Part shown: positions 1 through 64,000 of the stretch, one piece after another
Position numbering within the stretch: position 1 is the first letter of the stretch
Layout of the letters: the number at the start of each line of letters is the position of its first letter
DNA from: Pseudomonadota bacterium
GTDB taxonomy: Bacteria > Pseudomonadota > Gammaproteobacteria > Burkholderiales > Burkholderiaceae_C
Assembly: GCA_021848345.1 (NCBI GenBank)
Contig: JAJZUV010000010.1
Coordinates: forward strand, 29,417-93,416
Length of the DNA: 64,000 nt
Reading direction: 5' to 3'
Translations under genes and position numbers: made by a program
The notes under the pieces: generated by a model
The model's input: only the letters and a program-made list of their open reading frames with translations
Databases searched by the model: none
What the model was told of the DNA's origin: nothing

Positions 1-884
1 TAGCTCGCCTCGGAGGGAATGCCCAGCGCGGACAGGTCTTCCCCGGCCATGCCGCGGAACTGCCCCGGCCCGAGGCGCCAGGCCATGCAGTGGTAGGCGA
101 AGTCCGCCAGCGGATGCCCCAGCGTGGACAGCTCCCAGTCCAGCACCGCCAGCACGCGCGGCTCGCTGGGATGGAAGATCAGGTTGTCCATGCGGAAATC
201 GCCGTGCACCACGGCCACCTCGTCGCCCTCGGGAACGTGCTCGGGGAGCCACTGCATCAGGCGTTCCATCGCCTCCAGCGGCTCGGTCTGGCTGGCCCGG
301 TATTGCTGGCTCCAGCGCTCGATCTGACGCGCCACGTAGCGCCCGGGCTTGCCGTAGTCTCCCAGGCCCACTGCGGCGGGGTCGACCCGATGCAGCGCGG
401 CGATGGCGCGGTTCATCGCGTCGAACAACTCCCCGCGCTCGCCCGGCTGCAGCCCCGGCAGGCGAGGGTCGAAGAAGATGCGACCCGCGACGCAGTCCAT
501 GACGTAGAACATGCTGCCGATCACCGACTCGTCGCTGCACAGCAGGCGCATGCGCGGCACCGGCACCTCGCTGCCGGCCAGCGCCGACATCACGCGGTAC
601 TCGCGGTCCACCGCGTGCGCCGAGGGCAGCAGGCGGCCCGGCGGCTTGCGACGCAGCACCCAGCGCCCCTGCCCGGCGTCGCGCAGCAGGTAGGTGGGAT
701 TGGACTGTCCGCCTTCGAACAGCGAGGCGCTCAGCGGAAGGCGCAGTTCCGGCAGGTGCTCGGCGAGGTACTCGCCCAGGCGCCGGGTGTCGATGACCAG
801 CGCCCCGCCGGGCTCGCGCATGCGCACCGAGCCGGCGGTCGCCCCGCCGCCGCGCTCGCCCGGGCTGTCGGCATCGGCGTTCAT
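1..884 (-). CDS. APH-fold phosphotransferase (ACAD10/11-type kinase), 3' end outside window
   Basis: Read directly from the minus strand; it is missing from the ORF track because the stop lies beyond base 1. It starts at ATG 884-882 and stays open to the edge (at least 294 residues). The kinase signatures are clear: Brenner motif VVHGDFRMDN followed by VLDWELSTLGHP. These place it in the aminoglycoside/choline kinase fold, in the subgroup that travels with acyl-CoA dehydrogenases and resembles the kinase domain of ACAD10/ACAD11, where phosphorylation of hydroxyacyl-CoA has been proposed. The upstream reductase stops 3 bases before this ATG, so they are cotranscribed. Antibiotic phosphorylation is unlikely given the fatty-acid context; the substrate is inferred. 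Confidence 0.88.
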   Translation of the reverse strand, partial: MNADADSPGERGGGATAGSVRMREPGGALVIDTRRLGEYLAEHLPELRLPLSASLFEGGQSNPTYLLRDAGQGRWVLRRKPPGRLLPSAHAVDREYRVMSALAGSEVPVPRMRLLCSDESVIGSMFYVMDCVAGRIFFDPRLPGLQPGERGELFDAMNRAIAALHRVDPAAVGLGDYGKPGRYVARQIERWSQQYRASQTEPLEAMERLMQWLPEHVPEGDEVAVVHGDFRMDNLIFHPSEPRVLAVLDWELSTLGHPLADFAYHCMAWRLGPGQFRGMAGEDLSALGIPSEAS

Positions 885-887
885 GGC

Positions 888-1889
888 TCAGCCCACCCGC
901 ACCAGTTGCTTGCCGAAGTTCTCGCCGCGCAGCAGGCCGATGAAGGCCTCGGGCGCGCGCTCCAGGCCCTCGGCCACGGTCTCGCGCCAGCGCAGCTTGC
1001 CCGCCGCGGCCAGTTCCGCCAGTTCGCGCAGCGCCTGCGGCCACAGCTCCATGTGCTCCGAGACGATGAAACCCTGCAGCTTCAGGCGATGGATCAGCAC
1101 CGCGCGCAGGTTGCGCATCGGATGCGGCTCGGTGGCGTTGTAGTCCGAGATCATGCCGCACAGGGCCACGCGTCCGAAGGGCCGCATGAGCCCCAGCAGG
1201 CGGTCGAAGATCTCCCCGCCGACGTTCTCGAACAGACAATCGGCGCCGTCGGGAAGCGCGGCCCGCAGGTCCTCGCCCAGGCGACCGGCCTTGTAGTCCA
1301 CGCAGGCGTCGAAACCCAGCTCGCCGAGCACGTAGCGGCACTTGGCCTCGCCGCCGGCCACGCCCACCACGCGGCAGCCCCGCGCCTTGGCGAGTTGGCC
1401 CACCACCGCGCCCACCGCGCCGGAGGCCGCCGTCACCACCACGGTCTCGCCGGCCTTGGGCTCGCAGATGCGCAGCAGCCCGTACCAGGCGGTCACCCCG
1501 GGCATGCCCAGCGCGCCCAGGTAGGCCTGCAGGGGCACGCGCGAGTCGTCCACCTTCATCAGCGCGCGCGCCGGCGCGCAGCCGTAGCGCTGCCAGCCCA
1601 GCATGCCCACCACCTTGTCGCCGGGGCGCAGATCCGGATGGCGCGACTCGACCACTTCGCCCACGGTGCCCCCGATCATCACGGCGCCCAGCGCCACCGG
1701 TTCGGCGTAGGACTTCGCGTCCGACATGCGCCCGCGCATGTACGGGTCCAGCGACAACCACAGGTTGCGCACCAGCACCTCGCCCTCTCCGGGTGTCGGC
1801 ATCGGCGCCTGCTGGATCTTGAAATGACGGGCTTCGGGCCAGCCCACCGGGCGTTCGGCCAGCAGGACCTGCAGGTTGTTCGTGCTCAT
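888..1889 (-). CDS. NADP-dependent MDR oxidoreductase, CurA/prostaglandin-reductase-like
   Basis: 333 residues starting MSTNNLQVLL; the tracked ORF extends further upstream but only this start fits the family, and a purine-rich stretch lies just before it. It is a zinc-free medium-chain reductase: N-terminal GroES-like half (SLDPYMRGRM motif typical of CurA/PTGR relatives) and Rossmann half with AASGAVGAVVGQ around residue 150. Relatives reduce the double bond of 2-enoyl or 2-alkenal substrates with NADPH. It lies between the FadB-like gene (68 bases upstream) and the kinase (3 bases downstream), all leftward, so it probably handles an unsaturated acyl intermediate. The exact substrate is not readable from sequence. 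Confidence 0.88.
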   Translation of the reverse strand: MSTNNLQVLLAERPVGWPEARHFKIQQAPMPTPGEGEVLVRNLWLSLDPYMRGRMSDAKSYAEPVALGAVMIGGTVGEVVESRHPDLRPGDKVVGMLGWQRYGCAPARALMKVDDSRVPLQAYLGALGMPGVTAWYGLLRICEPKAGETVVVTAASGAVGAVVGQLAKARGCRVVGVAGGEAKCRYVLGELGFDACVDYKAGRLGEDLRAALPDGADCLFENVGGEIFDRLLGLMRPFGRVALCGMISDYNATEPHPMRNLRAVLIHRLKLQGFIVSEHMELWPQALRELAELAAAGKLRWRETVAEGLERAPEAFIGLLRGENFGKQLVRVG

Positions 1890-1956
1890 CGATGTCTCCG
1901 GAAGAAAGTGCCCTGGATGGACGCCCCACGCCGGCCGCATGCCGGCTCGGGGCGCG

Positions 1957-4053
1957 TCAGGCGTCGTGGAAGCCCGCGCCGCACGCGGCCAGGCGCGCCA
2001 GCCAGGGCGCGGGTTCCCAGAAGGCGGCGTCCGCGCCGGGCTGCGCGGCGAACTCGCGCATGCGCCGGGCCGCCATGTAGCTGCCCTGCATGTCGGCCCA
2101 CAGCAGCGGGCCGCCGCGCCACGGCGGGAAGCCGTAGCCGGCCAGATACACCATGTCGATGTCGGAGGCGCGCTGCGCGACGCCCTCCTCGAGGATGCGG
2201 GCCGCCTCGTTGACCAGCGCATAGATGCAGCGTTCGACGATCTCGAGATCGGTCACGGCGCGCGCGCTCACCCCGATGTCCTTGCGGTACTGCCGGATCA
2301 GAGCGTCCACCTCGGGATCGGGCAGCGCCTCGCGGCTGCCGCTCTCGTAGCGGTACCAGCCGGCACCCGTCTTCTGTCCGAAGCGCCCCAGCTCGCACAG
2401 GCGATCGGCCAGGCGGGAGTAGCGCACCTGCGGCTTGTCGACGTAGCGGCGCTTGCGGATGGCCCAGCCGATGTCGTTGCCCGCCAGATCGCTCATGCGG
2501 AACGGACCCATGGCCATGCCCCATTCCTCCAGCGCGCGGTCGACCTGCTGCGGGGACGCGCCCTCCTCCACCAGGAAATGGGCCATGCGTCCGTAGTGCT
2601 CCAGCATGCGGTTGCCGATGAATCCGTCGCACACGCCGGACACCACCGCGGTCTTGCGGATGCCGCGGGCCAGGCGCATGACGGTGGCCAGCACCTCGGC
2701 CGAGGTGGCCTTGCCGCGCACCACCTCCAGCAGTTTCATCACGTTGGCCGGGCTGAAGAAATGCATGCCGACCACGTCCGCCGGGCGGCGCGTGAAGGCG
2801 GCGATCGCGTCCAGGTCCAGGGTCGAGGTGTTGGAGGCCAGGATGGCGCCCTCGCGCGCCACCGCGTCCAGGCGCTCGAACACCTCCCGCTTGACCTGCA
2901 GGTCCTCGAACACCGCCTCGACGATCAGATCGCAGGGCGCCAGCGCGTCGAACTCCAGGCTGGGCCGCAGCAGCGCCATGCGCTGCTCCACCTGCTGCGC
3001 GCTCAGCCGCCCGCTGCGCACCGAGCGCTCGTAATTCGCGCGCACCGTGGCCAGGCCGCGTTCCAGCGCCTCCTGCCTGGCCTCCACCAGCACCACCGGA
3101 ATGCCGGCGTTGAGAAAATTCATCGCGATGCCGCCGCCCATGGTGCCGGCGCCCACCACGCCGACCAGGCGCACCGGGCGCACCGGCGTGTCCTCGGCCA
3201 CGCCGCGCACGTGCGCGGCCGCGCGCTCGGCGAAGAAGGCGTGGCGCATGGCGTGCGACTCGGGCGTGGCCAGCAGCGCGAAGAACAACCAGCGCTCGAG
3301 CTCCATGCCGGCGTCGAAGTCGCCCAGGCTGGCCGCCACCGCGTCGATGGCGTGCAGGCGCGCCGGCTGGCGCGGGTACTGGCGTCGCGCCACCTCGCGG
3401 CGCGCCTCCAGCAGCTCCCCCGGGGGCTGGCTCGCATCCGCAACGTCGCGCTCGCGCAGTCGGGGCAGCGCGCCCGCATCGGCCAGGCGGCGCGCCAGCG
3501 CGCAGGCGGCGCCCGGCAGGTCGTCGTCCACCACGGCATCGAACAGGCCACCGTCGCGCAACTGCGCGGCCGGCACGGGATCTCCCGACACGATCAGGTC
3601 CAGCGCGCGCGCCAGCCCCAGGGCTCGCGGCAGGCGCTGGGTGCCGCCGCTGCCCGGAATCAGCCCGAGCTTGACCTCGGGCAACCCGACCAGCGCGTCG
3701 GCCAGCGCCACGCGGCCGTGACAGGCCAGCGAGAACTCCAGCCCCCCGCCCACGCAGGTGCCGTGGATCGCGGCCACCACGGGCTTCGGACTTCGCTCGG
3801 CCACCTGCAGCACGTCCAGCAGATGCGGAGAGGCCACCATCTGCGGCTTGCCGAACTCGCGGATGTCCGCGCCGCCGCTGAACAGCCTGCCCGCGCCGCT
3901 GACCACGATGGCCCGCACCGCCGGGTCGGCGGCGGCGGCGTCGAGCGCCTCGATGAGCAGCCTGCGCTGCTCCAGCCCGAAACCGTTGACCGGCGGGTTG
4001 TCCAGCGTGAGCATGGCGACGTCGCCGTCGACGCGCATATGGACCTGGGACAT
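1957..4053 (-). CDS. Bifunctional enoyl-CoA hydratase / 3-hydroxyacyl-CoA dehydrogenase (FadB/PimF-like)
   Basis: 698 residues from ATG 4053, preceded by CAGGAGACCCCC as ribosome site; the longer tracked ORF is an artefact. Residues 1-190 form a crotonase domain with oxyanion segment HGTCVGGGLEFSLACHGR and the second acid in LPEVKLGLIPGSGG. From about residue 300 comes the NAD-binding 3-hydroxyacyl-CoA dehydrogenase domain (VGVVGAGTMGGGIA), then two C-terminal helical domains. It carries out the hydration and NAD-dependent oxidation steps of beta-oxidation. Length and the paired acyl-CoA dehydrogenases nearby resemble the pim (pimelate/dicarboxylate) cluster more than fadBA: no thiolase follows directly. 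Confidence 0.93.
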   Translation of the reverse strand: MSQVHMRVDGDVAMLTLDNPPVNGFGLEQRRLLIEALDAAAADPAVRAIVVSGAGRLFSGGADIREFGKPQMVASPHLLDVLQVAERSPKPVVAAIHGTCVGGGLEFSLACHGRVALADALVGLPEVKLGLIPGSGGTQRLPRALGLARALDLIVSGDPVPAAQLRDGGLFDAVVDDDLPGAACALARRLADAGALPRLRERDVADASQPPGELLEARREVARRQYPRQPARLHAIDAVAASLGDFDAGMELERWLFFALLATPESHAMRHAFFAERAAAHVRGVAEDTPVRPVRLVGVVGAGTMGGGIAMNFLNAGIPVVLVEARQEALERGLATVRANYERSVRSGRLSAQQVEQRMALLRPSLEFDALAPCDLIVEAVFEDLQVKREVFERLDAVAREGAILASNTSTLDLDAIAAFTRRPADVVGMHFFSPANVMKLLEVVRGKATSAEVLATVMRLARGIRKTAVVSGVCDGFIGNRMLEHYGRMAHFLVEEGASPQQVDRALEEWGMAMGPFRMSDLAGNDIGWAIRKRRYVDKPQVRYSRLADRLCELGRFGQKTGAGWYRYESGSREALPDPEVDALIRQYRKDIGVSARAVTDLEIVERCIYALVNEAARILEEGVAQRASDIDMVYLAGYGFPPWRGGPLLWADMQGSYMAARRMREFAAQPGADAAFWEPAPWLARLAACGAGFHDA

Positions 4054-4103
4054 GGGGGTCTCCTGGCGGTAGGAAGGAAGGATGGGCCTCGGGACCGTGC
4101 GTT

Positions 4104-4937
4104 TCAGTCGTGCACGGCCTGACGCAGGCGCTCGGCCAGTTCCAGCAGGCGCGGGCGCGCCTGCTCGAGCAGGAAGGCGGGGGACAGCTGGAAAGCCGGC
4201 CCGCCGCAGTTGATGGCCATGCGCGGCATGCCGCGACCGGCGTCGACGGCCACGGCGATGGCGTTCACGTCGGGCTGCCAGTCGCCGAAGGAACAGGCGC
4301 AGCCGAGTTCCCTCGCCTCGCGCAGCGAGCGCTCGATGCCGGCATGCAGCGCGGGCCAGTGCTCGCCTTCCTGCCCGGCCAGGTCCTCCAGCACCTGCGC
4401 GCGCTCGGCCTCGGGCAATGCGGCGAGCCACGCCCGCCCCATGGCTGTGCTGCCCAGGGGAATGCGCGAGCCCACGTCGAGGCTCAGGGTCAGCGCGGAG
4501 GAGCTGCGGCAATTCTCCACGTAGATCATCGACAGGCGGTCGCGGACACCCAGCGAGACCATGGTGCCGGTGGCGTCCGCGAGTTGCTGCATCCACGGCC
4601 GCGCGAGCTGGCGCATGTCCATGCGTGCCAGCACGCTGCTGCCCAGGGCCAGCGTGGCACTGCCCAGACGGTACTTGCCGCTTGATTCATCCACGCTCAG
4701 GTAGCCCAGACGGGTCAGCGTATAGGTCAGGCGCGACACCGTGGACTTGGGCAAGGCACAGCGCCGCGCGATGTCCTGGTTGCCCAGCGCGCCGTCGCGG
4801 GAGCGAAAACAGGCCAGCACCTCCAGGCCCCGCGCCAGGGCCGTGACGAACTGGCGCTGGTCGACGCCGCCGGCCGACGCCGCGTCGCGCGCGTCTCGCG
4901 CCTGCCCTCGTCCAGGTCCCGTGCCGCCTGCATCCAT
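4104..4937 (-). CDS. IclR-family transcriptional regulator
   Basis: 277 residues. The N-terminal winged helix-turn-helix (about 30-95; GALGNQDIARRCALPKSTVSRLTYTLTRLG) is followed by the IclR effector domain ending in AINCGGPAF and LLELAERLRQ. The first 25 residues are low-complexity and Gly/Ala/Arg-rich, so the true start could be internal. It stands first in the leftward run, 50 bases before the FadB-like gene, and is divergent from the acyl-CoA dehydrogenase pair. Two palindromes in the shared upstream gap look like its operators. It most likely senses an acyl or dicarboxylate intermediate and controls both arms of the cluster. Confidence 0.9.
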   Translation of the reverse strand: MDAGGTGPGRGQARDARDAASAGGVDQRQFVTALARGLEVLACFRSRDGALGNQDIARRCALPKSTVSRLTYTLTRLGYLSVDESSGKYRLGSATLALGSSVLARMDMRQLARPWMQQLADATGTMVSLGVRDRLSMIYVENCRSSSALTLSLDVGSRIPLGSTAMGRAWLAALPEAERAQVLEDLAGQEGEHWPALHAGIERSLREARELGCACSFGDWQPDVNAIAVAVDAGRGMPRMAINCGGPAFQLSPAFLLEQARPRLLELAERLRQAVHD

Positions 4938-4999
4938 GGTCCTCGCTCCCCGTGGCCGGCCGGGCCGGACCGCCTTGACAGCCCCCGGACCCGACGGAA

Positions 5000-5035
5000 G
5001 AATGGCCCCATTCTAGCCTCATGGAACAACGTTCC
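5000..5035. promoter_or_regulatory. Two palindromes between iclR and the acyl-CoA dehydrogenases, candidate IclR operators
   Basis: GAATGGCCCCATTC (5000-5013) is a perfect inverted repeat and GGAACAACGTTCC (5023-5035) is a 5-base inverted repeat with a 3-base spacer. IclR-family sites are commonly short palindromes of the GGAA/TTCC kind. The pair lies in the 139-base divergent gap, 42 to 77 bases upstream of the dehydrogenase start. The operator role is inferred. Confidence 0.45.
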
Positions 5036-5076
5036 GCACAGCGGTTTTACCCACCAGGCACGACCCAGGAAGCCGC

Positions 5077-6276
5077 ATGGACTTGGACATCCTCCCGGAG
5101 CTTGCCGAACTGCGCGGCGAACTGCGCCGAACCCTGCGCGAACTGCTCCCCGACGCATTGCGCCGCAAGGTGCTGCTGGGCCGGCGCCTGGGACGGGAGG
5201 ATTACCTGGACTGGCAGCGCCTGCTGCACTCGCGGCAACTGGGCGCGGTGCACTGGCCGCGCGAATGGGGCGGCCTCGACTGGAGCCCCGCGCAGGCCGC
5301 CGTGTTCGACGAGGAGTGCGCGCGCCTGGGCGCGCCGCGCCAATTGCCCTTCGGGCTCAAGATGCTCGCGCCGGTGTTGCTGCGCTTCGGCACGCCCGAG
5401 CAGCGTGCGCGCCTGCTGCCCCCCATCGTCGAGGGACGCAGTTGGTGGTGCCAGGGCTATTCCGAACCCGGCGCCGGCTCCGACCTGGCTTCGCTGAAGA
5501 CCCGCGCGCTGCGCGACGGCGAGGACTTCGTGCTGCACGGGCAGAAGACCTGGACCACGCTGGCCCAGCATGCCGACTGGATGTTCTGCCTCGCCCGCAC
5601 CGACCCCGAGGCCCGTCCGCAGAGCGGCATCTCCTTCCTGCTGGTGGACATGCGCAGCCCCGGCGTGCAGGTGCGCCCGATTCGCCTGCTCGACGGCGAA
5701 CACGAGGTCAACGAGGTCTGGCTGGACGGCGTGCGGGTGCCGCGCGAGAACCTGGTCGGCGAGTTGCACCAGGGCTGGACGGTGGCCAAGTACCTGCTCG
5801 GCCACGAGCGCACCAACATCGCCGGAATCGGCACCATCCAGCGCGAACTCGACCGCCTGCGCGCCCTGGCGAACGAGCCGGACGACCTGGGGCATCGGCC
5901 GGGCGCGCAGCCGCTGCTGGCGGCCGACATCGCCGAACTCGAGATCGAGCTGCTCGCGCTCGAGGCCACGCAGGCGCGCATGCTGCAGGGCGAGGGTCCG
6001 CCGGGCGCGGAGGCCTCGATGCTCAAGGTGCTCGGCAGCCGGCTGCAGCAACGGGTCAGCGAACTGTTGATCCGTGCCGCGGGAGCCCGCGCGCTGCCCT
6101 TCGAGCCCGAGGCCTTCGAGCCCTCGCCGGGCTTCGAGCCGGTGGCCGGGGAGGACTGCGCGCTGCTGGGCGCGCAGTACGCGAACTGGCGCAAGGTGTC
6201 GATCTACGGCGGGAGCAACGAGATCCAGTGCAACATCCTGGCCCGCGCGCTGGGCCTCGACGAAGGCCGTGCCTGA
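5077..6276 (+). CDS. Acyl-CoA dehydrogenase, large subunit type (PimC-like)
   Basis: 399 residues. Acyl-CoA dehydrogenase fold in order: helical N-terminus, beta domain with the flavin/substrate segment WWCQGYSEPGAGSDLASLKT, and C-terminal helices ending SIYGGSNEIQCNILA, the signature that closes the active site in this branch. It performs FAD-dependent alpha,beta-desaturation of an acyl-CoA and passes electrons to ETF. The next gene is a shorter dehydrogenase overlapping by one base (TGATG), so they are translationally coupled and probably form a heteromeric enzyme as in pimC/pimD. The chain length of the substrate cannot be read from sequence. Confidence 0.92.
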   Translation: MDLDILPELAELRGELRRTLRELLPDALRRKVLLGRRLGREDYLDWQRLLHSRQLGAVHWPREWGGLDWSPAQAAVFDEECARLGAPRQLPFGLKMLAPVLLRFGTPEQRARLLPPIVEGRSWWCQGYSEPGAGSDLASLKTRALRDGEDFVLHGQKTWTTLAQHADWMFCLARTDPEARPQSGISFLLVDMRSPGVQVRPIRLLDGEHEVNEVWLDGVRVPRENLVGELHQGWTVAKYLLGHERTNIAGIGTIQRELDRLRALANEPDDLGHRPGAQPLLAADIAELEIELLALEATQARMLQGEGPPGAEASMLKVLGSRLQQRVSELLIRAAGARALPFEPEAFEPSPGFEPVAGEDCALLGAQYANWRKVSIYGGSNEIQCNILARALGLDEGRA

Positions 6277-7391
6277 TGACGGACACCACCGAACAACAAC
6301 GCATGCTCGGCGACTCGCTGCTGCGTTTCGCGCAGCGCGAGTACGACTTCGAGCAACGCCGGCGCGTGCTGCGCGAAGGCGGTTTCGACCCCGCGCGCTG
6401 GCAGGGCCTGTGCGATCTGGGCCTCGCGGCCCTGCTGGTGCCGCAGGAACACGGCGGCCTGCAGGCGCCGCTGGCCGACGCGCTGCACGCGCTGCAACGG
6501 CTGGGGCCCGCGCTGGTGCTCGAACCGGTGCTGGGAAGCTGCGTGCTGGCCACGCGAGTGCTCGCGAGCGCCGGCGGCCCCGCCGCCGCGCGGTGGCTGC
6601 CGCGACTGGCCGAGGGCACCATCGGCAGCGTCGCCGTGTTCGAGCCGGGCAGCGACTTCGACCACGACAACCCGCGCTGCGCCGCCCGCGCCGACGCGGG
6701 CGGCTGGGTGCTCGACGGCACCAAGAGCCTGGTGCTGCAGGCCGAGCGCGCGGGCGTGCTGGTGGTCCTGGCACGCTGCGAGGACGGCGCCCCGGGCTGG
6801 TTCGCCGTGCCCGCCGATGCCGGCGGAGTCTCGCTGCGCCCCCATGCGCTGCTGGACGGCCAGCGTGCCGCCGAACTGCGCCTGCGGGAGGTCCGCGTGC
6901 CGGCCGAGGCGCGCCTGCACGGCGACGCCCGGGCCCTGGTCGCGGAGCTGCGCGACCTGTGGCTGGCGGCCGTCTGCGCGGATGCCGTCGGCGTGATGCA
7001 GGCCTCGCTGGATGCCACCGTGGCCTACCTCAACACCCGCGTGCAGTTCGGCCGCGCGCTGGCCGCGCAGCAGGTGCTGCGCCATCGCGCCGCGGAGCTC
7101 TGGATGGAACTCGAGCAGGCACGCTCCATGGTCTGGCTGGCCGCCCGCGCGCTGGACACGGAGCCGCCGCCGCGCCGCGCCTGCCTGATGGCGGCGGTCA
7201 AGGCCCGCGTCGGACGCGCCTGTCGCGAAATCTCGCAAGGCAGCGTGCAATTGCACGGCGGCATCGGACTGAGCGACGAGTTGCCCCTCAGCCACTGGTT
7301 CAAGCGCCTGTGCCTGGCCGATCTCTGGCTCGGCGACAGTCGCCGGCAGCTCACGCGCTACCGGCAGGCTCGCGCCGGCGAGCCGGCCTGA
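6276..7391 (+). CDS. Acyl-CoA dehydrogenase, small subunit type (PimD-like)
   Basis: 371 residues from the ATG that overlaps the previous stop (TGATG); the tracked ORF runs back into the preceding gene in another frame. N-terminal helical domain, middle beta domain (VLDGTKSLVLQAERAGVLVV), C-terminal domain with RVQFGRALAAQQVLRHRAAE and LHGGIGLSDELPLSHWFKRL. Divergence from the large subunit and conserved order suggest the pair acts as one enzyme rather than as duplicated activities. An SDR follows 32 bases later on the same strand. Confidence 0.9.
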   Translation: MTDTTEQQRMLGDSLLRFAQREYDFEQRRRVLREGGFDPARWQGLCDLGLAALLVPQEHGGLQAPLADALHALQRLGPALVLEPVLGSCVLATRVLASAGGPAAARWLPRLAEGTIGSVAVFEPGSDFDHDNPRCAARADAGGWVLDGTKSLVLQAERAGVLVVLARCEDGAPGWFAVPADAGGVSLRPHALLDGQRAAELRLREVRVPAEARLHGDARALVAELRDLWLAAVCADAVGVMQASLDATVAYLNTRVQFGRALAAQQVLRHRAAELWMELEQARSMVWLAARALDTEPPPRRACLMAAVKARVGRACREISQGSVQLHGGIGLSDELPLSHWFKRLCLADLWLGDSRRQLTRYRQARAGEPA

Positions 7392-7423
7392 CTTCCAGCC
7401 CCCGAGCCCAGGAGCCCATTCCC

Positions 7424-8278
7424 ATGCAGGACTTCTCCGACCGCGTCGCGGTCATCACCGGCGCCGCCGGAGGCATCGGCCTCGCGCTGGCCCGCCAGGC
7501 CTTGGCCCGCGGCATGCGCCTGGTGCTCAGCGATGTCGACGCGGCGGCGCTGGATGCCGCCGGACGCTCCCTCGGCGCCGATCCCGCGCGCCTGCTCACC
7601 CACGCGGCCGACGTCAGCCGCGATGCCGAGGTCGCCGCGCTGGCGGACGCCGCCTTCGCGCGCTTCGGCGCGGTACACCTGTTGTGCAACAACGCCGGCG
7701 TCGGTTTCAGCCGACTCGCCGTCGAGCACAGCGCGGCCGACTGGGAGTGGGTGATCGGGGTCAACCTGTTCGCCGTGGCCCACGGCATCCGGCATTTCCT
7801 GCCGCGCATGCAGGCCGCGGGCGCCCGCGCGCACGTGCTCAACACGGCCTCGGCCGCGGGCCTCGTGTCCACCCCGGGCCTGGCCGCCTACAACGCCAGC
7901 AAGCAGGGCGTGGTGGCCTTGTCGGAGACCCTGCGCGCCGAACTGGCCGCGCAGCGCAGCCCCATCGGCGTGTCGGTGCTGTGCCCGGCCTGGGTTCCCA
8001 CCGCGATCCACGCCAGCAGCCGCGCGCGTCCCGAACGCTTCGGCGCGACCGCGCCGGCATCCGAGGCCTCCCGACCCTACGAGCAGGGCATGGAACATGC
8101 CGTGCTGGCCGGGCGCCTGAGCGCCGACGACATCGCGCGCACCGCCTTCGAGGCGGTGGCGCGCGAGCAGTTCTACATCCTCCCGCATAGCCGCATCGGC
8201 CAGGCCGTGCAGGAACGCTTCGCCGAGATCGCGGCCGCCGCCGTGCCCACCGCGCCCTCCCGGGCGCCATCGCCATGA
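7424..8278 (+). CDS. Short-chain dehydrogenase/reductase
   Basis: 284 residues, start MQDFSDRVAV after an AGGAG ribosome site. Classical SDR: TGAAGGIGLALA at the nucleotide site (about residue 11), the NNAG motif at about 89, catalytic Ser in NTASAAGL, and YNASK as the YxxxK pair. It oxidises a hydroxyl or reduces a ketone using NAD(P). The last bases overlap the next gene by four (ATGA). Within the acyl-CoA cluster it may process a hydroxy- or keto-acyl side product; this role is inferred from position only. Confidence 0.9.
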   Translation: MQDFSDRVAVITGAAGGIGLALARQALARGMRLVLSDVDAAALDAAGRSLGADPARLLTHAADVSRDAEVAALADAAFARFGAVHLLCNNAGVGFSRLAVEHSAADWEWVIGVNLFAVAHGIRHFLPRMQAAGARAHVLNTASAAGLVSTPGLAAYNASKQGVVALSETLRAELAAQRSPIGVSVLCPAWVPTAIHASSRARPERFGATAPASEASRPYEQGMEHAVLAGRLSADDIARTAFEAVAREQFYILPHSRIGQAVQERFAEIAAAAVPTAPSRAPSP

Positions 8279-9249
8279 ATGCCCTGATGTGCCATGCCTT
8301 CGGGCCGATCTCCCGGTTGCGCCTGGAATCAGCGCCCGATCCCGTGCCCGGCCCCGGCCAGGTGGTCGTGCGCGTACGCGCCTGCTCGCTGAACTTCCCC
8401 GACGCGCTGATCGTGCAGGGCCTGTACCAGGTCAAGCCTGCGCTGCCCTTCTCGCCCGGCGCCGAGTTCGCCGGCGTGGTCGAAATCGTCGGCGAGGGCG
8501 TGCGGCATCCACGCGTGGGCGACGCCGTCGTGGCCTTCGCCGGCCATGGCGGCCTGGCCGAGCGCTGCGTGGTCGACGCCGTGCGGCTTCTGCCCCTGCC
8601 GGCGGGCATGGACTTCGCGCAAGGCGCGGCCTTCCTGCTGACCTACGGTACCGCGCTGCACGCGCTGCGCGGCGTGGCCGGCGTGCGCGAGGGGCAGACC
8701 CTGCTCGTGCTGGGCGCCGCCGGCGGCGTCGGGCTGGCCGCGGTGGAAGTGGGCAAGGCGCTGGGCGCGCGCGTGCTCGCGGCGGCTTCCAGCGCCGCCC
8801 GCCTGGAGCTCGCGCAGCGCCACGGAGCCGATGCCGGCATCGACTATTCCACGCAGGACCTGCGCCGGCGCGTGCTCGAACTCACGGACGGACGCGGCGC
8901 CGACGTGGTGCTCGACCCGGTGGGCGGCAGCTACGCCGAAAGCGCCTTGCGCGCCACGGCCTGGCGCGGCAGCTACCTCGTGGTCGGCTTCGCCGCCGGC
9001 GAGATCCCGCGCCTGCCGCTCAACCTGGTGCTGCTGCAGGAACGCAGGGTGCTCGGCGTGTACTGGGGGGAGGCCCTGCAGCGCGACCCGCAGGCCCACC
9101 TGCGCGACGTGGAGCAACTGGTGACCTGGTTCTCCGAGGGGCGGCTGCGCCCGCCCGTCACCGAGCGCGTCGGGCTGGACGGCGCGCTCGACGCGCTGCA
9201 GCGCATGGCGGCGCGCCAGGTCATGGGCAAGGTGGTGGTGGAGGTATAG
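8275..9249 (+). CDS. Quinone oxidoreductase-like MDR protein (NADPH:quinone reductase family)
   Basis: 324 residues. GroES-like N-terminus (SLNFPDALIVQGLYQ, PFSPGAEFAGVVE) and Rossmann domain with VLGAAGGVGLAAVEVGKALG around residue 145. No zinc-binding cysteine cluster, so it belongs to the zinc-independent quinone-reductase/enoyl-reductase branch. It overlaps the SDR by four bases and closes the rightward acyl-CoA run. A role in reducing an enoyl-thioester or a quinone is equally possible. Confidence 0.9.
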   Translation: MNALMCHAFGPISRLRLESAPDPVPGPGQVVVRVRACSLNFPDALIVQGLYQVKPALPFSPGAEFAGVVEIVGEGVRHPRVGDAVVAFAGHGGLAERCVVDAVRLLPLPAGMDFAQGAAFLLTYGTALHALRGVAGVREGQTLLVLGAAGGVGLAAVEVGKALGARVLAAASSAARLELAQRHGADAGIDYSTQDLRRRVLELTDGRGADVVLDPVGGSYAESALRATAWRGSYLVVGFAAGEIPRLPLNLVLLQERRVLGVYWGEALQRDPQAHLRDVEQLVTWFSEGRLRPPVTERVGLDGALDALQRMAARQVMGKVVVEV

Positions 9250-9290
9250 ACCCGGAGCTCCCGACCTCGACCCGGTGCCGGATCAAGCTT

Positions 9291-9312
9291 CGTGCGCGTT
9301 CGCACGCGCACG
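9291..9312. terminator. GC hairpin after the acyl-CoA operon
   Basis: CGTGCGCG, loop TTCGCA, CGCGCACG: an 8-base perfect stem 42 bases past the last stop. No T tract follows, so it is at best a weak intrinsic terminator or a transcript-stabilising hairpin. Confidence 0.3.
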
Positions 9313-9394
9313 TCGGCCGGGCCCGGTCTAGATTGGACGCCGCAGGGCCGCCGTTCGCGGGCCCTGCTCGCAACCCCACACCGCGGAGAATGCC

Positions 9395-9598
9395 ATGCCC
9401 CCATCCACCAAGCCCCCTCGCGCCCCCGGCGTGTCGCCCAAGGCCCCGGCCGAGCGGCGCGCCCCCACCCGCGACACCGAAGCGCCGCGCGAGCAGGCCG
9501 CGGCGGAGGAAATCGCCGGGCGCCACGCCAACACCGGCCAGAAGGATCACAAGGCCGCGCGCACGGCACGGCGCACCGTCGACCTGAAGGCGCGCTGA
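9395..9598 (+). CDS. Small basic, probably disordered protein of unknown function
   Basis: 67 residues, start after CGGAGAATGCC (ribosome-site GGAG). Rich in Pro, Ala, Arg and Lys, with no hydrophobic segment; the second half (GRHANTGQKDHKAARTARRT) is strongly basic and helical in character. I do not recognise a family. The good ribosome site and its isolation between two unrelated genes favour a real gene. A nucleic-acid-binding or stress-related role would be a guess. Confidence 0.55.
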   Translation: MPPSTKPPRAPGVSPKAPAERRAPTRDTEAPREQAAAEEIAGRHANTGQKDHKAARTARRTVDLKAR

Positions 9599-9845
9599 AC
9601 GCGCCGGCGCTTGCCGCCCGCGCCTGGCTCGCGCGGGCGCGGCCCGCCCCCTTCCCCCTGCCCCGCTGCCGGATGCGCTATCCGACGCGCAGCGCGGCCC
9701 TGTCGACGTATCGACTACCCAGGTCTTTGCCCGCGTGCGCACAATCGCCGCACGCGGGCCGTCCAGGCTTGCGCCGCCCGGCCCCCCTTGCCCCCCAGTC
9801 CGCCCCTGTCGCCGGCCCCAGCCGCAGTTCCGACGATGTCCGACG

Positions 9846-11039
9846 ATGCCCCAAGCACCGGTGCTCCCCTCATGGTGGCGCTTCCCGCTGGCACTGATGC
9901 TGCTGGAGGTCGTCGTCTACCTGTCGCAGGACATGTACCTGCCCGCGCTGCCGGAGGTGCAGCGTGCCTACGGGATCAGCCAGTCCTCGGCCCAGATGAG
10001 CGTCGCCGTCTGGTCCGTCGGCGCCGCCGTGGTGCAACTGGCCACCGGCCCCGTGTCGGACCGCCTGGGCCGGCGCGGCGTGCTGCTGGCCGGCGTGGTG
10101 GGCTTCGTGATCTCCAGCGTGGCCTGCGCGCTGATGGCGAGCTACGGCTGGTTCCTGGCCGCGCGCGTCGCGCAGGGGTGCGCCGGCATCTGGGCCATCA
10201 GCGTGGGCTACGCGGGCATCCATGAATTGTTCGAGGCGCGTACGGCCATTCGCATCCAGGCCTGGATGAACAGCGTCACGGTGCTCGCGCCGGCACTGGG
10301 TCCGGCGCTCGGCGCCGGCCTCATGCTGATCGCGCCCTGGCAAGGCATGTTCGTGCTGCTCGCCGCCGGGGGCGCCGGCCTGGTCGCGCTGATGGCGCGC
10401 TGGATGCCCGAGACGGTCGACCGCACGCGCAGCCGTGCCTTGTCCGCGCGGGGGCTCGGCGCCAGCTACGCCGCGCTGCTGGGCAACCAGCCCATGATGT
10501 GCCTGCTGGGCGTGTGGTGCCTGGTGTTCACGGTCATGGCGTCCTGGGCGGTCAGCGGGCCGTTCATGCTGCGCGGTGCGGACGGCGGCAGCAGCGGCTT
10601 CGTGTGGGCGCAGATCTACGCCTGCGCGGCCTACATCGTCGGCACCCGGCTGGTGGACCCGATGCTGGCCATGTATCCCCGGCCCCTGGTGCTGGCACGC
10701 TCGCTCGACCTGTGCCTGTGGGGCATCGGCGCGACCCTGGTCGCGGCGCTGCTGCGCCTGCCGGCGCCGGTGGTCGTGGCGGTGTACGGCGTGTTCATGG
10801 TGGGCGCCGGACTGCTGCTGGCCCCGCTGTTCCGGGCGGTGCTGGAACGCGCGCACCAGGACATGGGCATGCGCGTGGCATGGGTATCCAGCGCGATCAG
10901 CGTCACCGGGGCGCTGGCCTGCGCGCTGGCGGCATGGTTCGAGGTGGCGCAGTTGCGCGCCTTCGGCCTGTTCGGGCTGCTGGCCGTGCTGGCCGCACGC
11001 GTGCTGGCGCACAGTCGTCGAGGGCTGGCGCCGGCCTGA
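9846..11039 (+). CDS. MFS transporter, Bcr/CflA drug-exporter branch
   Basis: 397 residues, start MPQAPVLPSWWRF. Twelve hydrophobic segments can be followed; the loop between segments 2 and 3 carries the MFS signature GPVSDRLGRRGVLL, and the first segment reads SQDMYLPALPEVQRAYG as in the Bcr/CflA (DHA1) group. These inner-membrane proton antiporters export small drugs or amino-acid-like compounds. It is a single gene, ending 26 bases before the convergent pfkB gene. The actual substrate is unknown. Confidence 0.9.
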   Translation: MPQAPVLPSWWRFPLALMLLEVVVYLSQDMYLPALPEVQRAYGISQSSAQMSVAVWSVGAAVVQLATGPVSDRLGRRGVLLAGVVGFVISSVACALMASYGWFLAARVAQGCAGIWAISVGYAGIHELFEARTAIRIQAWMNSVTVLAPALGPALGAGLMLIAPWQGMFVLLAAGGAGLVALMARWMPETVDRTRSRALSARGLGASYAALLGNQPMMCLLGVWCLVFTVMASWAVSGPFMLRGADGGSSGFVWAQIYACAAYIVGTRLVDPMLAMYPRPLVLARSLDLCLWGIGATLVAALLRLPAPVVVAVYGVFMVGAGLLLAPLFRAVLERAHQDMGMRVAWVSSAISVTGALACALAAWFEVAQLRAFGLFGLLAVLAARVLAHSRRGLAPA

Positions 11040-11046
11040 AGGGGCC

Positions 11047-11066
11047 AGCGCGCGCGCCCGCGCGCT
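11047..11066. terminator. Hairpin between convergent MFS and pfkB genes
   Basis: AGCGCGCG, loop CGCC, CGCGCGCT forms a perfect 8-base stem filling the 26-base gap and touching the pfkB stop codon. Position between two converging genes suggests shared transcription termination, although no T tract is present. Confidence 0.35.
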
Positions 11067-12019
11067 CAGTCGCCGTCGAGGCGGCGCACCCTGGCCTGTT
11101 CGATCAGCGCGGGCAGGCGCTCGGCCTCGAAGATCTCGGTGCCCGGCTGCGCCGCGGTCGCGCTGCCGCAGGCCAGCCCCAGACGCAGGGCCCGCTCCGG
11201 CTCGTCGCCACGCGCCAGCGCCGCGATCAGGCCGGCCAGCATCGAGTCGCCCGCGCCCACCGTCGAGCGCACCTTGACCGACGGCGCCAGGCCGCGCCAG
11301 ACGCCGTCGGCGGCGGCCAGCAGCGCGCCCTGCGCGCCCAGCGACACGCACACGTGCCGCACCCCCTGGCGCACCAGCGCGCGGGCCTCGCGCCGCACGT
11401 CCTCGATGCGCGGCAGCGCGCGCCCGAGAAGTTGCTCCAGCTCCCACCGGTTGGGCTTGATCAGCCAGGGCCGCTCGCGCACCGCCAGCGCCAGCGCCTC
11501 GCCCTGCATGTCCAGCACCACGCGGCCGCCACGCGCTTGCAGGTCGCGGGTCAGCCGCGCGTACAGGCCCGGCTCGGTGCCCGGCGGCACCGAGCCGGTC
11601 AGGGCGACGATGCCGTCGGCCCCGAGCTCGCGCACCAGCCCCAGCAACTCGCGCAGCGCCGCTTCCGGCAGTGGCGGGCCGTTGCCGATCACCTCGTACT
11701 GGGCCGGCGGTCGAGCCTGCTGCACGGTGGCGTTGATGCGCGTCTCGCCGTCGATGCGCACCGCGTGCACATGGCGCACCTGGCGCCGCAACAGGCGTTC
11801 GACGAGTTCCCCGGTCTCGCCCGCCACCGCCAGGCAGGCGTGCGCCGGCAAGCCCAGGCGCTCCAGTGCGCGCGCCACGTTGATGCCGTTGCCGCCGGGA
11901 TCCACGCGGTAGTGCGAGGCATGCAGCTTGCGGTCGTCCAGCAGGCGATCGACCTCGTAGGAAACGTCCAGGCCGGGCTGCAGGGTCAGGGTGACCAGCG
12001 CCACCCCCGCGCCGGCCAT
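11066..12019 (-). CDS. pfkB: 6-phosphofructokinase of the PfkB (ribokinase) family
   Basis: 317 residues. Ribokinase-family sugar kinase: PGGNGINVARALERLG near residue 42, KPNRWELEQLLGR around 190, and catalytic-base signature STVGAGDSMLAGL near 255. The spacing and wording of these motifs match E. coli PfkB more closely than FruK, though 1-phosphofructokinase activity cannot be excluded. The start codon overlaps the stop of the Lon-like gene by one base (TGATG), so the two are translationally coupled. No PTS or fructose genes are nearby. Confidence 0.85.
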   Translation of the reverse strand: MAGAGVALVTLTLQPGLDVSYEVDRLLDDRKLHASHYRVDPGGNGINVARALERLGLPAHACLAVAGETGELVERLLRRQVRHVHAVRIDGETRINATVQQARPPAQYEVIGNGPPLPEAALRELLGLVRELGADGIVALTGSVPPGTEPGLYARLTRDLQARGGRVVLDMQGEALALAVRERPWLIKPNRWELEQLLGRALPRIEDVRREARALVRQGVRHVCVSLGAQGALLAAADGVWRGLAPSVKVRSTVGAGDSMLAGLIAALARGDEPERALRLGLACGSATAAQPGTEIFEAERLPALIEQARVRRLDGD

Positions 12020-14568
12020 CAGCGGGCGCGCCGCGCGCCGCGGCTTCGCAGGGGCGGCGCGGCATGCCTGGCACCGGGGGTCGGAGGCGGCGCGGGGGGC
12101 GGCGAGGAGTCCTTCTCGGCGCCGCGGCGCTGCCGCGCGCGTCGCGCCGGCGCCGCGTAGGCCTGCCGGATGGCCGCCATTTCCACCAACTGCGCACCGA
12201 CCCGGAAATTCACCGTGTCCTCGGGCACCAGGCCCTGCTCGTCCGGCTCGCCCGCGGGAACCCCCGTCAGCAATTCGATGGCCTGGTCCACGTCGCGCAC
12301 CGGCCAGACGTGGAAGCGCCCCTGCTCGCAGGCCTGCACCACGTCCTCGCGCAGCATCAGGTGCTTCACGTTGGACTGCGGAATCAGCACGCCCTGCTCG
12401 CCGCTCAGCCCGCGCGCCGCGCAGATGTCGAAAAAGCCCTCGATCTTCTCGTTCACGCCCCCGATGGCCTGCGCCTCGCCGAACTGGTTCACCGAGCCCG
12501 TGATGGCCAGCGACTGGCGCACCGGCAGGTCGGCCAGGTCCGACAGCAAGGCGCACAACTCGGCCATCGACGCGCTGTCTCCTTCCACCGGCCCGTAGGA
12601 CTGCTCGAACACCAGGCTGGCCGACAGCGCCAGCGGCACCGCGCGCGCGTAGCGCGCGCCGAGGAAGGCCGACAGGATCATCACCCCCTTGGAGTGGATC
12701 GCGCCGCCGAGCTCGGTCTCGCGCTCGATGTCGACCACGCCGGCCTCGCCGACGCGCGCGGTGGCGCTGATGCGCACCGGATGGGCGAAGGCGAAGTCGT
12801 CCATCGAGATCACCACCAGTCCGTTGACCTGGCCGACGCGCTCGCCCTGCACCGCGATGAGCAGGTTGTCGCGCAGGATCTGCTCCTGCAAGCGCCCGCG
12901 CAGCCGATCCACCCGGTGCTCGCGCGCGCGCAGCGCCGCGTCCACGTCGCCGCGGCCCACCTGTTCGCGAGACGCCGCGGCCGCCATGTGCTCCGACTCC
13001 TGCAACACCTCGGCCAGCAGGCGTCGGCTGGCGCTCAGGCGCTGGCCGTCGCCGGCCAGGCGCGACGCATGCTCGATCAGGCGCGCGACCGCGCCACGGT
13101 CGAAAGGCCGCAAGCCCGCGCGGCGCGCCAGCGTGGCGACGAAGTCCGCGTAGCTGCGCACCCCCTCGACGTCGCGCGGCATCTCGGTATCGAAGTCGGC
13201 CGCCACGCGGAACAGGTCGGCGAACTCCGGATCGGCTTCCTTGAGCAGGTAGTACAGACGCGGCTCGCCGACCAGGACCACCTTGAGCGCCAGGGGCATG
13301 GGCTGCGGCTCCAGCGCGATCGCGCCGACCAGTCCCCAGGCCTGACCCGGCGACTCGATGCGCAGTTCGCCGCCGCGCAACGCCCGCTTGAGACTCTCCC
13401 AGACGAAGGGCTGGCTCAGCACCTTCAACGCGTCGAGCACCAGGTAGCCGCCATTGGCCCGGTGCAGCGCGCCGGCCTTGATCAGCGTGAAATGGGTCAC
13501 CAGGGTGCCGAACTGCGCCACCTGGTCGATGCGCCCGATCAGGTTGGGCAGCGTGGGGTTGTCCTCGAACACCACCGGCGCCGAACCGTCGGCGGCGTGG
13601 GTCACCAGCGGGTTGACCTTCCAGCGCGCCGCAGAGGCGCGCGAGCCGAGCATCGCGCCTGCCAGGCCGGCCAGGCCGCCCTCGGGGCGCGCCTCCTCGC
13701 GCAGTTCCTCGCCCACGTCGAGCACGTCGCGCATGACCTCGTCCAGGAAACCCAGCACGTCCTTCAGGTCCGCGTAGCGTTCCTTCAACTCGTCGATCAG
13801 ATGCCCGGCCGCCAGGCCCAGGGTCTCGCGTCCGGCCTCGCGCAGTTGCGCCTGCACTTCGCGCCGCCAGCGCGGCAACTGCTGCATCAACTGACCCAGG
13901 CGCTGGCCGTAGCCTTCGATCAGGCCCGCGATGCGCTTTTGCTCATCTTCAGGCAGTTTCGCGAATTCGGCCGGGCTCATCGCCGCGTCGCCCTTGAGCG
14001 GCGTGAACACGAAACCCTGCGGCGTGCGCATCAGCGCCACGCCGTGCTCGGAGGCCTCGCTGCCCAGTTGGCGCAGCGCCTCCTCCTCGCGTTCCTTGTA
14101 GGCGCCCTGGATGGCCTCCATGCGCGTCTGGTACTGCTCGCTCTCGAAGGCCGCGGGAATGGCACGCGCCAGCTCGGCGACGAAGTGGTCCATGTCCTGG
14201 CCCAGCTGCGCGCCGCGCCCGGCCGGCACGCGCAACAGGCGCGGCTTGCCCGGGTCGGAAAATCGATTCACAAGGCACCAGTCGTCCGGCGCGCCGCGCC
14301 GTGCGGCGTGGCTCGCCAGCATGCGTTCCAGCACGCAGTGGCGGCCGAAGCCGACCGGGCCCAGCACGAACAGGTTGTAGCCCGGCTTGTCCATGGCCAG
14401 CGCAAGCTCGATGGACTCGACCGCGCGCTGCTGGCCCACGACCTCGGTCAGCGCCGGCAGATCCGCCGTGGTCTGAAAATCCAGCGCCGATTCGTCGCAG
14501 CGCGCGGCGAGCAGCGAGGCGGGCAACGCACCGGGGGGTGCGGCGGAAGGTGCGGCGGTGGAGGGCAT
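12019..14568 (-). CDS. Lon-family ATP-dependent protease (LonB/LonH-like, AAA_32 type)
   Basis: 849 residues from MPSTAAPS; the tracked ORF extends upstream without support. N-terminal nucleotide-binding region carries GPVGFGRH (about 70-77), the Arg-containing Walker A variant of this Lon branch. A long helical insertion with QQLPRWRREV follows, then AAA features including NGGYLVLDAL. The C-terminal Lon protease domain has the Ser/Lys dyad: Ser about 665 in EGDSASMAEL and Lys about 708 in GGVNEKIEGF, 43 apart as in Lon. The last 40 residues are Arg/Pro-rich and variable. It degrades unfolded or regulatory proteins in the cytoplasm; it has no N-terminal LonA substrate domain. Confidence 0.92.
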   Translation of the reverse strand: MPSTAAPSAAPPGALPASLLAARCDESALDFQTTADLPALTEVVGQQRAVESIELALAMDKPGYNLFVLGPVGFGRHCVLERMLASHAARRGAPDDWCLVNRFSDPGKPRLLRVPAGRGAQLGQDMDHFVAELARAIPAAFESEQYQTRMEAIQGAYKEREEEALRQLGSEASEHGVALMRTPQGFVFTPLKGDAAMSPAEFAKLPEDEQKRIAGLIEGYGQRLGQLMQQLPRWRREVQAQLREAGRETLGLAAGHLIDELKERYADLKDVLGFLDEVMRDVLDVGEELREEARPEGGLAGLAGAMLGSRASAARWKVNPLVTHAADGSAPVVFEDNPTLPNLIGRIDQVAQFGTLVTHFTLIKAGALHRANGGYLVLDALKVLSQPFVWESLKRALRGGELRIESPGQAWGLVGAIALEPQPMPLALKVVLVGEPRLYYLLKEADPEFADLFRVAADFDTEMPRDVEGVRSYADFVATLARRAGLRPFDRGAVARLIEHASRLAGDGQRLSASRRLLAEVLQESEHMAAAASREQVGRGDVDAALRAREHRVDRLRGRLQEQILRDNLLIAVQGERVGQVNGLVVISMDDFAFAHPVRISATARVGEAGVVDIERETELGGAIHSKGVMILSAFLGARYARAVPLALSASLVFEQSYGPVEGDSASMAELCALLSDLADLPVRQSLAITGSVNQFGEAQAIGGVNEKIEGFFDICAARGLSGEQGVLIPQSNVKHLMLREDVVQACEQGRFHVWPVRDVDQAIELLTGVPAGEPDEQGLVPEDTVNFRVGAQLVEMAAIRQAYAAPARRARQRRGAEKDSSPPPAPPPTPGARHAAPPLRSRGARRAR

Positions 14569-14633
14569 CGAGGCGACTCCGTGTTGTTCGTTGCGCGGCG
14601 CCGGCAGCGTCGCGGGCAATGCTGCGCGAGAAC

Positions 14634-14891
14634 TCAGGCGCGATCGGCCTCGGGCGGCGAGTCCTGGCGCTCGAGCACCTCGAACACCCTGGCCGCGGCG
14701 CCGTGCAGTTCGAATTCTCCGGGCACGGCGCGCGACGCCTGCGCGTCGCGCCACGCGCAGGCCTGCAGGACCTCGGCCTCCGAGGCGCCCAGCGCCAGGA
14801 TCTCAAGCACCGCGCGGTCGTCGAGCGGACCCACGATAGCACGGATCGCCGATGCCGTGGCCGGACTTTGCGAGCGGGAGGATGCAGTCAT
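14634..14891 (-). CDS. Small acidic protein of unknown function upstream of the Lon-like protease
   Basis: 85 residues from MTASSRSQSP, chosen over the tracked TTG start because GGAGATATCGCCG lies just ahead. The central part (DDRAVLEILALGASEAEVLQACAWRDAQ) looks like a compact helical domain; there is no signal peptide, membrane segment or Cys motif. It lies 65 bases ahead of the protease gene and is the likely first gene of the leftward unit with the protease and pfkB. I do not recognise the family; an adaptor or regulator of the protease is possible but unsupported. Confidence 0.6.
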   Translation of the reverse strand: MTASSRSQSPATASAIRAIVGPLDDRAVLEILALGASEAEVLQACAWRDAQASRAVPGEFELHGAAARVFEVLERQDSPPEADRA

Positions 14892-14989
14892 CGGCGATAT
14901 CTCCAAGGGGGCGTTGCCGGCGCGTTCCAGGTGCTCCGACGTGGCGCTTGACCATGAACCGATGATGCCGTGCGCGGGCCGACGCGCCC

Positions 14990-15003
14990 TTGACCCGCAT
15001 CAA
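14990..15003. promoter_or_regulatory. FNR/Anr-type box in the divergent gap
   Basis: TTGACCCGCATCAA matches the FNR/Anr consensus TTGAT-N4-ATCAA at nine of ten fixed positions. It lies 99 bases upstream of the small ORF/Lon/pfkB unit and 92 bases upstream of the rightward SDR gene. Oxygen control of the Lon-pfkB unit is inferred. Confidence 0.45.
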
Positions 15004-15094
15004 GCGCGCGGGCGCGCGCCGCCAGGGCCGGGACACGGGGGTCGGCGGCGCTACAGTGGCAGCGTATGTCCCGTTCGCCCCCCAGGAGCCCGCG

Positions 15095-15793
15095 ATGGAA
15101 CCTCGCCCACTGGCCTTGATCGTCGGCGCCGGAGACGGCCTGAGCGCCGCGCTGGCACGCGTGTTCACCCACGACGGCGGCATGCGGGTGGCACTGGCCT
15201 CGCGCCGCCCGGAGCGCCTGGAGGAACTGGCGCGCGGCCTCGGCGGCCTGGCCCTGCATTGCGATGCGACCCGCCCCGGCGACGTCGAGGCCTTGTTCTC
15301 GTTGCTGGACCGGGAGCACGCGGGCGGCCCCGAGGTGGTGGTGTACAACGCCGCCGCGCGGCTGCGCGGCGCGATCACCGACCTCGACCCGGCGCAGGTG
15401 CTGCAGATCCTGCAGGTCAACGCGCACGGCGCCATGCTGGTGGCGCAACAGGCGGCACGCCGCATGCTGGCGCGCGGCAACGGCACCCTGCTGTTCACCG
15501 GGGCCTCCGCCAGCGTCAAGGGCTTCGCCGGCTCCAGCGCCTTCGCGATGGGCAAGTTCGCCTTGCGCGGACTGGCGCAGGCGCTGGCACGCGAACTGGC
15601 GCCCCAGGGCGTACACGTGGCGCACGTGGTCATCGACGGCGGCATCGCGCACCCCGAGCGGGCGCCGGCCGCGCAACCGGACGGGCAGCTCGACCCGGCG
15701 GCCATCGCGCGCAACTATTGGCATCTGGTGTGTCAGGAACGCAGCGCGTGGAGCTGGGAGATCGAACTGCGCCCCTGGGTGGAGCGTTTCTAA
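15095..15793 (+). CDS. Atypical SDR-fold protein lacking the catalytic tyrosine
   Basis: 232 residues from MEPRPLALIV after CCAGGAGCCCG. Nucleotide-binding turn GAGDGLSAALARVF at about 11 and VVYNAAAR in the NNAG position at about 83-89. The catalytic segment reads GSSAFAMGKFALRG: Phe150 stands where YxxxK has Tyr, while Lys154 and upstream Ser residues (FTGASAS) remain. A group of bacterial SDR-like proteins carries this FAMGK form. It may bind NAD(P) and an acyl-type ligand without normal dehydrogenase chemistry. No operon partner on the same strand within 130 bases. Confidence 0.85.
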   Translation: MEPRPLALIVGAGDGLSAALARVFTHDGGMRVALASRRPERLEELARGLGGLALHCDATRPGDVEALFSLLDREHAGGPEVVVYNAAARLRGAITDLDPAQVLQILQVNAHGAMLVAQQAARRMLARGNGTLLFTGASASVKGFAGSSAFAMGKFALRGLAQALARELAPQGVHVAHVVIDGGIAHPERAPAAQPDGQLDPAAIARNYWHLVCQERSAWSWEIELRPWVERF

Positions 15794-15928
15794 GCATCCG
15801 GATACGCATGGATTGCGACACAATCCGGATTTTCCCCATGCCTCGGACCCGGAGCCCCCGTTAGGGTTTGCACCACGCTTCGGCCCGGGGGTCGAAGCCC
15901 GCTCCTTCCCGCGACTGCCGGACGCCGC

Positions 15929-16927
15929 ATGCCCCAGACCTTTCGCAAGACCGACAACGGACGCCAGGCCCTGAGCACCCGCCAGCCCCCGCTGAGCCGG
16001 CCCGTGCGCAACCTGCTTCTGCTCATCGACGGCCAGCGCAGCGATGAAGCGCTGCTGTCCATGCTCAGTTCCCCCGATCTCGGGCCGGGCGCCTTCGCGC
16101 AACTGCTCGAGCTGGGTCTGATCGAAGCGGTCACCGACGGCGCACCTTCCGGCGCACCCTCCGGCGCGGGCCCCGGCGACGCGGCCCCCCCACCTGCCGA
16201 CGCCGGCCCGGCCGCGACGCGGACCCCGCCGCCTCCCGACGAGCCCGAACAGGCGCAGCCGGCCGAAGCCCCCGGCGCCGCGCAAGGAAGGCGTCCCTCC
16301 GCCTTCGCGCGCCTGAGCCAGGGCATGCGGTCCATGCTGCAGGCCCAGCAGGAATCCCCCCGCGAGGTCTCGGCCGGCCTGGCCGAGGTCATCAAGTGCG
16401 CGGCGGTGGGAGACGCCGAATTCTTCGCCTGGCTGGAAAGCCAGCTCGATGCCCTGCGCGCGCGCGAATCCAACGCGGTGGCGCACGCGGTGCAGCGCTT
16501 CCCCGAGTTGCGCGCGCAGATCGAATCCCAGGACCGCAAGCTCCAGCGCGCGCCCTCGCCGCTGAGCTTCGGCACCCGTCTGGGCGGGGTGATCGAATCC
16601 CTCGTGGGCTACGGACAGTACCTGCACGGCGAGACGGTCGGGCTGGGCATGTGGCTGAGCACCGCGCTGGGGGAAGACCTCGGGGTGCAAAGCCCCGCCA
16701 GCGCCGCGCGACTGCGCGACGTGCTGGTACGCGCCGGCCTGCCCACGCGCCTGCCGCGGGTCGCCGCGGCGCGTTGGCTGGAATTGCTGCCGGTGGACCG
16801 CGACGGTCCGCAAGGCATGCTCGAGCTCGTGCTGCTGGAGGAGGTCGGTCGCCCCCAGGTGCGCCGCGTGCCTCCCAGCGCGGTGCTCGAGGCGCTGGAC
16901 AAGGCCGGAGCGCTCAGCAGCGGCTGA
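15929..16927 (+). CDS. Fusion of a helical N-domain with a degenerate 3-dehydroquinate synthase C-terminal domain
   Basis: 332 residues. Residues 1-70 (RKTDNGRQALSTRQPPLSRP, RNLLLLIDGQRSDEALLSML) resemble a small winged-helix-like domain seen in other Burkholderiales proteins; 71-125 is a Pro/Ala linker. From about 143 to the end the chain follows AroB: PREVSAGLAEVIK, GDAEFFAWLESQLDAL, GYGQYLHGETVGLGM, VLVRAGLPTRLP. The Rossmann NAD-binding half of AroB is absent. Of the metal ligands, Glu153 and His233 remain, but the GHTFGH stretch has become GTRLGG, so the third histidine and nearby active-site residues are gone. It is therefore not a dehydroquinate synthase; a structural or ligand-binding role is inferred. 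Confidence 0.75.
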   Translation: MPQTFRKTDNGRQALSTRQPPLSRPVRNLLLLIDGQRSDEALLSMLSSPDLGPGAFAQLLELGLIEAVTDGAPSGAPSGAGPGDAAPPPADAGPAATRTPPPPDEPEQAQPAEAPGAAQGRRPSAFARLSQGMRSMLQAQQESPREVSAGLAEVIKCAAVGDAEFFAWLESQLDALRARESNAVAHAVQRFPELRAQIESQDRKLQRAPSPLSFGTRLGGVIESLVGYGQYLHGETVGLGMWLSTALGEDLGVQSPASAARLRDVLVRAGLPTRLPRVAAARWLELLPVDRDGPQGMLELVLLEEVGRPQVRRVPPSAVLEALDKAGALSSG

Positions 16928-17004
16928 GCGCCCACGCCGATCCGATCCCGCGGGCGCATGCGCGCGAACCGGGCGCGCCCGCCCGAACCCCCTGCACGAA
17001 CCTC

Positions 17005-18099
17005 ATGACATCCTCCGCACCCCATTCCGCCCAGACCCCCGAACCGCGCCAGCACTTCGCCAGCGACAACCTCGCCGGCATCTGCCCGCAGGCGCTGCAG
17101 TCCCTGCTCGACGCCAATGCCTGCGGCCACCAGCCCGGCTACGGCAACGACGTGTGGACCCAGCGCTCCACCGACATGCTGCGCGAGCTGTTCCAGACGG
17201 ACTGCGACGTGTACTACGTGTTCAACGGCACGGCCGCCAACTCGCTGGCGCTGGCGTCGATGTGCCAGAGCTACCACAGCGTGGTGTGTTCCCCGGTGGC
17301 CCACATCGAGACCGACGAATGCGGCGGGCCCGAGTTCTTCTCCAACGGCTCCAAGCTGCTGGTGGGAGAGAACGAGAGTCCGTCGGCGCGCCTGGGCAAG
17401 CTGACCCCCGACGCCATCGAGTACCTGGTCACCCGGCGCAACGACATCCACTATCCCAAGCCCAAGGTCGTCTCTCTCACCCAGGCCACCGAACTCGGCA
17501 CCGTCTACAGCGTGGAGGAAGTGCGCGCGATCGCCGCCATCGCCAAGCGCCGCCAGCTCAAGGTGCACATGGACGGCGCGCGCTTCGCCAACGCCGTGGC
17601 CACGCTGGACGTGCATCCCTCGGAAATCACCTGGCGCGCCGGCGTCGACGTGCTGTGCTTCGGCGGCACCAAGAACGGCCTGCCGGTGGGCGAGGCGGTG
17701 GTGTTCTTCGACCCCGAACTCTCGCGGGACTTCGCGTGGCGGGTCAAGCAGGCCGGCCAGCTGGCCTCGAAGATGCGCTTCATCTCCGCGCCCTGGGTGG
17801 GCATGCTGGAGAACGATACCTGGCTGCACAACGCGCGCCATGCCAACGCGATGGCCCTGCGCCTGTTCGAGGCCATCCGCGCGCTGCCCGGCGTGCAGGT
17901 GATGCATCCGCCGCAGGCCAACGCGGTCTTCGCGCAACTGCCGCGCCGCGTGATCGACACCATGCACGCGCGCGGCTGGCAGTTCTACGAGTTCATCGCC
18001 GGCGGCGGCTGCCGCCTGATGTGCGCCTGGGACACCACGCCGCAGACCGTGGACGCCTTCGCGGCCGATCTCGCGGCCGCCTGCGAGCAGCCCGCCTGA
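17005..18099 (+). CDS. Low-specificity threonine aldolase family PLP enzyme
   Basis: 364 residues, start MTSSAPHSAQ chosen by family length. Fold-type I PLP enzyme of the beta-eliminating-lyase group: FASDNLAGICPQAL at the N-terminus, VFNGTAANSLALAS around 75, KVHMDGARFANAVA holding the PLP-ring aspartate, and CFGGTKNGLPVGEAV with the Schiff-base lysine at about 217. It cleaves L-threonine or L-allo-threonine to glycine and acetaldehyde. The serine dehydratase gene follows on the same strand 120 bases later, so the two may share a hydroxy-amino-acid catabolic role. Confidence 0.9.
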   Translation: MTSSAPHSAQTPEPRQHFASDNLAGICPQALQSLLDANACGHQPGYGNDVWTQRSTDMLRELFQTDCDVYYVFNGTAANSLALASMCQSYHSVVCSPVAHIETDECGGPEFFSNGSKLLVGENESPSARLGKLTPDAIEYLVTRRNDIHYPKPKVVSLTQATELGTVYSVEEVRAIAAIAKRRQLKVHMDGARFANAVATLDVHPSEITWRAGVDVLCFGGTKNGLPVGEAVVFFDPELSRDFAWRVKQAGQLASKMRFISAPWVGMLENDTWLHNARHANAMALRLFEAIRALPGVQVMHPPQANAVFAQLPRRVIDTMHARGWQFYEFIAGGGCRLMCAWDTTPQTVDAFAADLAAACEQPA

Positions 18100-18219
18100 G
18101 CCGCGGCCCCGGCGGCGCCGGGACAATTCCACGCTGCAAGCAGGCCCATGCCCGATGCCCGTGTCGGGCGGCCTAGGATGTAGGAACCGAAGGCCCGGGT
18201 CGCGGGCCCGGAGCACACC

Positions 18220-19608
18220 ATGGCCGTCTCGGTATTCGACCTTTTCCGCATCGGCATCGGCCCCTCCAGTTCGCACACGGTGGGCCCGATGCGCGCCGCG
18301 CGCAGCTTCGCCTGCGCCCTCGATGAGCAGGGGCTGCTCGATCGCACCGCCCGCGTGAGCTGCGGGCTGTACGGCTCCCTGTCGGCCACAGGACGGGGGC
18401 ATGGCAGCGACCGCGCGGTGCTGCTGGGCTGGATGGGCGAAACCCCCGACGGCGTCGACCCGGACCGCATCCCGGGGCTGTTGCGAGCGCTGCAGGAGTC
18501 TGGTTCCCTGGCGCTGCTGGGGCGCCACCAGGTCGCCTTCGATCCCGGGCGCGACCTCGTGCTCGAGCGCGGCCGCGGCGTGTCCCTGCATCCGAACGGA
18601 ATGCGCTTTTGCGCCTACGACGCGGCCGGCGCGCTGCTGTCGCAGCAGGACATGTACTCCGTCGGCGGCGGCTTCGTCGTGGATGCCACGACCCTGGCCG
18701 CCGGCGCCGGTGCCGGCGCGGTGCCGGGGCCTGCGCTGCCGCTGAGCTTTCACAGCGGGGCCGAACTGCTGCAGCATTGCGCCCGGCTGCGTTGCTCCAT
18801 CGGCGACGTGATGCGCCTGAACGAACGCGCATGGCGCAACGACGATGCCATCGATTCGGGCCTGCTGCGCATCTGGCAGGCCATGCGCGACTGCGCCGCG
18901 CGCGGCTGCCGTGCCGACGAGGGCGAGCTCCCCGGGGGCTTCCGCGTACGCCTGCGCGCTCCCGCGCTGTGGCGTTCGCTGAGCCAGCAGGGAGCACCGG
19001 GGCGCGACGATCCGCTGCGCGCGCTCGACTGGGTGAACCTGTGGGCGCTGGCGGTCAACGAGCAGAACGCCGGCGGCGGGCGCGTGGTCACCGCGCCCAC
19101 CAACGGCGCCGCCGGCATCGTGCCGGCGGTGCTGCACTACTACGTCGAACTGTGCCCCGGCGCCGACGAAGCGGGCGTGGTCGAGTTCCTGCTCACCGCC
19201 GGTGCCATCGGCCTTCTGTACAAGGAGAACGCGTCGATCTCCGGCGCCGAGGTGGGCTGCCAGGGAGAGGTCGGCGTGGCATGCAGCATGGCCGCGGCCG
19301 GGCTGTGCGCGGTGCTCGGCGGCACCCCCTCGCAGGTGGAGAACGCGGCCGAGATCGGCATGGAGCACCACCTGGGCCTGACCTGCGACCCGGTGGGCGG
19401 TCTGGTGCAGGTGCCCTGCATCGAGCGCAACGCGATGGGCGCGGTGCAGGCCATCAACTCCGCGCGCATGGCGCTGCGCGGCAGCGGCCACCACCTGGTC
19501 TCGCTCGACCAGGTGATCAAGACCATGCGCGAGACCGGGGCCGACATGCGCAGCAAGTACAAGGAAACCTCGCGCGGCGGGCTGGCGGTCAACATCATCG
19601 AGTGCTGA
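18220..19608 (+). CDS. sdaA: L-serine ammonia-lyase (serine dehydratase), iron-sulfur type
   Basis: 462 residues, the usual length for the single-chain bacterial enzyme. N-terminal beta domain [20 protein letters not shown], catalytic alpha domain with [17 protein letters not shown] and the cysteines of the 4Fe-4S cluster in [16 protein letters not shown] and [13 protein letters not shown]. It converts L-serine to pyruvate and ammonia. The C-terminus ends STYP-free as [17 protein letters not shown], with the terminal Cys that acts as a fourth cluster ligand in the type II enzymes. The following DadA-like gene starts 85 bases downstream. Confidence 0.95.
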
Positions 19609-19693
19609 TGCGCTGACTCGTGGCGCGGCGGAGCCGAGCGCTTATGCTGTGCGCCGGCACCGGCTTGGTGCCGCCTCCCGCGACACGCATCCG

Positions 19694-20935
19694 ATGCCCA
19701 ACCGTTTCGATGTCCTCGTGCTCGGCGCCGGCATGGTCGGCGTCAGCGTGGCCCTGCACCTGCAGCAGCGCGGACGCGCGGTGGCGCTGGTCGACCGCCG
19801 CGAGCCCGGCGGCGAGACCTCGATGGGCAACGCCGGGCTGATCCAGCGCGAAGGCGCCATTCCCTACGCCTTCCCGCGCGACCCCGCAACCCTGCTGCGT
19901 TACGCGCGCAACACCGCCCCCGAGCTGCGCTATCACCCGCGAGATCTGCCCGCGCTGCTGCCCTTCCTGTGGCGCTACTGGCGCAACTCCGCGCCGGCCC
20001 GGCACATGGCCATCGCGCGGCGCTACGCGCCGCTGATCCGGCATTGCCTCGACGAACACCTCGCGCTGGCCGCGCAGGCGGGCGCCCAGGATCTGCTGCG
20101 CCCGGCCGGCTGGATGCGCATCTACCGCAGCCCCGCCAAATGGCAGGCCGAGGTACGCGCGGCCGAGGCCTGCCGGCGCGAGTTCGACGTGCCCTTCGAG
20201 GCCCTGGACGCCGCCGCGCTGCGGCGCGCGGAGCCGAGCCTGAGCCCGCGGCTGGCCGGAGCCGTGCGCTACCTGCAGCCGGTTCCCTGCGCCGACCCGC
20301 AAGGACTGGTGCAGGCCTATGCCGGGCTGTTCCAGCGCCTGGGCGGCACGCTGCTGCGCGGCGACGCCGCCAGCCTGCGCGAGGCCTGGCGCGTGGGCAC
20401 CGACGACGGCGAGATCCAGGCCGCGCAGGCCGTGATCGCGCTCGGGCCCTGGGCCCAGCCGCTGACCCGGCGCCTGGGCCTGCGCCTGCCGCTGGCCGTC
20501 AAGCGCGGCTACCACATGCACTATGCGCCGCGCGACGCCAGCCCTCTGGGCCAGCCCGTGCTGGATGCCGAGGTGGGCTACCTGCTGGCGCCCATGCGGC
20601 GCGGCATCCGCCTGACCACCGGCGCCGAGCTCGCGCACCTGGACGCGCCGCCCACGCCGCGCCAGCTCGACGCCGTGGAGCCGCGGGCGCGCGAACTGCT
20701 CGATTTCGGCGAACGCCTGGACCCCGTGGCGTGGATGGGCCAGCGCCCCTGCACGCCCGACATGATGCCCCTGATCGGCCCCGCGCCGGGCGTGCAGGGC
20801 CTGTGGCTGGCCCACGGCCATGCCCACCACGGTTTCACCCTGGGCCCGGTCACCGGCCGCTTGCTGGCCGAGATGATGTGCGGCCAGCAACCCCTGCTCG
20901 ACCCCGCGCCCTTCGCGCCGGCGCGCTTCGGCTGA
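19694..20935 (+). CDS. FAD-dependent amino-acid oxidoreductase, DadA-like
   Basis: 413 residues from MPNRFDVLVL. FAD-binding Rossmann motif LVLGAGMVGVSVALHLQQRG at the N-terminus, TSMGNAGLIQREG in the DAO-family second flavin contact, and the C-terminal WLAHGHAHHGFTLGPVTGRL that closes the FAD site. Members of the D-amino-acid dehydrogenase group deaminate D-amino acids and pass electrons to the respiratory chain. It follows sdaA on the same strand. The substrate (D-amino acid, sarcosine-like or other amine) is not decided by the sequence. Confidence 0.88.
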   Translation: MPNRFDVLVLGAGMVGVSVALHLQQRGRAVALVDRREPGGETSMGNAGLIQREGAIPYAFPRDPATLLRYARNTAPELRYHPRDLPALLPFLWRYWRNSAPARHMAIARRYAPLIRHCLDEHLALAAQAGAQDLLRPAGWMRIYRSPAKWQAEVRAAEACRREFDVPFEALDAAALRRAEPSLSPRLAGAVRYLQPVPCADPQGLVQAYAGLFQRLGGTLLRGDAASLREAWRVGTDDGEIQAAQAVIALGPWAQPLTRRLGLRLPLAVKRGYHMHYAPRDASPLGQPVLDAEVGYLLAPMRRGIRLTTGAELAHLDAPPTPRQLDAVEPRARELLDFGERLDPVAWMGQRPCTPDMMPLIGPAPGVQGLWLAHGHAHHGFTLGPVTGRLLAEMMCGQQPLLDPAPFAPARFG

Positions 20936-21087
20936 CGCCACGACTCGGCGCCCTTCGCGCTGGCGTGTCGACCCCGCCGGCCGGGATTCAAACGCAGCGC
21001 AGCGGTCAGCAAGAAATCCCCGGCGGTGCTCCAATGTTGCATTGCAGCGCGGAACCGTCCGCGCGCCTCTTCAAGGACAACGAGCAC

Positions 21088-21723
21088 ATGGACCTGCTGC
21101 AACTCAGCCAGTGGCGCTATGCCACCAAGAAAATGGACCCGGCCAGGAGCGTTCCCGCCGAGGTCGTCGCGCGCATCTGCGAGACCGCCCGGCTCGCGCC
21201 GAGCTCCAGCGGACTTCAGCCCTACGAGATCCTGCTGATCAGCGATCCCGAACTGCGCCGACGCATCCGCGCCGCGGCCAACGACCAGAGCCAGATCACC
21301 GACGGCTCGCACCTGCTGGTATTCGCCGCCTGGGACACCTACACCCCGGAGCGCATCAACCAGGTGTTCGACCAGACCAACGTCGACCGTGGCGTGACCA
21401 TCCCCGGCTGGGAGGACTATCGCCAGCGCCTGCTCGCCTCCTATCCGCAGCGCAGCGCCGAGGTGAACTTCGAGCATGCCGCGCGCCAGGCCTACATCGG
21501 CCTGGGCTTCGCCCTGCTGGCGGCCGCCAACGAAGGCGTCGACAGCACGCCGATGGAAGGCTTCGACCCCGCCGCGGTGGACGAGATCCTGGGCCTGCGC
21601 GCCAAGGGGCTGCGCAGCGTGCTGCTGCTGCCGCTGGGCTACCGCGACGCCGAGGGCGACTGGCTGGTCAAGCTCAACAAGTCGCGCCGCCCGATGCGCG
21701 AATTCGTCACCGAAGTCGCCTGA
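21088..21723 (+). CDS. NAD(P)H-dependent nitroreductase-family oxidoreductase
   Basis: 211 residues from MDLLQLSQWRYATKKMDP, preceded by AAGGACAACGAGCAC. FMN-binding nitroreductase fold: N-terminal RYATKKMDP, FMN-phosphate segment LAPSSSGLQPYEIL, and C-terminal LLLPLGYRDAEGDWLVKLNKSRRP. These homodimeric flavoproteins use NAD(P)H to reduce nitro-compounds, quinones or enones. The gene is single on its strand; the GMC gene converges on it with 13 bases between the stops. The physiological substrate is unknown. Confidence 0.9.
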   Translation: MDLLQLSQWRYATKKMDPARSVPAEVVARICETARLAPSSSGLQPYEILLISDPELRRRIRAAANDQSQITDGSHLLVFAAWDTYTPERINQVFDQTNVDRGVTIPGWEDYRQRLLASYPQRSAEVNFEHAARQAYIGLGFALLAAANEGVDSTPMEGFDPAAVDEILGLRAKGLRSVLLLPLGYRDAEGDWLVKLNKSRRPMREFVTEVA

Positions 21724-21736
21724 GACCGCCGGCGGC

Positions 21737-23485
21737 TCAGGATCCCTCGAGGATCCAGCGTGCCGCCTTTTCCGCGATCATCAGGGTCGGGCTGTTGGTG
21801 TTGCCGCTGGTGATCAGCGGCATCACCCCGGCATCCACCACGCGCAGCCCGCGCACCCCGATCACCCGCAGGTGCGGATCGACCACCGCCTGCGGGTCGT
21901 CCTCCCGCCCCATGCGGGTGGTTCCCACCGGGTGGAAGATGGTGCTGGCGATGTCGCCGGCGGCGCGCGCCAGCTGTTCGTCGCTGTCGTACTGCGGCCC
22001 CGGCTTGAGTTCGCGCGGGTGGTAGGGGGCCAGCGCCGGCTGCTGCACGATGCGCCGTGTCACCCGCAACGAGTCGGCCGCCACCTTGCGATCCTCCTCG
22101 GTGCTCAGGTAGTTCGGGTCGATGGCCGGCGCGTCGCGGTGATCCGCGCTGCGGATGCGCACGCTGCCGCGGCTGGTCGGATTGAGATTGCACACGCTGG
22201 CCGTGAAGGCCGGGAAGGCGTCCAGCGGCTGCCCGAAGGCCGGCAGCGACAAGGGCTGCACGTGGTACTGGATGTTCGGGTACGGGCGCAGCGGGTCACT
22301 GCGCGTGAAGGCTCCCAGCTGCGACGGAGCCATGCTCATCGGACCGCTGCGGGTCAGCGCGTACTGCAGCGCGATACGAGCCTTGCCCCACAGGCTCGAA
22401 GCCAGCGTGTTCAGGGTCGGCGCTCCGTCGATGCCGTAGACCGAGCGGATCTGCAGGTGGTCCTGCAGGTTGGCGCCGACACCCGGAGCGTCGCGCAGCA
22501 CCTCGATGCCGTGACTGTGCAGCAGATCGCCCGGGCCGATGCCCGAGAGCTGCAGCAACTGCACCGAGCCGATCGAGCCGGCGCTCAGGATCAGCTCGCG
22601 CGCGGCGCGCAACTGCAGCCTCTCGCCGTCGCGCACCACGGTGCAGCCCTCGCAACGCAGTCCGCCTTCCTGGTCGCGCACGATGCGCAGTCGCTCCACC
22701 TGCGCATGGGTCCAGACCTGCAGGTTGGCGCGCTGGCGCACCGGCCGCAGGAAGGCCTTCGAGGCGTTCCAGCGCCAGCCGCGGCGCTGGTTGACCTCGA
22801 AATACCCCACGCCTTCGTTGTCGCCGCGGTTGAAATCCTCGCTGGCCGGCACGCCCGCCTCGCGCGCGGCCCGCGCGAAGGCTTCCAGGATGTCCCAGCG
22901 CAGGCGCTGGCGTTCCACCCGCCATTCCCCGCCGCCGCCGTGCCAGCGCGCGCTCTCGCGCAGCGCCGGCGCCGCCGCGCCGGCCTCGCCGGCCACGAAG
23001 CCCGCCGCCGCGCCGACGGCCGCCGGCAGTGCCGCCGGCATGGCCGCGGGCAGCGCCTGGCGCCGCCCGCGCGCATCCAGGCTGTGGTGGCTTTCGTGGG
23101 CCATGAAATCCGGCAGCGACGCCTCCCAGCTCCAGGCGCTCTCGCCGGTGATCCGCGCCCAGGCGTCGTAATCGCGCGCCTGGCCGCGCATATAGATCAT
23201 GCCGTTGATGCTCGAGCACCCACCCAGCGTGCGCCCGCGCGGATACAGCAACTGGCGCCCGTTCAGTCCCTCGCAGGGCTCGGTCCGATAGCGCCAGTCG
23301 GTCCGCGGATTATCGATGCAGTACAGGTAGCCCACCGGAATATGGATCCAGTGGTAGTTGTCGCGCCCGCCCGCTTCCAGCAGCAGCACCCGATTCCTCG
23401 GGTCCGCACTCAACCGGTTCGCCAGCAACGACCCCGCCGTCCCCGCCCCGACCACCACGTAGTCGAACTCCACCTCACCCGCCAT
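21737..23485 (-). CDS. GMC-family FAD oxidoreductase (choline/alcohol dehydrogenase type)
   Basis: 582 residues. FAD site FDYVVVGAGTAGSLLANRLS at the start, GMC signature 1 around YPRGRTLGGCSSINGMIYMR (about 80-100), signature 2 in RELILSAGSIGSVQLLQLSG, and the catalytic C-terminal HPVGTTRMG with SGNTNSPTLMIAEKAA. It oxidises a primary alcohol or similar substrate. An Ala-rich insertion near residues 150-180 (PAAMPAALPAAVGAAAGF) is longer than in choline dehydrogenase. The gene is followed upstream by a 187-bp tandem repeat rather than by a partner gene; no betaine aldehyde dehydrogenase is adjacent. Confidence 0.9.
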   Translation of the reverse strand: MAGEVEFDYVVVGAGTAGSLLANRLSADPRNRVLLLEAGGRDNYHWIHIPVGYLYCIDNPRTDWRYRTEPCEGLNGRQLLYPRGRTLGGCSSINGMIYMRGQARDYDAWARITGESAWSWEASLPDFMAHESHHSLDARGRRQALPAAMPAALPAAVGAAAGFVAGEAGAAAPALRESARWHGGGGEWRVERQRLRWDILEAFARAAREAGVPASEDFNRGDNEGVGYFEVNQRRGWRWNASKAFLRPVRQRANLQVWTHAQVERLRIVRDQEGGLRCEGCTVVRDGERLQLRAARELILSAGSIGSVQLLQLSGIGPGDLLHSHGIEVLRDAPGVGANLQDHLQIRSVYGIDGAPTLNTLASSLWGKARIALQYALTRSGPMSMAPSQLGAFTRSDPLRPYPNIQYHVQPLSLPAFGQPLDAFPAFTASVCNLNPTSRGSVRIRSADHRDAPAIDPNYLSTEEDRKVAADSLRVTRRIVQQPALAPYHPRELKPGPQYDSDEQLARAAGDIASTIFHPVGTTRMGREDDPQAVVDPHLRVIGVRGLRVVDAGVMPLITSGNTNSPTLMIAEKAARWILEGS

Positions 23486-23928
23486 GACCCACCTCCCGCC
23501 CCCTCAAAGGGCAAGTTCCACCGCAGCCGCCCCACGCCCCGCCCCGCAGCCACTCTCACCCCGCCTGACGCCGCAAGTTCCTGCACCCCGCCCCGCTGCC
23601 AGCCCCACCCGCCTGACGCAGCCAGTTCCTGCACTTCGCAGCACTGCCGAGAGCACACCCGCCGCAGGGCCGCCCCAAGGCGGGGTGCGTCCCCCTTGGG
23701 GGGACGGAGCTGGGCTCGCGCCCGGCGACGAAGGGGGCAACCCCACCCCGCCTGACGCCGCAAGTTCCCGCACCCCGCCCCGCTGCCAGCCCCACCCGCC
23801 TGACGCAGCCAGTTCCTGCACTTCGCAGCACTGCCGAGAGCACCCCCGCCGCAGGGCCGCCCCAAGGCGGGGTGCGTCCCCCTCGGGGGGACGGAGCCGG
23901 GCTCGCGCCCGGCGACGAAGGGGGCACC
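23486..23928. other. 443-base intergenic stretch without a gene
   Basis: This gap between the mmsA stop and the GMC start holds two tandem copies of a GC-rich repeat and leading sequence of the same style. The long ORFs listed across it in several frames are low-complexity read-throughs of the repeat, with frame-independent Pro/Ala/Arg content, and I see no ribosome site or codon signal. Confidence 0.7.
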
Positions 23929-23931
23929 TCA
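23558..23931. repeat. Tandem duplication of a 187-bp GC-rich intergenic repeat
   Basis: Copy 1 runs 23558-23744 and copy 2 from 23745 to about 23931, with only a handful of substitutions between them. Each copy holds several short inverted repeats: CGCCCC/GGGGCG-type around AAGG, GTCCCCC/GGGGGAC, and GCCGGGC/GCCCGGC-type arms around TCGC. Each also contains two internal near-repeats of CCGCAAGTTCCTGCAC and CAGCCAGTTCCTGCAC. The palindromic second half resembles the family of REP-like intergenic repeats scattered in Burkholderiales genomes. The copies extend to within a few bases of the mmsA stop codon, so they may also act in mRNA 3'-end formation. Confidence 0.85.
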
Positions 23932-25482
23932 CCCCGCATTCGGCATCGCGAACTCCGCCCCCTTGGCGATGGAATCCGGCCAGCGCTGCATCACGCTCTT
24001 CTGGCGCGTGTAGAACCGCACCCCTTCCTCGCCGTAGGCATGCATGTCGCCGAACAGGCTGCGCTTCCAGCCCCCGAAGCCATGCCAGGACATGGGAACC
24101 GGAATCGGCACGTTCACCCCCACCATGCCCACCTGCACGCGGCGCGCGAACTCGCGCGCCACGCCGCCGTCGCTGGTGTAGAGCGACACCCCGTTGCCGA
24201 ACTCGTGGTCGTTGATCAGTTGCAGCGCCTGCTCGAAGCTGTCCACGCGCACGCAGGCCAGCACCGGCCCGAAGATCTCCTCGCGATACAGCGCCATGTC
24301 GGGGCGCACGTGGTCGAACACCGTCGCCCCCAGGAAAAAGCCCGCCTCGTGCCCGGCCGCCCGGAAACCCCGCCCGTCGACCACCAGGCTGGCCCCGGCC
24401 GCCGCGCCGGCGTCGATGGCGCCCAGGATGCGCTGGCGCGCCGCCGCGGTGACGATGGGCCCCATCTCGCTGGCCGCGTCGGTCCCCGGGCCGATGCGCA
24501 GCGCCCGCGCGCGCTCGATCAGCTGCGGCATCACCCGGTCCGCCGCCGAGCCCACCAGCACCGCCACCGAGATCGCCATGCAGCGCTCGCCCGCGGAGCC
24601 GAAGGCCGCGCCGATCAGCGCGTCCACGGCCTTGTCCACGTCGGCATCGGGCATCACCACCAGGTGGTTCTTCGCCCCGCCCAGCGCCTGCACCCGCTTG
24701 CCGTGGCGCGCGCCGGTCTCGTAGATGGACTGCGCCACCGGGGTCGAGCCCACGAAGGACAGCGCCTGCACGTCGGGGTGGTGCAGCAGCGCGTCCACCG
24801 CCTCCTTGTCGCCCTGCACCACGTTGAACACGCCGTCCGGGAAGCCGGCCTCGCGCATCAGCTCGGCCGTCATCAGCGACGGCGACGGGTCCAGCGGGCT
24901 GGGCTTGAGCACGAAGGTGTTGCCCGCGGCCAGCGCCACCGGGTACATCCACGCCGGCACCATGACCGGGAAATTGAACGGCGTCACGCCCGCCACCACG
25001 CCCAGCGGCTGGCGCATGGTCCAGTTGTCGATGCCGCCGGCCACCTGTTCGGTGTAGTCGCCCTTGAGCAGTTGCGGGATGCCGCAGGCGAACTCGATGA
25101 TCTCGATGCCGCGCTCGACCTCGCCCACCGCGTCCGACAGCACCTTGCCGTGTTCCCGGGTGATGGCGGCGGCCAGGTCCCGCTTGTGCTCGTTGAACAG
25201 CGCCAGCAGCCGGTTCATCAAGCGCGCGCGGCGCAACGGCGGCGTGGCCGCCCAGGCCGGGAAGGCGGCGCGCGCGGCGGCCACCGCGGCGTCCACGTCG
25301 GCCGCGCTCGACAGCACCACCTCCGCGCAGGCCTGGCCCAGCGCCGGGTTGGTCACCGGCTGGCGGCGCGTCGAACTCGTCGGCACCAGCTTGCCGCCGA
25401 CGTGGTTGCCCACCAGCGGCAGATCGCCGGCCTGGGTGCTGGAGGCGGCTTCGGCAACGCCGGGTTCGCGGGCTTTGTTCAT
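23929..25482 (-). CDS. mmsA: CoA-acylating methylmalonate-semialdehyde dehydrogenase
   Basis: 517 residues. Aldehyde dehydrogenase superfamily with MmsA-specific wording: [37 protein letters not shown], and the catalytic cysteine in [15 protein letters not shown] (about residue 300). MmsA oxidises methylmalonate or malonate semialdehyde to propionyl- or acetyl-CoA in valine, inositol or beta-alanine catabolism. The first 25 residues are variable. A LysR regulator is transcribed divergently and a LysR box lies between them, so control by that regulator is likely. No mmsB (3-hydroxyisobutyrate dehydrogenase) is in the window. Confidence 0.94.
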
Positions 25483-25574
25483 GGTCGGGGGCTCCTTGTC
25501 GGCTTCGAGGGGGTGTACTCGCTCAAGCCTAGTGCGCGCTGCGCCGGACTTCCAATGAGGATGCTTCCCGAGTG

Positions 25575-25593
25575 TTATAAGCTGCGCTGATAA
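25575..25593. promoter_or_regulatory. LysR-type box TTAT-N11-ATAA
   Basis: TTAT, eleven bases, ATAA is a textbook T-N11-A LysR recognition site and lies 93 bases upstream of mmsA and 36 bases upstream of the chosen lysR ATG. It overlaps the earlier ATG at 25593, which argues that the regulator starts at 25629 instead. Confidence 0.6.
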
Positions 25594-25628
25594 TGCTCCC
25601 CCGAGCGTCAGCGCTTCGAGTGCCTCCG

Positions 25629-26561
25629 ATGAGCCGTTCCATCGACCCCCGCCTGCTGCAGGCCTTCGTCGCGGTCGCGCGCGAGGGGAATGTCTCGCGC
25701 GCCGCCGAGCGGCTGCACCGCAGCCAGCCGGCGGTCAGCCTGCAATTGCGTGAACTCGGCGAACGCCTGGGGGTGGAATTGTTCCAGCGCACCGCCAGCG
25801 GCATGCTGCTGACCCGCGAGGGCGCCTCGCTGCTCAGCCACGCCGAGCGCGCGCTGGAGGGCCTGGCCGAGTTCGAGCAGGCCGCCCAGCGGGTCAAGGG
25901 CGCGGTGCGTGGCCCACTGCGCATCGGCACCATCCTCGACCCCGAGTTCACCCGTCTGGGTGCCTTCCTGCGCGAACTCGTGGCGCTCGCCCCCGAGCTC
26001 GAACCCGAGCTGCAGCACGGGGTCAGCGGCGAGGTGCTGGAACGCCTGCAGGCCAAGACCATCGACGTCGGCTACTACCTCGGCGACCCCAACGCGGCCG
26101 CCGTCGGCGCCACGCGCCGCCCGCCCGGACCCTTCCACGACGAAGTGCTGGCGCGTTTCGCCTACCGCGTGATCGCGCCCGCCGGCTGGGGCCCGCAGGT
26201 GCAGGGGCGCGGCTGGGCCGACCTGGTGCGCCTGCCCTGGGTGCTGACGCCGCCGGCCTCGGTGCATTCGCGCCTGCTGCAGGCGGCGCTCGAACCCCTG
26301 GGCCTGCAGCAGAACCGCGTGGCCCTGGTCGACCAGGAGGCCTCCATGCTGGCGCTGGTGCGCTCCGGCGTGGGGCTTTCGCTGGCGCGCGACGCCGTGG
26401 CCATGCGCGAGAGCCAGCGCGAGGGCCTGGTCATCGCCGACCGCGTGGAACTGCCCTGCGACCTGCGCTTCGTCTGCCTGGAGGCGCAACGCGAGCGCGC
26501 CGCGGTGGACCTAGCCTGGCAGGCCATCCGCCGCGCCTGGCGCCGGCCGGCCGGCGCCTGA
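25629..26561 (+). CDS. LysR-family transcriptional regulator, divergent from mmsA
   Basis: 310 residues from [13 protein letters not shown]. The ATG at 25593 in the ORF track lies on the LysR box and would add a non-family tail. Winged helix-turn-helix at 1-60 ([40 protein letters not shown]), then the periplasmic-binding-like effector domain ending [20 protein letters not shown]. It probably binds the T-N11-A box and regulates mmsA and itself in response to a semialdehyde-pathway intermediate. Downstream it converges on the broken thiolase gene. Confidence 0.9.
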
Positions 26562-26605
26562 GCGCAGCGGGCGCGCCGGCAGCCGGCCGCGCGGGGCAGG
26601 CGCCG

Positions 26606-27782
26606 TTACAGGCGCTCCACGATGGTCACGTTGGCCATGCCCCCGCCCTCGCACATGGTCTGCAGGCCGTAGCGCGAGCCGCGCCGGTGCAGCGCATGCA
26701 CCAGGGTGCTCATCAGTCGCGCCCCGGACGCCCCCCAGCGGATGCCCGAGGGCGATCGCGCCGCCGTGCACGTTCAGGCGCATCGGGTCGGCGTCGAGTT
26801 CGCGCGCCCAGGCCAGCGGCACCGGCGCGAAGGCCTCGTTGACCTCGTAGAGATCGATGTCGCGCAGCGCCATGCCGCTGCGCGCCAGGGCGCGACGCGT
26901 GGCATCCAGCGGCGCCAGCAGCATCACCACCGGGTCGCCGCCCAGCACGCTCATGTGGTGAATGCGCGCCAGCGGCTCGGCCCCGAGCGCGCGCAAGCCC
27001 TGCTCGTTGGCCACCAGCACCGCGGCCGCGCCGTCGCAGATCTGGCTGGCGTTTCCGGCGGTGATCACCCCGTGCTCGCGCAAGGTCTTCAGGCCCGCCA
27101 GCGCCTGCGCGCTGGCGTCCGCGCGCACGCCCTCGTCGTGCGTGTGCGGCGGGCCATCGGTGCCGTCCGCCGTGCGCGCCGGAAGCGGCAGGATCTCCGC
27201 GTCGAACGCGCCGTCGGCCGCCGCCTTGGCCGCGCGCAAGTGGCTTTGCAGCGCGTAGGCATCGAGCTGCTCGCGCGTGAAGCCGAAGCTGCGCGCAATG
27301 GCCTCGGCGCCATGGAACTGGCTGAACTCGTCCACCCCATAGCGTTGCCGGATGCGCGGGCTCAGGTAGCTGCCCAGGCCCTCGCGCTGGGGCAGGCTGT
27401 GGGGCAGGCCCATGGGAACCCGGCTCATGCTCTCCACGCCGGCGGCCACCACCACGTCCATGGCGCCCGACATCACCGCCTGCGCGGCGAAGTGGATGGC
27501 CTGCTGCGAGGAGCCGCATTGCCGGTCCACCGTGGTGCCGGGCACCGTCTCGGGCAGGCTGGAGGCCAGCACCACGTTGCGCCCCACGTTGGTCGACTGC
27601 TCGCCCGCCTGGGACACGCAGCCGACGATCACGTCGTCGATGCACCCCGGATCGGCGCCGCTGCGCTCGATCAGCGCATCCACCACGCTGGCGGCCAGGT
27701 CGACCGGATGCCAGCCCGCCAGACGCCCGCCGCGCCGCCCTCCGGCGGTGCGCAGGGCACGAACGATGTAGGCCTGCGGCAT
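26606..27782 (-). pseudogene. Acetyl-CoA acyltransferase (thiolase) interrupted by a +1 frameshift
   Basis: ATG at 27782 (MPQAYIVRAL) begins a normal thiolase: nucleophile Cys in VDRQCGSSQQAIHF, VNEAFAPVPLAWARELDAD, and NVHGGAIALGHPLG. Immediately after GHPLG a run of six C (26731-26736, plus strand) has one base too many. The ORF then reads into non-thiolase sequence. In the -1 frame the expected ending continues: ARLMSTLVHALHRRGSRYGL and MCEGGGMANVTIVERL to TAA at 26606. The total length is 3n+1, as one inserted base predicts. The second catalytic Cys (MCEGGG) is lost from the in-frame product. It is either a recent pseudogene or a homopolymer sequence error; cotranscribed with the enoyl-CoA hydratase one base upstream. 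Confidence 0.85.
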
Positions 27783-27783
27783 C

Positions 27784-28578
27784 TCAGCGGCCCTCGAAGC
27801 GCGCCGGACGCTTTTCCAGGAAGGCGGCCACCCCCTGCCCGAAATCCTGCGTGCGCGTGCCTTCCAGGAAGGCCTGGCGCTCGCGCTCCAGCTGCCCGCC
27901 CAGCCCATGCTCGAAGGACTGGCGCATCAATCGCTTGAGCCGCCCGTAGGCCAGCGTCGGCCCCTCGGCCAGTTGCCGCGCCAGGCCCATCGCCTGCTCG
28001 CGCAACTCGGCCGCCGGCACCACGCGGTTGACCACGCCCCATTCCAGCGCCCGCGCCGCGTCCAGGCGATCGCCCAGCAGCGCGATCTGCAGCGCCCGGC
28101 GCAGCCCCACCATGCGCGGCAGCGCCCACGACGCGTTCACGTCGCAACTGGCGCCGATCTGCGCGTAGGCCAGTGCGAACACCGCGTCGTCGGCGGCCAG
28201 CGCCAGGTCCGCGGCCAGCGCCAGGCTCCAGCTACCCCCCGCCACCACACCCTGCAGCGCGACCACCACCGGCGCGTCCAGCGCGACCAGGCGCTGCACC
28301 GACTCGTGCAGGGCATCGATCAGCTCGCCGGCCACCGCGCTGGCGTCGCCCTCGGCCATCGCGCGCAGGTCGCCCCCCACCCCGAAACTTCGCCCGGCCC
28401 CGCACAGCAGCACCGCGCGCACCGAAGCGTCGCCGGAGAGTTCGCGGCAGGCGGCCAGGAAGGCCCGCGCGGTGGGCAGGTCCACCACGTTCAGCGCCTG
28501 CGGGCGCTGCAGTTCCAGCACCGCCACGGCGCCATCGCGCTGCAGACGTACCGGGGAGGATGACAGGTCGGAGCTCAT
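27784..28578 (-). CDS. Enoyl-CoA hydratase/isomerase family protein
   Basis: 264 residues from MSSDLSSSPVRLQ; the tracked ORF extends upstream without support. Crotonase fold with NVVDLPTARAFL, SFGVGGDLRAM, oxyanion-hole LQGVVAGGSWSLALAADLALA, and FALAYAQIGASCDVNASWALP. The acid positions of classical hydratase are not both obvious (GGSWSLA replaces the first Glu), so isomerase or another crotonase activity is possible. The C-terminus ends FLEKRPARFEGR as in 2-(1,2-epoxy-1,2-dihydrophenyl)acetyl-CoA isomerase relatives. The stop is one base before the thiolase start, so the two genes form one unit. Confidence 0.88.
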   Translation of the reverse strand: MSSDLSSSPVRLQRDGAVAVLELQRPQALNVVDLPTARAFLAACRELSGDASVRAVLLCGAGRSFGVGGDLRAMAEGDASAVAGELIDALHESVQRLVALDAPVVVALQGVVAGGSWSLALAADLALAADDAVFALAYAQIGASCDVNASWALPRMVGLRRALQIALLGDRLDAARALEWGVVNRVVPAAELREQAMGLARQLAEGPTLAYGRLKRLMRQSFEHGLGGQLERERQAFLEGTRTQDFGQGVAAFLEKRPARFEGR

Positions 28579-28772
28579 CGGCGTTCCAGGAGTTCGCGTT
28601 CCGCGATTGCAATATGTCCCAGCGTACGGGACGCGGCACCGCAACCGCAAGCTGCCGTCCCACGCGCGGGAACCCGCGGGGCCGACGCACACGCGGGCGC
28701 GATGCGCACTACGATTCTCCCCAGCCCGGCCCGCGCCCCCGCGCCGGCCTTCCCCACCCTCCGAGACTCACG

Positions 28773-29192
28773 ATGAAATACCTGCACACGATGGTCCGCG
28801 TGGCCGATCTGGACGTCTCCCTCGCCTTCTACCGCGACGCGCTGGGCCTGCGCGAACTGCGCCGCATGGAAAGCCAGCAGGGCCGCTTCACCCTGGTCTA
28901 CCTGGCCGCCCCCGGCGACGACGACGCCCAGGTCGAGCTGACCTACAACTGGGACCCCGAAACCTACACCGGCGGACGCAATTTCGGCCACATCGCCTAC
29001 GAGGTGGACGACATCTACAAGACCTGCGAGCACCTGCAGTCCCACGGCGTGACCATCCTGCGCCCCCCGCGCGACGGCCGCATGGCCTTCGTGCGCTCGC
29101 CCGACCAGATCTCCATCGAACTGCTGCAAAAGGGCGCCGCGCTGGCCCCGGCCAAGCCCTGGACCGACATGCCCAACGTGGGCAGCTGGTGA
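28773..29192 (+). CDS. gloA: Lactoylglutathione lyase (glyoxalase I)
   Basis: 139 residues. Single glyoxalase/VOC domain starting MKYLHTMVRVADLDVSLAFY; metal ligands are the His of LHTMVRV, Glu of VELTYNW, His in FGHIAYEVDD and Glu of SIELLQKG. It converts the hemithioacetal of methylglyoxal and glutathione to S-lactoylglutathione, in the cytoplasm. The C-terminus (PWTDMPNVGSW) is longer than in the shortest bacterial forms but normal for betaproteobacteria. The DUF2236 gene starts 33 bases downstream on the same strand. Confidence 0.94.
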   Translation: MKYLHTMVRVADLDVSLAFYRDALGLRELRRMESQQGRFTLVYLAAPGDDDAQVELTYNWDPETYTGGRNFGHIAYEVDDIYKTCEHLQSHGVTILRPPRDGRMAFVRSPDQISIELLQKGAALAPAKPWTDMPNVGSW

Positions 29193-29225
29193 TTCGCATC
29201 GCGCAGCGCCCTTCCCCGCCGCTCC

Positions 29226-30113
29226 ATGCTGCGTGAAGCCCTGCGCCGCCGCGTGCGCATCGTCGCCGGCGGCGACGGCCGCGCGCCGGTGCAATACCTG
29301 CAGCCGGCCGGCGACCCCGGCCTGTTCGGGCCCGATTCGCAGACCTGGCGGGTACACGCCGACTTTCCCTCGATGATGGTCGGGGGCATCGGCGCGCTCA
29401 TGCTGCAGGCGCTGCACCCGCTGGCCCTGGCCGGCGTGTGGGACCACTCCAGCTTTCGCCAGGACCTGCGCGGGCGCCTGGCCCGCACCGCGCGCTTCAT
29501 CGCCGAGACCAGCTACGGCGGCACCGCGACCGCCGAGCAGGCGCTGGCGCGGGTGCGCGCCATCCACGCCCAGGTGCGAGGCCGCCACCCGGACGGCCGC
29601 GAATACCGCGCCGACGATCCGCGCCTGCTGTACTGGGTGCACCTGAGCGAGACCTGGAGTTTCCTGCACGCCCACCGCGTGTTCGTCGACCCCGGCATGC
29701 CACCCGCGCGCAGCGACCTCTACTTCGACGAAATGGCCCGCATCCCCATCGCGCTGGGCTGCGTGGAACAGGGGCTGCCCAACGCGCGCATCGCCCGCAG
29801 CGAAGCCCAGGCCGCCGAGGACCTGCTCGCCTACCGGGAGGAGCTGAAATTCTCCGAACGCTCGCGCTTCGTGCTCGACCTGCTGCGCCACATGCCCGCC
29901 GCCGACGCGCCCGGCGGACTGCAGCAGCTGTTCGTGCAGGCCGCGCTGCACGAACTGCCCTCCTGGGCCTACCCGATGATGCAGCTTCCCGCGCCCTCGC
30001 CGCTGCGCCGCGAGGCGCTGCGCGCCAGCATCCGCCTGCTCGCCCAGCCGCTGCGCTGGGCGCTGAAGGACGGCGTGGCCGCGCACGCGCGACGCCGCAT
30101 GGGGCGCGCCTGA
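29226..30113 (+). CDS. DUF2236 / MpaB-type oxygenase family protein
   Basis: 295 residues. Family hallmarks: RVHADFPSMMVGGIGALMLQALHPLALAGVWDHS with a conserved HP pair, ARTARFIAETSYGG, WVHLSETWSFLHAHRVF, and YFDEMARIPIALG. DUF2236 proteins include latex-clearing rubber oxygenase and the fungal ER-bound MpaB oxygenase, which use a heme and histidine ligands; most bacterial members have unknown substrates. It shares a strand with gloA and is the last ordinary metabolic gene before the accessory stretch. Substrate unknown. Confidence 0.85.
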   Translation: MLREALRRRVRIVAGGDGRAPVQYLQPAGDPGLFGPDSQTWRVHADFPSMMVGGIGALMLQALHPLALAGVWDHSSFRQDLRGRLARTARFIAETSYGGTATAEQALARVRAIHAQVRGRHPDGREYRADDPRLLYWVHLSETWSFLHAHRVFVDPGMPPARSDLYFDEMARIPIALGCVEQGLPNARIARSEAQAAEDLLAYREELKFSERSRFVLDLLRHMPAADAPGGLQQLFVQAALHELPSWAYPMMQLPAPSPLRREALRASIRLLAQPLRWALKDGVAAHARRRMGRA

Positions 30114-30210
30114 AGCGCGCCGCCGCGCGAACCGGATCTGGCGGCCGCGGCTCCAACGGCGCCATGGAAAGCGCTGGGGGCGGGGACAAGACTCCGAGTG
30201 CTGAGCGCCC

Positions 30211-30585
30211 TCAGAATAGATAGCGGTCGATGAACACCACTCCGAGCGCCGCGGCACTGAACATGATGAGCGAATAGATGGCACGCCCGAGGCAACGATC
30301 CAGACGGTTCGTATGGGCATAGATCGCATCGCAATCGGCGAATAGGTCACCTACCGGGCTGCTGCGCCTGCGCCGGATATGGGCACGGGGCAGCGTCATG
30401 GCTGCCGCGACGCTGAAGGCCTGTCCCCATGGATAGACGTACATGCCCAGTCGCGACTGCGTGTGTGGGTTCCTGCTCAACTTGCGCACCGTGACAAGCG
30501 CGAACACACCACAGAGCAAGAAGCTCAGCAGACACCCCACCATGGACAGGATAAACAGCACCGTCATGAAGGGAAGTCGGATCAT
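30211..30585 (-). CDS. Small two-helix membrane protein, candidate immunity protein
   Basis: 124 residues. An N-terminal hydrophobic segment (about 5-32, TVLFILSMVGCLLSFLLCGVF) and a C-terminal one (about 100-120, IYSLIMFSAAALGVVFI) flank a basic, cytoplasm-like middle with RRRRSS. Its start codon overlaps the stop of the upstream effector-like gene by four bases (ATGA), so the two are coupled. No family recognised. Sequence is visibly lower in GC than the flanking genes. The size, topology and coupling fit an immunity protein against a membrane-acting toxin; this is inference. Confidence 0.6.
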   Translation of the reverse strand: MIRLPFMTVLFILSMVGCLLSFLLCGVFALVTVRKLSRNPHTQSRLGMYVYPWGQAFSVAAAMTLPRAHIRRRRSSPVGDLFADCDAIYAHTNRLDRCLGRAIYSLIMFSAAALGVVFIDRYLF

Positions 30586-31571
30586 GACAGGGCATTCTGG
30601 AATGCCAGAACCTGGTCATACTGCTGACGTGTAAAGTCCTCGGCCGCCTGACCCGCCAAGATCGCTCCTGCCGCGACGGCGCCCGCGACGGCCAAGCCGG
30701 CAACGATCAGGACCCAACCCGCCGGGGTCAGCATCGCGACTGCGCTGAGGACTTCACCCGCTGCGGCAGCTCCCAAGCCCCCCGTAATCGCCGATCCACC
30801 GAATCCGGCCGCCTCGATTGCCGCCTGCCGGTGCCAATCCCCACCGGCATCGCGTACCGCGTCGACGTTTTGCGCCCGCCTGCCCAGGTCGACAACCAGG
30901 AGCCCGCGGCCCAGGTACCTGGCACAGGTCCCCAGCTTGGCGAGCATCCAGGCTTGCGTGGGTGTGCGCACGTCCAGGCGCGAGATCTTCGGACTGTGGC
31001 GCACCCGGTCCGGCACCACGACGCCGCCGGATACCAGCATCCTGGAGCGCGGGAACCAGTTTCCGGTCAGTTGCGCGAGTTCCTGCCGGAACATCTGGTT
31101 GAGCTCGGCCCCGGTGCGCCGCAGGGTGTCGCGCAGCGAGGCCCGGGGCAGGCTTTTCGGCGCTCCGTCGCGCGTGGCATGGTGGTAAGCGTCGATGGCG
31201 CTCTGGTGGCGCTCCATCGCCTTGAGGAACCGCTCCATGCGGCCCCGATATACATCGGCTCCGGCACCGAGAGTGGCCCTTCCCATCGATTCGTAGCGCT
31301 GGAAATCGGAGGTGAGCTCGGCCAGCGCCACGGTGTTCGCGCTGCCGAAGTCCTGGCACATGTCGCACAGCAGTTTGCCGTGCGGCTCCAGCATGCCGCA
31401 GTAGTCCCGTTCGTCGCTACCGTAATCGGAGCCGAGAAGATAGGGAACCTTGGGAGACAGCGAGCGCGGCTCGCGGCCGTAGCGGTCGCGCAGGCTGCCT
31501 TCGGGCACGTCGTGCCAGCGCGTGAGGGATTGCAGGTCAGAACCGTGGGGGCACATCAGGAGCGTGGGCAT
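30582..31571 (-). CDS. Effector-like protein with Cys-rich N-terminus and glycine-zipper C-terminus
   Basis: 329 residues from MPTLLMCPHG. N-terminus has CPHG, then YCGMLEPHGKLLCDMCQDFG (CxxC), possibly a metal site. Residues 80-180 are helical (QRYESMGRATLGAGADVYRG). The C-terminal part has the layout of many type VI effector toxins: LVVDLGRRAQNVDAVRDAGG, DWHRQAAIEAAGFGGSAITG, then GWVLIVAGLAVAGAVAAGA, a Gly/Ala-zipper membrane segment. No nuclease or hydrolase motif is visible. It sits between two membrane-protein genes, with overlapping ends on both sides. A pore-forming toxin is my best reading, but no secretion genes are in the window. Confidence 0.6.
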   Translation of the reverse strand: MPTLLMCPHGSDLQSLTRWHDVPEGSLRDRYGREPRSLSPKVPYLLGSDYGSDERDYCGMLEPHGKLLCDMCQDFGSANTVALAELTSDFQRYESMGRATLGAGADVYRGRMERFLKAMERHQSAIDAYHHATRDGAPKSLPRASLRDTLRRTGAELNQMFRQELAQLTGNWFPRSRMLVSGGVVVPDRVRHSPKISRLDVRTPTQAWMLAKLGTCARYLGRGLLVVDLGRRAQNVDAVRDAGGDWHRQAAIEAAGFGGSAITGGLGAAAAGEVLSAVAMLTPAGWVLIVAGLAVAGAVAAGAILAGQAAEDFTRQQYDQVLAFQNALS

Positions 31572-32401
31572 GGCAGCTGCTTGCGTTGCGCGGCGCGGTC
31601 CGCCGACGACGCATGCAGCGTAGGCGGGCTGTATTTCCCGCATTCCCCTTGCACAGCAATGGCCAGCGACGCGTGGGGGTGCCTGCTCGCGCTCCGGGCT
31701 TGCCGAAGCAACACGCCAAGCGCGACCAGCAAGCTGCCGTCGGCCAGAACCAGCAGGGTGGCCAGGCTCCGCCAGGGATCCCACTGCGCACAGCCCACCC
31801 AGGCGACGCTTCCGACCAGCACGGCGAAACCCGCGACCATGACGCCACGCCGCCCGATGCGCGCAGGGTGTCGATGCCCCGATGGCGTCACACCCTCTTG
31901 TGCCCGCGGACGGCCGGCCAGGAGGCTCGGCCACGCCTGGGCCGCCAGGCGTCGCCGCGATTTCCTGCGCGCGCCGGCCGATTCGGCCAGGCCGCGCACC
32001 CGGTGCAACAGGGCCAGGGCAAGCGCGGTGGCCGCTCCCGCCAAGCACTGCCAGGGCGTCCACTCGCCGAGCCAGGCCAGCAGCCCGCAGCCGGCCGCCG
32101 CGAGCGACAACCCCAGCACCGTGGCGAAGCGCCGCAGGATCCCGACGCACCAGCCGATCCCCGCGCTCAGTCGGCACCACCAACGCCAGCGCTGCACCCT
32201 TTCGACGAGACCGCCGAAGGGCCGAAGAAACGCTACGTAGCCCAAGGGGCCGGCCAGGATCCTGACGAAGGTGCCGACCGCCCGGTGCGACACGCCGACC
32301 CGGCGCAGCAACATGGAGACCAGAACCACGACCAGGCCCACAAGCGCGTAGGGAACAAGCAATGACAACCAGGAGGTCCGGGCGCCGGCGCGCCTGCGCA
32401 T
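31556..32401 (-). CDS. Polytopic membrane protein heading the effector-like cassette
   Basis: About 281 residues if started at ATG 32401 (MRRRAGARTSW), which has GAGG seven bases ahead; the tracked start at 32515 adds a basic, uncharged-hydrophobic-free tail. Hydrophobic segments: SLLVPYALVGLVVVLVSMLL, VLGLSLAAAGCGLLAWLG, CLAGAATALALAL, VMVAGFAVLVGSVAWVG and LVLADGSLLVALGVLL, separated by Arg-rich loops. The end overlaps the effector-like start by 16 bases. I do not recognise a family. It could be an accessory or a second immunity protein. Confidence 0.5.
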   Translation of the reverse strand: MRRRAGARTSWLSLLVPYALVGLVVVLVSMLLRRVGVSHRAVGTFVRILAGPLGYVAFLRPFGGLVERVQRWRWWCRLSAGIGWCVGILRRFATVLGLSLAAAGCGLLAWLGEWTPWQCLAGAATALALALLHRVRGLAESAGARRKSRRRLAAQAWPSLLAGRPRAQEGVTPSGHRHPARIGRRGVMVAGFAVLVGSVAWVGCAQWDPWRSLATLLVLADGSLLVALGVLLRQARSASRHPHASLAIAVQGECGKYSPPTLHASSADRAAQRKQLPCPRS

Positions 32402-32720
32402 GCTGCGCCTCGTGCGTCGGCTGGATGGCTTGGATGGCAAGGTCGGCTCCCGCGGCGGGCCCATGCGGCCGCGCCGCGACTCGAGCCCCTTCGAATGGAA
32501 GGACGAGAAGGGCATGCCGAACCCGTGCCGTCTCAGCCTACGCGAGCGCGGATTCCCGCATTTCCCGTGCGCCGCAAGGGTAGGCAGCGCGTGGGGATAT
32601 CGTGCTCAGCCTCTGCGCCAGGCGCCGAAGGCCGGCGTGGCCACGTGACCGCGCACGGGATTCGGCGCGACTCCTAGCCAGCACAAGCCTACACTCTGGC
32701 CAGAGTGGGAGATCTGGCGT
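32402..32720. other. 319-base gap upstream of the cassette and the PIN toxin pair
   Basis: It holds the possible N-terminal extension of the membrane protein (to 32515), then roughly 180 bases without a credible ORF, and the palindromic operator of the toxin pair at 32692-32707. The short ORFs tracked here overlap in all frames and have no ribosome site. Confidence 0.5.
32692..32707. promoter_or_regulatory. 16-bp perfect palindrome before the antitoxin gene
   Basis: CACTCTGGCCAGAGTG reads the same on both strands and ends 13 bases before the antitoxin ATG. Type II antitoxins of the Phd family repress their own promoters through such sites. The autoregulatory role is inferred. Confidence 0.6.
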
Positions 32721-32968
32721 ATGCAAGTCAACATTCTCGAATCCAAGAATCGCCTGTCCGAACTCGTGCGGCGCGCCGCTCAGGGTGAGGAGATCGTGAT
32801 CGCCACGCGGGGGTACCGACGGTCAGGCTGGTGCCGGTGAACCCGCCCGAGCAGCCTCGGCGCGACGTGCTGGCGTGGCTGCGCAAGCATTCCGTTCCCC
32901 ACCATGCGCGCCGCGGTGCCGAGCAAATCGACGCTGGAATCCAGCAAGAGCACGACGCGTGGGACTGA
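32721..32968 (+). pseudogene. Phd/YefM-type antitoxin with a one-base deletion
   Basis: The frame opens MQVNILESKNRLSELVRRAA, the classic Phd/YefM DNA-binding start, and runs GEEIVIATRG before going out of frame at a run of five G (32809-32813) and stopping early. Adding one G restores VPTVRLVPVNPPEQPRRDVL, WLRKHSVPHHARRGAEQIDA and GIQQEHDAWD to a TGA at 32968, overlapping the toxin GTG start. The total length is 3n+2, as one lost base predicts. As written, it encodes a truncated antitoxin of about 39 residues that lacks the toxin-binding tail. It may be real decay or a homopolymer sequence error. Confidence 0.8.
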
Positions 32969-33357
32969 TCTTCATCGACTCCTGCCTGGTGATCTACGCC
33001 TTCGAGGATCACCCGCTGCACGGCGAAGCCGATCGGCAAGCGTTCGCGCACGAAAACCCGGAAGACCTTGCCATCTCCCCACTGGTGATGCTCGAGTGCC
33101 TGGTAGCGCCCATTCGCGACGGCAACCTGGCTCTCCAACAGCACTACGAGCATGGCCTGCGGCAGTTCGAAATCCTGAACATGCCCGAGGAGGTCTACCG
33201 ATCAGCCGCGCAGCTACGCGGGCGATTCGGACTCAAGACTCCGGACGCGCTGCATCTTGCCACGGCGATCATGCATGGGTGTCGCGCCTTTTGGACGGCC
33301 GATGAGCGCTTGCGGCGTGCCGCCGGATCTTTTGCGTTGAACGTGCTCGCCGCCTGA
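32959..33357 (+). CDS. vapC: PIN-domain toxin (VapC-type ribonuclease)
   Basis: 132 residues from the GTG at 32959 that overlaps the antitoxin end; the tracked ORF is longer but starts inside the antitoxin. PIN fold with the four acidic positions intact: Asp7 (IFIDSCLV), Glu46 (VMLECLV), Asp96 (KTPDALHLATA) and Asp115 (WTADERL). Such toxins cleave tRNA or rRNA with Mg2+. The toxin frame is complete, which is odd beside a disrupted antitoxin: free toxin should be harmful, so either the antitoxin is functional in reality or another copy protects the cell. Confidence 0.88.
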   Translation: MGLIFIDSCLVIYAFEDHPLHGEADRQAFAHENPEDLAISPLVMLECLVAPIRDGNLALQQHYEHGLRQFEILNMPEEVYRSAAQLRGRFGLKTPDALHLATAIMHGCRAFWTADERLRRAAGSFALNVLAA

Positions 33358-33422
33358 GCAGGCCAGCCGGCGTTGCGCGGCGCACACCTGTCCTAGTGCG
33401 GCGCCGGTGAAGGGCGGCGCCT

Positions 33423-33734
33423 TCAACCGGTGCTCAGCGAGCGGCCCAGCCGGGTCTCGACGGCGTCGATCTTGGAGGCCATGCGGCTTTGGTCACCGCG
33501 TCGGTAGTCCATCTTGAGGTTCATGGTGATCCGCGGGCAGTCGCGTTCGAGTTCGTCGAAGCAGGCCTTGACCACGCCGAACACGCGATCCCAGTCGCCT
33601 TCCAGGATGGTGCCCATGGGCGTGAGCTGATAGGTCACGCCGCTGCGGTCGATGACGTCGAGGATGCGCGCGACGAAGGGGCTGACGCTCTCGCCCTTGC
33701 CGCCGGGGGCCATCGCGAATTCCAGCAGAACCAT
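33423..33734 (-). CDS. MTH1187/YkoF-like thiamine-binding family protein (DUF77)
   Basis: 103 residues from MVLLEFAMAPGGKGESVSPF; the tracked ORF is longer upstream. Ferredoxin-like fold family: VARILDVIDRSGVTYQLTPMGTILEGDWDRVF and ERDCPRITMNLKMDYRRG. Members form tetramers and bind thiamine or a related ligand; their cellular role is unsettled. It lies just past the toxin pair, convergent with it, and marks the return to ordinary chromosomal genes. Confidence 0.88.
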   Translation of the reverse strand: MVLLEFAMAPGGKGESVSPFVARILDVIDRSGVTYQLTPMGTILEGDWDRVFGVVKACFDELERDCPRITMNLKMDYRRGDQSRMASKIDAVETRLGRSLSTG

Positions 33735-33885
33735 TTCGGCTATCTCCAGGCTTGCCGCGCACCAGCGCGCGGTCCGGGCCATGCTAGCGTCGCCAGGCCG
33801 GGCCCGCAGGGCGCGCGATCATGCCCCCAACCCCGGTCGCGGTCGGTGCTTGCGCGGGCCCGGTCCCGCGCAAGCACGGCGAGGC

Positions 33886-34407
33886 TCAGGGCTGGATCTG
33901 CACGTAGCCCTGCTGCTGCAGCTCGATCAGGCGGGCCACGGCGCCGCCGTTGACCAGCACGCCGGGCAGCAGGTCGGCGTTGCCCCAGTGGTGGGCCATC
34001 ATGGACACGCGGCATTCCTCGATCTGCACGCCCTGCTTGCGCAGCCCGGCGATGATAGGCGCGTAGGGGTTGCCGGTCTTGACGTGGCGGGCCGCGTCGT
34101 AGGCCTTGTCGTTGAGCACCATGTAGGCGCCGGCGCCGTGGAACACGCCGATGATCTTGCCGGTGATGTGGTCCTTGGCGTAGCGCATCGCCAGCAGGTG
34201 CATGTAGTTCATGCCCACGGGCAGGTCGCCGACGAAGGCGCGGTGATCCATGTTGAACACCACGTCGGCGTGTTTGAGGGGTACGGGAATGTCGACGTGG
34301 ATGGGGTCGGCCGCGGCGGGCGCCGGGGCGGCCATGGCCTGGGCGCTCAGCGCGAGGGCGGCACAACCCAGCAGCAGCTGCATGGTCTTGCGAAACGGAG
34401 GATTCAT
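33886..34407 (-). CDS. Exported DsrE-like protein
   Basis: 173 residues from MNPPFRKTMQLLLG. An N-terminal signal peptide (LLLGCAALALSAQAMA, cleavage after AQAMA) is followed by a DsrE/DsrF-like domain: DVVFNMDHRAF, YAKDHITGKIIGVFHGAGAYMVLN and KQGVQIEECRVSM. The cysteine in EECRVSM sits where sulfur-carrying Cys occurs in DsrE relatives. Export to the periplasm is unusual for the sulfur-relay members but common in this uncharacterised branch. It lies 110 bases downstream of a porin gene on the same strand, so they may be coexpressed. Confidence 0.85.
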   Translation of the reverse strand: MNPPFRKTMQLLLGCAALALSAQAMAAPAPAAADPIHVDIPVPLKHADVVFNMDHRAFVGDLPVGMNYMHLLAMRYAKDHITGKIIGVFHGAGAYMVLNDKAYDAARHVKTGNPYAPIIAGLRKQGVQIEECRVSMMAHHWGNADLLPGVLVNGGAVARLIELQQQGYVQIQP

Positions 34408-34517
34408 CGCTTGGTTCCTGGTGGAGGCGATCGCCGAGGCGAGCGCGGATGTCGGCGCGGCACGATGCGTGCCGCGCCGCATGCCCGGTGGGCATGTGCT
34501 GCGGGGCCCGGCGCGCG

Positions 34518-35873
34518 TCAGAAGCTGACGATGGCGTACAGGTCCAGTTCGTTGCCCATGGCGGCCGCGGTGCTCTGCGCGAGCAGGCGCGCGGGGCTGT
34601 TGGCCGGGCCGATGGCCTCGGGATGGGTGATGTCCACGCGGCGCGAGAAGTAGTCCAGCACCACGCGGCTCAGCGGCGAGAAGTGGTACTGCACGCCGAC
34701 CCCGAGGTTCTTGAAGCTGCGCTCCTGCGCGGGGATGTTGGGCAGGCGGTCGTAGTAGTCGTAGCGCGCGTCGAGCTCGATGTTGCGCGTGACGAACAGG
34801 CCGCCGCTGAGGTAGTAGCCGTGCGCGGTGTTGTCGCTGCCGGGGTAGACGATGGTGTCGACCTGCGCGGGCAGCAGGCCCGGCGCCGCCACGAAGGGCG
34901 ACGGCGCGGCGATGTCCCCGCTGCCTTGCATGGTCTCGAACTTGAGGCTGCGCCCGCCCGGGACCATGTAGCCCTGGCGCAGCGTGACGCCCAGGCCGCT
35001 GCGGCGCAGGGTGCTGGCGCTGCCGTTGAGTTGCGGGCGTGCCTGCTGGTACCAGACGAAGCCGGTGAGGTCGTTGCGGAAGGCGCCGCGGCCGCCGCCG
35101 AACAGCCACGAGGCCTGCGCACGGCCGGCCACGATGGGGCCGTTGGCGGTGTCGGCCTCGAACTGCTTGCCGTACTCGCCGAGCATCAGGCCGTAGGCCA
35201 GTTCCAGCGCGGGCCGCGGGCGGAACCAGTCGGTCGCCTCGACGCCGGGGTAGCGAAAGCCGTTGTTGGTCGACATCGACGCCCCGGGAATCAGGTAGCC
35301 GCCGGCGCCGGCGCTCGCGTAATGCTGGCTGCGGGCGTAGAAGCTCGGCTGCATCAGCTGCCCGATGACGGTCGGGAACAGGGCGATGAAGCTGTAGGCG
35401 GGGTAGCCGTCCATCGCGGCCTCGGGCCCCGGTGCGCGCAGGATGCCCGCCTCCACGCGCACGCCGGGCACGTAGCCGCTGAGCAGCACGTGGCCGTCGA
35501 TCAGCTTGGGCGAATAGCCGTTGGCGTCGTGGGTATAACCGTTGTCGCCGAATTCACCGGCGACGTAGTAGTCGACGTGCGGGTTCAGGCGCCCGCCCAC
35601 CACCAGCTGGGCGCGCTGGATGGCGAGCTCGCTGCTGTGCTCGAAACCCGGGCCGACGAGGTTGCTGCGGGGCACCTGGCCGTTGCGTGCGGTGCCGGCC
35701 TGCTTGGCCGTGTAGTCGGGCTCGATCCAGCCGCTGACATGGGCCCTGCCCCAGCCCGGCGGCGATACCCCCTGGATCTCGAACCAGTTGGCGGCGTGCG
35801 CCCCGGCACACCACAGCAGGCCGCCCGCGGCCAGCAGCGCGCCGCGGGCGCGCCTGTTCCCTTGCTTGCTCAT
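34518..35873 (-). CDS. Outer-membrane porin, OprO/OprP-like
   Basis: 451 residues from MSKQGNRRARG. Signal peptide ends at AGAHA, followed by a beta-barrel: alternating segments such as HVDYYVAGEFGDNGY, GYYLSGGLFVTRNIELDARY and the C-terminal strand NELDLYAIVSF ending in the aromatic Phe used by the BAM machinery. Charged and aromatic content resembles phosphate-selective OprO/P porins. The DsrE-like gene follows. A long palindrome lies about 104 bases upstream and may be its operator. Substrate unknown. Confidence 0.85.
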   Translation of the reverse strand: MSKQGNRRARGALLAAGGLLWCAGAHAANWFEIQGVSPPGWGRAHVSGWIEPDYTAKQAGTARNGQVPRSNLVGPGFEHSSELAIQRAQLVVGGRLNPHVDYYVAGEFGDNGYTHDANGYSPKLIDGHVLLSGYVPGVRVEAGILRAPGPEAAMDGYPAYSFIALFPTVIGQLMQPSFYARSQHYASAGAGGYLIPGASMSTNNGFRYPGVEATDWFRPRPALELAYGLMLGEYGKQFEADTANGPIVAGRAQASWLFGGGRGAFRNDLTGFVWYQQARPQLNGSASTLRRSGLGVTLRQGYMVPGGRSLKFETMQGSGDIAAPSPFVAAPGLLPAQVDTIVYPGSDNTAHGYYLSGGLFVTRNIELDARYDYYDRLPNIPAQERSFKNLGVGVQYHFSPLSRVVLDYFSRRVDITHPEAIGPANSPARLLAQSTAAAMGNELDLYAIVSF

Positions 35874-35976
35874 GTCCCCTCTCCCCTTCTTGTCGCATTC
35901 GGCTCGTCGGCCGGTGGGCCGATGCCCAGTAGGGCATCGACATGGCGGCGTCGTCTCGAGCGACGCTCGCGCATCC

Positions 35977-35998
35977 TTCATACATGTACATGTATGAA
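35977..35998. promoter_or_regulatory. 22-bp perfect palindrome upstream of the porin gene
   Basis: TTCATACATGT followed directly by its reverse complement, in an AT-rich island (35970-36115) of an otherwise GC-rich region. The half-site wording is typical of TetR- or GntR-type dimers. It lies 104 bases upstream of the porin ATG and 127 bases past the pilY1 stop. No regulator gene is adjacent, so the ligand is unknown. Confidence 0.5.
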
Positions 35999-36124
35999 TA
36001 TTGGGGATGGATGATTTTTCAGATCGGGGACGGTGTCAACGTGAATGAATCGATACGTCTTAGCGGATTTTTTTCTTGATCGTGGTTGTTGATGACTATT
36101 TTCTGGTAAACCCTGTGCGGGAAA

Positions 36125-39100
36125 TCACGGCTGGGTCATCCACAGCGGTTGCCAGCCGACCAGGCCGGGGCCGACGTGCAGGCCGCTGGTGGCGGCGACC
36201 TGGAAGCCGATCTTGCCGTTGGGTGTCTGCTCGGCGCTTCCGTACACGATGGCCGAGCCGTTGCCGTTTTGCGAGATCACCGGTGAGAAGGCGATGCCCA
36301 GGCCGACCACGGGGTTGGAGGTCAGCGCGTTGTGATTGGCGTCGTAGAAGGTTCCCTTGGGGAACAGGCCCGAGGCGAGCAGGAAGAAGTCGTCCTTCGC
36401 GACCGGCGTTCCGCAGCTTGCCTGCGGCGAGACCGTGACCGGCACGACCAGGGTGCCGGCCTGGACGCGCGAAGCGTCGGTGATGGTGCCGCCGGCGTCG
36501 ACCCAGTACGGCGCGGTGGTCGAGCTCACGCCGGGATCGGTGGTGGTGGTGGCCATGGCCGTGCCCGACAGGTACCCCGAGCCGGAGGTCGAGGACCACC
36601 ACCAGGGCGTCCAGCCGGTGGTGCTCGTGGAGATGGCTCCTCCGGTGAACTTGAACACGCTCACCTGGTGGTCGCTGGTGCCCCACACGTAGATGCCGGT
36701 GGAGGTCTCGGCCTCGCCGATGAAGCGCAGCGGGCCGGCGGTGGACGCGTTCGGCACCGTGGCGATCAGCGAGGGCGCGCTGAGCTTGCTGGCGGTGCTG
36801 CCGCTGGTCAGGTCGACCGACCAGATGTTGCCCGCCGTGTCGCCGACCAGCAGCTGGCCCGCATCGGAGTTGAGATAGCTCGTGGAGGACGGCGTGAAGC
36901 CGAGCTTGACCTTGCTGGTGCTGCCGTCGTACAGGCGCATCACGTTCAGATACGAGGTGGAGCCCAGGGTGGTGAAGTAGTAGGCGTAGGCGACGTCGTT
37001 GGCGTCCCACCAGATCACCGGCGCCTGCGGAGCGCTCTGCGGCGCCGAGCTGTACCCGGCCTGGGCATCGAACCAGACGCTGGAGATGCTGGGCGTGCAG
37101 GCGCTGGTCGACGAGCTGCAACTGCTGAGCTTGAGGTCGTAATGCAAGGCTCCGCCCTCCCCGGTGCCGACCACGTAGGTGGCCCAGTTGCCGCCGGCGT
37201 CGGCGCTGTCCACGGCGGTAAGACCGCCGACCATGGTCTGCGCGTTCTGGAAGTTGGCGTAGTTCTGCAGCTGCGGCAGCAGCACCGAGGGCATCCAGGC
37301 CCACTGCAGGGTGCCGTTGCTGGAAGGACTTCCCGCGGAGATGGCGTAGAGGAATCCGTCGTTGGTGGTGAACAGCTCGAGCTGGGCGCGGCTGGAATTG
37401 GTCTGCGCGAAGCTGCGATAGCTCGTGCTGGCGAGAAAGTTCGGGTTGTTCGGGCGGCTGAGAATCAGCGGCGTGGCCGAAGGAGACGTGATGGTGCCCA
37501 GGAAACTGCCGCTGACCCGCCCGGCGAGATAGGCGCCGTTGTTGTAGGAGGGGTCGATGGTGTAGTTGATGATGTCCTGCGCGCTCGGACTGCTGGGGTT
37601 GCCGAAGGCGCTCGCCGGCTGATTGGCCAGCAGGGACACGCCGGTGCCGCTGCCCTGGTCGGTGAACAGGTCCGTGCGGCGCTGGGCCGCCGTCATCTGC
37701 AGGGTCCACGCCGGGCTGATCGAGACGTTGCCGTTGGCGTCCAGGCTGAAGGCCTGGAAAAACCCCTGTTCGCTGCCTGGGTTGTTGTTGGTCGAGAGCA
37801 GGTAGGCCAGCGCGCCGCTGTACACGTAAGGCGGCGACGCCGGAGCCGCGGCGACCTTGTTGCCGAAGATCGTGGCGGCGATCCCGCTCAGCGCGCTGGT
37901 GAACTGCTGCACGTTGTTGGCCGGGTAGACCTTGCTGGTGCCGCCGGCGATGGCCATGGCGTTGAGGGCGTAGGACGCAGCCGGGTTGACCGTCTTGTCG
38001 ACGCCGGCGCCCAGGCCGATGACGTAGGTCTTGATCCCCGCCTTGGCCAGCTTCTGGATCGCGGTGACCGCGTCCACCAGTGCCGCGTCGTTGGTGTTGG
38101 CGATGTCGAGCGCGCCCTTGGTCTGGCCGCCGGGCAGGTAGCCGGAGTCGTCGTTGATGCCGTACTGGGCATCCGGGCCGATGCCGTAGAAGGACGCGTT
38201 GACGCCGTAGCCGTGTCCGGCCTTGCTGCCCAGCGGCGGCCAGGCGTTGCCCTCGAGGTCGCTGGTGGGCAGGCCGTCGGTGACCAGGATCACGTATTGC
38301 CCCGCGCAGGAGGCGGTGAGGCCCTGGAGCAGGCTGCCGGCGCCCTGCACCAGCCCGGCCAGAGCGGACTGGCCGGCCGAGGCCTTGATCTCGGGGGTGT
38401 TGGGATTGTTGGTCTCGGCGGCCAACGCGGTCTGGAACAGGGCCAGGTTGGATGCGTACGCCGTCTGGAAGGCGGAGCTGCCGGGGGTCAGCGTGTCCAG
38501 GTTCGTGGTCATTTGCACCACGGTGGATCCCGTGGTCGAACTCTGGCCGGCGCTGTAGCCGAAGCCTCGCTGCGCGTACATGACCTGCGGCGAATAGGGA
38601 ACGTAGCCGGCGTTGGTCGGCCCTGTCATGTAGGTATTGCCGTCGGTGTAGGAGTTGTAGCCCACGCTGACCGCGCCGACCTTATAGTCGGACAGGGAGA
38701 AATAGGTGTAGGGCGTCTTGGTGGCCGTGATCGCCCCGAGGTACGTCCTGAATTTGTACGCCGCATAGGCGCCGCCATAGTCCAGCGATAGCGGGTCGGT
38801 CCCACTGCCGGCGTACAGCACGTCGTTGATGTCGGGATCGTCGCTGGACGCCGCGATCTGCATGTACTGGTCGCCGGCGAGCTCGCCGCTGGGCAGGGCC
38901 TGCGTCTGGTCGATGCCGGAGCAGTAGGTGGCGACGTTCGACGATGCGCTCGTGTAGTTGAAGCAGGGGTTGAGCACCCAGCGCGTGGCGGCGGGGTCGG
39001 CGTTGGCGTTGGCCGGGTTGTCGACGAAGTTCTGGTAGTCGGTATAGGTGGTGAAGCCGTTGGTCGGCAGGGTGCTGCGGAACTTGAAACCGTCCGACCC

Positions 39101-39595
39101 CGACATGTAGTACACCCAGGTCGACCAGTACGAGGGCGGCTGCGGGGTCTTGTAGGTCTCCAGCGCGAAGTCCATGCTCGGCAGGTACTGGTTGACCACG
39201 GTATAGATGCCGGCCTTGGCGACGTTGAGCCGGCTCGCGCTGTTGTCCACCAGGGTGCCGTTGCTCGTCTTCACCGTGTAGGGCGCGGAAGCGGAGCCGG
39301 CGGGCGCCGAGGCCGGCGGCACGAAGCCCGAGGGGATGACGTAGTTCTGCGGCGAACTCGTGTTGTACAGGCTGCTCAGGGACTTGGACAGCAGGCCCGA
39401 GCCGGTCATGATGGCGCCGCTGAGGTCGCCGTCCATGGACTGGGAATTGCCGATGGCGATGACGATCTGCGGGCGGCTGGGCGTGGTGGCGGCCGTCGCG
39501 ACGGGCATCGACCACGGGGAAAGCAGCATCGACAGGCTGGCGCCGCCGAGCACCAGGCCGCGCAGGGTCTTGTTCATGGTTCGCAGGGTTTGCAT
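36125..39595 (-). CDS. pilY1: PilY1/PilC-type pilus-associated adhesin
   Basis: 1156 residues; GGGAG lies 8 bases before this ATG. Signal peptide (LVLGGASLSMLLSPWSMPVATA) then a vWA-like domain: the strand IVIAIGNSQSMDGDL replaces the MIDAS aspartate with Gly, ILVTDGLPTSD keeps the later metal-side motif. The C-terminal half is a beta-propeller (FFQAFSLDANGNV, YAISAGSPSSNGTLQW, GNIWSVDLTSG). PilY1 caps the type IV pilus, works in adhesion and in mechanosensing, and depends on minor pilins PilVWX encoded just upstream. Its Ser/Thr-rich propeller is longer than in Pseudomonas PilY1. No pilE follows; the gene ends the operon. Confidence 0.9.
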   Translation of the reverse strand: MQTLRTMNKTLRGLVLGGASLSMLLSPWSMPVATAATTPSRPQIVIAIGNSQSMDGDLSGAIMTGSGLLSKSLSSLYNTSSPQNYVIPSGFVPPASAPAGSASAPYTVKTSNGTLVDNSASRLNVAKAGIYTVVNQYLPSMDFALETYKTPQPPSYWSTWVYYMSGSDGFKFRSTLPTNGFTTYTDYQNFVDNPANANADPAATRWVLNPCFNYTSASSNVATYCSGIDQTQALPSGELAGDQYMQIAASSDDPDINDVLYAGSGTDPLSLDYGGAYAAYKFRTYLGAITATKTPYTYFSLSDYKVGAVSVGYNSYTDGNTYMTGPTNAGYVPYSPQVMYAQRGFGYSAGQSSTTGSTVVQMTTNLDTLTPGSSAFQTAYASNLALFQTALAAETNNPNTPEIKASAGQSALAGLVQGAGSLLQGLTASCAGQYVILVTDGLPTSDLEGNAWPPLGSKAGHGYGVNASFYGIGPDAQYGINDDSGYLPGGQTKGALDIANTNDAALVDAVTAIQKLAKAGIKTYVIGLGAGVDKTVNPAASYALNAMAIAGGTSKVYPANNVQQFTSALSGIAATIFGNKVAAAPASPPYVYSGALAYLLSTNNNPGSEQGFFQAFSLDANGNVSISPAWTLQMTAAQRRTDLFTDQGSGTGVSLLANQPASAFGNPSSPSAQDIINYTIDPSYNNGAYLAGRVSGSFLGTITSPSATPLILSRPNNPNFLASTSYRSFAQTNSSRAQLELFTTNDGFLYAISAGSPSSNGTLQWAWMPSVLLPQLQNYANFQNAQTMVGGLTAVDSADAGGNWATYVVGTGEGGALHYDLKLSSCSSSTSACTPSISSVWFDAQAGYSSAPQSAPQAPVIWWDANDVAYAYYFTTLGSTSYLNVMRLYDGSTSKVKLGFTPSSTSYLNSDAGQLLVGDTAGNIWSVDLTSGSTASKLSAPSLIATVPNASTAGPLRFIGEAETSTGIYVWGTSDHQVSVFKFTGGAISTSTTGWTPWWWSSTSGSGYLSGTAMATTTTDPGVSSTTAPYWVDAGGTITDASRVQAGTLVVPVTVSPQASCGTPVAKDDFFLLASGLFPKGTFYDANHNALTSNPVVGLGIAFSPVISQNGNGSAIVYGSAEQTPNGKIGFQVAATSGLHVGPGLVGWQPLWMTQP

Positions 39596-39626
39596 GTCCG
39601 GATCTCCCGCCTGGTGCGCGCGTCCG

Positions 39627-40169
39627 CTAGGACTGGATGCAGGCGCGGTACACCGCCTGGGTGGTCGCGGAGCCGGCCGCGGGGTTCGCGCTGGCGGTGG
39701 CCTGCACCCACACGTTGTAGAAAACCGCCGTGTACCCGGGGTTGCACAGGGTGTTGTCGACCACCCCGGTGGGCGTGACCAGTTGCAGCACCTGGAAGGT
39801 CTGGCGCCCGGTTCCGTTGGCCAGCGTGACGGTGGTGGCCTGGCAGAGATGGTTCTGCTGGCATCCGCTCCAGAAGGAGGCCGACGCGGGCTGCACGTTC
39901 TGCGTGTTGCCCACGTACCAGGCCGGGGGCGAGGCCTGGTATTCGAGCAGTCCGCCGGTGCCGATGGTCTGCGCCAGGGTGCTGCGCAGCGCGGCCATCT
40001 GCTGGTTGGCGGCGTCGCGCGCCTGCGCGCGCCACAGGTACGAACCCGAGAAGGTGTCGTTCTGCAGCGTGCGCCCGAAAATCGCCAGCAGCGCGATGGG
40101 CAGGATGATCAGGAACAGCGCGATCACCACCAGCAGCGCGGCGCCACCCTGGTTTCGTGCGGATCTCAT
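39627..40169 (-). CDS. pilX: Minor pilin PilX-like protein
   Basis: 180 residues from MRSARNQGGAALLVVIALFL. A type IV pilin-like N-terminus: basic leader ending Gly-Gly, then a hydrophobic helix (ALLVVIALFLIILPIALLAI) but without the Glu5 of major pilins, as usual for PilX. The globular part holds four cysteines (WSGCQQNHLC, CNPGY, CIQS). PilX helps prime pilus assembly and recruits PilY1. The start overlaps the pilW stop by four bases (ATGA), and pilY1 begins 31 bases later. Confidence 0.88.
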   Translation of the reverse strand: MRSARNQGGAALLVVIALFLIILPIALLAIFGRTLQNDTFSGSYLWRAQARDAANQQMAALRSTLAQTIGTGGLLEYQASPPAWYVGNTQNVQPASASFWSGCQQNHLCQATTVTLANGTGRQTFQVLQLVTPTGVVDNTLCNPGYTAVFYNVWVQATASANPAAGSATTQAVYRACIQS

Positions 40170-41356
40170 GACTGGTTCCATGCGACGTTGCGCAGATACA
40201 CGATCTGCGTGAACACCTGGTACTGCCAGGCGTTGCCGGCGGGGGGCGTGTAGGTCTCGTCCAGCACGCTCAGGCTGGCCGGGTTGTTGGTGCGCGCGCC
40301 GGTGTTGGGCTTGCGCACGACGTAGGCCACCTCGACCGCACCGACCTGGCCCTGCTGGTTGGCGCTGGCGATGCTCGACCAGGGCACGAAGGATTGCAGC
40401 TGGTTGTTGACCACCGGCGCGTACAGCGCGTGCAGCAGCACGACGTTGCTGGCCACCGGAGCGTCGCTGACCACGCTGCCCAGCGCGTTGACCACGGTGC
40501 GCCACAGGTCCGGGGTGGTGGGGGAGTTCGGGTCCGGGCGGATGCTGTAGCTGACCTGCAGCGGACCGGCGGCACCCGAGACCTGCCCGAAGTCCTGCAC
40601 ATAGGCCTGCGCCAGATCGGCCGTGGTGAGCGCGGGGCTGATGGCCGGGTTGGCCAGCGTGGACACCCCGGTGAAACCGTTGGGCGGGTTGATCACCGTG
40701 CCGTTGCCGGAGTTGTGCACGATCTGGTTGGCCGAGCCGCCGGTGCCGGTGATCTGGAAGCGGATGCAGATGTTGCGCGCGGGCAGCACCACGATGTCGA
40801 CGTCGCCGACCTGGAACACGGAGTTGTTGGAGACGAACAGCGCGGCGTTGCTGAGGGTGCCGTTGGTGGCCTTGACCACGCGCACGCTGCCCGGAGTGGC
40901 GGCGCCGCCCTGGCCGAAGTTGGCGGCGTAGAACATGGTGATGGCGTCGGTGCCGGCGCCGCCGGGGTTGGCGTAGTTGAAGGTGGTCGAGGTGCTCTTG
41001 GTTCCGGGCACGTAGCCGCCGGTGGTCTGCACCACGCCGGATACCGGCCACTGGTTGATCACCTGGGCGCTGTTCAGGTTGCTGTTGTAGGTCAGCAGGC
41101 GCGCGCAGCGGCCCTGGCCGGAGGGACCGTTCATCATGAAGCCGGCGCGCGACAGGTCGTCGGACAACAGGGTCATGGCGACGCGCGACTGGTCCTGCAG
41201 CTTGGCCGAGTCGCTGGCGCGCAGGCCGTTGGACTCCAGGCTGCCGAAGGACACGAACACCAGCAGCCCCAGCAGCGTGGCCACCGCCAGCGCGACCAGG
41301 AGTTCGACCAGCGTGAAGCCGCGCGTGCGCTGCGCCGGGGACTTGGGTGCTTTCAT
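40166..41356 (-). CDS. pilW: Minor pilin PilW
   Basis: 396 residues from MKAPKSPAQRTRGFTLVELLVA. Prepilin peptidase site G/FTLVE is perfect, followed by the hydrophobic helix and the PilW body (DQSRVAMTLLSDDLSRAGF, GQGRCARLLTYNSNLN). As part of the initiation complex it sits at the pilus tip with PilV, PilX and PilY1. It overlaps pilX by four bases and starts one base after pilV ends, giving a tightly coupled operon. Confidence 0.93.
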   Translation of the reverse strand: MKAPKSPAQRTRGFTLVELLVALAVATLLGLLVFVSFGSLESNGLRASDSAKLQDQSRVAMTLLSDDLSRAGFMMNGPSGQGRCARLLTYNSNLNSAQVINQWPVSGVVQTTGGYVPGTKSTSTTFNYANPGGAGTDAITMFYAANFGQGGAATPGSVRVVKATNGTLSNAALFVSNNSVFQVGDVDIVVLPARNICIRFQITGTGGSANQIVHNSGNGTVINPPNGFTGVSTLANPAISPALTTADLAQAYVQDFGQVSGAAGPLQVSYSIRPDPNSPTTPDLWRTVVNALGSVVSDAPVASNVVLLHALYAPVVNNQLQSFVPWSSIASANQQGQVGAVEVAYVVRKPNTGARTNNPASLSVLDETYTPPAGNAWQYQVFTQIVYLRNVAWNQS

Positions 41357-41357
41357 C

Positions 41358-41858
41358 TCAGAATCCGTCCTGCAGCAGGTAGGTGTGCTGCACGCTGCCG
41401 CCGAAGGCCGAACGCACCGTGATGACCGCGCTGAGCTGACACGGTGCGGCGGGATTGCAGGTGCCCGCGCTGCTGCTGCCGGCGGGAATGGTGCTCACCG
41501 AGACGGCCATCAGATCGGGGTACTGACTGACCTGGGACTTCCACCAGTCCACCACCGGCGTGAGCGCGGCGTTGCTCGCCGAGGGGTTCTGCGCCGCCAG
41601 CTGCATGCCGTTGAGCGGGCTGAGCACCTGGGGATTGCCCTCGACCACCGCCAGCAGGCTTTGCGCGGTGGTGGTGGCGGCGAAGGTGCGCGAGGCTTGC
41701 GCATTGGCCACGTAGGCCTGGTTGATCAGCAGCACCAGGCCGCTGGCGGCGGCCAGGAACAACAACATGGCCACCAGCACTTCCAGCAGGGTCAGTCCGA
41801 GTTGGCCGCGGCGCGCCGTCGAAGGGCCGCGCCGCCTGGTCGCGCAAGGCAGGTTCAT
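41358..41858 (-). CDS. pilV: Minor pilin PilV
   Basis: 166 residues from MNLPCATRRRGPS. Long basic leader, then GLTLLEVLVAMLLFLAAASG, a prepilin site with Gly before Leu (Leu in place of the usual Phe). The body ends AFGGSVQHTYLLQDGF. It overlaps the fimT stop by four bases. PilV works in the tip-initiation complex. The basic 20-residue leader is longer than usual; an internal start would be possible but lacks an ATG near the cleavage site. Confidence 0.9.
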   Translation of the reverse strand: MNLPCATRRRGPSTARRGQLGLTLLEVLVAMLLFLAAASGLVLLINQAYVANAQASRTFAATTTAQSLLAVVEGNPQVLSPLNGMQLAAQNPSASNAALTPVVDWWKSQVSQYPDLMAVSVSTIPAGSSSAGTCNPAAPCQLSAVITVRSAFGGSVQHTYLLQDGF

Positions 41859-42349
41859 GATTGACTCGTGGTGACCACGCCTCCGCTGCTCAGCTGGACC
41901 TGCCAGTTGACGCCGCCGCCGCTGACCGTGGCGGTGGGCTTGCTGGTGCTGGGCAGCGCGCTGCAGCTCAGCTTGCCCTGCGCGTCCGTGGTGCACAGCG
42001 AGACGCTGCCGTCGCCGAGAAAGGACACGGTCTGGCCCAGCGGTTGGCAGCTCACGCCGCTGGAGCCGCCCGCCGGCGCGCTGAGCAACTGCGCGCCCGC
42101 GGTGGTGGACACGGTGTAGCCGCAACCGCTGGGGGTGAAGGTGACCAGGGTGGAGGTGCTCAGCGCGTACTGGCGCGCGTAGCGCAGCGCGTCGGCGAGC
42201 TTGTCCGCGGTGGACCTGGCGCTGGCCGCGGCCACCTGGGGCTGCAGGTTGGGCAGGGCCACGGCGAGCAGGACCGCCGCCACGGCGACGACCACCAGCA
42301 GCTCGATGAGCGTGAAACCCTGGATCCCCTCGGCGTGTCGCGCGTGCAT
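41855..42349 (-). CDS. fimT: Type IV pilus minor pilin FimT/GspH family
   Basis: 164 residues from MHARHAEGIQGFTLIELLVVV. Exact prepilin site G/FTLIE and hydrophobic helix, then the GspH-like body with LADALRYARQYALSTSTLVTF and several Cys. First gene of the operon; a gap of 144 bases separates it from the divergent diguanylate cyclase. FimT-type pilins act in pilus assembly and in some species bind DNA for uptake. Confidence 0.92.
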   Translation of the reverse strand: MHARHAEGIQGFTLIELLVVVAVAAVLLAVALPNLQPQVAAASARSTADKLADALRYARQYALSTSTLVTFTPSGCGYTVSTTAGAQLLSAPAGGSSGVSCQPLGQTVSFLGDGSVSLCTTDAQGKLSCSALPSTSKPTATVSGGGVNWQVQLSSGGVVTTSQS

Positions 42350-42493
42350 CGCCCTGTCCGTTCCCGGCCCTCGACGCGGGCCGCCATGCACACATCCTGC
42401 CGAAGCGCCCTTCAGGCGAGCAAGGGCTTTCCGGCGAAAGGTAGCTGCCGGGCGACGAGCGGTAGGCGCGCGTGCGCGGCCGGCCACGCTACG

Positions 42494-43768
42494 ATGTTCT
42501 CTGTCCCGTTCCCGCCGCAGCCCCCGGTTCCTTCGATGGCAGGCTCCTCTCCCAAGGCCCCCACCCCGGCCTCCGATCAGGCCGCGGCGCCGACGCCGGG
42601 CGGAGCCGCGGCCGACGCGCCGCCGGATACCTCGATCGACCAGGCGCGGGTGCTGCTGCAGTCCATCCCCGTGGGCTTCGCCGGCAGCCTGGGCCCGGCG
42701 GCGGTGGTGGGCTGGCTGTTGCGCAACCACGTGGCGCACGACCGGCTGCTCGTCTGGTTCGGCGTCTTGTGCCTGGCGCACGTCGGGCGCATCGTGGTGT
42801 GGATCCTGGGGCGCGAGGACGTGGCCGCCGGGCGCAACGGGCCGCTGTGGATGCGCTGGTTGCGCCTGAGCGTGCTGGGGCTCGGCCTGATGTGGGCGGG
42901 GCTGCCCCTGATCCTTCCCGCCGCGCGCCCCTTCGACGAGATGCTGGTGACCGCGATGATCCTGGCGGTGTGCGGCGCCGGCGTGGCCCAGCAGTCCTCG
43001 GACGGATGGTCGGCGCTGTTGTTCATGCTGCCGCCGGCGCTGAGCATGAGCGCCCGGCTGCTGCTGTCCACGGACCCGACCCTGCGCACGGTCGGGGTGC
43101 TGATCTTCATCTACTTCGCCTACCTGACCCTGGCCACCTACCGCATCCAGTCGGCCTTCGTCGAGCTGTCGCGCCTGCACGCGACGGCGGCGAAGCTGTC
43201 GATGCACGACACCTTGACGGGCCTGCCGAACCGCATGGCGCTGCGCCGGCGATTGGAGGATGCGCTGGAGCGGGCGCGGCGCAACGGCACCGAGGTGGCG
43301 GTCGGCTACATGGACCTGGACGACTTCAAGCAGATCAACGATCGCCTGGGGCACGCCGCCGGCGACAAGCTGCTGCGCGAGGTGGCCCGTCGCTGGACCG
43401 CACGCATGCGCAGCAACGACGTGCTGGCCCGCCTGGGCGGCGACGAGTTCGTCATGGTGATCGCCGACATCGACCCGGACAACGCGCACGAGGAACTGGC
43501 CGCCGTGCTCCAGCGCATCGAGAGCGCCGCCGCCGAACCGCTGCGCCTGACGGCCACGCGCCAGGTGCGCATCCAGCTCAGCATGGGCGTGGCGCGCTTC
43601 CCAGCGGACGGCGCCGACATGGACGCGCTGCTGCGCAAGGCCGACGCCGCCATGTACCAGCTCAAGCAGCGCAAGGCCACGCGCGAGACCTGGTGGCAAC
43701 TCGGCGTGCGCTCGAGCGAGACCCTCAGCGTGGAGACGGACTCGCGCCCCGCAACAGCCACAGATTGA
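42494..43768 (+). CDS. Membrane-bound diguanylate cyclase (GGDEF)
   Basis: 424 residues from ATG 42494; a second in-frame ATG at 42536 is equally possible, neither has a clear ribosome site. Five or six hydrophobic segments fill residues 55-215, then a GGDEF domain: DTLTGLPNRMALRRRLEDAL, YMDLDDFKQINDRLGH, RLGGDEFVMVI (near residue 315). An RxxD inhibitory site (RSND) lies five residues before GGDEF, so product inhibition by c-di-GMP is expected. It is divergent from the pilus operon and could influence pilus-dependent surface behaviour. Its stop overlaps the convergent flippase gene by 44 bases. Confidence 0.92.
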   Translation: MFSVPFPPQPPVPSMAGSSPKAPTPASDQAAAPTPGGAAADAPPDTSIDQARVLLQSIPVGFAGSLGPAAVVGWLLRNHVAHDRLLVWFGVLCLAHVGRIVVWILGREDVAAGRNGPLWMRWLRLSVLGLGLMWAGLPLILPAARPFDEMLVTAMILAVCGAGVAQQSSDGWSALLFMLPPALSMSARLLLSTDPTLRTVGVLIFIYFAYLTLATYRIQSAFVELSRLHATAAKLSMHDTLTGLPNRMALRRRLEDALERARRNGTEVAVGYMDLDDFKQINDRLGHAAGDKLLREVARRWTARMRSNDVLARLGGDEFVMVIADIDPDNAHEELAAVLQRIESAAAEPLRLTATRQVRIQLSMGVARFPADGADMDALLRKADAAMYQLKQRKATRETWWQLGVRSSETLSVETDSRPATATD

Positions 43769-44960
43769 GCACGGCGTAGGCGGCGTAGCTGAGCAGCCAG
43801 GCCGCGGCGATCCACGCCAGGCCCGCGCGTGCCGCGCCGGCGGCCAGCAGCGCGGCGAACAGCGGCAGCGAGGCGAACTCGCCCAGCGCGATGGCGCGCG
43901 CCCTGCCCTGCGCGTACAGCGCGAACAGGGGCACCCAGGCCGCCACGCGCAGCAGGCTGCCGGCGAAGAACAGCGCCGTCGCGCCTGCGTCGGGGACGAA
44001 CGCGGGGCCGTACAGCGCCCGGAACAGCGGCGCGCGCAACACGAACAGGGCGACGAAGGCCAGCGCCGACGCGGGCAGCACCGCGCGGGCCGCCGCGCGC
44101 AGCTCGGGCAGCCAGTCGCGCGTGCCCGCGGCGCGACCCAGGCGCGGCAGGTAGAGCACCGACAGCACGCTGGCGGCCAGCGAGGTCACCCAGTCGGACA
44201 CGCGCCACAGCGCCTGCAGGCTGCCGGCGGCCTGCCAGGAAATCCCGTGCGCGGTGAGCGCCCGCGCGGCCAGCATGGAGGCTGGACCGAGCACGCCCAG
44301 CGCCAGCCCCGCCGGCAGGTAGCGCAGCAGTTGCGCCCGCGGCGCCGCCGCGGCGGGCGTCGTGCCCGGCACCGCGCGCAAGGTCCACGCCGCGACCGCC
44401 AGCGACAGCAGCGCCTGCACGGCGGCCAGCACCTGCACGACACGACCGGCCGGCGCGCAGACGGCGGCCAGCACCGCCACCCCGGCGCCCAGTGCGGCCA
44501 GCACGCCCTGCAGACGCAGGCGCTGCGCGCCCAGCCAGTAGCTGCCGGCCAGGGAGCCGAGGCTGATGCACACCCCGGCCAGGCCGCCGAGCACCAGATC
44601 CTCGCGCGGCAGCCCGAGGGCCGCCGCCCAGGGGCCGCGCCAGACCGCCACCGCGCACAACACGGCGGCCGCCGCGGCGCTGAGGGCGCCGCCGGCACCC
44701 AACGCCGCGCGCAGCAGGGCCGCGCGCCGCGGCGGATCGGCGCCGGCCACCAGCACGGCCAGACCACTGCCGAGTCCGGCGGCGACCACACCGACCACCA
44801 GGTCGAGCAGGGAGCTCATCTGGCCCCAGGCGACCACGCCGGCGGCTCCGGCGCGCAAGGCCAGCAGCTTGTCCACCGCCGAGCGGCCGAGCAGCCCGGC
44901 CAGCGCGATGCCCAGCGGCGCCAGCAGGCGCGCCCGCGCGGGCTCGGAGCCGGAGGCCAC
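43725..44960 (-). CDS. Polysaccharide flippase-like membrane protein (Wzx/MATE-like)
   Basis: About 411 residues from GTG 44960 (ASGSEPARARLL), 20 bases past the LysE-family stop; the tracked longer ORF is a shadow of that gene. Ten to twelve hydrophobic segments with the Wzx-like pattern: LGIALAGLLGRSAVDKLLAL, GGLAGVCISLGSLAGSYWLG, ALWRVSDWVTSLAASVLSVL. Members move lipid-linked oligosaccharides across the inner membrane or act as polysaccharide exporters. No glycosyltransferase genes are adjacent, so the cargo is unknown. Confidence 0.8.
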   Translation of the reverse strand: MASGSEPARARLLAPLGIALAGLLGRSAVDKLLALRAGAAGVVAWGQMSSLLDLVVGVVAAGLGSGLAVLVAGADPPRRAALLRAALGAGGALSAAAAAVLCAVAVWRGPWAAALGLPREDLVLGGLAGVCISLGSLAGSYWLGAQRLRLQGVLAALGAGVAVLAAVCAPAGRVVQVLAAVQALLSLAVAAWTLRAVPGTTPAAAAPRAQLLRYLPAGLALGVLGPASMLAARALTAHGISWQAAGSLQALWRVSDWVTSLAASVLSVLYLPRLGRAAGTRDWLPELRAAARAVLPASALAFVALFVLRAPLFRALYGPAFVPDAGATALFFAGSLLRVAAWVPLFALYAQGRARAIALGEFASLPLFAALLAAGAARAGLAWIAAAWLLSYAAYAVLNLWLLRGASPSPR

Positions 44961-44980
44961 GGCGGACGGAGCGCGGCGGC

Positions 44981-45637
44981 TCAGCGCCCCGCCGCCGCCT
45001 GCCAGACCAGCCGCAGCCCGAAGCCGCCGATCAGCAGCGAGGTGCCGCGCAGCAGGCCGCGGCGCATGCGCGCATAGGCGGCGCGCACCGAGGCGCGGGT
45101 GAACAGCGTGGCCAGGCTGAGATGCCAGCTCACCGAGCAGATGAAGATGGTGGCCACCGCGGCCGCGCGCACGGCCCACGGTGCGCCGGCCCCGAGCAGG
45201 CCGGCGAAGATGGTGGAGAAGAACACCAGCGCCTTCGGATTGGTCAGGTTGGTGAGCAGGCCGCGCCCGTAGCTGGCCGGCACCGATGCCCGCGCCGCTT
45301 GCGCGGCTGCCGCGTCTGCCGCCGCTCCCGCCGGCGGCGCGCTGCGCGACTGGCGCCAGATCGAGCGGGCCAGGTACAGCAGGTAGGCGCCGCCCAGCAG
45401 GGCGGCCACGCGTTGCGCGGGCCCGGCATGGCCCAGCAGCAGGCCCGCGCCGGCGGCAGCCAGGCTGGCGAGCAAGGTGCTGCCGCTGGCCACGCCCAGC
45501 GCGGTGGCGACGCCGTGGCGCCGCGAGACGTCGAGCGAGGCCTGGGTGACGGCCAGGAAGTTCGGCCCGGGAACGGCCAGCGCCGGCAGGTAGACCGCCA
45601 CCAGCGCGACCAGCAGGCTCCAGGTGCTTGCGTGCAT
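44981..45637 (-). CDS. LysE/RhtB-family amino-acid exporter
   Basis: 218 residues. Six hydrophobic segments with family signature VPGPNFLAVTQASLDVSRRHGVATALGVASGS near the N-terminus and GLLTNLTNPKALVFFSTIFAGLL in the middle. LysE/RhtB proteins export amino acids such as lysine, threonine or homoserine. The start lies one base past the DUF2889 stop, so the three leftward genes DUF2889, exporter and flippase probably form an operon. The middle Ala-rich loop (PAGAAADAAAAQAARA) is longer than usual. Confidence 0.93.
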   Translation of the reverse strand: MHASTWSLLVALVAVYLPALAVPGPNFLAVTQASLDVSRRHGVATALGVASGSTLLASLAAAGAGLLLGHAGPAQRVAALLGGAYLLYLARSIWRQSRSAPPAGAAADAAAAQAARASVPASYGRGLLTNLTNPKALVFFSTIFAGLLGAGAPWAVRAAAVATIFICSVSWHLSLATLFTRASVRAAYARMRRGLLRGTSLLIGGFGLRLVWQAAAGR

Positions 45638-45638
45638 G

Positions 45639-46292
45639 TCAGCTCCGGTGAAAGCGCGGCCAGTTGCGCAACACCACCTCGCCCTCGGCGCGGTAGGCGT
45701 AGCAGGTGTCGATCTGGCGCGGGCGGCCCTGGGCGTCCACGGCCTCGGTGCGCTCGGGGAATTCCGACACCAGGGACTGGAAGGCGGTGGTGGCGATGGG
45801 CCCGAGCAGTTCCTTCAGGTGGGTGCAGTTGGCGGCATTGGCCAGGCGCTCGCGCACGGCCTTGTTCCAGCCGGCGACCATGCGTAGGCCCACCAGCGCC
45901 TGCAGCGCGGCGCCGGCCTGCGGGCATTCGGTGTAGGGCGCGGCGTCGGCGAAGGCCTGCACCGCGCGCACGGTGTAGTCGGCGTCGAACACCAGGCGCA
46001 TGCCGAGGTCGTGGATCGGCTCGTCGGCCTCCACCACACGCCCGGCCCGCCCGAGTTCCTGCGCGAAGGGCTTGGTGTCGCGCAAGCGGGCCTCGATCTC
46101 GTACAGCCCGTCGCTGCGGCGAAAACCGCGCATCTCGATGCGCCGCAGGTGCAACTCCTCGCGCGTGACGGCGTCCGCGTCGAATGCGGGGCCGGGGCCG
46201 TGTGCGGAAGACGCCGGGGAATCGGGAGACGCCGGGGAATCGGCAGTCGCTGGGGGAACCGGGGAAGCTGAAGAATAGGGATGGGAGTTCAC
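45639..46292 (-). CDS. DUF2889 family protein
   Basis: 217 residues from GTG 46292 (NSHPYSSASP). The conserved core begins REELHLRRIEMRGFRRSDGLYEIEARLRD and continues DLGMRLVFDADYTVRAVQAF, CTHLKELLGPIATTAFQSL and DTCYAYRAEGEVVLRNWPRF. DUF2889 proteins occur in aromatic and steroid degradation loci but their function is unknown. The N-terminal 35 residues are Pro/Ser/Ala-rich and come from an 18-base repeat unit with GACGCCGGGGAATCG. It starts the leftward operon with the LysE-family exporter. Confidence 0.8.
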   Translation of the reverse strand: MNSHPYSSASPVPPATADSPASPDSPASSAHGPGPAFDADAVTREELHLRRIEMRGFRRSDGLYEIEARLRDTKPFAQELGRAGRVVEADEPIHDLGMRLVFDADYTVRAVQAFADAAPYTECPQAGAALQALVGLRMVAGWNKAVRERLANAANCTHLKELLGPIATTAFQSLVSEFPERTEAVDAQGRPRQIDTCYAYRAEGEVVLRNWPRFHRS

Positions 46293-46439
46293 GGCGGGAA
46301 TCCGGGCTTGCGGGCAGCGCGCCGCGCCGACGGCCGGCGGCCTCGGGCGGCGCGCCCGCAGCCAGCATATCCGTTTTGCGTGCGGGGCTCCGGAGCCGGT
46401 CGCCGCCGCGGGCGCCGCGCCCTGCCCTACCATGGCCCG

Positions 46440-47318
46440 ATGCACGGCATGGACCCCATCGCGCTGGCCCTGGTACTCGGCGGCGCCTCGCTGCATGCGA
46501 CCTGGAACCTGTTCGCCAAGAAGGCCGCGGCCGGGCTGCCCTTCATCTGGCTCTACGACCTGCTCAGCGTGCTGGTGTTCGCGCCTTTCGCGCTGTGGGC
46601 CTGGCACGACGCCGGCGCGCCGCTGGGGCCGGCGGCCTGGGCCGCCATCGCCGGCAGCAGCGTGGCGCACCAGTTGTACGCGCTGGCCTTGCAGCGCGGC
46701 TACCGGGAGGGCGATTTCTCGGTGGTGTACCCGGTGGCGCGCGGAAGCGGGCCGCTGGTGGCGGTGCTGGCGGCGGTGGCGCTGCTGGGCGAACGCCCGC
46801 CCGCGGCGGCCTGGGCCGGCATCGGCGCCATCCTGCTGGGCATCGCGCTGATCTCCGGGCTGCGCCTGCGCGGGCGCCGCGGCGCGCGGCCGACGGGCCC
46901 GGGGCTGCTGTGGGGCCTGCTTACCGGTGCGATGATCGCCACCTACACGGTGATCGACGGCTGGACCATGGGCCGGCTGCGGGTCGATCCGATCGTCTAC
47001 TACGTGCTCGGCCTGGCGCTGCGCGCGGCGCTGATGGCTCCGCTGGCATTGCGCGACACGCCGGCGCTGCGCGAACAGTGGCGGCGCAATGCGCGGGCCA
47101 TCGCCGCGGTGGGCGTGCTGTCGCCGCTGGCCTACCTGATGGTCCTGTACGCGATGGGGCGGGCGCCGCTGGCCTACGTGGCGCCGGCGCGCGAACTCTC
47201 GCTGCTCATCGGCATGCTGCTCGGCGCATGGGTCCTGCGCGAGGCGGTCGGCCCCGCGCGCCTGCTGGGTGCGGGCTCGATGCTGGCCGGCGTGGTGCTG
47301 CTGGCCGTGGCGCGCTGA
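46440..47318 (+). CDS. EamA-family transporter
   Basis: 292 residues starting MHGMDPIALALVLGG (an ATG nine bases later is equally good). Ten hydrophobic segments in two EamA repeats: LHATWNLFAKKAAAGLPFIW, EGDFSVVYPVARGSGPLVAV, then [20 protein letters not shown] in the second repeat. Members export or import small metabolites; the specificity is unknown. The 3' end overlaps the convergent TauE/SafE gene by 145 bases. Confidence 0.9.
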   Translation: MHGMDPIALALVLGGASLHATWNLFAKKAAAGLPFIWLYDLLSVLVFAPFALWAWHDAGAPLGPAAWAAIAGSSVAHQLYALALQRGYREGDFSVVYPVARGSGPLVAVLAAVALLGERPPAAAWAGIGAILLGIALISGLRLRGRRGARPTGPGLLWGLLTGAMIATYTVIDGWTMGRLRVDPIVYYVLGLALRAALMAPLALRDTPALREQWRRNARAIAAVGVLSPLAYLMVLYAMGRAPLAYVAPARELSLLIGMLLGAWVLREAVGPARLLGAGSMLAGVVLLAVAR

Positions 47319-48073
47319 GGCCGGGCCGCCGCGCCGTGGCCCGGCAGGCTCTGCGCCAGCAGGCCCAGCCCGATCGCGACCAGGCCGGCGTACACGTAGC
47401 GCACGAAGCCCTGCGGATGCATGCGCCGGTTGAGCCAGCGGCCGAGCAGCACGGCCGGGATCGCCGCCGGCAGGCCCAGCAGGTAGTAGCGCGTCACCTC
47501 GGGCACCCACAGGCCGCTGACGCGGTAGCCGATCAGGGCCAGCACGCCGGCCGGCAGGAAATAGCCCTGCAAGGTCGCGCGGAACTGCTGCGAGTTCCAG
47601 CGCCGCATGGTTCCGTACACCACCAGCGGCGGCCCGTTCATGCCGTAGGCGGCGCCGAGCACTCCGGCGCTGAAGCCGCAGGCCAGCAGCCACGGCAGGC
47701 GCTCGGTCGGCAGATGGGGAGGCTTGCGCCCGAGCAGGCCGTAGATGGCGAAGGCGACGATCAGCAGCGCCAGCACCAGCTTCACCGGCGACTGGTACGG
47801 GCTGGCCAGCAGCAGCAGGCCGCAGGGAATGCCCGCCAGCGAGGGCAGCAGCAGCCCCAGACTGCCGCGCAGGTGCACGTGGCGCCAGTCCTGCGCCACC
47901 ACGCTGGCGGCGATGGTGGTGGACAGCAGCACCACCAGCGGCGTGACCACGCGCAGCGGCAGGGCCAGCGCCAGCAGCGGCACCGCGAACAGGGCCTCGC
48001 CGAAACCGAAGGTGGAGCGGATCAGCGTGGCGGCGAACACGATGCCGAGCACGTACAGGGTGGCGTGGTCCAT
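47174..48073 (-). CDS. TauE/SafE-family sulfite exporter-like membrane protein with extended C-terminus
   Basis: 299 residues from [20 protein letters not shown]. Eight hydrophobic segments in two repeats: [20 protein letters not shown] and [20 protein letters not shown] are the paired family motifs. Relatives normally end near [10 protein letters not shown] (about residue 246); here the frame stays open for some 50 more residues of Ser/Ala/Arg-rich sequence that is antisense to the EamA 3' end. The family core is complete; the tail is probably not functional. Substrate may be sulfite, a sulfonate or another organic anion. Confidence 0.88.
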
Positions 48074-48132
48074 GGGCCCATTCTGCGGGAAGCTCAGGCA
48101 CACTGTGGAGCCATCACTTTCCGGGACCCTCC

Positions 48133-49173
48133 ATGCAAGCCGTGATCTACGATTCCTTCGGCGCCCGCCCGCAGTTGCGCTCGGTGCCCGACCCCACCCC
48201 CGAGCCCCACGGCGTGGTGATTCGCGTGATGGCTACCGGCGTGTGCCGCAGCGACTGGCACGGCTGGATGGGACACGACCCCGACATCCGCCTGCCGCAC
48301 GTTCCGGGGCACGAGTTCGCGGGCGTGGTGGTGGCCGCCGGCTCGCAGGTGCGGCGCTGGAAGGCCGGGGACCGTGTAACCATGCCCTTCGTCGCGGCTT
48401 GCGGCGCCTGCCCCGAGTGCCATTCGGGCAACCAGCAGGTGTGCGACCACCAGTTCCAGCCCGGCTTCACGCACTGGGGCTCCTTCGCCCAGTACGTGGC
48501 CGTGAGCCAGGCGGACCTGAACCTGGTGCGACTGCCCGAGGCCATGGACTTCGGCACCGCGGCCAGCCTGGGCTGCCGCTTCGTCACCTCCTACCGCGCC
48601 GTGGTCGACCAGGGGCGGGCCTCGCCGGGGCAGTGGGTGGCCGTGCACGGCTGCGGCGGCGTGGGGCTGTCGGCGGTGATGATCGCCAGCGCGGCCGGCG
48701 CCCGCGTGGTGGCCGTGGACATCGCGGACGACAAGCTCGAGCTGGCGCGCGAGCTGGGGGCGCAGGCGACGGTCAACGCCTCGCGCGTGGCCGACGTGGT
48801 GGAGGCGGTGCGCGAGATCACCGACGGCGGCGCCCATGTCTCGCTGGACGCGCTGGGCCACCCGAGCACCTGTTTCAACTCCATCGCCAACCTGCGCAAG
48901 CGCGGCCGCCACGTGCAGGTGGGGCTGATGCTGGGGGAACACGCCACGCCGGCGGTACCGATGAGCCGGGTGATCGCCAACGAGCTGGAAATCGTCGGCA
49001 GCCACGGCATGCAGGCCCACCGCTACGGCACCATGTTCGGCCTGGTGGATGCCGCGAGCCTCGACCTCCGGCGCCTCGTGGGCCGCACCGTGAGCCTGGA
49101 GCAATCCATCGACGTGCTCACGTCCATGGACGCCTTCGCGGGGGTCGGGGTGACGGTGGTCACCGAATTCTGA
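48133..49173 (+). CDS. Zinc-dependent alcohol dehydrogenase
   Basis: 346 residues. GroES domain with catalytic-zinc ligands Cys ([10 protein letters not shown]) and GHE ([12 protein letters not shown]), and structural-zinc cysteines [15 protein letters not shown]. Rossmann part [20 protein letters not shown]. It oxidises alcohols or reduces aldehydes with NAD(H). The gene is divergent from the TauE gene with 59 bases between starts. A ribosome site is not strong (GGGACCCTCC). The exact alcohol is unknown. Confidence 0.93.
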
Positions 49174-49221
49174 ACCCCGTCGGCGGGAGCCGCATGGCGG
49201 CCCCCGCCGGATGCACGGGTC

Positions 49222-49635
49222 TTACATCGACTTCTTGATGTCGCCGCAGGCCACGTACTTCTTGATGTCCTTGGCGCTTTCGTGCACGTTGATGGCCATC
49301 GGGCTGGCCATCAGGGTGTCGATGGACACGGGCACCACGGTGCTGGACTTGCCGCCCTTCACCGGGGACAGGCCGAACTTGGGCTTGGGATCGAGCTTGT
49401 CGCAGGTGCCGGGGTGGATGTGCGCCGGTTGCGCCACGCCCGCCGGGCCGCCCTGCAGGTGGATCTGCACCAGCGTGCCCTTGCCGTGGGGCGTCAGGGT
49501 GGCGTAGCCGGTCTCGCCCGAGCCGTTCTGCGCCGACAGCTCGATTTTCATGCCCATGTCGGCCGCCGAGGCCGAAGATTGCGCAACAAAGCCAACACCC
49601 GCGGCCAAAGCCAGGCCAATAAGCAGTTTGTTCAT
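49222..49635 (-). CDS. Secreted protein with a His-rich CHRD/superoxide-dismutase-like core
   Basis: 137 residues from MNKLLIGLALAAGVGFVAQS. Signal peptide ends near SASAA. The core (YATLTPHGKGTLVQIHLQGG, AQPAHIHPGTCDKLDPKPKF, VSIDTLMASPMAINVHESAK) has strand pairs and the AHIHPGTC motif that recalls CHRD and Cu/Zn-SOD-type barrels; the later Cys in VACGDIK could form a disulfide. It lacks the complete ligand set of SOD. A periplasmic metal-binding or stress role is inferred. Preceded by a short stem-loop in its promoter region. Confidence 0.7.
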   Translation of the reverse strand: MNKLLIGLALAAGVGFVAQSSASAADMGMKIELSAQNGSGETGYATLTPHGKGTLVQIHLQGGPAGVAQPAHIHPGTCDKLDPKPKFGLSPVKGGKSSTVVPVSIDTLMASPMAINVHESAKDIKKYVACGDIKKSM

Positions 49636-49674
49636 GGGAAATCCCCTTGGGTAGTCGAACATACGACCGGATCG

Positions 49675-49692
49675 GATGGTAGAAATACCATC
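49675..49692. promoter_or_regulatory. Stem-loop in the gap between the DUF1501 gene and the secreted-protein gene
   Basis: GATGGTA, loop GAAA, TACCATC, with further ACCAT/ATGGT words around it. It lies 40 bases upstream of the secreted-protein ATG and just past the DUF1501 stop, so it could be either an operator or a terminator arm. Nothing more can be decided by eye. Confidence 0.3.
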
Positions 49693-49756
49693 ACAACCAC
49701 ATGGTAAACATGGTCTTGTCCCGGTCCGAATGCCTTGGCCGAGGGCGCGAACGGGC

Positions 49757-50965
49757 TCAGACGCAGTGCAGGTCCAGCGGCCGGCTGCCCGGGAACACGG
49801 CTTGCACGCGGCGCGGGTCCAGGCCCCACAGGCGCGCGAACAGGCCGCCGAGCAGGTCGCGGTCGTTGCTGAGCACCGGGTAGTCGCGGTTCTGGTTCAG
49901 GGTGGTGGGGGTGAGCGAGACCTGCTCGCCCAGGATGCGCCCGCCGCGCACGCCGCCGCCCAGCACCCAGTACACGCTGCCGTGCCCGTGGTCGGTGCCG
50001 CGGTTGCCGTTCTCGCGGAAGGTGCGACCGAACTCGCTGAGCACCACCACCGTGGTGTCGCGCCAGGAGGGGCCCAGGGCGCGCGCCAGCGCGGCCAGGC
50101 CCTCGCCGAGCGCCGCGAGCTTGTCGGAGAGCTGGCCGTGGGCGCCGTTGCTCGTGGCCTGGTAGACATGGGTGTCCCAGCCGCCGACGTCGACGAAGCC
50201 GATGTCGAAACTGTCGCGCATGAGCGCGCCGATGCGCGCCGCCTCGGCCACGAAGCCGCGCGGCGCCACCGCGCCCCGGCTGGCCGCGCGCATCTCGGCG
50301 TTCCAGTCGGCCGCGCGCATGTCCCGCGCCACGGTGGCCTGCACCGCGAAGCCCTCGCGCACCGAGGCGCCTTGCGCGGTGCCGCCCCACATGCGCTCCA
50401 GCAGGGCCTGCTGCGCCGGCGCCGGGGCCGGACGGCCGGCGCCGCCCACGGCCAGGTTGGGTACGTGCCGGGGTCCACGCAGGGACAGGGGCAATTGCGC
50501 GCTGAAGGCCATCGGCCGCGCGTCGGCGCCGAGCTGCTGCAGCAGACGATTGAGAAATCCGTCGTCGTAGCGCAGGGTGTGCTCACCCTGGCCGAGTTCG
50601 ATGTGGTCCTGGGTCTCGAAGTGGCTGCGGCTCAGGTCGCGCGTGCCGGCGAAGGGCACGAAGGCGAGCTGACCCGCCTGCCACAGCGGCAGCAGGCTCG
50701 CGCGCAGCGACGGATGCAGGGCCCAGTCGGCGTCCAGCGCGGTGGCCGCGTCGGCTCCGCTTCCCGGGCGCGGCACCGCGATGTTCGGCCGCGACTCGTA
50801 GTAGAAGTCGCTGGCGTAGGGCACCAGCGCATTGGACGCGTCGTAGGCACCGCGCAGGAACACCAGGATGAATTTGGGACCGCGTGCCACCGGCGCGGCC
50901 CACAGCGTGGCGGCCGGCAGGCCGAGCGTGGCCGCGGCGGCCCCCAGCAGATGGCGTCGTTGCAT
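49757..50965 (-). CDS. Exported DUF1501 protein
   Basis: 402 residues. Tat-like signal: MQRRHLLGAAAATLGLPAATLWA. The DUF1501 core follows (alkaline-phosphatase-like fold): FILVFLRGAYDASNALVP, SHFETQDHIELG, FDIGFVDVGGWDTHVYQ, TTVVVLSEFGRTFRENGNRG, TDHGHGSVYWVLGG. Asp/His positions suited for metal binding are conserved. It is almost always paired with a DUF1800 gene, as here (42 bases after it). Function unknown; a role in a periplasmic hydrolase or assembly pathway is inferred. Confidence 0.88.
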   Translation of the reverse strand: MQRRHLLGAAAATLGLPAATLWAAPVARGPKFILVFLRGAYDASNALVPYASDFYYESRPNIAVPRPGSGADAATALDADWALHPSLRASLLPLWQAGQLAFVPFAGTRDLSRSHFETQDHIELGQGEHTLRYDDGFLNRLLQQLGADARPMAFSAQLPLSLRGPRHVPNLAVGGAGRPAPAPAQQALLERMWGGTAQGASVREGFAVQATVARDMRAADWNAEMRAASRGAVAPRGFVAEAARIGALMRDSFDIGFVDVGGWDTHVYQATSNGAHGQLSDKLAALGEGLAALARALGPSWRDTTVVVLSEFGRTFRENGNRGTDHGHGSVYWVLGGGVRGGRILGEQVSLTPTTLNQNRDYPVLSNDRDLLGGLFARLWGLDPRRVQAVFPGSRPLDLHCV

Positions 50966-51007
50966 GGTCGTGGCTCCGGGTTGCGGTTGCGACAGGGGGA
51001 CAAAGCC

Positions 51008-52657
51008 TTACTGGTTCATGAATTCGGGCGAGGCCAGCCACAGCGCGTTCCAGCGCGCGCGCCCCCCCGCGTCGGCCTGCGCCAGCACCTGGCGGCTGGC
51101 GTCGCTCAAGCTCGGCTCGGCCGCGCGGTACACCGCGCCCTCGGCCAGCGCAGGCGCCTGCGCGCGCGGCCGGCGCGGCGGGGGCGCGCCCGGCATGGCA
51201 TCGTCGCCGCGCAGGTACGGCGGCTCGGCGGCATACAGCCCGGGCGCGCCGGCGCCGAACTGCTGGGCGATGCGAAAGCGCGTGCTCATGTCGCCCGAGC
51301 CGTCCCAGGCGGCGGCGCCGACGGGGAAGCCGTCCGGGGTGCTGCGACCGAACAGCGGCTCGCCCAGCGCGGCCAGCGCGCCGAGCATGGGCTGCGGATT
51401 GCGGATCAGGCGCGGCCCCGCCAGGCCGGCGCGCACGGCGGAGATGACGTAGCGCATGGGGTCCTTGAACTGCGGATCGGCCAGGCTGGCCGCGAACTGC
51501 GGGCTCATGTACATGGTGCGCAGCACGCGGGCGATGTCGCCGTCGCTGCGTTGCCAGGTGCGCACCATGGCCGCCACCATGGCCGGATCGGGGTGGTCGG
51601 CGACGAAGTACTGCGCCAGCTGGAAGCACAGGTGCCGGGCGGTGGCGGGGTCGTCTGCCAGGAGGTCGACGACCTGCTCGATCTCGTCCACCGAGTCGCC
51701 TTGCAGGGTGTGGCCGAGCACGACCTGGGGCGAGGCGTCATGACGCACGGGGTTGAACACCACCAGGCCGCGCTGCCACGCGAGCTCGCGCCACGCCGGG
51801 CGCAGGTGCAAGGGCTTCCCGCGCAGGTCCACGCCCAGCCCGGTGAGCGCGTGGGCCAGGTGCGTGACGTCGGCCTGGGTGTAGCCGGAGCCCACGCCCA
51901 GGGTGTGCAGTTCCATCACCTCGCGCGCGTAGTTCTCGTTGATGTGCCCGCGCGCGTTTTGCGCGTTGTTCAGGTAGAGCAGCATCTGCGGCGAGAACAT
52001 GGTGGCCCGCAGCAGATCGCGGAAATGCCCCAGCGCGTGCGGCTCGATGACCCGCATCTGGTAGTCGGCCAGCATGGGGCCGACCAGGAAGCCGCGGAAC
52101 ACGTTGAAGTGGTTCATCCAGAACCAGCTCAGGCGCTGCTGCAACTGGTTGGCCGCGTACACCGCCAGCAGCAGCTGCTGCGCCATGGCCTGGCGGGTGA
52201 GCGCGTTCATGCGCTGGCGCAGCGCCTTGAGCCGCGCCTGCGCGTCCGCGCCATTTCCCGCGGCGGCCCCGGCGTCTTGCGCGGCGGCCGGCCCGCCGGA
52301 CATGCGGATGGCGCGGCGCTGCGCGACCAGAGGCGGAATCAACTGCTCCAGCGGCGCGTTCACCGGCAGGGCGGCCAGGGTCCGCGCCAGCTCCGGTGGC
52401 AGGACGGGATGGGCATCGGGACGAAGCTGGGCGTCGAGCAGTGCGGTCGCCCCCTGCTGGCGCAGCTGGCGCAACTGGGCGGCGTCGGCCCCCCAGCCGA
52501 TGCGATCGAGAAAGGTCACCGGGTGGGCGCGCGCGGCCGCGTCGAGCCGCGCCTGCGGCGACGGCGCCTGCGCGGCGGCGCCCGCGCAAGCCGCGAGCAG
52601 CACCACCGGCAAGCCTTGCGCCAGGTGGCGCGATGACCGACGCATCCAATCGAACAT
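51008..52657 (-). CDS. Exported DUF1800 protein
   Basis: 549 residues from MFDWMRRSSRHLAQGL; the tracked ORF is longer upstream. Signal peptide VVLLAACAGAAAQA; the segment LAACAGA could also be a lipobox. DUF1800 core: DRIGWGADAAQLRQLRQQG, LSWFWMNHFNVF, FRDLLRATMFSPQMLLYLNN, ENYAREVMELHTLGVGSGYT, and FPVGAAAWDGSG near the end. It precedes the DUF1501 gene on the same strand, the standard pairing. The joint function is not established. Confidence 0.9.
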   Translation of the reverse strand: MFDWMRRSSRHLAQGLPVVLLAACAGAAAQAPSPQARLDAAARAHPVTFLDRIGWGADAAQLRQLRQQGATALLDAQLRPDAHPVLPPELARTLAALPVNAPLEQLIPPLVAQRRAIRMSGGPAAAQDAGAAAGNGADAQARLKALRQRMNALTRQAMAQQLLLAVYAANQLQQRLSWFWMNHFNVFRGFLVGPMLADYQMRVIEPHALGHFRDLLRATMFSPQMLLYLNNAQNARGHINENYAREVMELHTLGVGSGYTQADVTHLAHALTGLGVDLRGKPLHLRPAWRELAWQRGLVVFNPVRHDASPQVVLGHTLQGDSVDEIEQVVDLLADDPATARHLCFQLAQYFVADHPDPAMVAAMVRTWQRSDGDIARVLRTMYMSPQFAASLADPQFKDPMRYVISAVRAGLAGPRLIRNPQPMLGALAALGEPLFGRSTPDGFPVGAAAWDGSGDMSTRFRIAQQFGAGAPGLYAAEPPYLRGDDAMPGAPPPRRPRAQAPALAEGAVYRAAEPSLSDASRQVLAQADAGGRARWNALWLASPEFMNQ

Positions 52658-52829
52658 GGACAACCCTCGTCGAGAACCCGCTCGCGGGCGGCAGGCCCGA
52701 CGCATGCGGCAGTCGGGCAGGATGAGGGCGGTAACGCGTGCGCACATGGCATCGGCGACAGCGCCGGCCCGCGAATGCGTGACAAAGTGCTTCCGCCGGT
52801 GGAGCGCACTTGCATTACATTCACGCCCC

Positions 52830-53459
52830 ATGCCTTCTCCCGCCCCCAACCGCCCGCTGAGCGACGCCGAGGTCGACGCGCTCGATCAGTTCCTGCTCTA
52901 CGCCGATGTCGAGGAAAGCATGACCCTCGACATGCTCGACGGCTATCTGCACGCGCTGGCCGTCGGCCCGGAACGCATCCCCCAGCGCCGCTGGATGCCC
53001 AGGATCTGGGGCGAGGACCACACCGACGCGCTGCCGCCGACCCGCGATGCGGGCGAGGCCCGTCGCATGGTCGCGCTCATCACGCGCCTGTACGGCAGCA
53101 TCGCCGCCCGCCTGGAAGACCCGCGGGGCGCGGTGATCGAGCCCCTGTGGTCGAGCTTCGAGGATGCGGGCGTGGAGCGCGACGATGCCCGCATCTGGGC
53201 CTGCGGCTTCCTGGAGGGCGTGGAGCTCTGCGGCCCGGCCTGGCAACCCCTGCTGGACACCGCGGAAGGACAGGAGTGGCTGCGTCCGCTGCGCCTGCTC
53301 GGCGACGAGAACCCGGGCCCCGGGGAACGGGGCCTGAGCGCCACGCCGGCGGCACGCGAGAAACTCTCGCACGAGATCGCGCAGGCCGTGCTGTCCATGC
53401 ATGCCTACTGGGCAGCCAGCCGCCAGGCGGCGGACGAGGCCGACGACCCCGCCTCCTGA
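52830..53459 (+). CDS. UPF0149/YecA-family protein
   Basis: 209 residues from MPSPAPNRPLSDAEVDALDQ. The UPF0149 helical domain (MTLDMLDGYLHALAVGP, RMVALITRLYGSIAARL, RIWACGFLEGVELCG) is complete; the SecC-type C-terminal zinc motif that some YecA proteins carry is absent. These helical proteins appear in many proteobacteria with unknown role. Divergent from the DUF1800 gene with a 172-base gap. Confidence 0.85.
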   Translation: MPSPAPNRPLSDAEVDALDQFLLYADVEESMTLDMLDGYLHALAVGPERIPQRRWMPRIWGEDHTDALPPTRDAGEARRMVALITRLYGSIAARLEDPRGAVIEPLWSSFEDAGVERDDARIWACGFLEGVELCGPAWQPLLDTAEGQEWLRPLRLLGDENPGPGERGLSATPAAREKLSHEIAQAVLSMHAYWAASRQAADEADDPAS

Positions 53460-53540
53460 CCCCGCCTCCCGACCCCGGCCGGCTTCGCCCACTGGCGGGC
53501 TCCGCCACCCGCACCGCGGGGCGGGCTCGGCGCGGCGGAC

Positions 53541-54593
53541 TCAGCGCGGACGCAACTCGAAGGGAAAGCTGCGGTGCCCCACCTCGACGCCGCGGGTATT
53601 GCGCAACGGCGGACGGTGGAAGGCGGCCAGGCGTTCGCGCTGCGCCTCGCTACCGATGCCAAGGCGTGCGAGCACCTCGGAGACGATCATGTACAGCATG
53701 TCGACCCGCCCGTCCTCGATTTTCACCGCGATGCCCAGTGCGCCGTCGGCACCGAGTTCGCGGGTGCGCGCCGAGGCCCGCACGCCGATGCCGTAGCAGC
53801 CGTCGGCGCCCAGCTTGCCCACGAGCGCGCCCTCGTAGGCGCGCATCAGCTCGGTGCAGTAGCGGCCTTCGCCCGCGACGAGCTCGGGGTGGCGGGTCAT
53901 CGCGTGGTAGATGCGCGCCAGCGTCGAGTCGGTCGCGGCAAGCGCTGCGTCGGCTGCGTCGGCCATCTTGGCGTAGAGCCTTGCGAGCCGGTCGAGCGCG
54001 AAAGCCGGCGTCGGCAGGTTGCAGCCGTCGATGCCCCACTGCACCTGTTCGGGCGGCAGCTCGCACAGGGCGGCGACGGTGCGCCGCACGCGCTGCTGCA
54101 TCGGGTGACCGGCTTCGTGGTAGTCCGCCGCGTCGCCGAGCAGCATCGCGCCGGCGAGCATGCCGACATGCTTGCCCGAGCAGTTGCTGCATGCCGGGGT
54201 CGGCACGAAATCGTGGCGGATCCATTCGCGCTGCACCGCATCGGACAGCGAGGGATGCCCCCCGCAGCGCAGTGCCGACTCGTCGGCGTGCAGCTTGGCG
54301 AGCATGCGCCGGGTGCGCTCGATGTGGCGCGTCTCGCTGCTGTGCGAGGCGCACATCAGCGCCAGGTCGGCCTCGTCGAAACCGTAGCGCTCGAGCGCGC
54401 CGGTGTCGACGATCGCGGCGGCCTGCGCCGGCTTGGCCGCGGAGCGCGCCAGGGTCACCCGCCCGGGGTCGCCGAAGGCGTACAGCATGCGCCCGCCCGC
54501 ATCGACCACCGCGATGTGCGCGAGATGCCGGTTCTCGATCGATGCGCCGCGGTAGGTCACGGCGGCAACGCCTTGCATGTCCATGGACTTCAT
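53541..54593 (-). CDS. L-asparaginase II family protein
   Basis: 350 residues from MKSMDMQGVAAVTYRGASIE. The PF06089-type asparaginase pattern is clear: DADLALMCASHSSE-like segment (ADLALMCASHSSETRHIERT), NCSGKHVGMLAGAM, WGIDGCNLPTPAFAL, and GALGIAVKIEDG. This family is unrelated to the classic type I/II enzymes and hydrolyses asparagine to aspartate; beta-lactamase-like Ser-Lys chemistry has been proposed. It converges with the UPF0149 gene and lies just downstream of tRNA-Asp on the same strand. Confidence 0.88.
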   Translation of the reverse strand: MKSMDMQGVAAVTYRGASIENRHLAHIAVVDAGGRMLYAFGDPGRVTLARSAAKPAQAAAIVDTGALERYGFDEADLALMCASHSSETRHIERTRRMLAKLHADESALRCGGHPSLSDAVQREWIRHDFVPTPACSNCSGKHVGMLAGAMLLGDAADYHEAGHPMQQRVRRTVAALCELPPEQVQWGIDGCNLPTPAFALDRLARLYAKMADAADAALAATDSTLARIYHAMTRHPELVAGEGRYCTELMRAYEGALVGKLGADGCYGIGVRASARTRELGADGALGIAVKIEDGRVDMLYMIVSEVLARLGIGSEAQRERLAAFHRPPLRNTRGVEVGHRSFPFELRPR

Positions 54594-54702
54594 CCGGGTT
54601 CGCGGGTGTGGGGGCGCCAAACGCCCACCCTCGAAGAACGGCGAGCGCCAGGCAACGAGTCCGCCAAGGATTTCCAAGACGAATTCGACGCGGGGAAAGG
54701 CC

Positions 54703-54732
54703 CAAACAAAAGCCCCGCTCGGTGGCGGGGCT
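54703..54732 (-). terminator. Intrinsic terminator of tRNA-Asp
   Basis: On the minus strand AGCCCCGC, a 6-base loop, GCGGGGCT, then TTTGTTTG. It starts 28 bases after the tRNA 3' end. Stem plus T-rich tail is a standard Rho-independent terminator. Confidence 0.85.
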
Positions 54733-54759
54733 GGCAACAGATTGTTCTTCTGAGATTCT

Positions 54760-54836
54760 TGGCGGAGTGGACGGGACTCGAACCCGCGACCCCCGGCGTG
54801 ACAGGCCGGTATTCTAACCAACTGAACTACCACTCC
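54760..54836 (-). tRNA. tRNA-Asp (anticodon GTC)
   Basis: 77 nucleotides on the minus strand. Acceptor stem GGAGTGG pairs with CCACTCC, discriminator G, then encoded CCA. The anticodon arm is CCGGC-CTGTCAC-GCCGG, giving anticodon GTC. D-loop AGTTGGTTA and T-loop TTCGAGT are standard. A strong terminator follows. It stands alone, with no other tRNA in tandem. Confidence 0.97.
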
Positions 54837-54879
54837 ACTCGCTGTGCGGTTTGCCGCAAGCGAAAGGAAGCATTCTGCG

Positions 54880-56157
54880 TCATGTGGAGCCGCCTGTCAA
54901 TACTCGTTGCAGCCAGGACGAGCATCCGAGCCCGGCCCAGAAGCCGGACACCATCGCGATCTGCGACAACGCCAGCAGCCGGGTGAAGCGCGCATTGCCT
55001 CCGGTGGCTGCCGCCACCGTCTTGCTCAGCGCGTTGGTGCTGAAGGCGGCGCCCACGCAGGCGGCGGCCGTGAGGGCCGCCAGGCCGCCGCCCGCATGCA
55101 GTTGCAGCGCCGACACGGACGAGGCGTGCGCATCGGCCAGTCCGGCCAGCGCGGTGGCCACCAGCACCCCGCCGCCGCCGAAACGCTGGTAGGCCTGCTC
55201 GGACACGAACAGCATGGCGCCCACGGCGGCCGCGAACACCAGCGCGGCGCGCGCGCTGAAGGGGCGCCCGGCCACCGCCGGCGCCGGCGGGGCTTCCTGC
55301 TCGCCGCGACGCGCCAGGCGCGCGCTCCACCAGCCGGCGCCCAGCGTGACGCCGCCGGCCAGCAGCAAGGCCGGCGCCAGCCGGGCCAGCAGGCCGGGCG
55401 CCACCACGGCCGTCATCACGCCGATTTGCACCACGGTGGACACGTTGGACCACAGCGCGCCGGCCAGGCAGGCGTCGAACCAGCCCGGGTGCTCCCGCGC
55501 ACGCCGCGCCATGGCGGCGATGGTGGCGGTGCTGGAGACGAAGCCGCCCAGCAGGCCCGTCAGCGCCAGCCCGCGCAGCGGGCCCAGCCAGCGCAGCGCG
55601 ATATGCCCGAGGGTCTGGATGGCCATCAGCAACACGGCCAGGGTCCACAGCACATGCGGATTGAGTCCGCCCAGCGCGGGCAGCGCACGGTTGGGCAGCA
55701 GCGGCAGCACCACCAGCACCGAAGCGGCGAGCAGCAGGCCGTGCTGCAGTTCCTGCTCGCCGAGCACGGAACGCACGAAGCCGTGCAGCCGCGCCTTGGC
55801 GGCCAGCAGCACGGCCGCCAGCACCGCCAGCGCCGAGGCCAGCGCCGGCTCGCGCATGGCCAGGGCGCCGAGCAGCACGCACAGCAACAAGGCGATTTCG
55901 GTGGTGATGCCGGGGTCGGTGTCGCGGGTGCGCAGGTATCCGGCCACGGCCAGCGCGCCCGCCGCCAGCACCACGGCGACCAGCGCGAGTTCGCCCAGGC
56001 GCGCCGCCACCGCGCCGGCCAGCGCGGCCAGCGCGAAACTGCGCAGGCCGGCGCTGGCCTGCTCGTCCGGGTGGCTGCGCTCGCGCTCGACGCCGATCAG
56101 CAGGCCGGCGCCCAGTGCCGCCACCCAGCGCAGAAGTTCGCCGAGGCTCGAGTCCAT
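54880..56157 (-). CDS. MgtC/SapB-DUF4010 family membrane protein
   Basis: 425 residues from MDSSLGELLRWVAALGAGLL. The N-terminal MgtC/SapB-like part (GAGLLIGVERERSHPDEQAS, GLRSFALAALAGAV) is followed by a DUF4010 half with many hydrophobic segments (GLALTGLLGGFVSSTATIAA, NALSKTVAAATGG, VSGFWAGLGCSSWLQ). About twelve membrane helices in all. Relatives are tied to ion or Mg homeostasis in some species, but most are uncharacterised. The tRNA-Asp gene starts 43 bases downstream on the same strand. Confidence 0.87.
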   Translation of the reverse strand: MDSSLGELLRWVAALGAGLLIGVERERSHPDEQASAGLRSFALAALAGAVAARLGELALVAVVLAAGALAVAGYLRTRDTDPGITTEIALLLCVLLGALAMREPALASALAVLAAVLLAAKARLHGFVRSVLGEQELQHGLLLAASVLVVLPLLPNRALPALGGLNPHVLWTLAVLLMAIQTLGHIALRWLGPLRGLALTGLLGGFVSSTATIAAMARRAREHPGWFDACLAGALWSNVSTVVQIGVMTAVVAPGLLARLAPALLLAGGVTLGAGWWSARLARRGEQEAPPAPAVAGRPFSARAALVFAAAVGAMLFVSEQAYQRFGGGGVLVATALAGLADAHASSVSALQLHAGGGLAALTAAACVGAAFSTNALSKTVAAATGGNARFTRLLALSQIAMVSGFWAGLGCSSWLQRVLTGGST

Positions 56158-56200
56158 GGCGCATTCTCGCCGCGCGGCGCGCCGCGGCAAGGGCCGTGGA

Positions 56201-56665
56201 TCAAGAACGCGCGCGTGAAGCCGCGGCGGCGCTGGCGGCGCTCCCGCGCCGATTCCAGACGTCGAACAGGGCCATGCCGGCGACCATGCAGGCGAAAAAG
56301 GCCCAGCGGTCGGCGCGCAGACTCAGCAGATTGAGCAAGGCGGGACCCGGACACACGCCGCACAGACCCCAGCCGACGCCGAACATGACGCTGCCGGCGA
56401 CCAGGCGCCCGGTGATCGCGCGCTGGCTGGGAAACTCCAGCATGCCGCCCAGCAGGGGCCTGCCGCGGCGCATGGCCAGGCGGATCGGCAGCGCGGAGGC
56501 GGCCACCGCGCCGCCCATGACCAGCAGCAGGGTCGGGTCCCAGTGCCCGGTCACGTCCAGGAAGCCGAGCACGCGCTCGGGGTCGACCATGCCGCACAGC
56601 ATGAGCCCGAGGCCGAACAACATGCCCGAGACCAACGCCGTGATGTTGACGGCTCGCTTGCTCAT
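56201..56665 (-). CDS. YeeE/YedE-family half transporter (DUF6691-like)
   Basis: 154 residues. Four hydrophobic segments and the family signature GVGWGLCGVCPGPALLNLLS, with GMLFGLGLMLCGMVDPERVL near the start. The companion half follows 22 bases upstream on the strand. Such paired half-size YeeE/YedE proteins resemble the two halves of the thiosulfate transporter TsuA and sit in sulfur or rhodanese operons. Both halves together probably make one channel for a sulfur species. Confidence 0.9.
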   Translation of the reverse strand: MSKRAVNITALVSGMLFGLGLMLCGMVDPERVLGFLDVTGHWDPTLLLVMGGAVAASALPIRLAMRRGRPLLGGMLEFPSQRAITGRLVAGSVMFGVGWGLCGVCPGPALLNLLSLRADRWAFFACMVAGMALFDVWNRRGSAASAAAASRARS

Positions 56666-56687
56666 AGGAAGCTCCCGCCCGCCGCCA

Positions 56688-57143
56688 TCACAGCCAGGCT
56701 CCGAGTTGTCGAGTCACGAAGACCGTGACCATGCCGCTGCCCATGAACAAGGCCACCGCCAGCAAGGAGCGCGGAGACAGTCGGGGAAGCCCGCATACTC
56801 CATGCCCGCTGGTGCAGCCCGAGCCCAGGCGGGTCCCGAAACCGGTGAGCAGGCCGGCGGGAAGCACCAGTGCCGCCGGCAGCGCATGCCGCGCGCCGGG
56901 GACGGATCCTCCCAGCGCCAGCCACAACAGGCCGCCGAGCAGCACACCGCCCATGAACCAGCCGCGCCAGGCCTGGGCGCGCGCGCCGTACACGGCGTCG
57001 TGCAGCATGGCGCCGACGATGCCGCTGCAGCCCATGATCTTTCCCGCGCCGAGCGCGAGCAGCCCGGCGGCGGTGCCGATCAGCACGCCGCCGCCGAGCG
57101 CGGCAAGCGGGTGCAGATGGCTCCATTCGATGACGAAGGACAT
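56688..57143 (-). CDS. YeeE/YedE-family half transporter
   Basis: 151 residues from MSFVIEWSHLHPLAALGGGV. Signature segments are GKIMGCSGIVGAML and GFGTRLGSGCTSGHGVCGLPRLSPRS, where the cysteines line the thiosulfate path in TsuA. It is the first gene of the pair. A palindrome in its promoter region may bind a sulfur-sensing ArsR-type repressor such as BigR/SqrR, although no such gene lies nearby. Confidence 0.92.
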   Translation of the reverse strand: MSFVIEWSHLHPLAALGGGVLIGTAAGLLALGAGKIMGCSGIVGAMLHDAVYGARAQAWRGWFMGGVLLGGLLWLALGGSVPGARHALPAALVLPAGLLTGFGTRLGSGCTSGHGVCGLPRLSPRSLLAVALFMGSGMVTVFVTRQLGAWL

Positions 57144-57199
57144 GGTGCGCGGCTCCCCGGCTGCCTGGACATGGCGCCATTGTCGGGGGCCGTATACAT

Positions 57200-57215
57200 A
57201 TACTTCTATCAGTAT
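57200..57215. promoter_or_regulatory. Imperfect palindrome upstream of the YeeE/YedE pair
   Basis: ATACTTCTATCAGTAT has seven of eight symmetric pairs except the inner two mismatched positions (ATACT and AGTAT arms intact), 57 bases upstream of the first YeeE start. AT-rich dyads of this kind are bound by BigR-like ArsR repressors in sulfur operons. Assignment is by analogy only. Confidence 0.4.
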
Positions 57216-57280
57216 TTGTCCGGGGGGTCGCGGAACGGGCCGGCCTGCGTCGCCGCGCGGGCCGGCCCGGCCGTTCGCGC

Positions 57281-59494
57281 TCAGGCCTTGAGCAGCTCCG
57301 GGCGCAACGGCAACTCGCGCAGGCGCTTGCCGGTGGCGGCGAACACCGCGTTGGCCACGGCCGGGGCGATCGGCGGCGTGCCGGGCTCGCCCAGGCCGCC
57401 GGGCGCCTCGCCGCTGGGCAGGATGTGCACGTCGACCCGCGGCGCGCTGTCCATGCGCAGCATGCGGTACTTGTCGAAGTTGCCCTGCACCACCCCGCCC
57501 TGGCGCAGGTCGATGCGGTCGTACAGCGCCGCGGTCAGCCCGTACACCACCGCGCTCTGGATCTGCGCGGTGACGATGTCGGGGTTGACCACCTGCCCGC
57601 AGTCCACCGCGCAGGTCACGCGGTGCACGCGGATCTGCCCCTGGGGGTCCACCGACACCTCGGCCACCTCGGTGACGTAGCTGCCGAAGGACTCGTGCAT
57701 GGCGATGCCGTGGAAATGCCCGGCGGGCAGCGGCTTGCCCCAGCCCGCCTCGCGCGCGGCCACGTCCAGCGTGGCCAGCGCGCGCTGGTCGCCGTGCACC
57801 AGCAGCTCGCGCCGGAAACGGTAGGGGTCGGCGCCGGCGGCATGCGCGAGTTCGTCCATGAAGGACTCGACGGTGAACGCCGTGATGGAGTGTCCCACCG
57901 AGCGCCAGAAGCCCACCGGCACCGGGGTGTTGCACAGCACGTAGCGGGTCTGCGCGTTGGGCATCGCGTAGGGCAGCTTGATCGCGCCCTGCACCGAGCT
58001 GTCGTCGACGCCGTCCTTCACGAACTGCGGGAACACGCGGGAAAAGATGGAGGGGCCGACGATCTGGTGGGTCCAGGCCTGGAGCTTGCCCTCGCCATCC
58101 AGCACGGCGTGCAGGCGGTGCAGGTTGGCCGGTCGGTAGAAATCGTGCCGGGTGTCGTCCTCGCGGGTCCACACCACCTTCACGGGGCGACCGCTGGCCT
58201 TGGACAATTCCACCGCCTGGGCCACGAAGTCCTGCTCGAAGCGCCGGCCGAAGCCGCCGCCCAGCAGCGTGGTGTGCACGTGCACCGCGTGCGGGGGCAG
58301 GCCGGTGATCTTGCCGGCCACCAGCTGGTTCATGGTCTGCGCCTGCGTCGGGCCCCAGATGTCCACGCGGTCCTTCTGCACGTAGGCGGTGCAGTTCATC
58401 GGCTCCATGGTCGCGTGGGCCAGGAAGGGCAGCGCGTACTCGGCCTGCAAGGTCCTGGCGCCTGGGGCCGCGGCGGCCGGGGCGACGGCGGCCTCGCCCT
58501 GCCCCACCTTCCACGCCACGGCGCCGGGCTGTTCGCCGGCCTTGCGGAACAAGTCCATGATGCCGGCGTCGTCGAGCGCGGCATTGGGGCCGAGGTCCCA
58601 GTCGATCTTCAGGGCGTCGCGCCCCTTGCGCGCGGTCCAGAAGTCGCCCGCCAGCACGGCCACGCCGTCGCTGGTGCGGTGCACCGAATGCACGCCGGGC
58701 ATGGCGCGTGCGGCGGTGGCGTCGAAGCCGCGCACGCTGGCGCCGAAGGCCGGCGGCTGCGCCACGCTGGCGATGAGCATGTCGGGCACCTGCATGTCCA
58801 GCCCGAACACGGCCCGGCCGGTGGTCTTCTCGGGCACGTCGACCCGCGCCAGCGGGCGGCCGATGAGCCGGAATTCCTTCGGGTCCTTCAGGCGCGGCTG
58901 TTGCGGCACCGGCAGGCGCGCCGCATCCTCGGCGAGTTCGCCGAAACGCGCCTGGCGCCCGCCCGGGCCGTGGACCACGCCGGCGCTGACGCTGCATGCC
59001 GCCGCGTCGACCTGCCAGCGCTGCGCCGCGGCCTGCACCAGCATCGCGCGCGCGCTGGCGCCGGCGCGGCGCAGCGGCAGCCAGGAGCTGCGCACGCTGG
59101 TGCTGCCTCCCGTGGCCTGCATGCCCAGCAGGGTGTTCTTGTAGGCCTCGTGCGCGCCCGCCTGAAGCAGGTGCACGCGCGGCCAGTCGGCGTCCATCTC
59201 GTCGGCGAGCAGCATGGGCAGCGCGGTCATCACGCCCTGCCCCATCTCGGACTTGTCGACCACCAGCGTGACCTGGTCGTCGGTGCCCACGCGCACGTAG
59301 GCGTTGGGGGAGAAGCTGCCCGGCTCGGCCAGCGGGTTGAACACGGGCATCGCGGCCGTGGCGGCCTGCGCCGCGCGCGAGGTCAGCGGCAGCATCACGC
59401 CCAGCACCAGGCCGCCGCCGGCCAGTGCGGAGGTTTTCAGGAAGGCGCGGCGCGACGCGGCCTCGCGCGGCAGTTCGAGCAGATCGTCGGCCAT
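57281..59494 (-). CDS. Molybdopterin-binding subunit of an aldehyde/isoquinoline-type oxidoreductase
   Basis: 737 residues from MADDLLELPREAASRRAFLK. Twin-arginine-like start SRRAFLKTSALAGGGLVLGV, then the IorB/aldehyde-dehydrogenase molybdenum subunit: MGQGVMTALPMLLADEMDAD, LLGGGFGRRFEQDFVAQAVE, GFWRSVGHSITAFTVESFMD and the C-terminal glutamate segment GGLGEPGTPPIAPAVANAVF. It hydroxylates aldehydes or N-heterocycles using water and the Mo-cytosine-dinucleotide cofactor. The iron-sulfur partner starts just before it (one base apart), so the pair is one operon. No FAD subunit is encoded, so electrons probably go to a cytochrome. Confidence 0.93.
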   Translation of the reverse strand: MADDLLELPREAASRRAFLKTSALAGGGLVLGVMLPLTSRAAQAATAAMPVFNPLAEPGSFSPNAYVRVGTDDQVTLVVDKSEMGQGVMTALPMLLADEMDADWPRVHLLQAGAHEAYKNTLLGMQATGGSTSVRSSWLPLRRAGASARAMLVQAAAQRWQVDAAACSVSAGVVHGPGGRQARFGELAEDAARLPVPQQPRLKDPKEFRLIGRPLARVDVPEKTTGRAVFGLDMQVPDMLIASVAQPPAFGASVRGFDATAARAMPGVHSVHRTSDGVAVLAGDFWTARKGRDALKIDWDLGPNAALDDAGIMDLFRKAGEQPGAVAWKVGQGEAAVAPAAAAPGARTLQAEYALPFLAHATMEPMNCTAYVQKDRVDIWGPTQAQTMNQLVAGKITGLPPHAVHVHTTLLGGGFGRRFEQDFVAQAVELSKASGRPVKVVWTREDDTRHDFYRPANLHRLHAVLDGEGKLQAWTHQIVGPSIFSRVFPQFVKDGVDDSSVQGAIKLPYAMPNAQTRYVLCNTPVPVGFWRSVGHSITAFTVESFMDELAHAAGADPYRFRRELLVHGDQRALATLDVAAREAGWGKPLPAGHFHGIAMHESFGSYVTEVAEVSVDPQGQIRVHRVTCAVDCGQVVNPDIVTAQIQSAVVYGLTAALYDRIDLRQGGVVQGNFDKYRMLRMDSAPRVDVHILPSGEAPGGLGEPGTPPIAPAVANAVFAATGKRLRELPLRPELLKA

Positions 59495-59495
59495 T

Positions 59496-59960
59496 TCAGG
59501 ACTCCTGGGTGAGCGCCTGCGCGGCGTCGTGGATGGCGGCACGGATGCGCGGGTAGGTTCCGCAGCGGCAGATGTTGCCGGACATGAAGGCGTCGATGTC
59601 GGAATCGCTGGGCTTGGGGGTCTGCTTGAGCAAGGCGCTGGCCGACATGATCTGGCCCGACTGGCAGTAGCCGCATTGCGGCACCTGGTGGACCACCCAG
59701 GCCGCGCGCACGGCCTGGGCCTCGCGGGTCTGCAGGCCCTCGATGGTGGTGACGTGCATGCCCTGCACGGAGGACACCGGAATCTGGCAGGAGCGAACGG
59801 CATTGCCGTTCAGATGCACGGTGCAGGCGCCGCACTCGGCGATGCCGCAGCCGAACTTGGTGCCGGTCAGGTGCAGGTGATCCCGGATCGCCCACAGCAG
59901 CGGCGTGTCGGGGCTGAGGTCCAGGGACTGCGGCTTCCCGTTGACGGTGAATTCGATCAT
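59496..59960 (-). CDS. 2Fe-2S subunit of the molybdenum hydroxylase (IorA-like)
   Basis: 154 residues from [15 protein letters not shown] with GGGAGAACAAC ahead. N-terminal plant-type 2Fe-2S domain: C38, C43, C46 ([15 protein letters not shown]) and C58; C-terminal helical 2Fe-2S domain: C96, C99 ([13 protein letters not shown]) and C131, C133 ([11 protein letters not shown]). All eight cysteines are present. It carries electrons from the molybdenum subunit encoded one base downstream. Confidence 0.95.
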
Positions 59961-60066
59961 GTTGTTCTCCCTCGGCTGCGCATCGGGCGCAAACTTCGAG
60001 AATCCTAAGAACAACCGGGATTTCTTGCGCGGACCCGCGCAAACGTGAAATCTTGTAACGCGCGCC

Positions 60067-60285
60067 TCAGGCGCCGTCGCCAGGTTCGACGCCGTCGCGA
60101 TAGTTGCGCCAGGCACCGAGCGCCTCGCGCATGCCCAGCACCTGGCGCTCGAAGATCGGGCAGGCCTGACAGATCAGGAAATGCGCGCGGATGATCGCCC
60201 GCTCGCGCAGGCTCAGCGCGCGGTCCTCCCGCGCGATCACCAGCGCGGTGACCTCGCGGCATGTGCGAAAGGGCTTGAAACTCAT
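60067..60285 (-). CDS. Zinc-finger anti-sigma factor (zf-HC2 type)
   Basis: 72 residues. The ZAS motif Hx3Cx2C reads HFLICQAC at about residues 35-42, with an upstream Cys (FRTCREVT) as the fourth ligand. No membrane segment, so it is a soluble, cytoplasmic zinc anti-sigma like ChrR/RsrA. The start overlaps the sigma-factor stop by four bases (ATGA), tying it to that gene. Release of zinc or oxidation of its cysteines would free the sigma factor; metal or redox stress is therefore the likely trigger. Confidence 0.9.
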
Positions 60286-60878
60286 GGTGCTTGCTCACCG
60301 AACCAGCGTAGTTGCAGGCATTCGCGCAGCCGCAACCGGGCGCGCGAAAGCATCTGCCATACGTTGGTCGCGCTGAACCCCAGCTCCTGACAGATCTCGT
60401 CGGTGCCCAGCTCCAGCCACTCGCGCATGAGGAACACGCGCCCGAGCTGGCCGGGCAGCAGGTCCATGCAGGCCTCCAGCACTTCGAGGAACTGCTTCTG
60501 GCGCAGCACTTCGGACGGAGCGCTCCACAGCTGCGGCGCCTGCGCGAAATGCCCGTCGGCCTGGAACATGTGCTCGGTGGGGTCCTCGTCGTCGCCGGCG
60601 TCGTCGAGCTGCTGCTCGCGCTGGCGCTGGCGCAACTGGTCCAGCACCTTGTGCTTGAGAATGCCCACCACCCAGGTCTGCAACTGGGCGCGCGCGCCGA
60701 AGCGCGGCAGGCCTTCGATGGCCGCCAGCAGGGCCTCCGACACCGCGTCCTCGGCCCAGGCGCGGTTGCGCAACTGCAGCAGCGCCAGGCGCATGAGCGT
60801 CGGGCGCAGGCCTTCGATGCGGGCCAGCCACTGGGCCTGCTGCTCGGGACTGGCGTTGCTGGATTCGGAGTCGCTCAT
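60282..60878 (-). CDS. ECF-family RNA polymerase sigma factor
   Basis: 198 residues from MSDSESSNASP. Sigma region 2 (LMRLALLQLRNRAWAEDAVS, FGARAQLQTWVVGILKHKVL) and region 4 (GQLGRVFLMREWLELGTDEI, CQELGFSATNVWQMLSRARL) are complete, without regions 1 and 3. It is cotranscribed with a zinc-finger anti-sigma (4-base overlap). A promoter-like pair upstream of the bufA operon and of doxX, both flanking this gene, is probably its target. Confidence 0.93.
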   Translation of the reverse strand: MSDSESSNASPEQQAQWLARIEGLRPTLMRLALLQLRNRAWAEDAVSEALLAAIEGLPRFGARAQLQTWVVGILKHKVLDQLRQRQREQQLDDAGDDEDPTEHMFQADGHFAQAPQLWSAPSEVLRQKQFLEVLEACMDLLPGQLGRVFLMREWLELGTDEICQELGFSATNVWQMLSRARLRLRECLQLRWFGEQAP

Positions 60879-60951
60879 GGCGGATGGGCGCGCGCGGGGG
60901 CGACGCAACTGCCCGGATTCTTCCACAGCTCGCGTCGCTGCGACGCGGCGA

Positions 60952-60980
60952 TGTCAGGAAGCGCCGCGCCGCGCGACCAA
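60952..60980 (+). promoter_or_regulatory. Candidate ECF sigma promoter of doxX
   Basis: TGTCAGGAA, 13 bases, CGACCAA, ending 46 bases before the doxX ATG. The same words occur at 63741-63770 in front of bufA on the other strand, 13 against 14 bases apart. If the hexamers are TGTCAG and CGACCA the spacers are 16 and 17, usual for ECF promoters. Confidence 0.6.
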
Positions 60981-61026
60981 ACGGGCATCGCGGCATGGTG
61001 CCGCGTCCATCCCGAGGAGACCGCCG

Positions 61027-61518
61027 ATGTCCGCTTCCCTGTCGCCCAAGACGCCCTTCGATCTGCTGCGCCTGCCGCTGCATGCCTGGAGCCTGGCCAG
61101 CCGCGTGCTGGACGCGCTGCGCGCGCCCGCACTGCTGGCCGCTCGGCTGTACGTGTCCTACGTGTTCTTCCATTCCGGCCTGGAGAGCCTGCACAACTGG
61201 CGGGGCACGGTGTGGCTGTACCAGAACGAATTCCACGTGCTGTTGCTGCCGCCGCTGGTCGCCGCGCTGGTGGGCAGCGCCGGCGAGTTGCTGCTGCCTC
61301 CCTTCGTCGCGCTGGGCCTGGGCGGACGCTTCGCCGCCACCGGGCTGTTCGTGGTCAACGCGGTGGCCCTGCTGTCGTACATGTACGCGCTGCAGCCGGC
61401 GGCCATCGAGTTGCACTACATCTGGGGCTCGCTGATCGCCTCGGTCGCGCTGTGGGGGCCGGGCGGCTGGTCCGTCGATGCCTGGCTGGCCTCGCGCCGT
61501 GCGCCCGGCCGGGCCTGA
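61027..61518 (+). CDS. DoxX-family membrane protein of the bufferin locus
   Basis: 163 residues from MSASLSPKTPFDLLRLPLHA after GAGGAGACCGCCG. Four hydrophobic segments: LLAARLYVSYVFFHSGLESLH, FHVLLLPPLVAALVGSAGELL, LGGRFAATGLFVVNAVALLS and the last near LHYIWGSLIASVALW. DoxX proteins are predicted quinone-linked or redox membrane proteins and are a frequent fourth gene of DUF2282/DUF692/DUF2063 loci. It sits on the opposite strand from the other three, under its own copy of the shared promoter. Confidence 0.88.
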   Translation: MSASLSPKTPFDLLRLPLHAWSLASRVLDALRAPALLAARLYVSYVFFHSGLESLHNWRGTVWLYQNEFHVLLLPPLVAALVGSAGELLLPPFVALGLGGRFAATGLFVVNAVALLSYMYALQPAAIELHYIWGSLIASVALWGPGGWSVDAWLASRRAPGRA

Positions 61519-61570
61519 GCCGATGCGGGCGGCGCCTGGCGCCGCCCCGAGACAGGCCACTTCGAAGGTT

Positions 61571-62413
61571 TCAGCGTCCCGTCCGCGGGGCGCAGGGCTC
61601 GACGCCGTCGAGCCAGCCCTCGCGCACCGCGCGCTGCAGCCAGGCCGCGAAGTCCCAGTCCCCACCGGCACTGCGCAAGGCCGCCTCCACGCTGGCGCCG
61701 CGCTTCAGCGCCCGCACCCAGCGGCGCTCCGCCGCCCCCAGGGGCTCGCATTGCACGCCCTCGGCGCCGCGCCAGGCCCAGGCGCACTGCGCGCCATGCT
61801 CCAGCACGAGGCGCAGGCTCTCGCCGTCCACGTCGCCGCGACGATGCAGTTGCCACAGGCCGGCTACCGGCCAGCGCGAATCCAGCACCGCCGTAGCCGG
61901 CGCCAGGCGCAGACGCAGGCGCGACGGGTCGCTGCCGGCCAGGGCTCGCAGGTCCTGCTCGGCCAGGTGCGCGGCCTCGGCGTATTGCAGTTGCCACAGC
62001 GCCCAGTCCAGGCGCGCGCTGTCGCGCGGCCAGGGCCACGGACGCAGCCGGCGCACGCGCCCCAGGTAGTCGGCAAATTCGGCGCCGATGGCGCCGAGGT
62101 CGCCCACGCGAGGCGGGCGCGCATGCCAGTAGGCGGCGCACAGCGCGCGCATGGCTTGCTCGCCCAGCATGACCGCCAGGGTCGGGAACTGCGCCATCAG
62201 CGCACGCTCGGCGTGCGAGCGCGCATTGCCGCGCATGGCGTCCAGCCCGGCCTTCCAGGCCAGGCGCCTCGTGTCCAGGTTCAGCACCGCGGCGGGCCGC
62301 GGCTCGGCCCGCGTGTCGAACAAGACACGCACCAGCGCCTGCTGGCGCAGCGACTCCCTGCGCCAGGCCGGATCGGATTCCTGCGGTTCGCCCGCGGGGT
62401 GGTTCATCACCAT
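61571..62413 (-). CDS. bufC: DUF2063 protein, partner of the MNIO maturase (BufC-like)
   Basis: 280 residues from ATG 62413; a GTG at 62419 overlapping the previous stop as GTGA is also possible. The DUF2063 N-terminal domain (RRESLRQQALVRVLFDTRAE, GNARSHAERALMAQFPTLAVMLGEQAM) is followed by a second helical domain ending GDWDFAAWLQRAVREGWLDG. DUF2063 proteins deliver the precursor peptide to the DUF692 enzyme. It is the third gene of the leftward bufA-bufB-bufC operon. Confidence 0.88.
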   Translation of the reverse strand: MVMNHPAGEPQESDPAWRRESLRQQALVRVLFDTRAEPRPAAVLNLDTRRLAWKAGLDAMRGNARSHAERALMAQFPTLAVMLGEQAMRALCAAYWHARPPRVGDLGAIGAEFADYLGRVRRLRPWPWPRDSARLDWALWQLQYAEAAHLAEQDLRALAGSDPSRLRLRLAPATAVLDSRWPVAGLWQLHRRGDVDGESLRLVLEHGAQCAWAWRGAEGVQCEPLGAAERRWVRALKRGASVEAALRSAGGDWDFAAWLQRAVREGWLDGVEPCAPRTGR

Positions 62414-62415
62414 GC

Positions 62416-63309
62416 TCACGCGACCTCGGCGCGACGCGACGCGGCCTGCGTCAGCCGCTCGCGCGCCTGCGCCGCCTGATCCAGCAGCACGGGGAGTTCG
62501 GGAATCGCCGTGTCCCATTCGATCAGCGTGGGCACCGGGCCCAGCAGACCGAGCGCGTGCTCGTAGGCCTGCCAGACCTGGGACGACACGGCGCTGCCGT
62601 GGTCGTCGATGACCAGGCCTTGCTGCACGCTGTGCCCCGCCAGGTGGATCTCTCCCACGCTGGGGCCGGCGCCGGCCTGCGCCAGTGCATCCAGCCACGC
62701 GCGCACCTCGCGCAGCGGCGAGGCCGCCCCGCGGTTGCGCGCATTGACCATCAGATTGTTCACGTCGAGCAGCAGGCCGCAGCCGCTGCGTCGGGTCAGT
62801 TCGGCGAAGAACTCGGGCTCGGGCATCTCCGAGTCGCCGAACTCGATGTAGCTGCTCAGGTTCTCCACCAGGATCGGGCGCCGCAAGCGCTCCTGCACCT
62901 GTTGCACGTTGCTTTCCAGCACGCGCAGCTGCGCGCGCGTGAAGGCCACCGGCAGCAGGTCGTTGGCATGCACCACGCCGCGCGCGCCCAGCGGCGCGCG
63001 CGCGAAGCACGCATGGTCCGACACGCGGGCGGGCTCGATGCGCTCGACCAGCGCGGCCAGGCGCTCCAGGTGCTGCTCATCCACGCCGCAGGCCGAACCC
63101 AGCGCCAGGCCCACGCCGTGCAGGCTCACCGGGTACAGGCCGCGCATGTGCCGGAGCACCTGCGCGGCCGCGTCGTCGGGGCAGAAGAAGTTCTCCGAAT
63201 GCACCTCGACGAAACCCAGCTCGGGTCGCTCGCGCGCCACCCGCGCATAGTGCGCGTGGCGTAGCCCGATGCCGGCCGCCATGGGCGCCAGCCGATTCGA
63301 GCTGGGCAT
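62416..63309 (-). CDS. bufB: DUF692 / MNIO multinuclear iron oxidase (BufB-like)
   Basis: 297 residues from MPSSNRLAPM with GGAGAGGACG ahead. TIM-barrel MNIO family with iron-ligand motifs in order: GFVEVHSENFF, SLHGVGLALGS, RVSDHACFA, VHANDLLPVAF, ILVENLSSYIEFG, LLLDVNNLMVNA, GEIHLAGHS and LIEWDTAIPELP. Homologues (MbnB, TglH, HvfB, BufB) modify cysteines of a ribosomal peptide to thiooxazole or oxazolone-thioamide groups. Here the substrate should be the four-Cys peptide encoded 32 bases upstream. Confidence 0.94.
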   Translation of the reverse strand: MPSSNRLAPMAAGIGLRHAHYARVARERPELGFVEVHSENFFCPDDAAAQVLRHMRGLYPVSLHGVGLALGSACGVDEQHLERLAALVERIEPARVSDHACFARAPLGARGVVHANDLLPVAFTRAQLRVLESNVQQVQERLRRPILVENLSSYIEFGDSEMPEPEFFAELTRRSGCGLLLDVNNLMVNARNRGAASPLREVRAWLDALAQAGAGPSVGEIHLAGHSVQQGLVIDDHGSAVSSQVWQAYEHALGLLGPVPTLIEWDTAIPELPVLLDQAAQARERLTQAASRRAEVA

Positions 63310-63341
63310 CGTCCTCTCCGGAGTACGCATCCGCCCGGGCC

Positions 63342-63671
63342 TCACATCATGTGCTTGGCCATCTTCGCCTCGAAGGCCTTGGTCTTCGCCGGATCGGCGA
63401 GCACGGCCTTGGCCTGGGCCATGTCCAGCCCCCCCATCTTGGCGCAGGTGCCGCTGGGTTCCACGACGAAATCGCCCGGGTTGTAGTTCATGTGGGCGGT
63501 GCCCTTGCAGGAGTGCAGGCCCGACAGGCCGGCACAGTCGTTGTGCCCGGCCGTCGCCACGCCGAAGCATTTGCCCAGCGTGTCGGCATGCGCGGCGCTG
63601 GCCACGCCGAGCGATCCCAGGGCCAGCAGCGAAGCGGCGGCGGCGGCTTGGACGAGTTGACGCTTGTTCAT
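63342..63671 (-). CDS. bufA: Bufferin-type precursor peptide (DUF2282/BufA family)
   Basis: 109 residues from MNKRQLVQAAAAASLLALGS; TGAGGAGTCTGAAATC lies before the ATG. A signal peptide ending AHA (about 1-29) precedes a mature part of 80 residues with four cysteines: C35 (GKCFGVATAG), C46 (HNDCAGL), C55 (HSCKGT) and C76 (PSGTCAKMGG). This CxG...NDC...SC...PxGTC spacing is that of bufferin-1 peptides, which are cysteine-modified by the MNIO enzyme and bind copper in the periplasm. It heads the operon; a 30-residue Ala/Lys helical tail (AQAKAVLADPAKTKAFEAKM) is added at the end, longer than in typical BufA. Confidence 0.9.
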   Translation of the reverse strand: MNKRQLVQAAAAASLLALGSLGVASAAHADTLGKCFGVATAGHNDCAGLSGLHSCKGTAHMNYNPGDFVVEPSGTCAKMGGLDMAQAKAVLADPAKTKAFEAKMAKHMM

Positions 63672-63740
63672 GATTTCAGACTCCTCACGGGATAGGTTGT
63701 ACAGGTGGATCGAAGTGGATCGAATGCGCTCCACGCCGGC

Positions 63741-63770
63741 TTGGTCGTGTCGGCGCGCGCTTTCCTGACA
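63741..63770 (-). promoter_or_regulatory. Candidate ECF sigma promoter of the bufA operon
   Basis: On the minus strand TGTCAGGAA, 14 bases, CGACCAA; the -10-like word is 70 bases before the bufA ATG. It matches the doxX promoter element word for word at both ends. Confidence 0.6.
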
Positions 63771-63860
63771 ATCCGCGTGCGCGCGAATTCGTAACCCTTC
63801 GTGACATTCGGCACGGGCCCTAGTGCCCTGTCCCGCTAATAACTGTCATTTCGTTCGTGT

Positions 63861-63948
63861 GCCTGCGGGAGCGATCGGCGGTTGCCCGCACAGGGTCAAG
63901 ACTGGGCGTCTTGACCCTGTGCGGGCGGCCGGCGAGGGCCCCGCAGGC
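63861..63948. repeat. Nested inverted repeat with a 19-bp perfect stem
   Basis: Inner stem GCCCGCACAGGGTCAAGAC (63884-63902), loop TGGGC, and the exact reverse complement (63908-63926). Around it GCCTGCGGG (63861-63869) pairs with CCCGCAGGC (63940-63948). Too long and regular for chance. It could be a terminator, a mobile-element end or a folded regulatory RNA; sequence beyond the edge is needed to tell. Confidence 0.7.
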
Positions 63949-64000
63949 GCCGAACCCTTCGGGCTGGGCCGTATCGGGGCGCATGCGGCGTTGCGGCCAC

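Follow-up and report, generated by a model that had tools for sequence, protein, structure and literature searches.

Locus and gene architecture

The window, a 64,000-nucleotide stretch of DNA, carries on its forward strand a fusion gene whose product joins a winged-helix-like domain to a counterpart of the C-terminal domain of AroB, the 3-dehydroquinate synthase (DHQS). The gene comprises the following features.

15929..16927, + strand: complete fusion gene, 332 aa, winged helix - linker - AroB-like C-terminal domain (open reading frame and orthologous fusions in the genus)
15929..16132, + strand: N-terminal winged-helix-like domain, residues 1-68, from an uncurated burkholderial module family (AlphaFold2 model, fold comparison, family search)
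16133..16300, + strand: Pro/Ala-rich linker, residues 69-124, mostly predicted to be disordered, variable in length and fast evolving (pLDDT, alignment, dN/dS)
16349..16918, + strand: AroB (3-dehydroquinate synthase) C-terminal-like domain, residues 141-330 (Pfam, aroB profile, PDB, AlphaFold2 model)
16385..16387, + strand: E153, equivalent of the DHQS zinc-ligand Glu, kept in 19/20 fusions (alignment)
16397..16399, + strand: C157, a lineage-specific, near-invariant Cys in 19/20 fusions, His or Tyr in AroB (alignment)
16571..16588, + strand: GTRLGG, residues 215-220, in place of the GHTFGH motif; the zinc-ligand His is lost in all fusions (alignment)
16625..16627, + strand: H233 of the LHGE motif, equivalent of a DHQS zinc-ligand His, kept in 20/20 fusions (alignment)

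The start methionine is invariant across 19 aligned fusion proteins. A preliminary description of the sequence had claimed that the N-terminal half of AroB is replaced by a winged-helix-like domain and a linker, and both the AlphaFold2 model and the fold comparison agree with this, as residues 1-140 consist of the winged helix, the linker and one helix and the Rossmann NAD-binding domain is absent.

In the subclade of the window the fusion gene sits between an upstream SDR gene and a downstream threonine-aldolase-like gene, beyond which an L-serine ammonia-lyase gene and a D-amino-acid-dehydrogenase-like gene follow. The SDR and threonine-aldolase-like neighbours are kept only within this subclade and differ in the other, so that the context assigns no pathway; no neighbour was conserved between the main fusion clades and no link to aro genes was found in the context. 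A 10-bp palindrome, AATCCGGATT, is located at 15822-15831 in a block upstream of the fusion gene that is conserved among close relatives, and the 17 bp of the block that include it recur nowhere else in the genome at fewer than three mismatches. The block is at most suggestive of an operator or promoter element.

Homology and predicted fold of the AroB-like half

The claimed homology to the C-terminal domain of AroB was confirmed by Pfam and PDB matches far beyond chance. Pfam DHQS_C (PF24621, cut-off 27.6 bits) matched residues 150-290 with 92.7 bits (E=2.6e-26), and 3-dehydroquinate synthases in the PDB matched residues 131-311 down to E=2.9e-31, with identities of up to about 36% to solved AroB structures. 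Positions 162-342 (of 344) of the aroB profile TIGR01357 aligned with residues 144-322 at 87.9 bits, which does not reach the equivalog cut-off of 305 bits, and the search with this profile gave no match before residue 144. The AlphaFold2 model had a mean pLDDT of 81, with values above 90 for most of residues 141-330. Comparison of a structure prediction with AroB, which had been proposed as a check, also supported the assignment: the model matched AroB crystal structures with Z about 25, and superposition on 6lk2 gave Z 25.8 and rmsd 2.1 for 183 residues. A weak Pfam SPX match (17.3 bits, cut-off 27.8) and matches to PHROG were taken as chance, and an Rfam search led to no match.

Catalytic and metal positions

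For the residue comparison, 20 fusion domains were aligned with 83 AroB domains. We take E194, K197 and H287 of the A. nidulans DHQS to be the equivalents of E153, K156 and H233, and K250, R264, N268, H271, H275 and K356 to be the other positions concerned. Six of these nine positions with a catalytic or metal role have been lost in almost all fusion copies. The K250 equivalent is Arg, the R264 equivalent Pro or Val, and the N268 equivalent Ser, Asp or Glu in 20/20 fusions each; the equivalent of the zinc ligand H271, the first His ligand and part of GHTFGH, is His in 0/20, that of H275 is lost in 17/20 and kept in three, and that of K356 is lost in 20/20. E153 (19/20), H233 (20/20) and K156 (17/20) are kept, leaving the zinc-ligand triad (Glu, His, His) incomplete with its Glu and second His only. 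The alignment thus agrees with the preliminary description, which had reported GTRLGG at the GHTFGH site, the loss of a zinc-ligand His together with neighbouring catalytic residues, and the retention of E153 and H233. Its term 'non-enzymatic' holds, as judged by sequence, for dehydroquinate synthase chemistry, an activity that is effectively excluded, but is too broad for any other activity. A split AroB that pairs with a separately encoded NAD half is unlikely because the catalytic residues of the C-terminal half itself are gone.

Of 39 AroB positions with at least 95% conservation, 18 are retained by 90% or more of the fusions; most of these are glycines, leucines or acidic residues. Residues that are fixed or near-invariant specifically in the fusions include C157, R195, R203, R207, Q254, W283 and P288, with R195 invariant and R207 near-invariant; C157 is predicted to lie on the same helix as E153, one turn further on. 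A diverged copy in one genome (G013, L022) is without E153, K156 and C157 together and has kept H233, so that the putative pocket is evidently not essential in every case. The assembly of this genome contains a run of N within the fusion linker.

The winged-helix module and its family

The prediction for residues 1-68 is a compact unit with the order beta-helix-helix-helix-helix-beta (pLDDT 90). Fold comparison gave Z of about 7-8 to winged-helix domains, with GATOR1/KICSTOR subunits, the 39-kDa RNA polymerase III polypeptide and PriA as neighbours, and a Foldseek search with the module found no match under E=0.3 (best E=0.3). The model indicates a 'winged-helix-like' arrangement and nothing more specific. 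The sequence of the winged helix is not conspicuously basic and so gives no clear sign of DNA binding. Residues 75-121 are largely predicted to be disordered, most of them with pLDDT below 50.

A profile of the module detected homologues in 180 of 250 family genomes and 108 of 141 genera. The window gene carries the signature KTxxG...R...LLLxxDG...LGLI and matched the profile, of which it is itself a part, with E=2.7e-28; independently of the profile, a standalone homologue used as single-sequence query retrieved it with E=4.5e-6. Usual members of about 150-400 aa consist of the winged helix, a Pro/Ala-rich linker and a short helical C-terminal domain (LGLxKGY...ExC), which is absent from the fusion and replaced by the AroB-like domain. 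The N-terminal module and the type of flexible linker are common to both, whereas the AroB-derived replacement of the C-terminal domain is found in Thiomonas only. One family member (L114) carries a REC (response-regulator) domain. Pfam yielded no curated family for the standalone proteins, and neither did NCBIfam for the module. The burkholderial family as a whole (L099-L118, L150-L157, L166-L207) is widespread and uncurated, with C-terminal domains that differ, and the fusion draws attention to a widespread, unnamed winged-helix family in which the C-terminal domain has been exchanged.

Distribution among genomes

A search for orthologues with the same domain swap, also proposed earlier, was positive for 21 of 28 Thiomonas genomes. 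The proteins share 50-94% identity, the same start and the same domain border, and their linkers are highly variable in length. A separate AroB match was detected in nearly all carriers (19/21), and the canonical Thiomonas AroBs examined retain the GHTFGH motif. The fusion was not detected in the other 7 of the 28 genomes, several of which are incomplete, and in two genomes (G007, G010) its N- and C-terminal parts are on separate contigs. Among 250 family genomes it was present in four, all Thiomonas, and absent from the 246 sampled genomes of other genera (141 genera sampled); five others with a match at the same threshold matched over the AroB C-domain only. Plasmid and phage searches led to partial matches of AroB type only, none of them covering 80% of the query. 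In one genome (G014, L102) there is a diverged second copy of the fusion along with a third, truncated N-terminal copy, beside a duplicated 643-aa ORF, which is suggestive of a duplication driven by insertion sequences.

In the assembly of the window (G000) a canonical aroB was not found. The aroB of the closest relative has no counterpart there, nor has the region around it over a length of at least about 14 kb, and a 9-kb search for this region, which had no positive control, was empty. As these surroundings are missing too, an assembly gap in the form of a missing contig is the likely explanation and not a true loss of aroB; for the same reason we rejected the idea that aroB was lost from this genome with the fusion as its replacement. 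Annotation pipelines could mislabel the fusion as aroB, for example in such a case, where the contig with the true gene is missing.

Selection and origin

In pairwise comparisons the AroB-like half had a dN/dS of 0.02-0.29, and the matching domain of canonical AroB, compared in the same genome pairs or in close relatives of these, one of 0.11-0.33; values for the winged helix were 0.05-0.50 and for the linker up to 1.55, all of them simple Nei-Gojobori estimates that are adequate for this contrast. The AroB-like half is under strong purifying selection, and an inactive domain that is conserved as strictly as canonical AroB must serve another job.

This bears on the simplest objection, namely that an ordinary pseudogene or an assembly artefact is at hand, in which a broken aroB fragment is read through into an adjoining gene. 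The absence of the gene from some genomes of the genus and the repetitive linker, which breaks some assemblies (G007, G010), would fit such an explanation, but the C-domain dN/dS, the identical fusion with its start and border in 21 genomes at 50-94% identity, and its occurrence in independently assembled records, for example an orthologous fusion on a scaffold of Thiomonas sp. FB-6, make it scarcely credible. The preliminary description had named a rearrangement error as the finding that would speak against it; with the fusion in 21/28 Thiomonas genomes and under purifying selection, a decaying fragment or a rearrangement artefact is ruled out.

In the tree the AroB-like halves of the fusions form one clade (support 100/100), whose stem is 1.79 changes per site long and which groups with the AroB sequences of the genus itself (support 90/79). 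A derivation from the genus's own aroB is therefore favoured, although placements outside the genus AroB were not rejected (AU p=0.157). As members of the winged-helix family usually carry a different helical C-terminal domain, a domain swap is the likely origin of the fusion. In the simplest history, a duplicate of the lineage's own aroB would have lost its N-terminal half to a winged-helix gene, so that the AroB C-domain took the place of the usual C-terminal domain in a protein of winged helix, Pro/Ala linker and helical domain. The swapped half would then have changed fast, losing dehydroquinate synthase chemistry, before strict conservation set in.

Possible function

We consider it fairly probable (roughly 0.65) that the protein is a genus-restricted pseudoenzyme, in which a swapped, non-catalytic AroB C-domain is maintained by purifying selection for a regulatory or scaffolding role. 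This role we infer from the anatomy, as a strictly conserved but remodelled enzyme half that is linked flexibly to a winged helix would suit a regulator or a scaffold. A ligand or protein partner may bind to the AroB-derived half where its pocket has been remodelled, and the winged helix on its flexible linker would relay this through contact with protein or DNA; the analysis revealed neither a ligand nor a partner or target. A more specific and tentative version, to which we would give low odds, is a sensor regulator whose putative site of E153, C157 and H233 with R195 and R207 would recognise a metal or an anionic metabolite from the shikimate region, thereby switching the winged helix.

The coexistence with a separate AroB in 19 of the 21 carriers, together with the AroB fold and the many structural positions kept, would also be expected if the protein was a regulatory subunit that pairs through its AroB-like half with AroB, or with a partner of AroB in the shikimate pathway, and modulates it. 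However, AroB is present and the fusion undetected in four genomes of 91-95% completeness (G008, G009, G017, G018), so that AroB does not seem to need the fusion, and the missing context link to aro genes also argues against a subunit, which we regard as unlikely. Unlikely as well is a neofunctionalised enzyme or a redox or metal protein, with E153, C157, H233 and the new arginines as another active or metal site. E153 and H233 are equivalents of two of the three zinc ligands, C157 would be placed one turn after E153 in 19/20 copies at a position of His or Tyr in AroB, and the sole copy without E153 is also without C157; yet K156 is variable, the LHGE motif may be kept for structural reasons, and canonical NAD chemistry is not possible since the Rossmann domain is gone. 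The regulatory or scaffolding pseudoenzyme is the reading we prefer.

Relation to known systems

Compared to AroB, the fusion has the C-terminal fold in common and has kept E153 and H233, but it is without the Rossmann/NAD domain and, in nearly every copy, without six of the nine residues for catalysis or metal binding in this half. It clearly exemplifies in bacteria how a domain swap can turn an essential metabolic enzyme into a non-catalytic paralogue, and the canonical AroB as starting point, the product and intermediate residue changes are all visible in one genus.

Apparently inactive relatives of shikimate-pathway enzymes are also known from fungi. The activator QUTA combines a Zn2Cys6 domain with DHQS and EPSPS domains, and Hawkins and colleagues reportedly proposed its descent from the DHQS-EPSPS half of AROM. 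The fungal quinate regulators are apparently catalytically dead relatives of the AROM polypeptide, with QutR/GaaX resembling its C-terminal three domains, and recognition of the inducer by the inactive enzyme fold is the stated working hypothesis for the latter (PMC10512348, PMC6528562). The earlier claim that no DHQS-derived pseudoenzyme had been described is therefore too strong, as these AROM-derived regulators precede the present protein; a search of the available literature revealed no DHQS pseudoenzyme of the kind of the Thiomonas fusion, and the apparently new feature is a bacterial example based on the AroB C-terminal domain alone. Both the fungal regulators and the fusion carry apparently dead shikimate-pathway enzyme domains, as judged for the fusion by its sequence. 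QutR/GaaX are eukaryotic and contain shikimate kinase, dehydroquinase and shikimate dehydrogenase domains, whereas the Thiomonas fusion is bacterial and combines a lone AroB C-domain with a winged helix. The Thiomonas protein is thus a bacterial, single-domain version of an evolutionary theme known from fungi.
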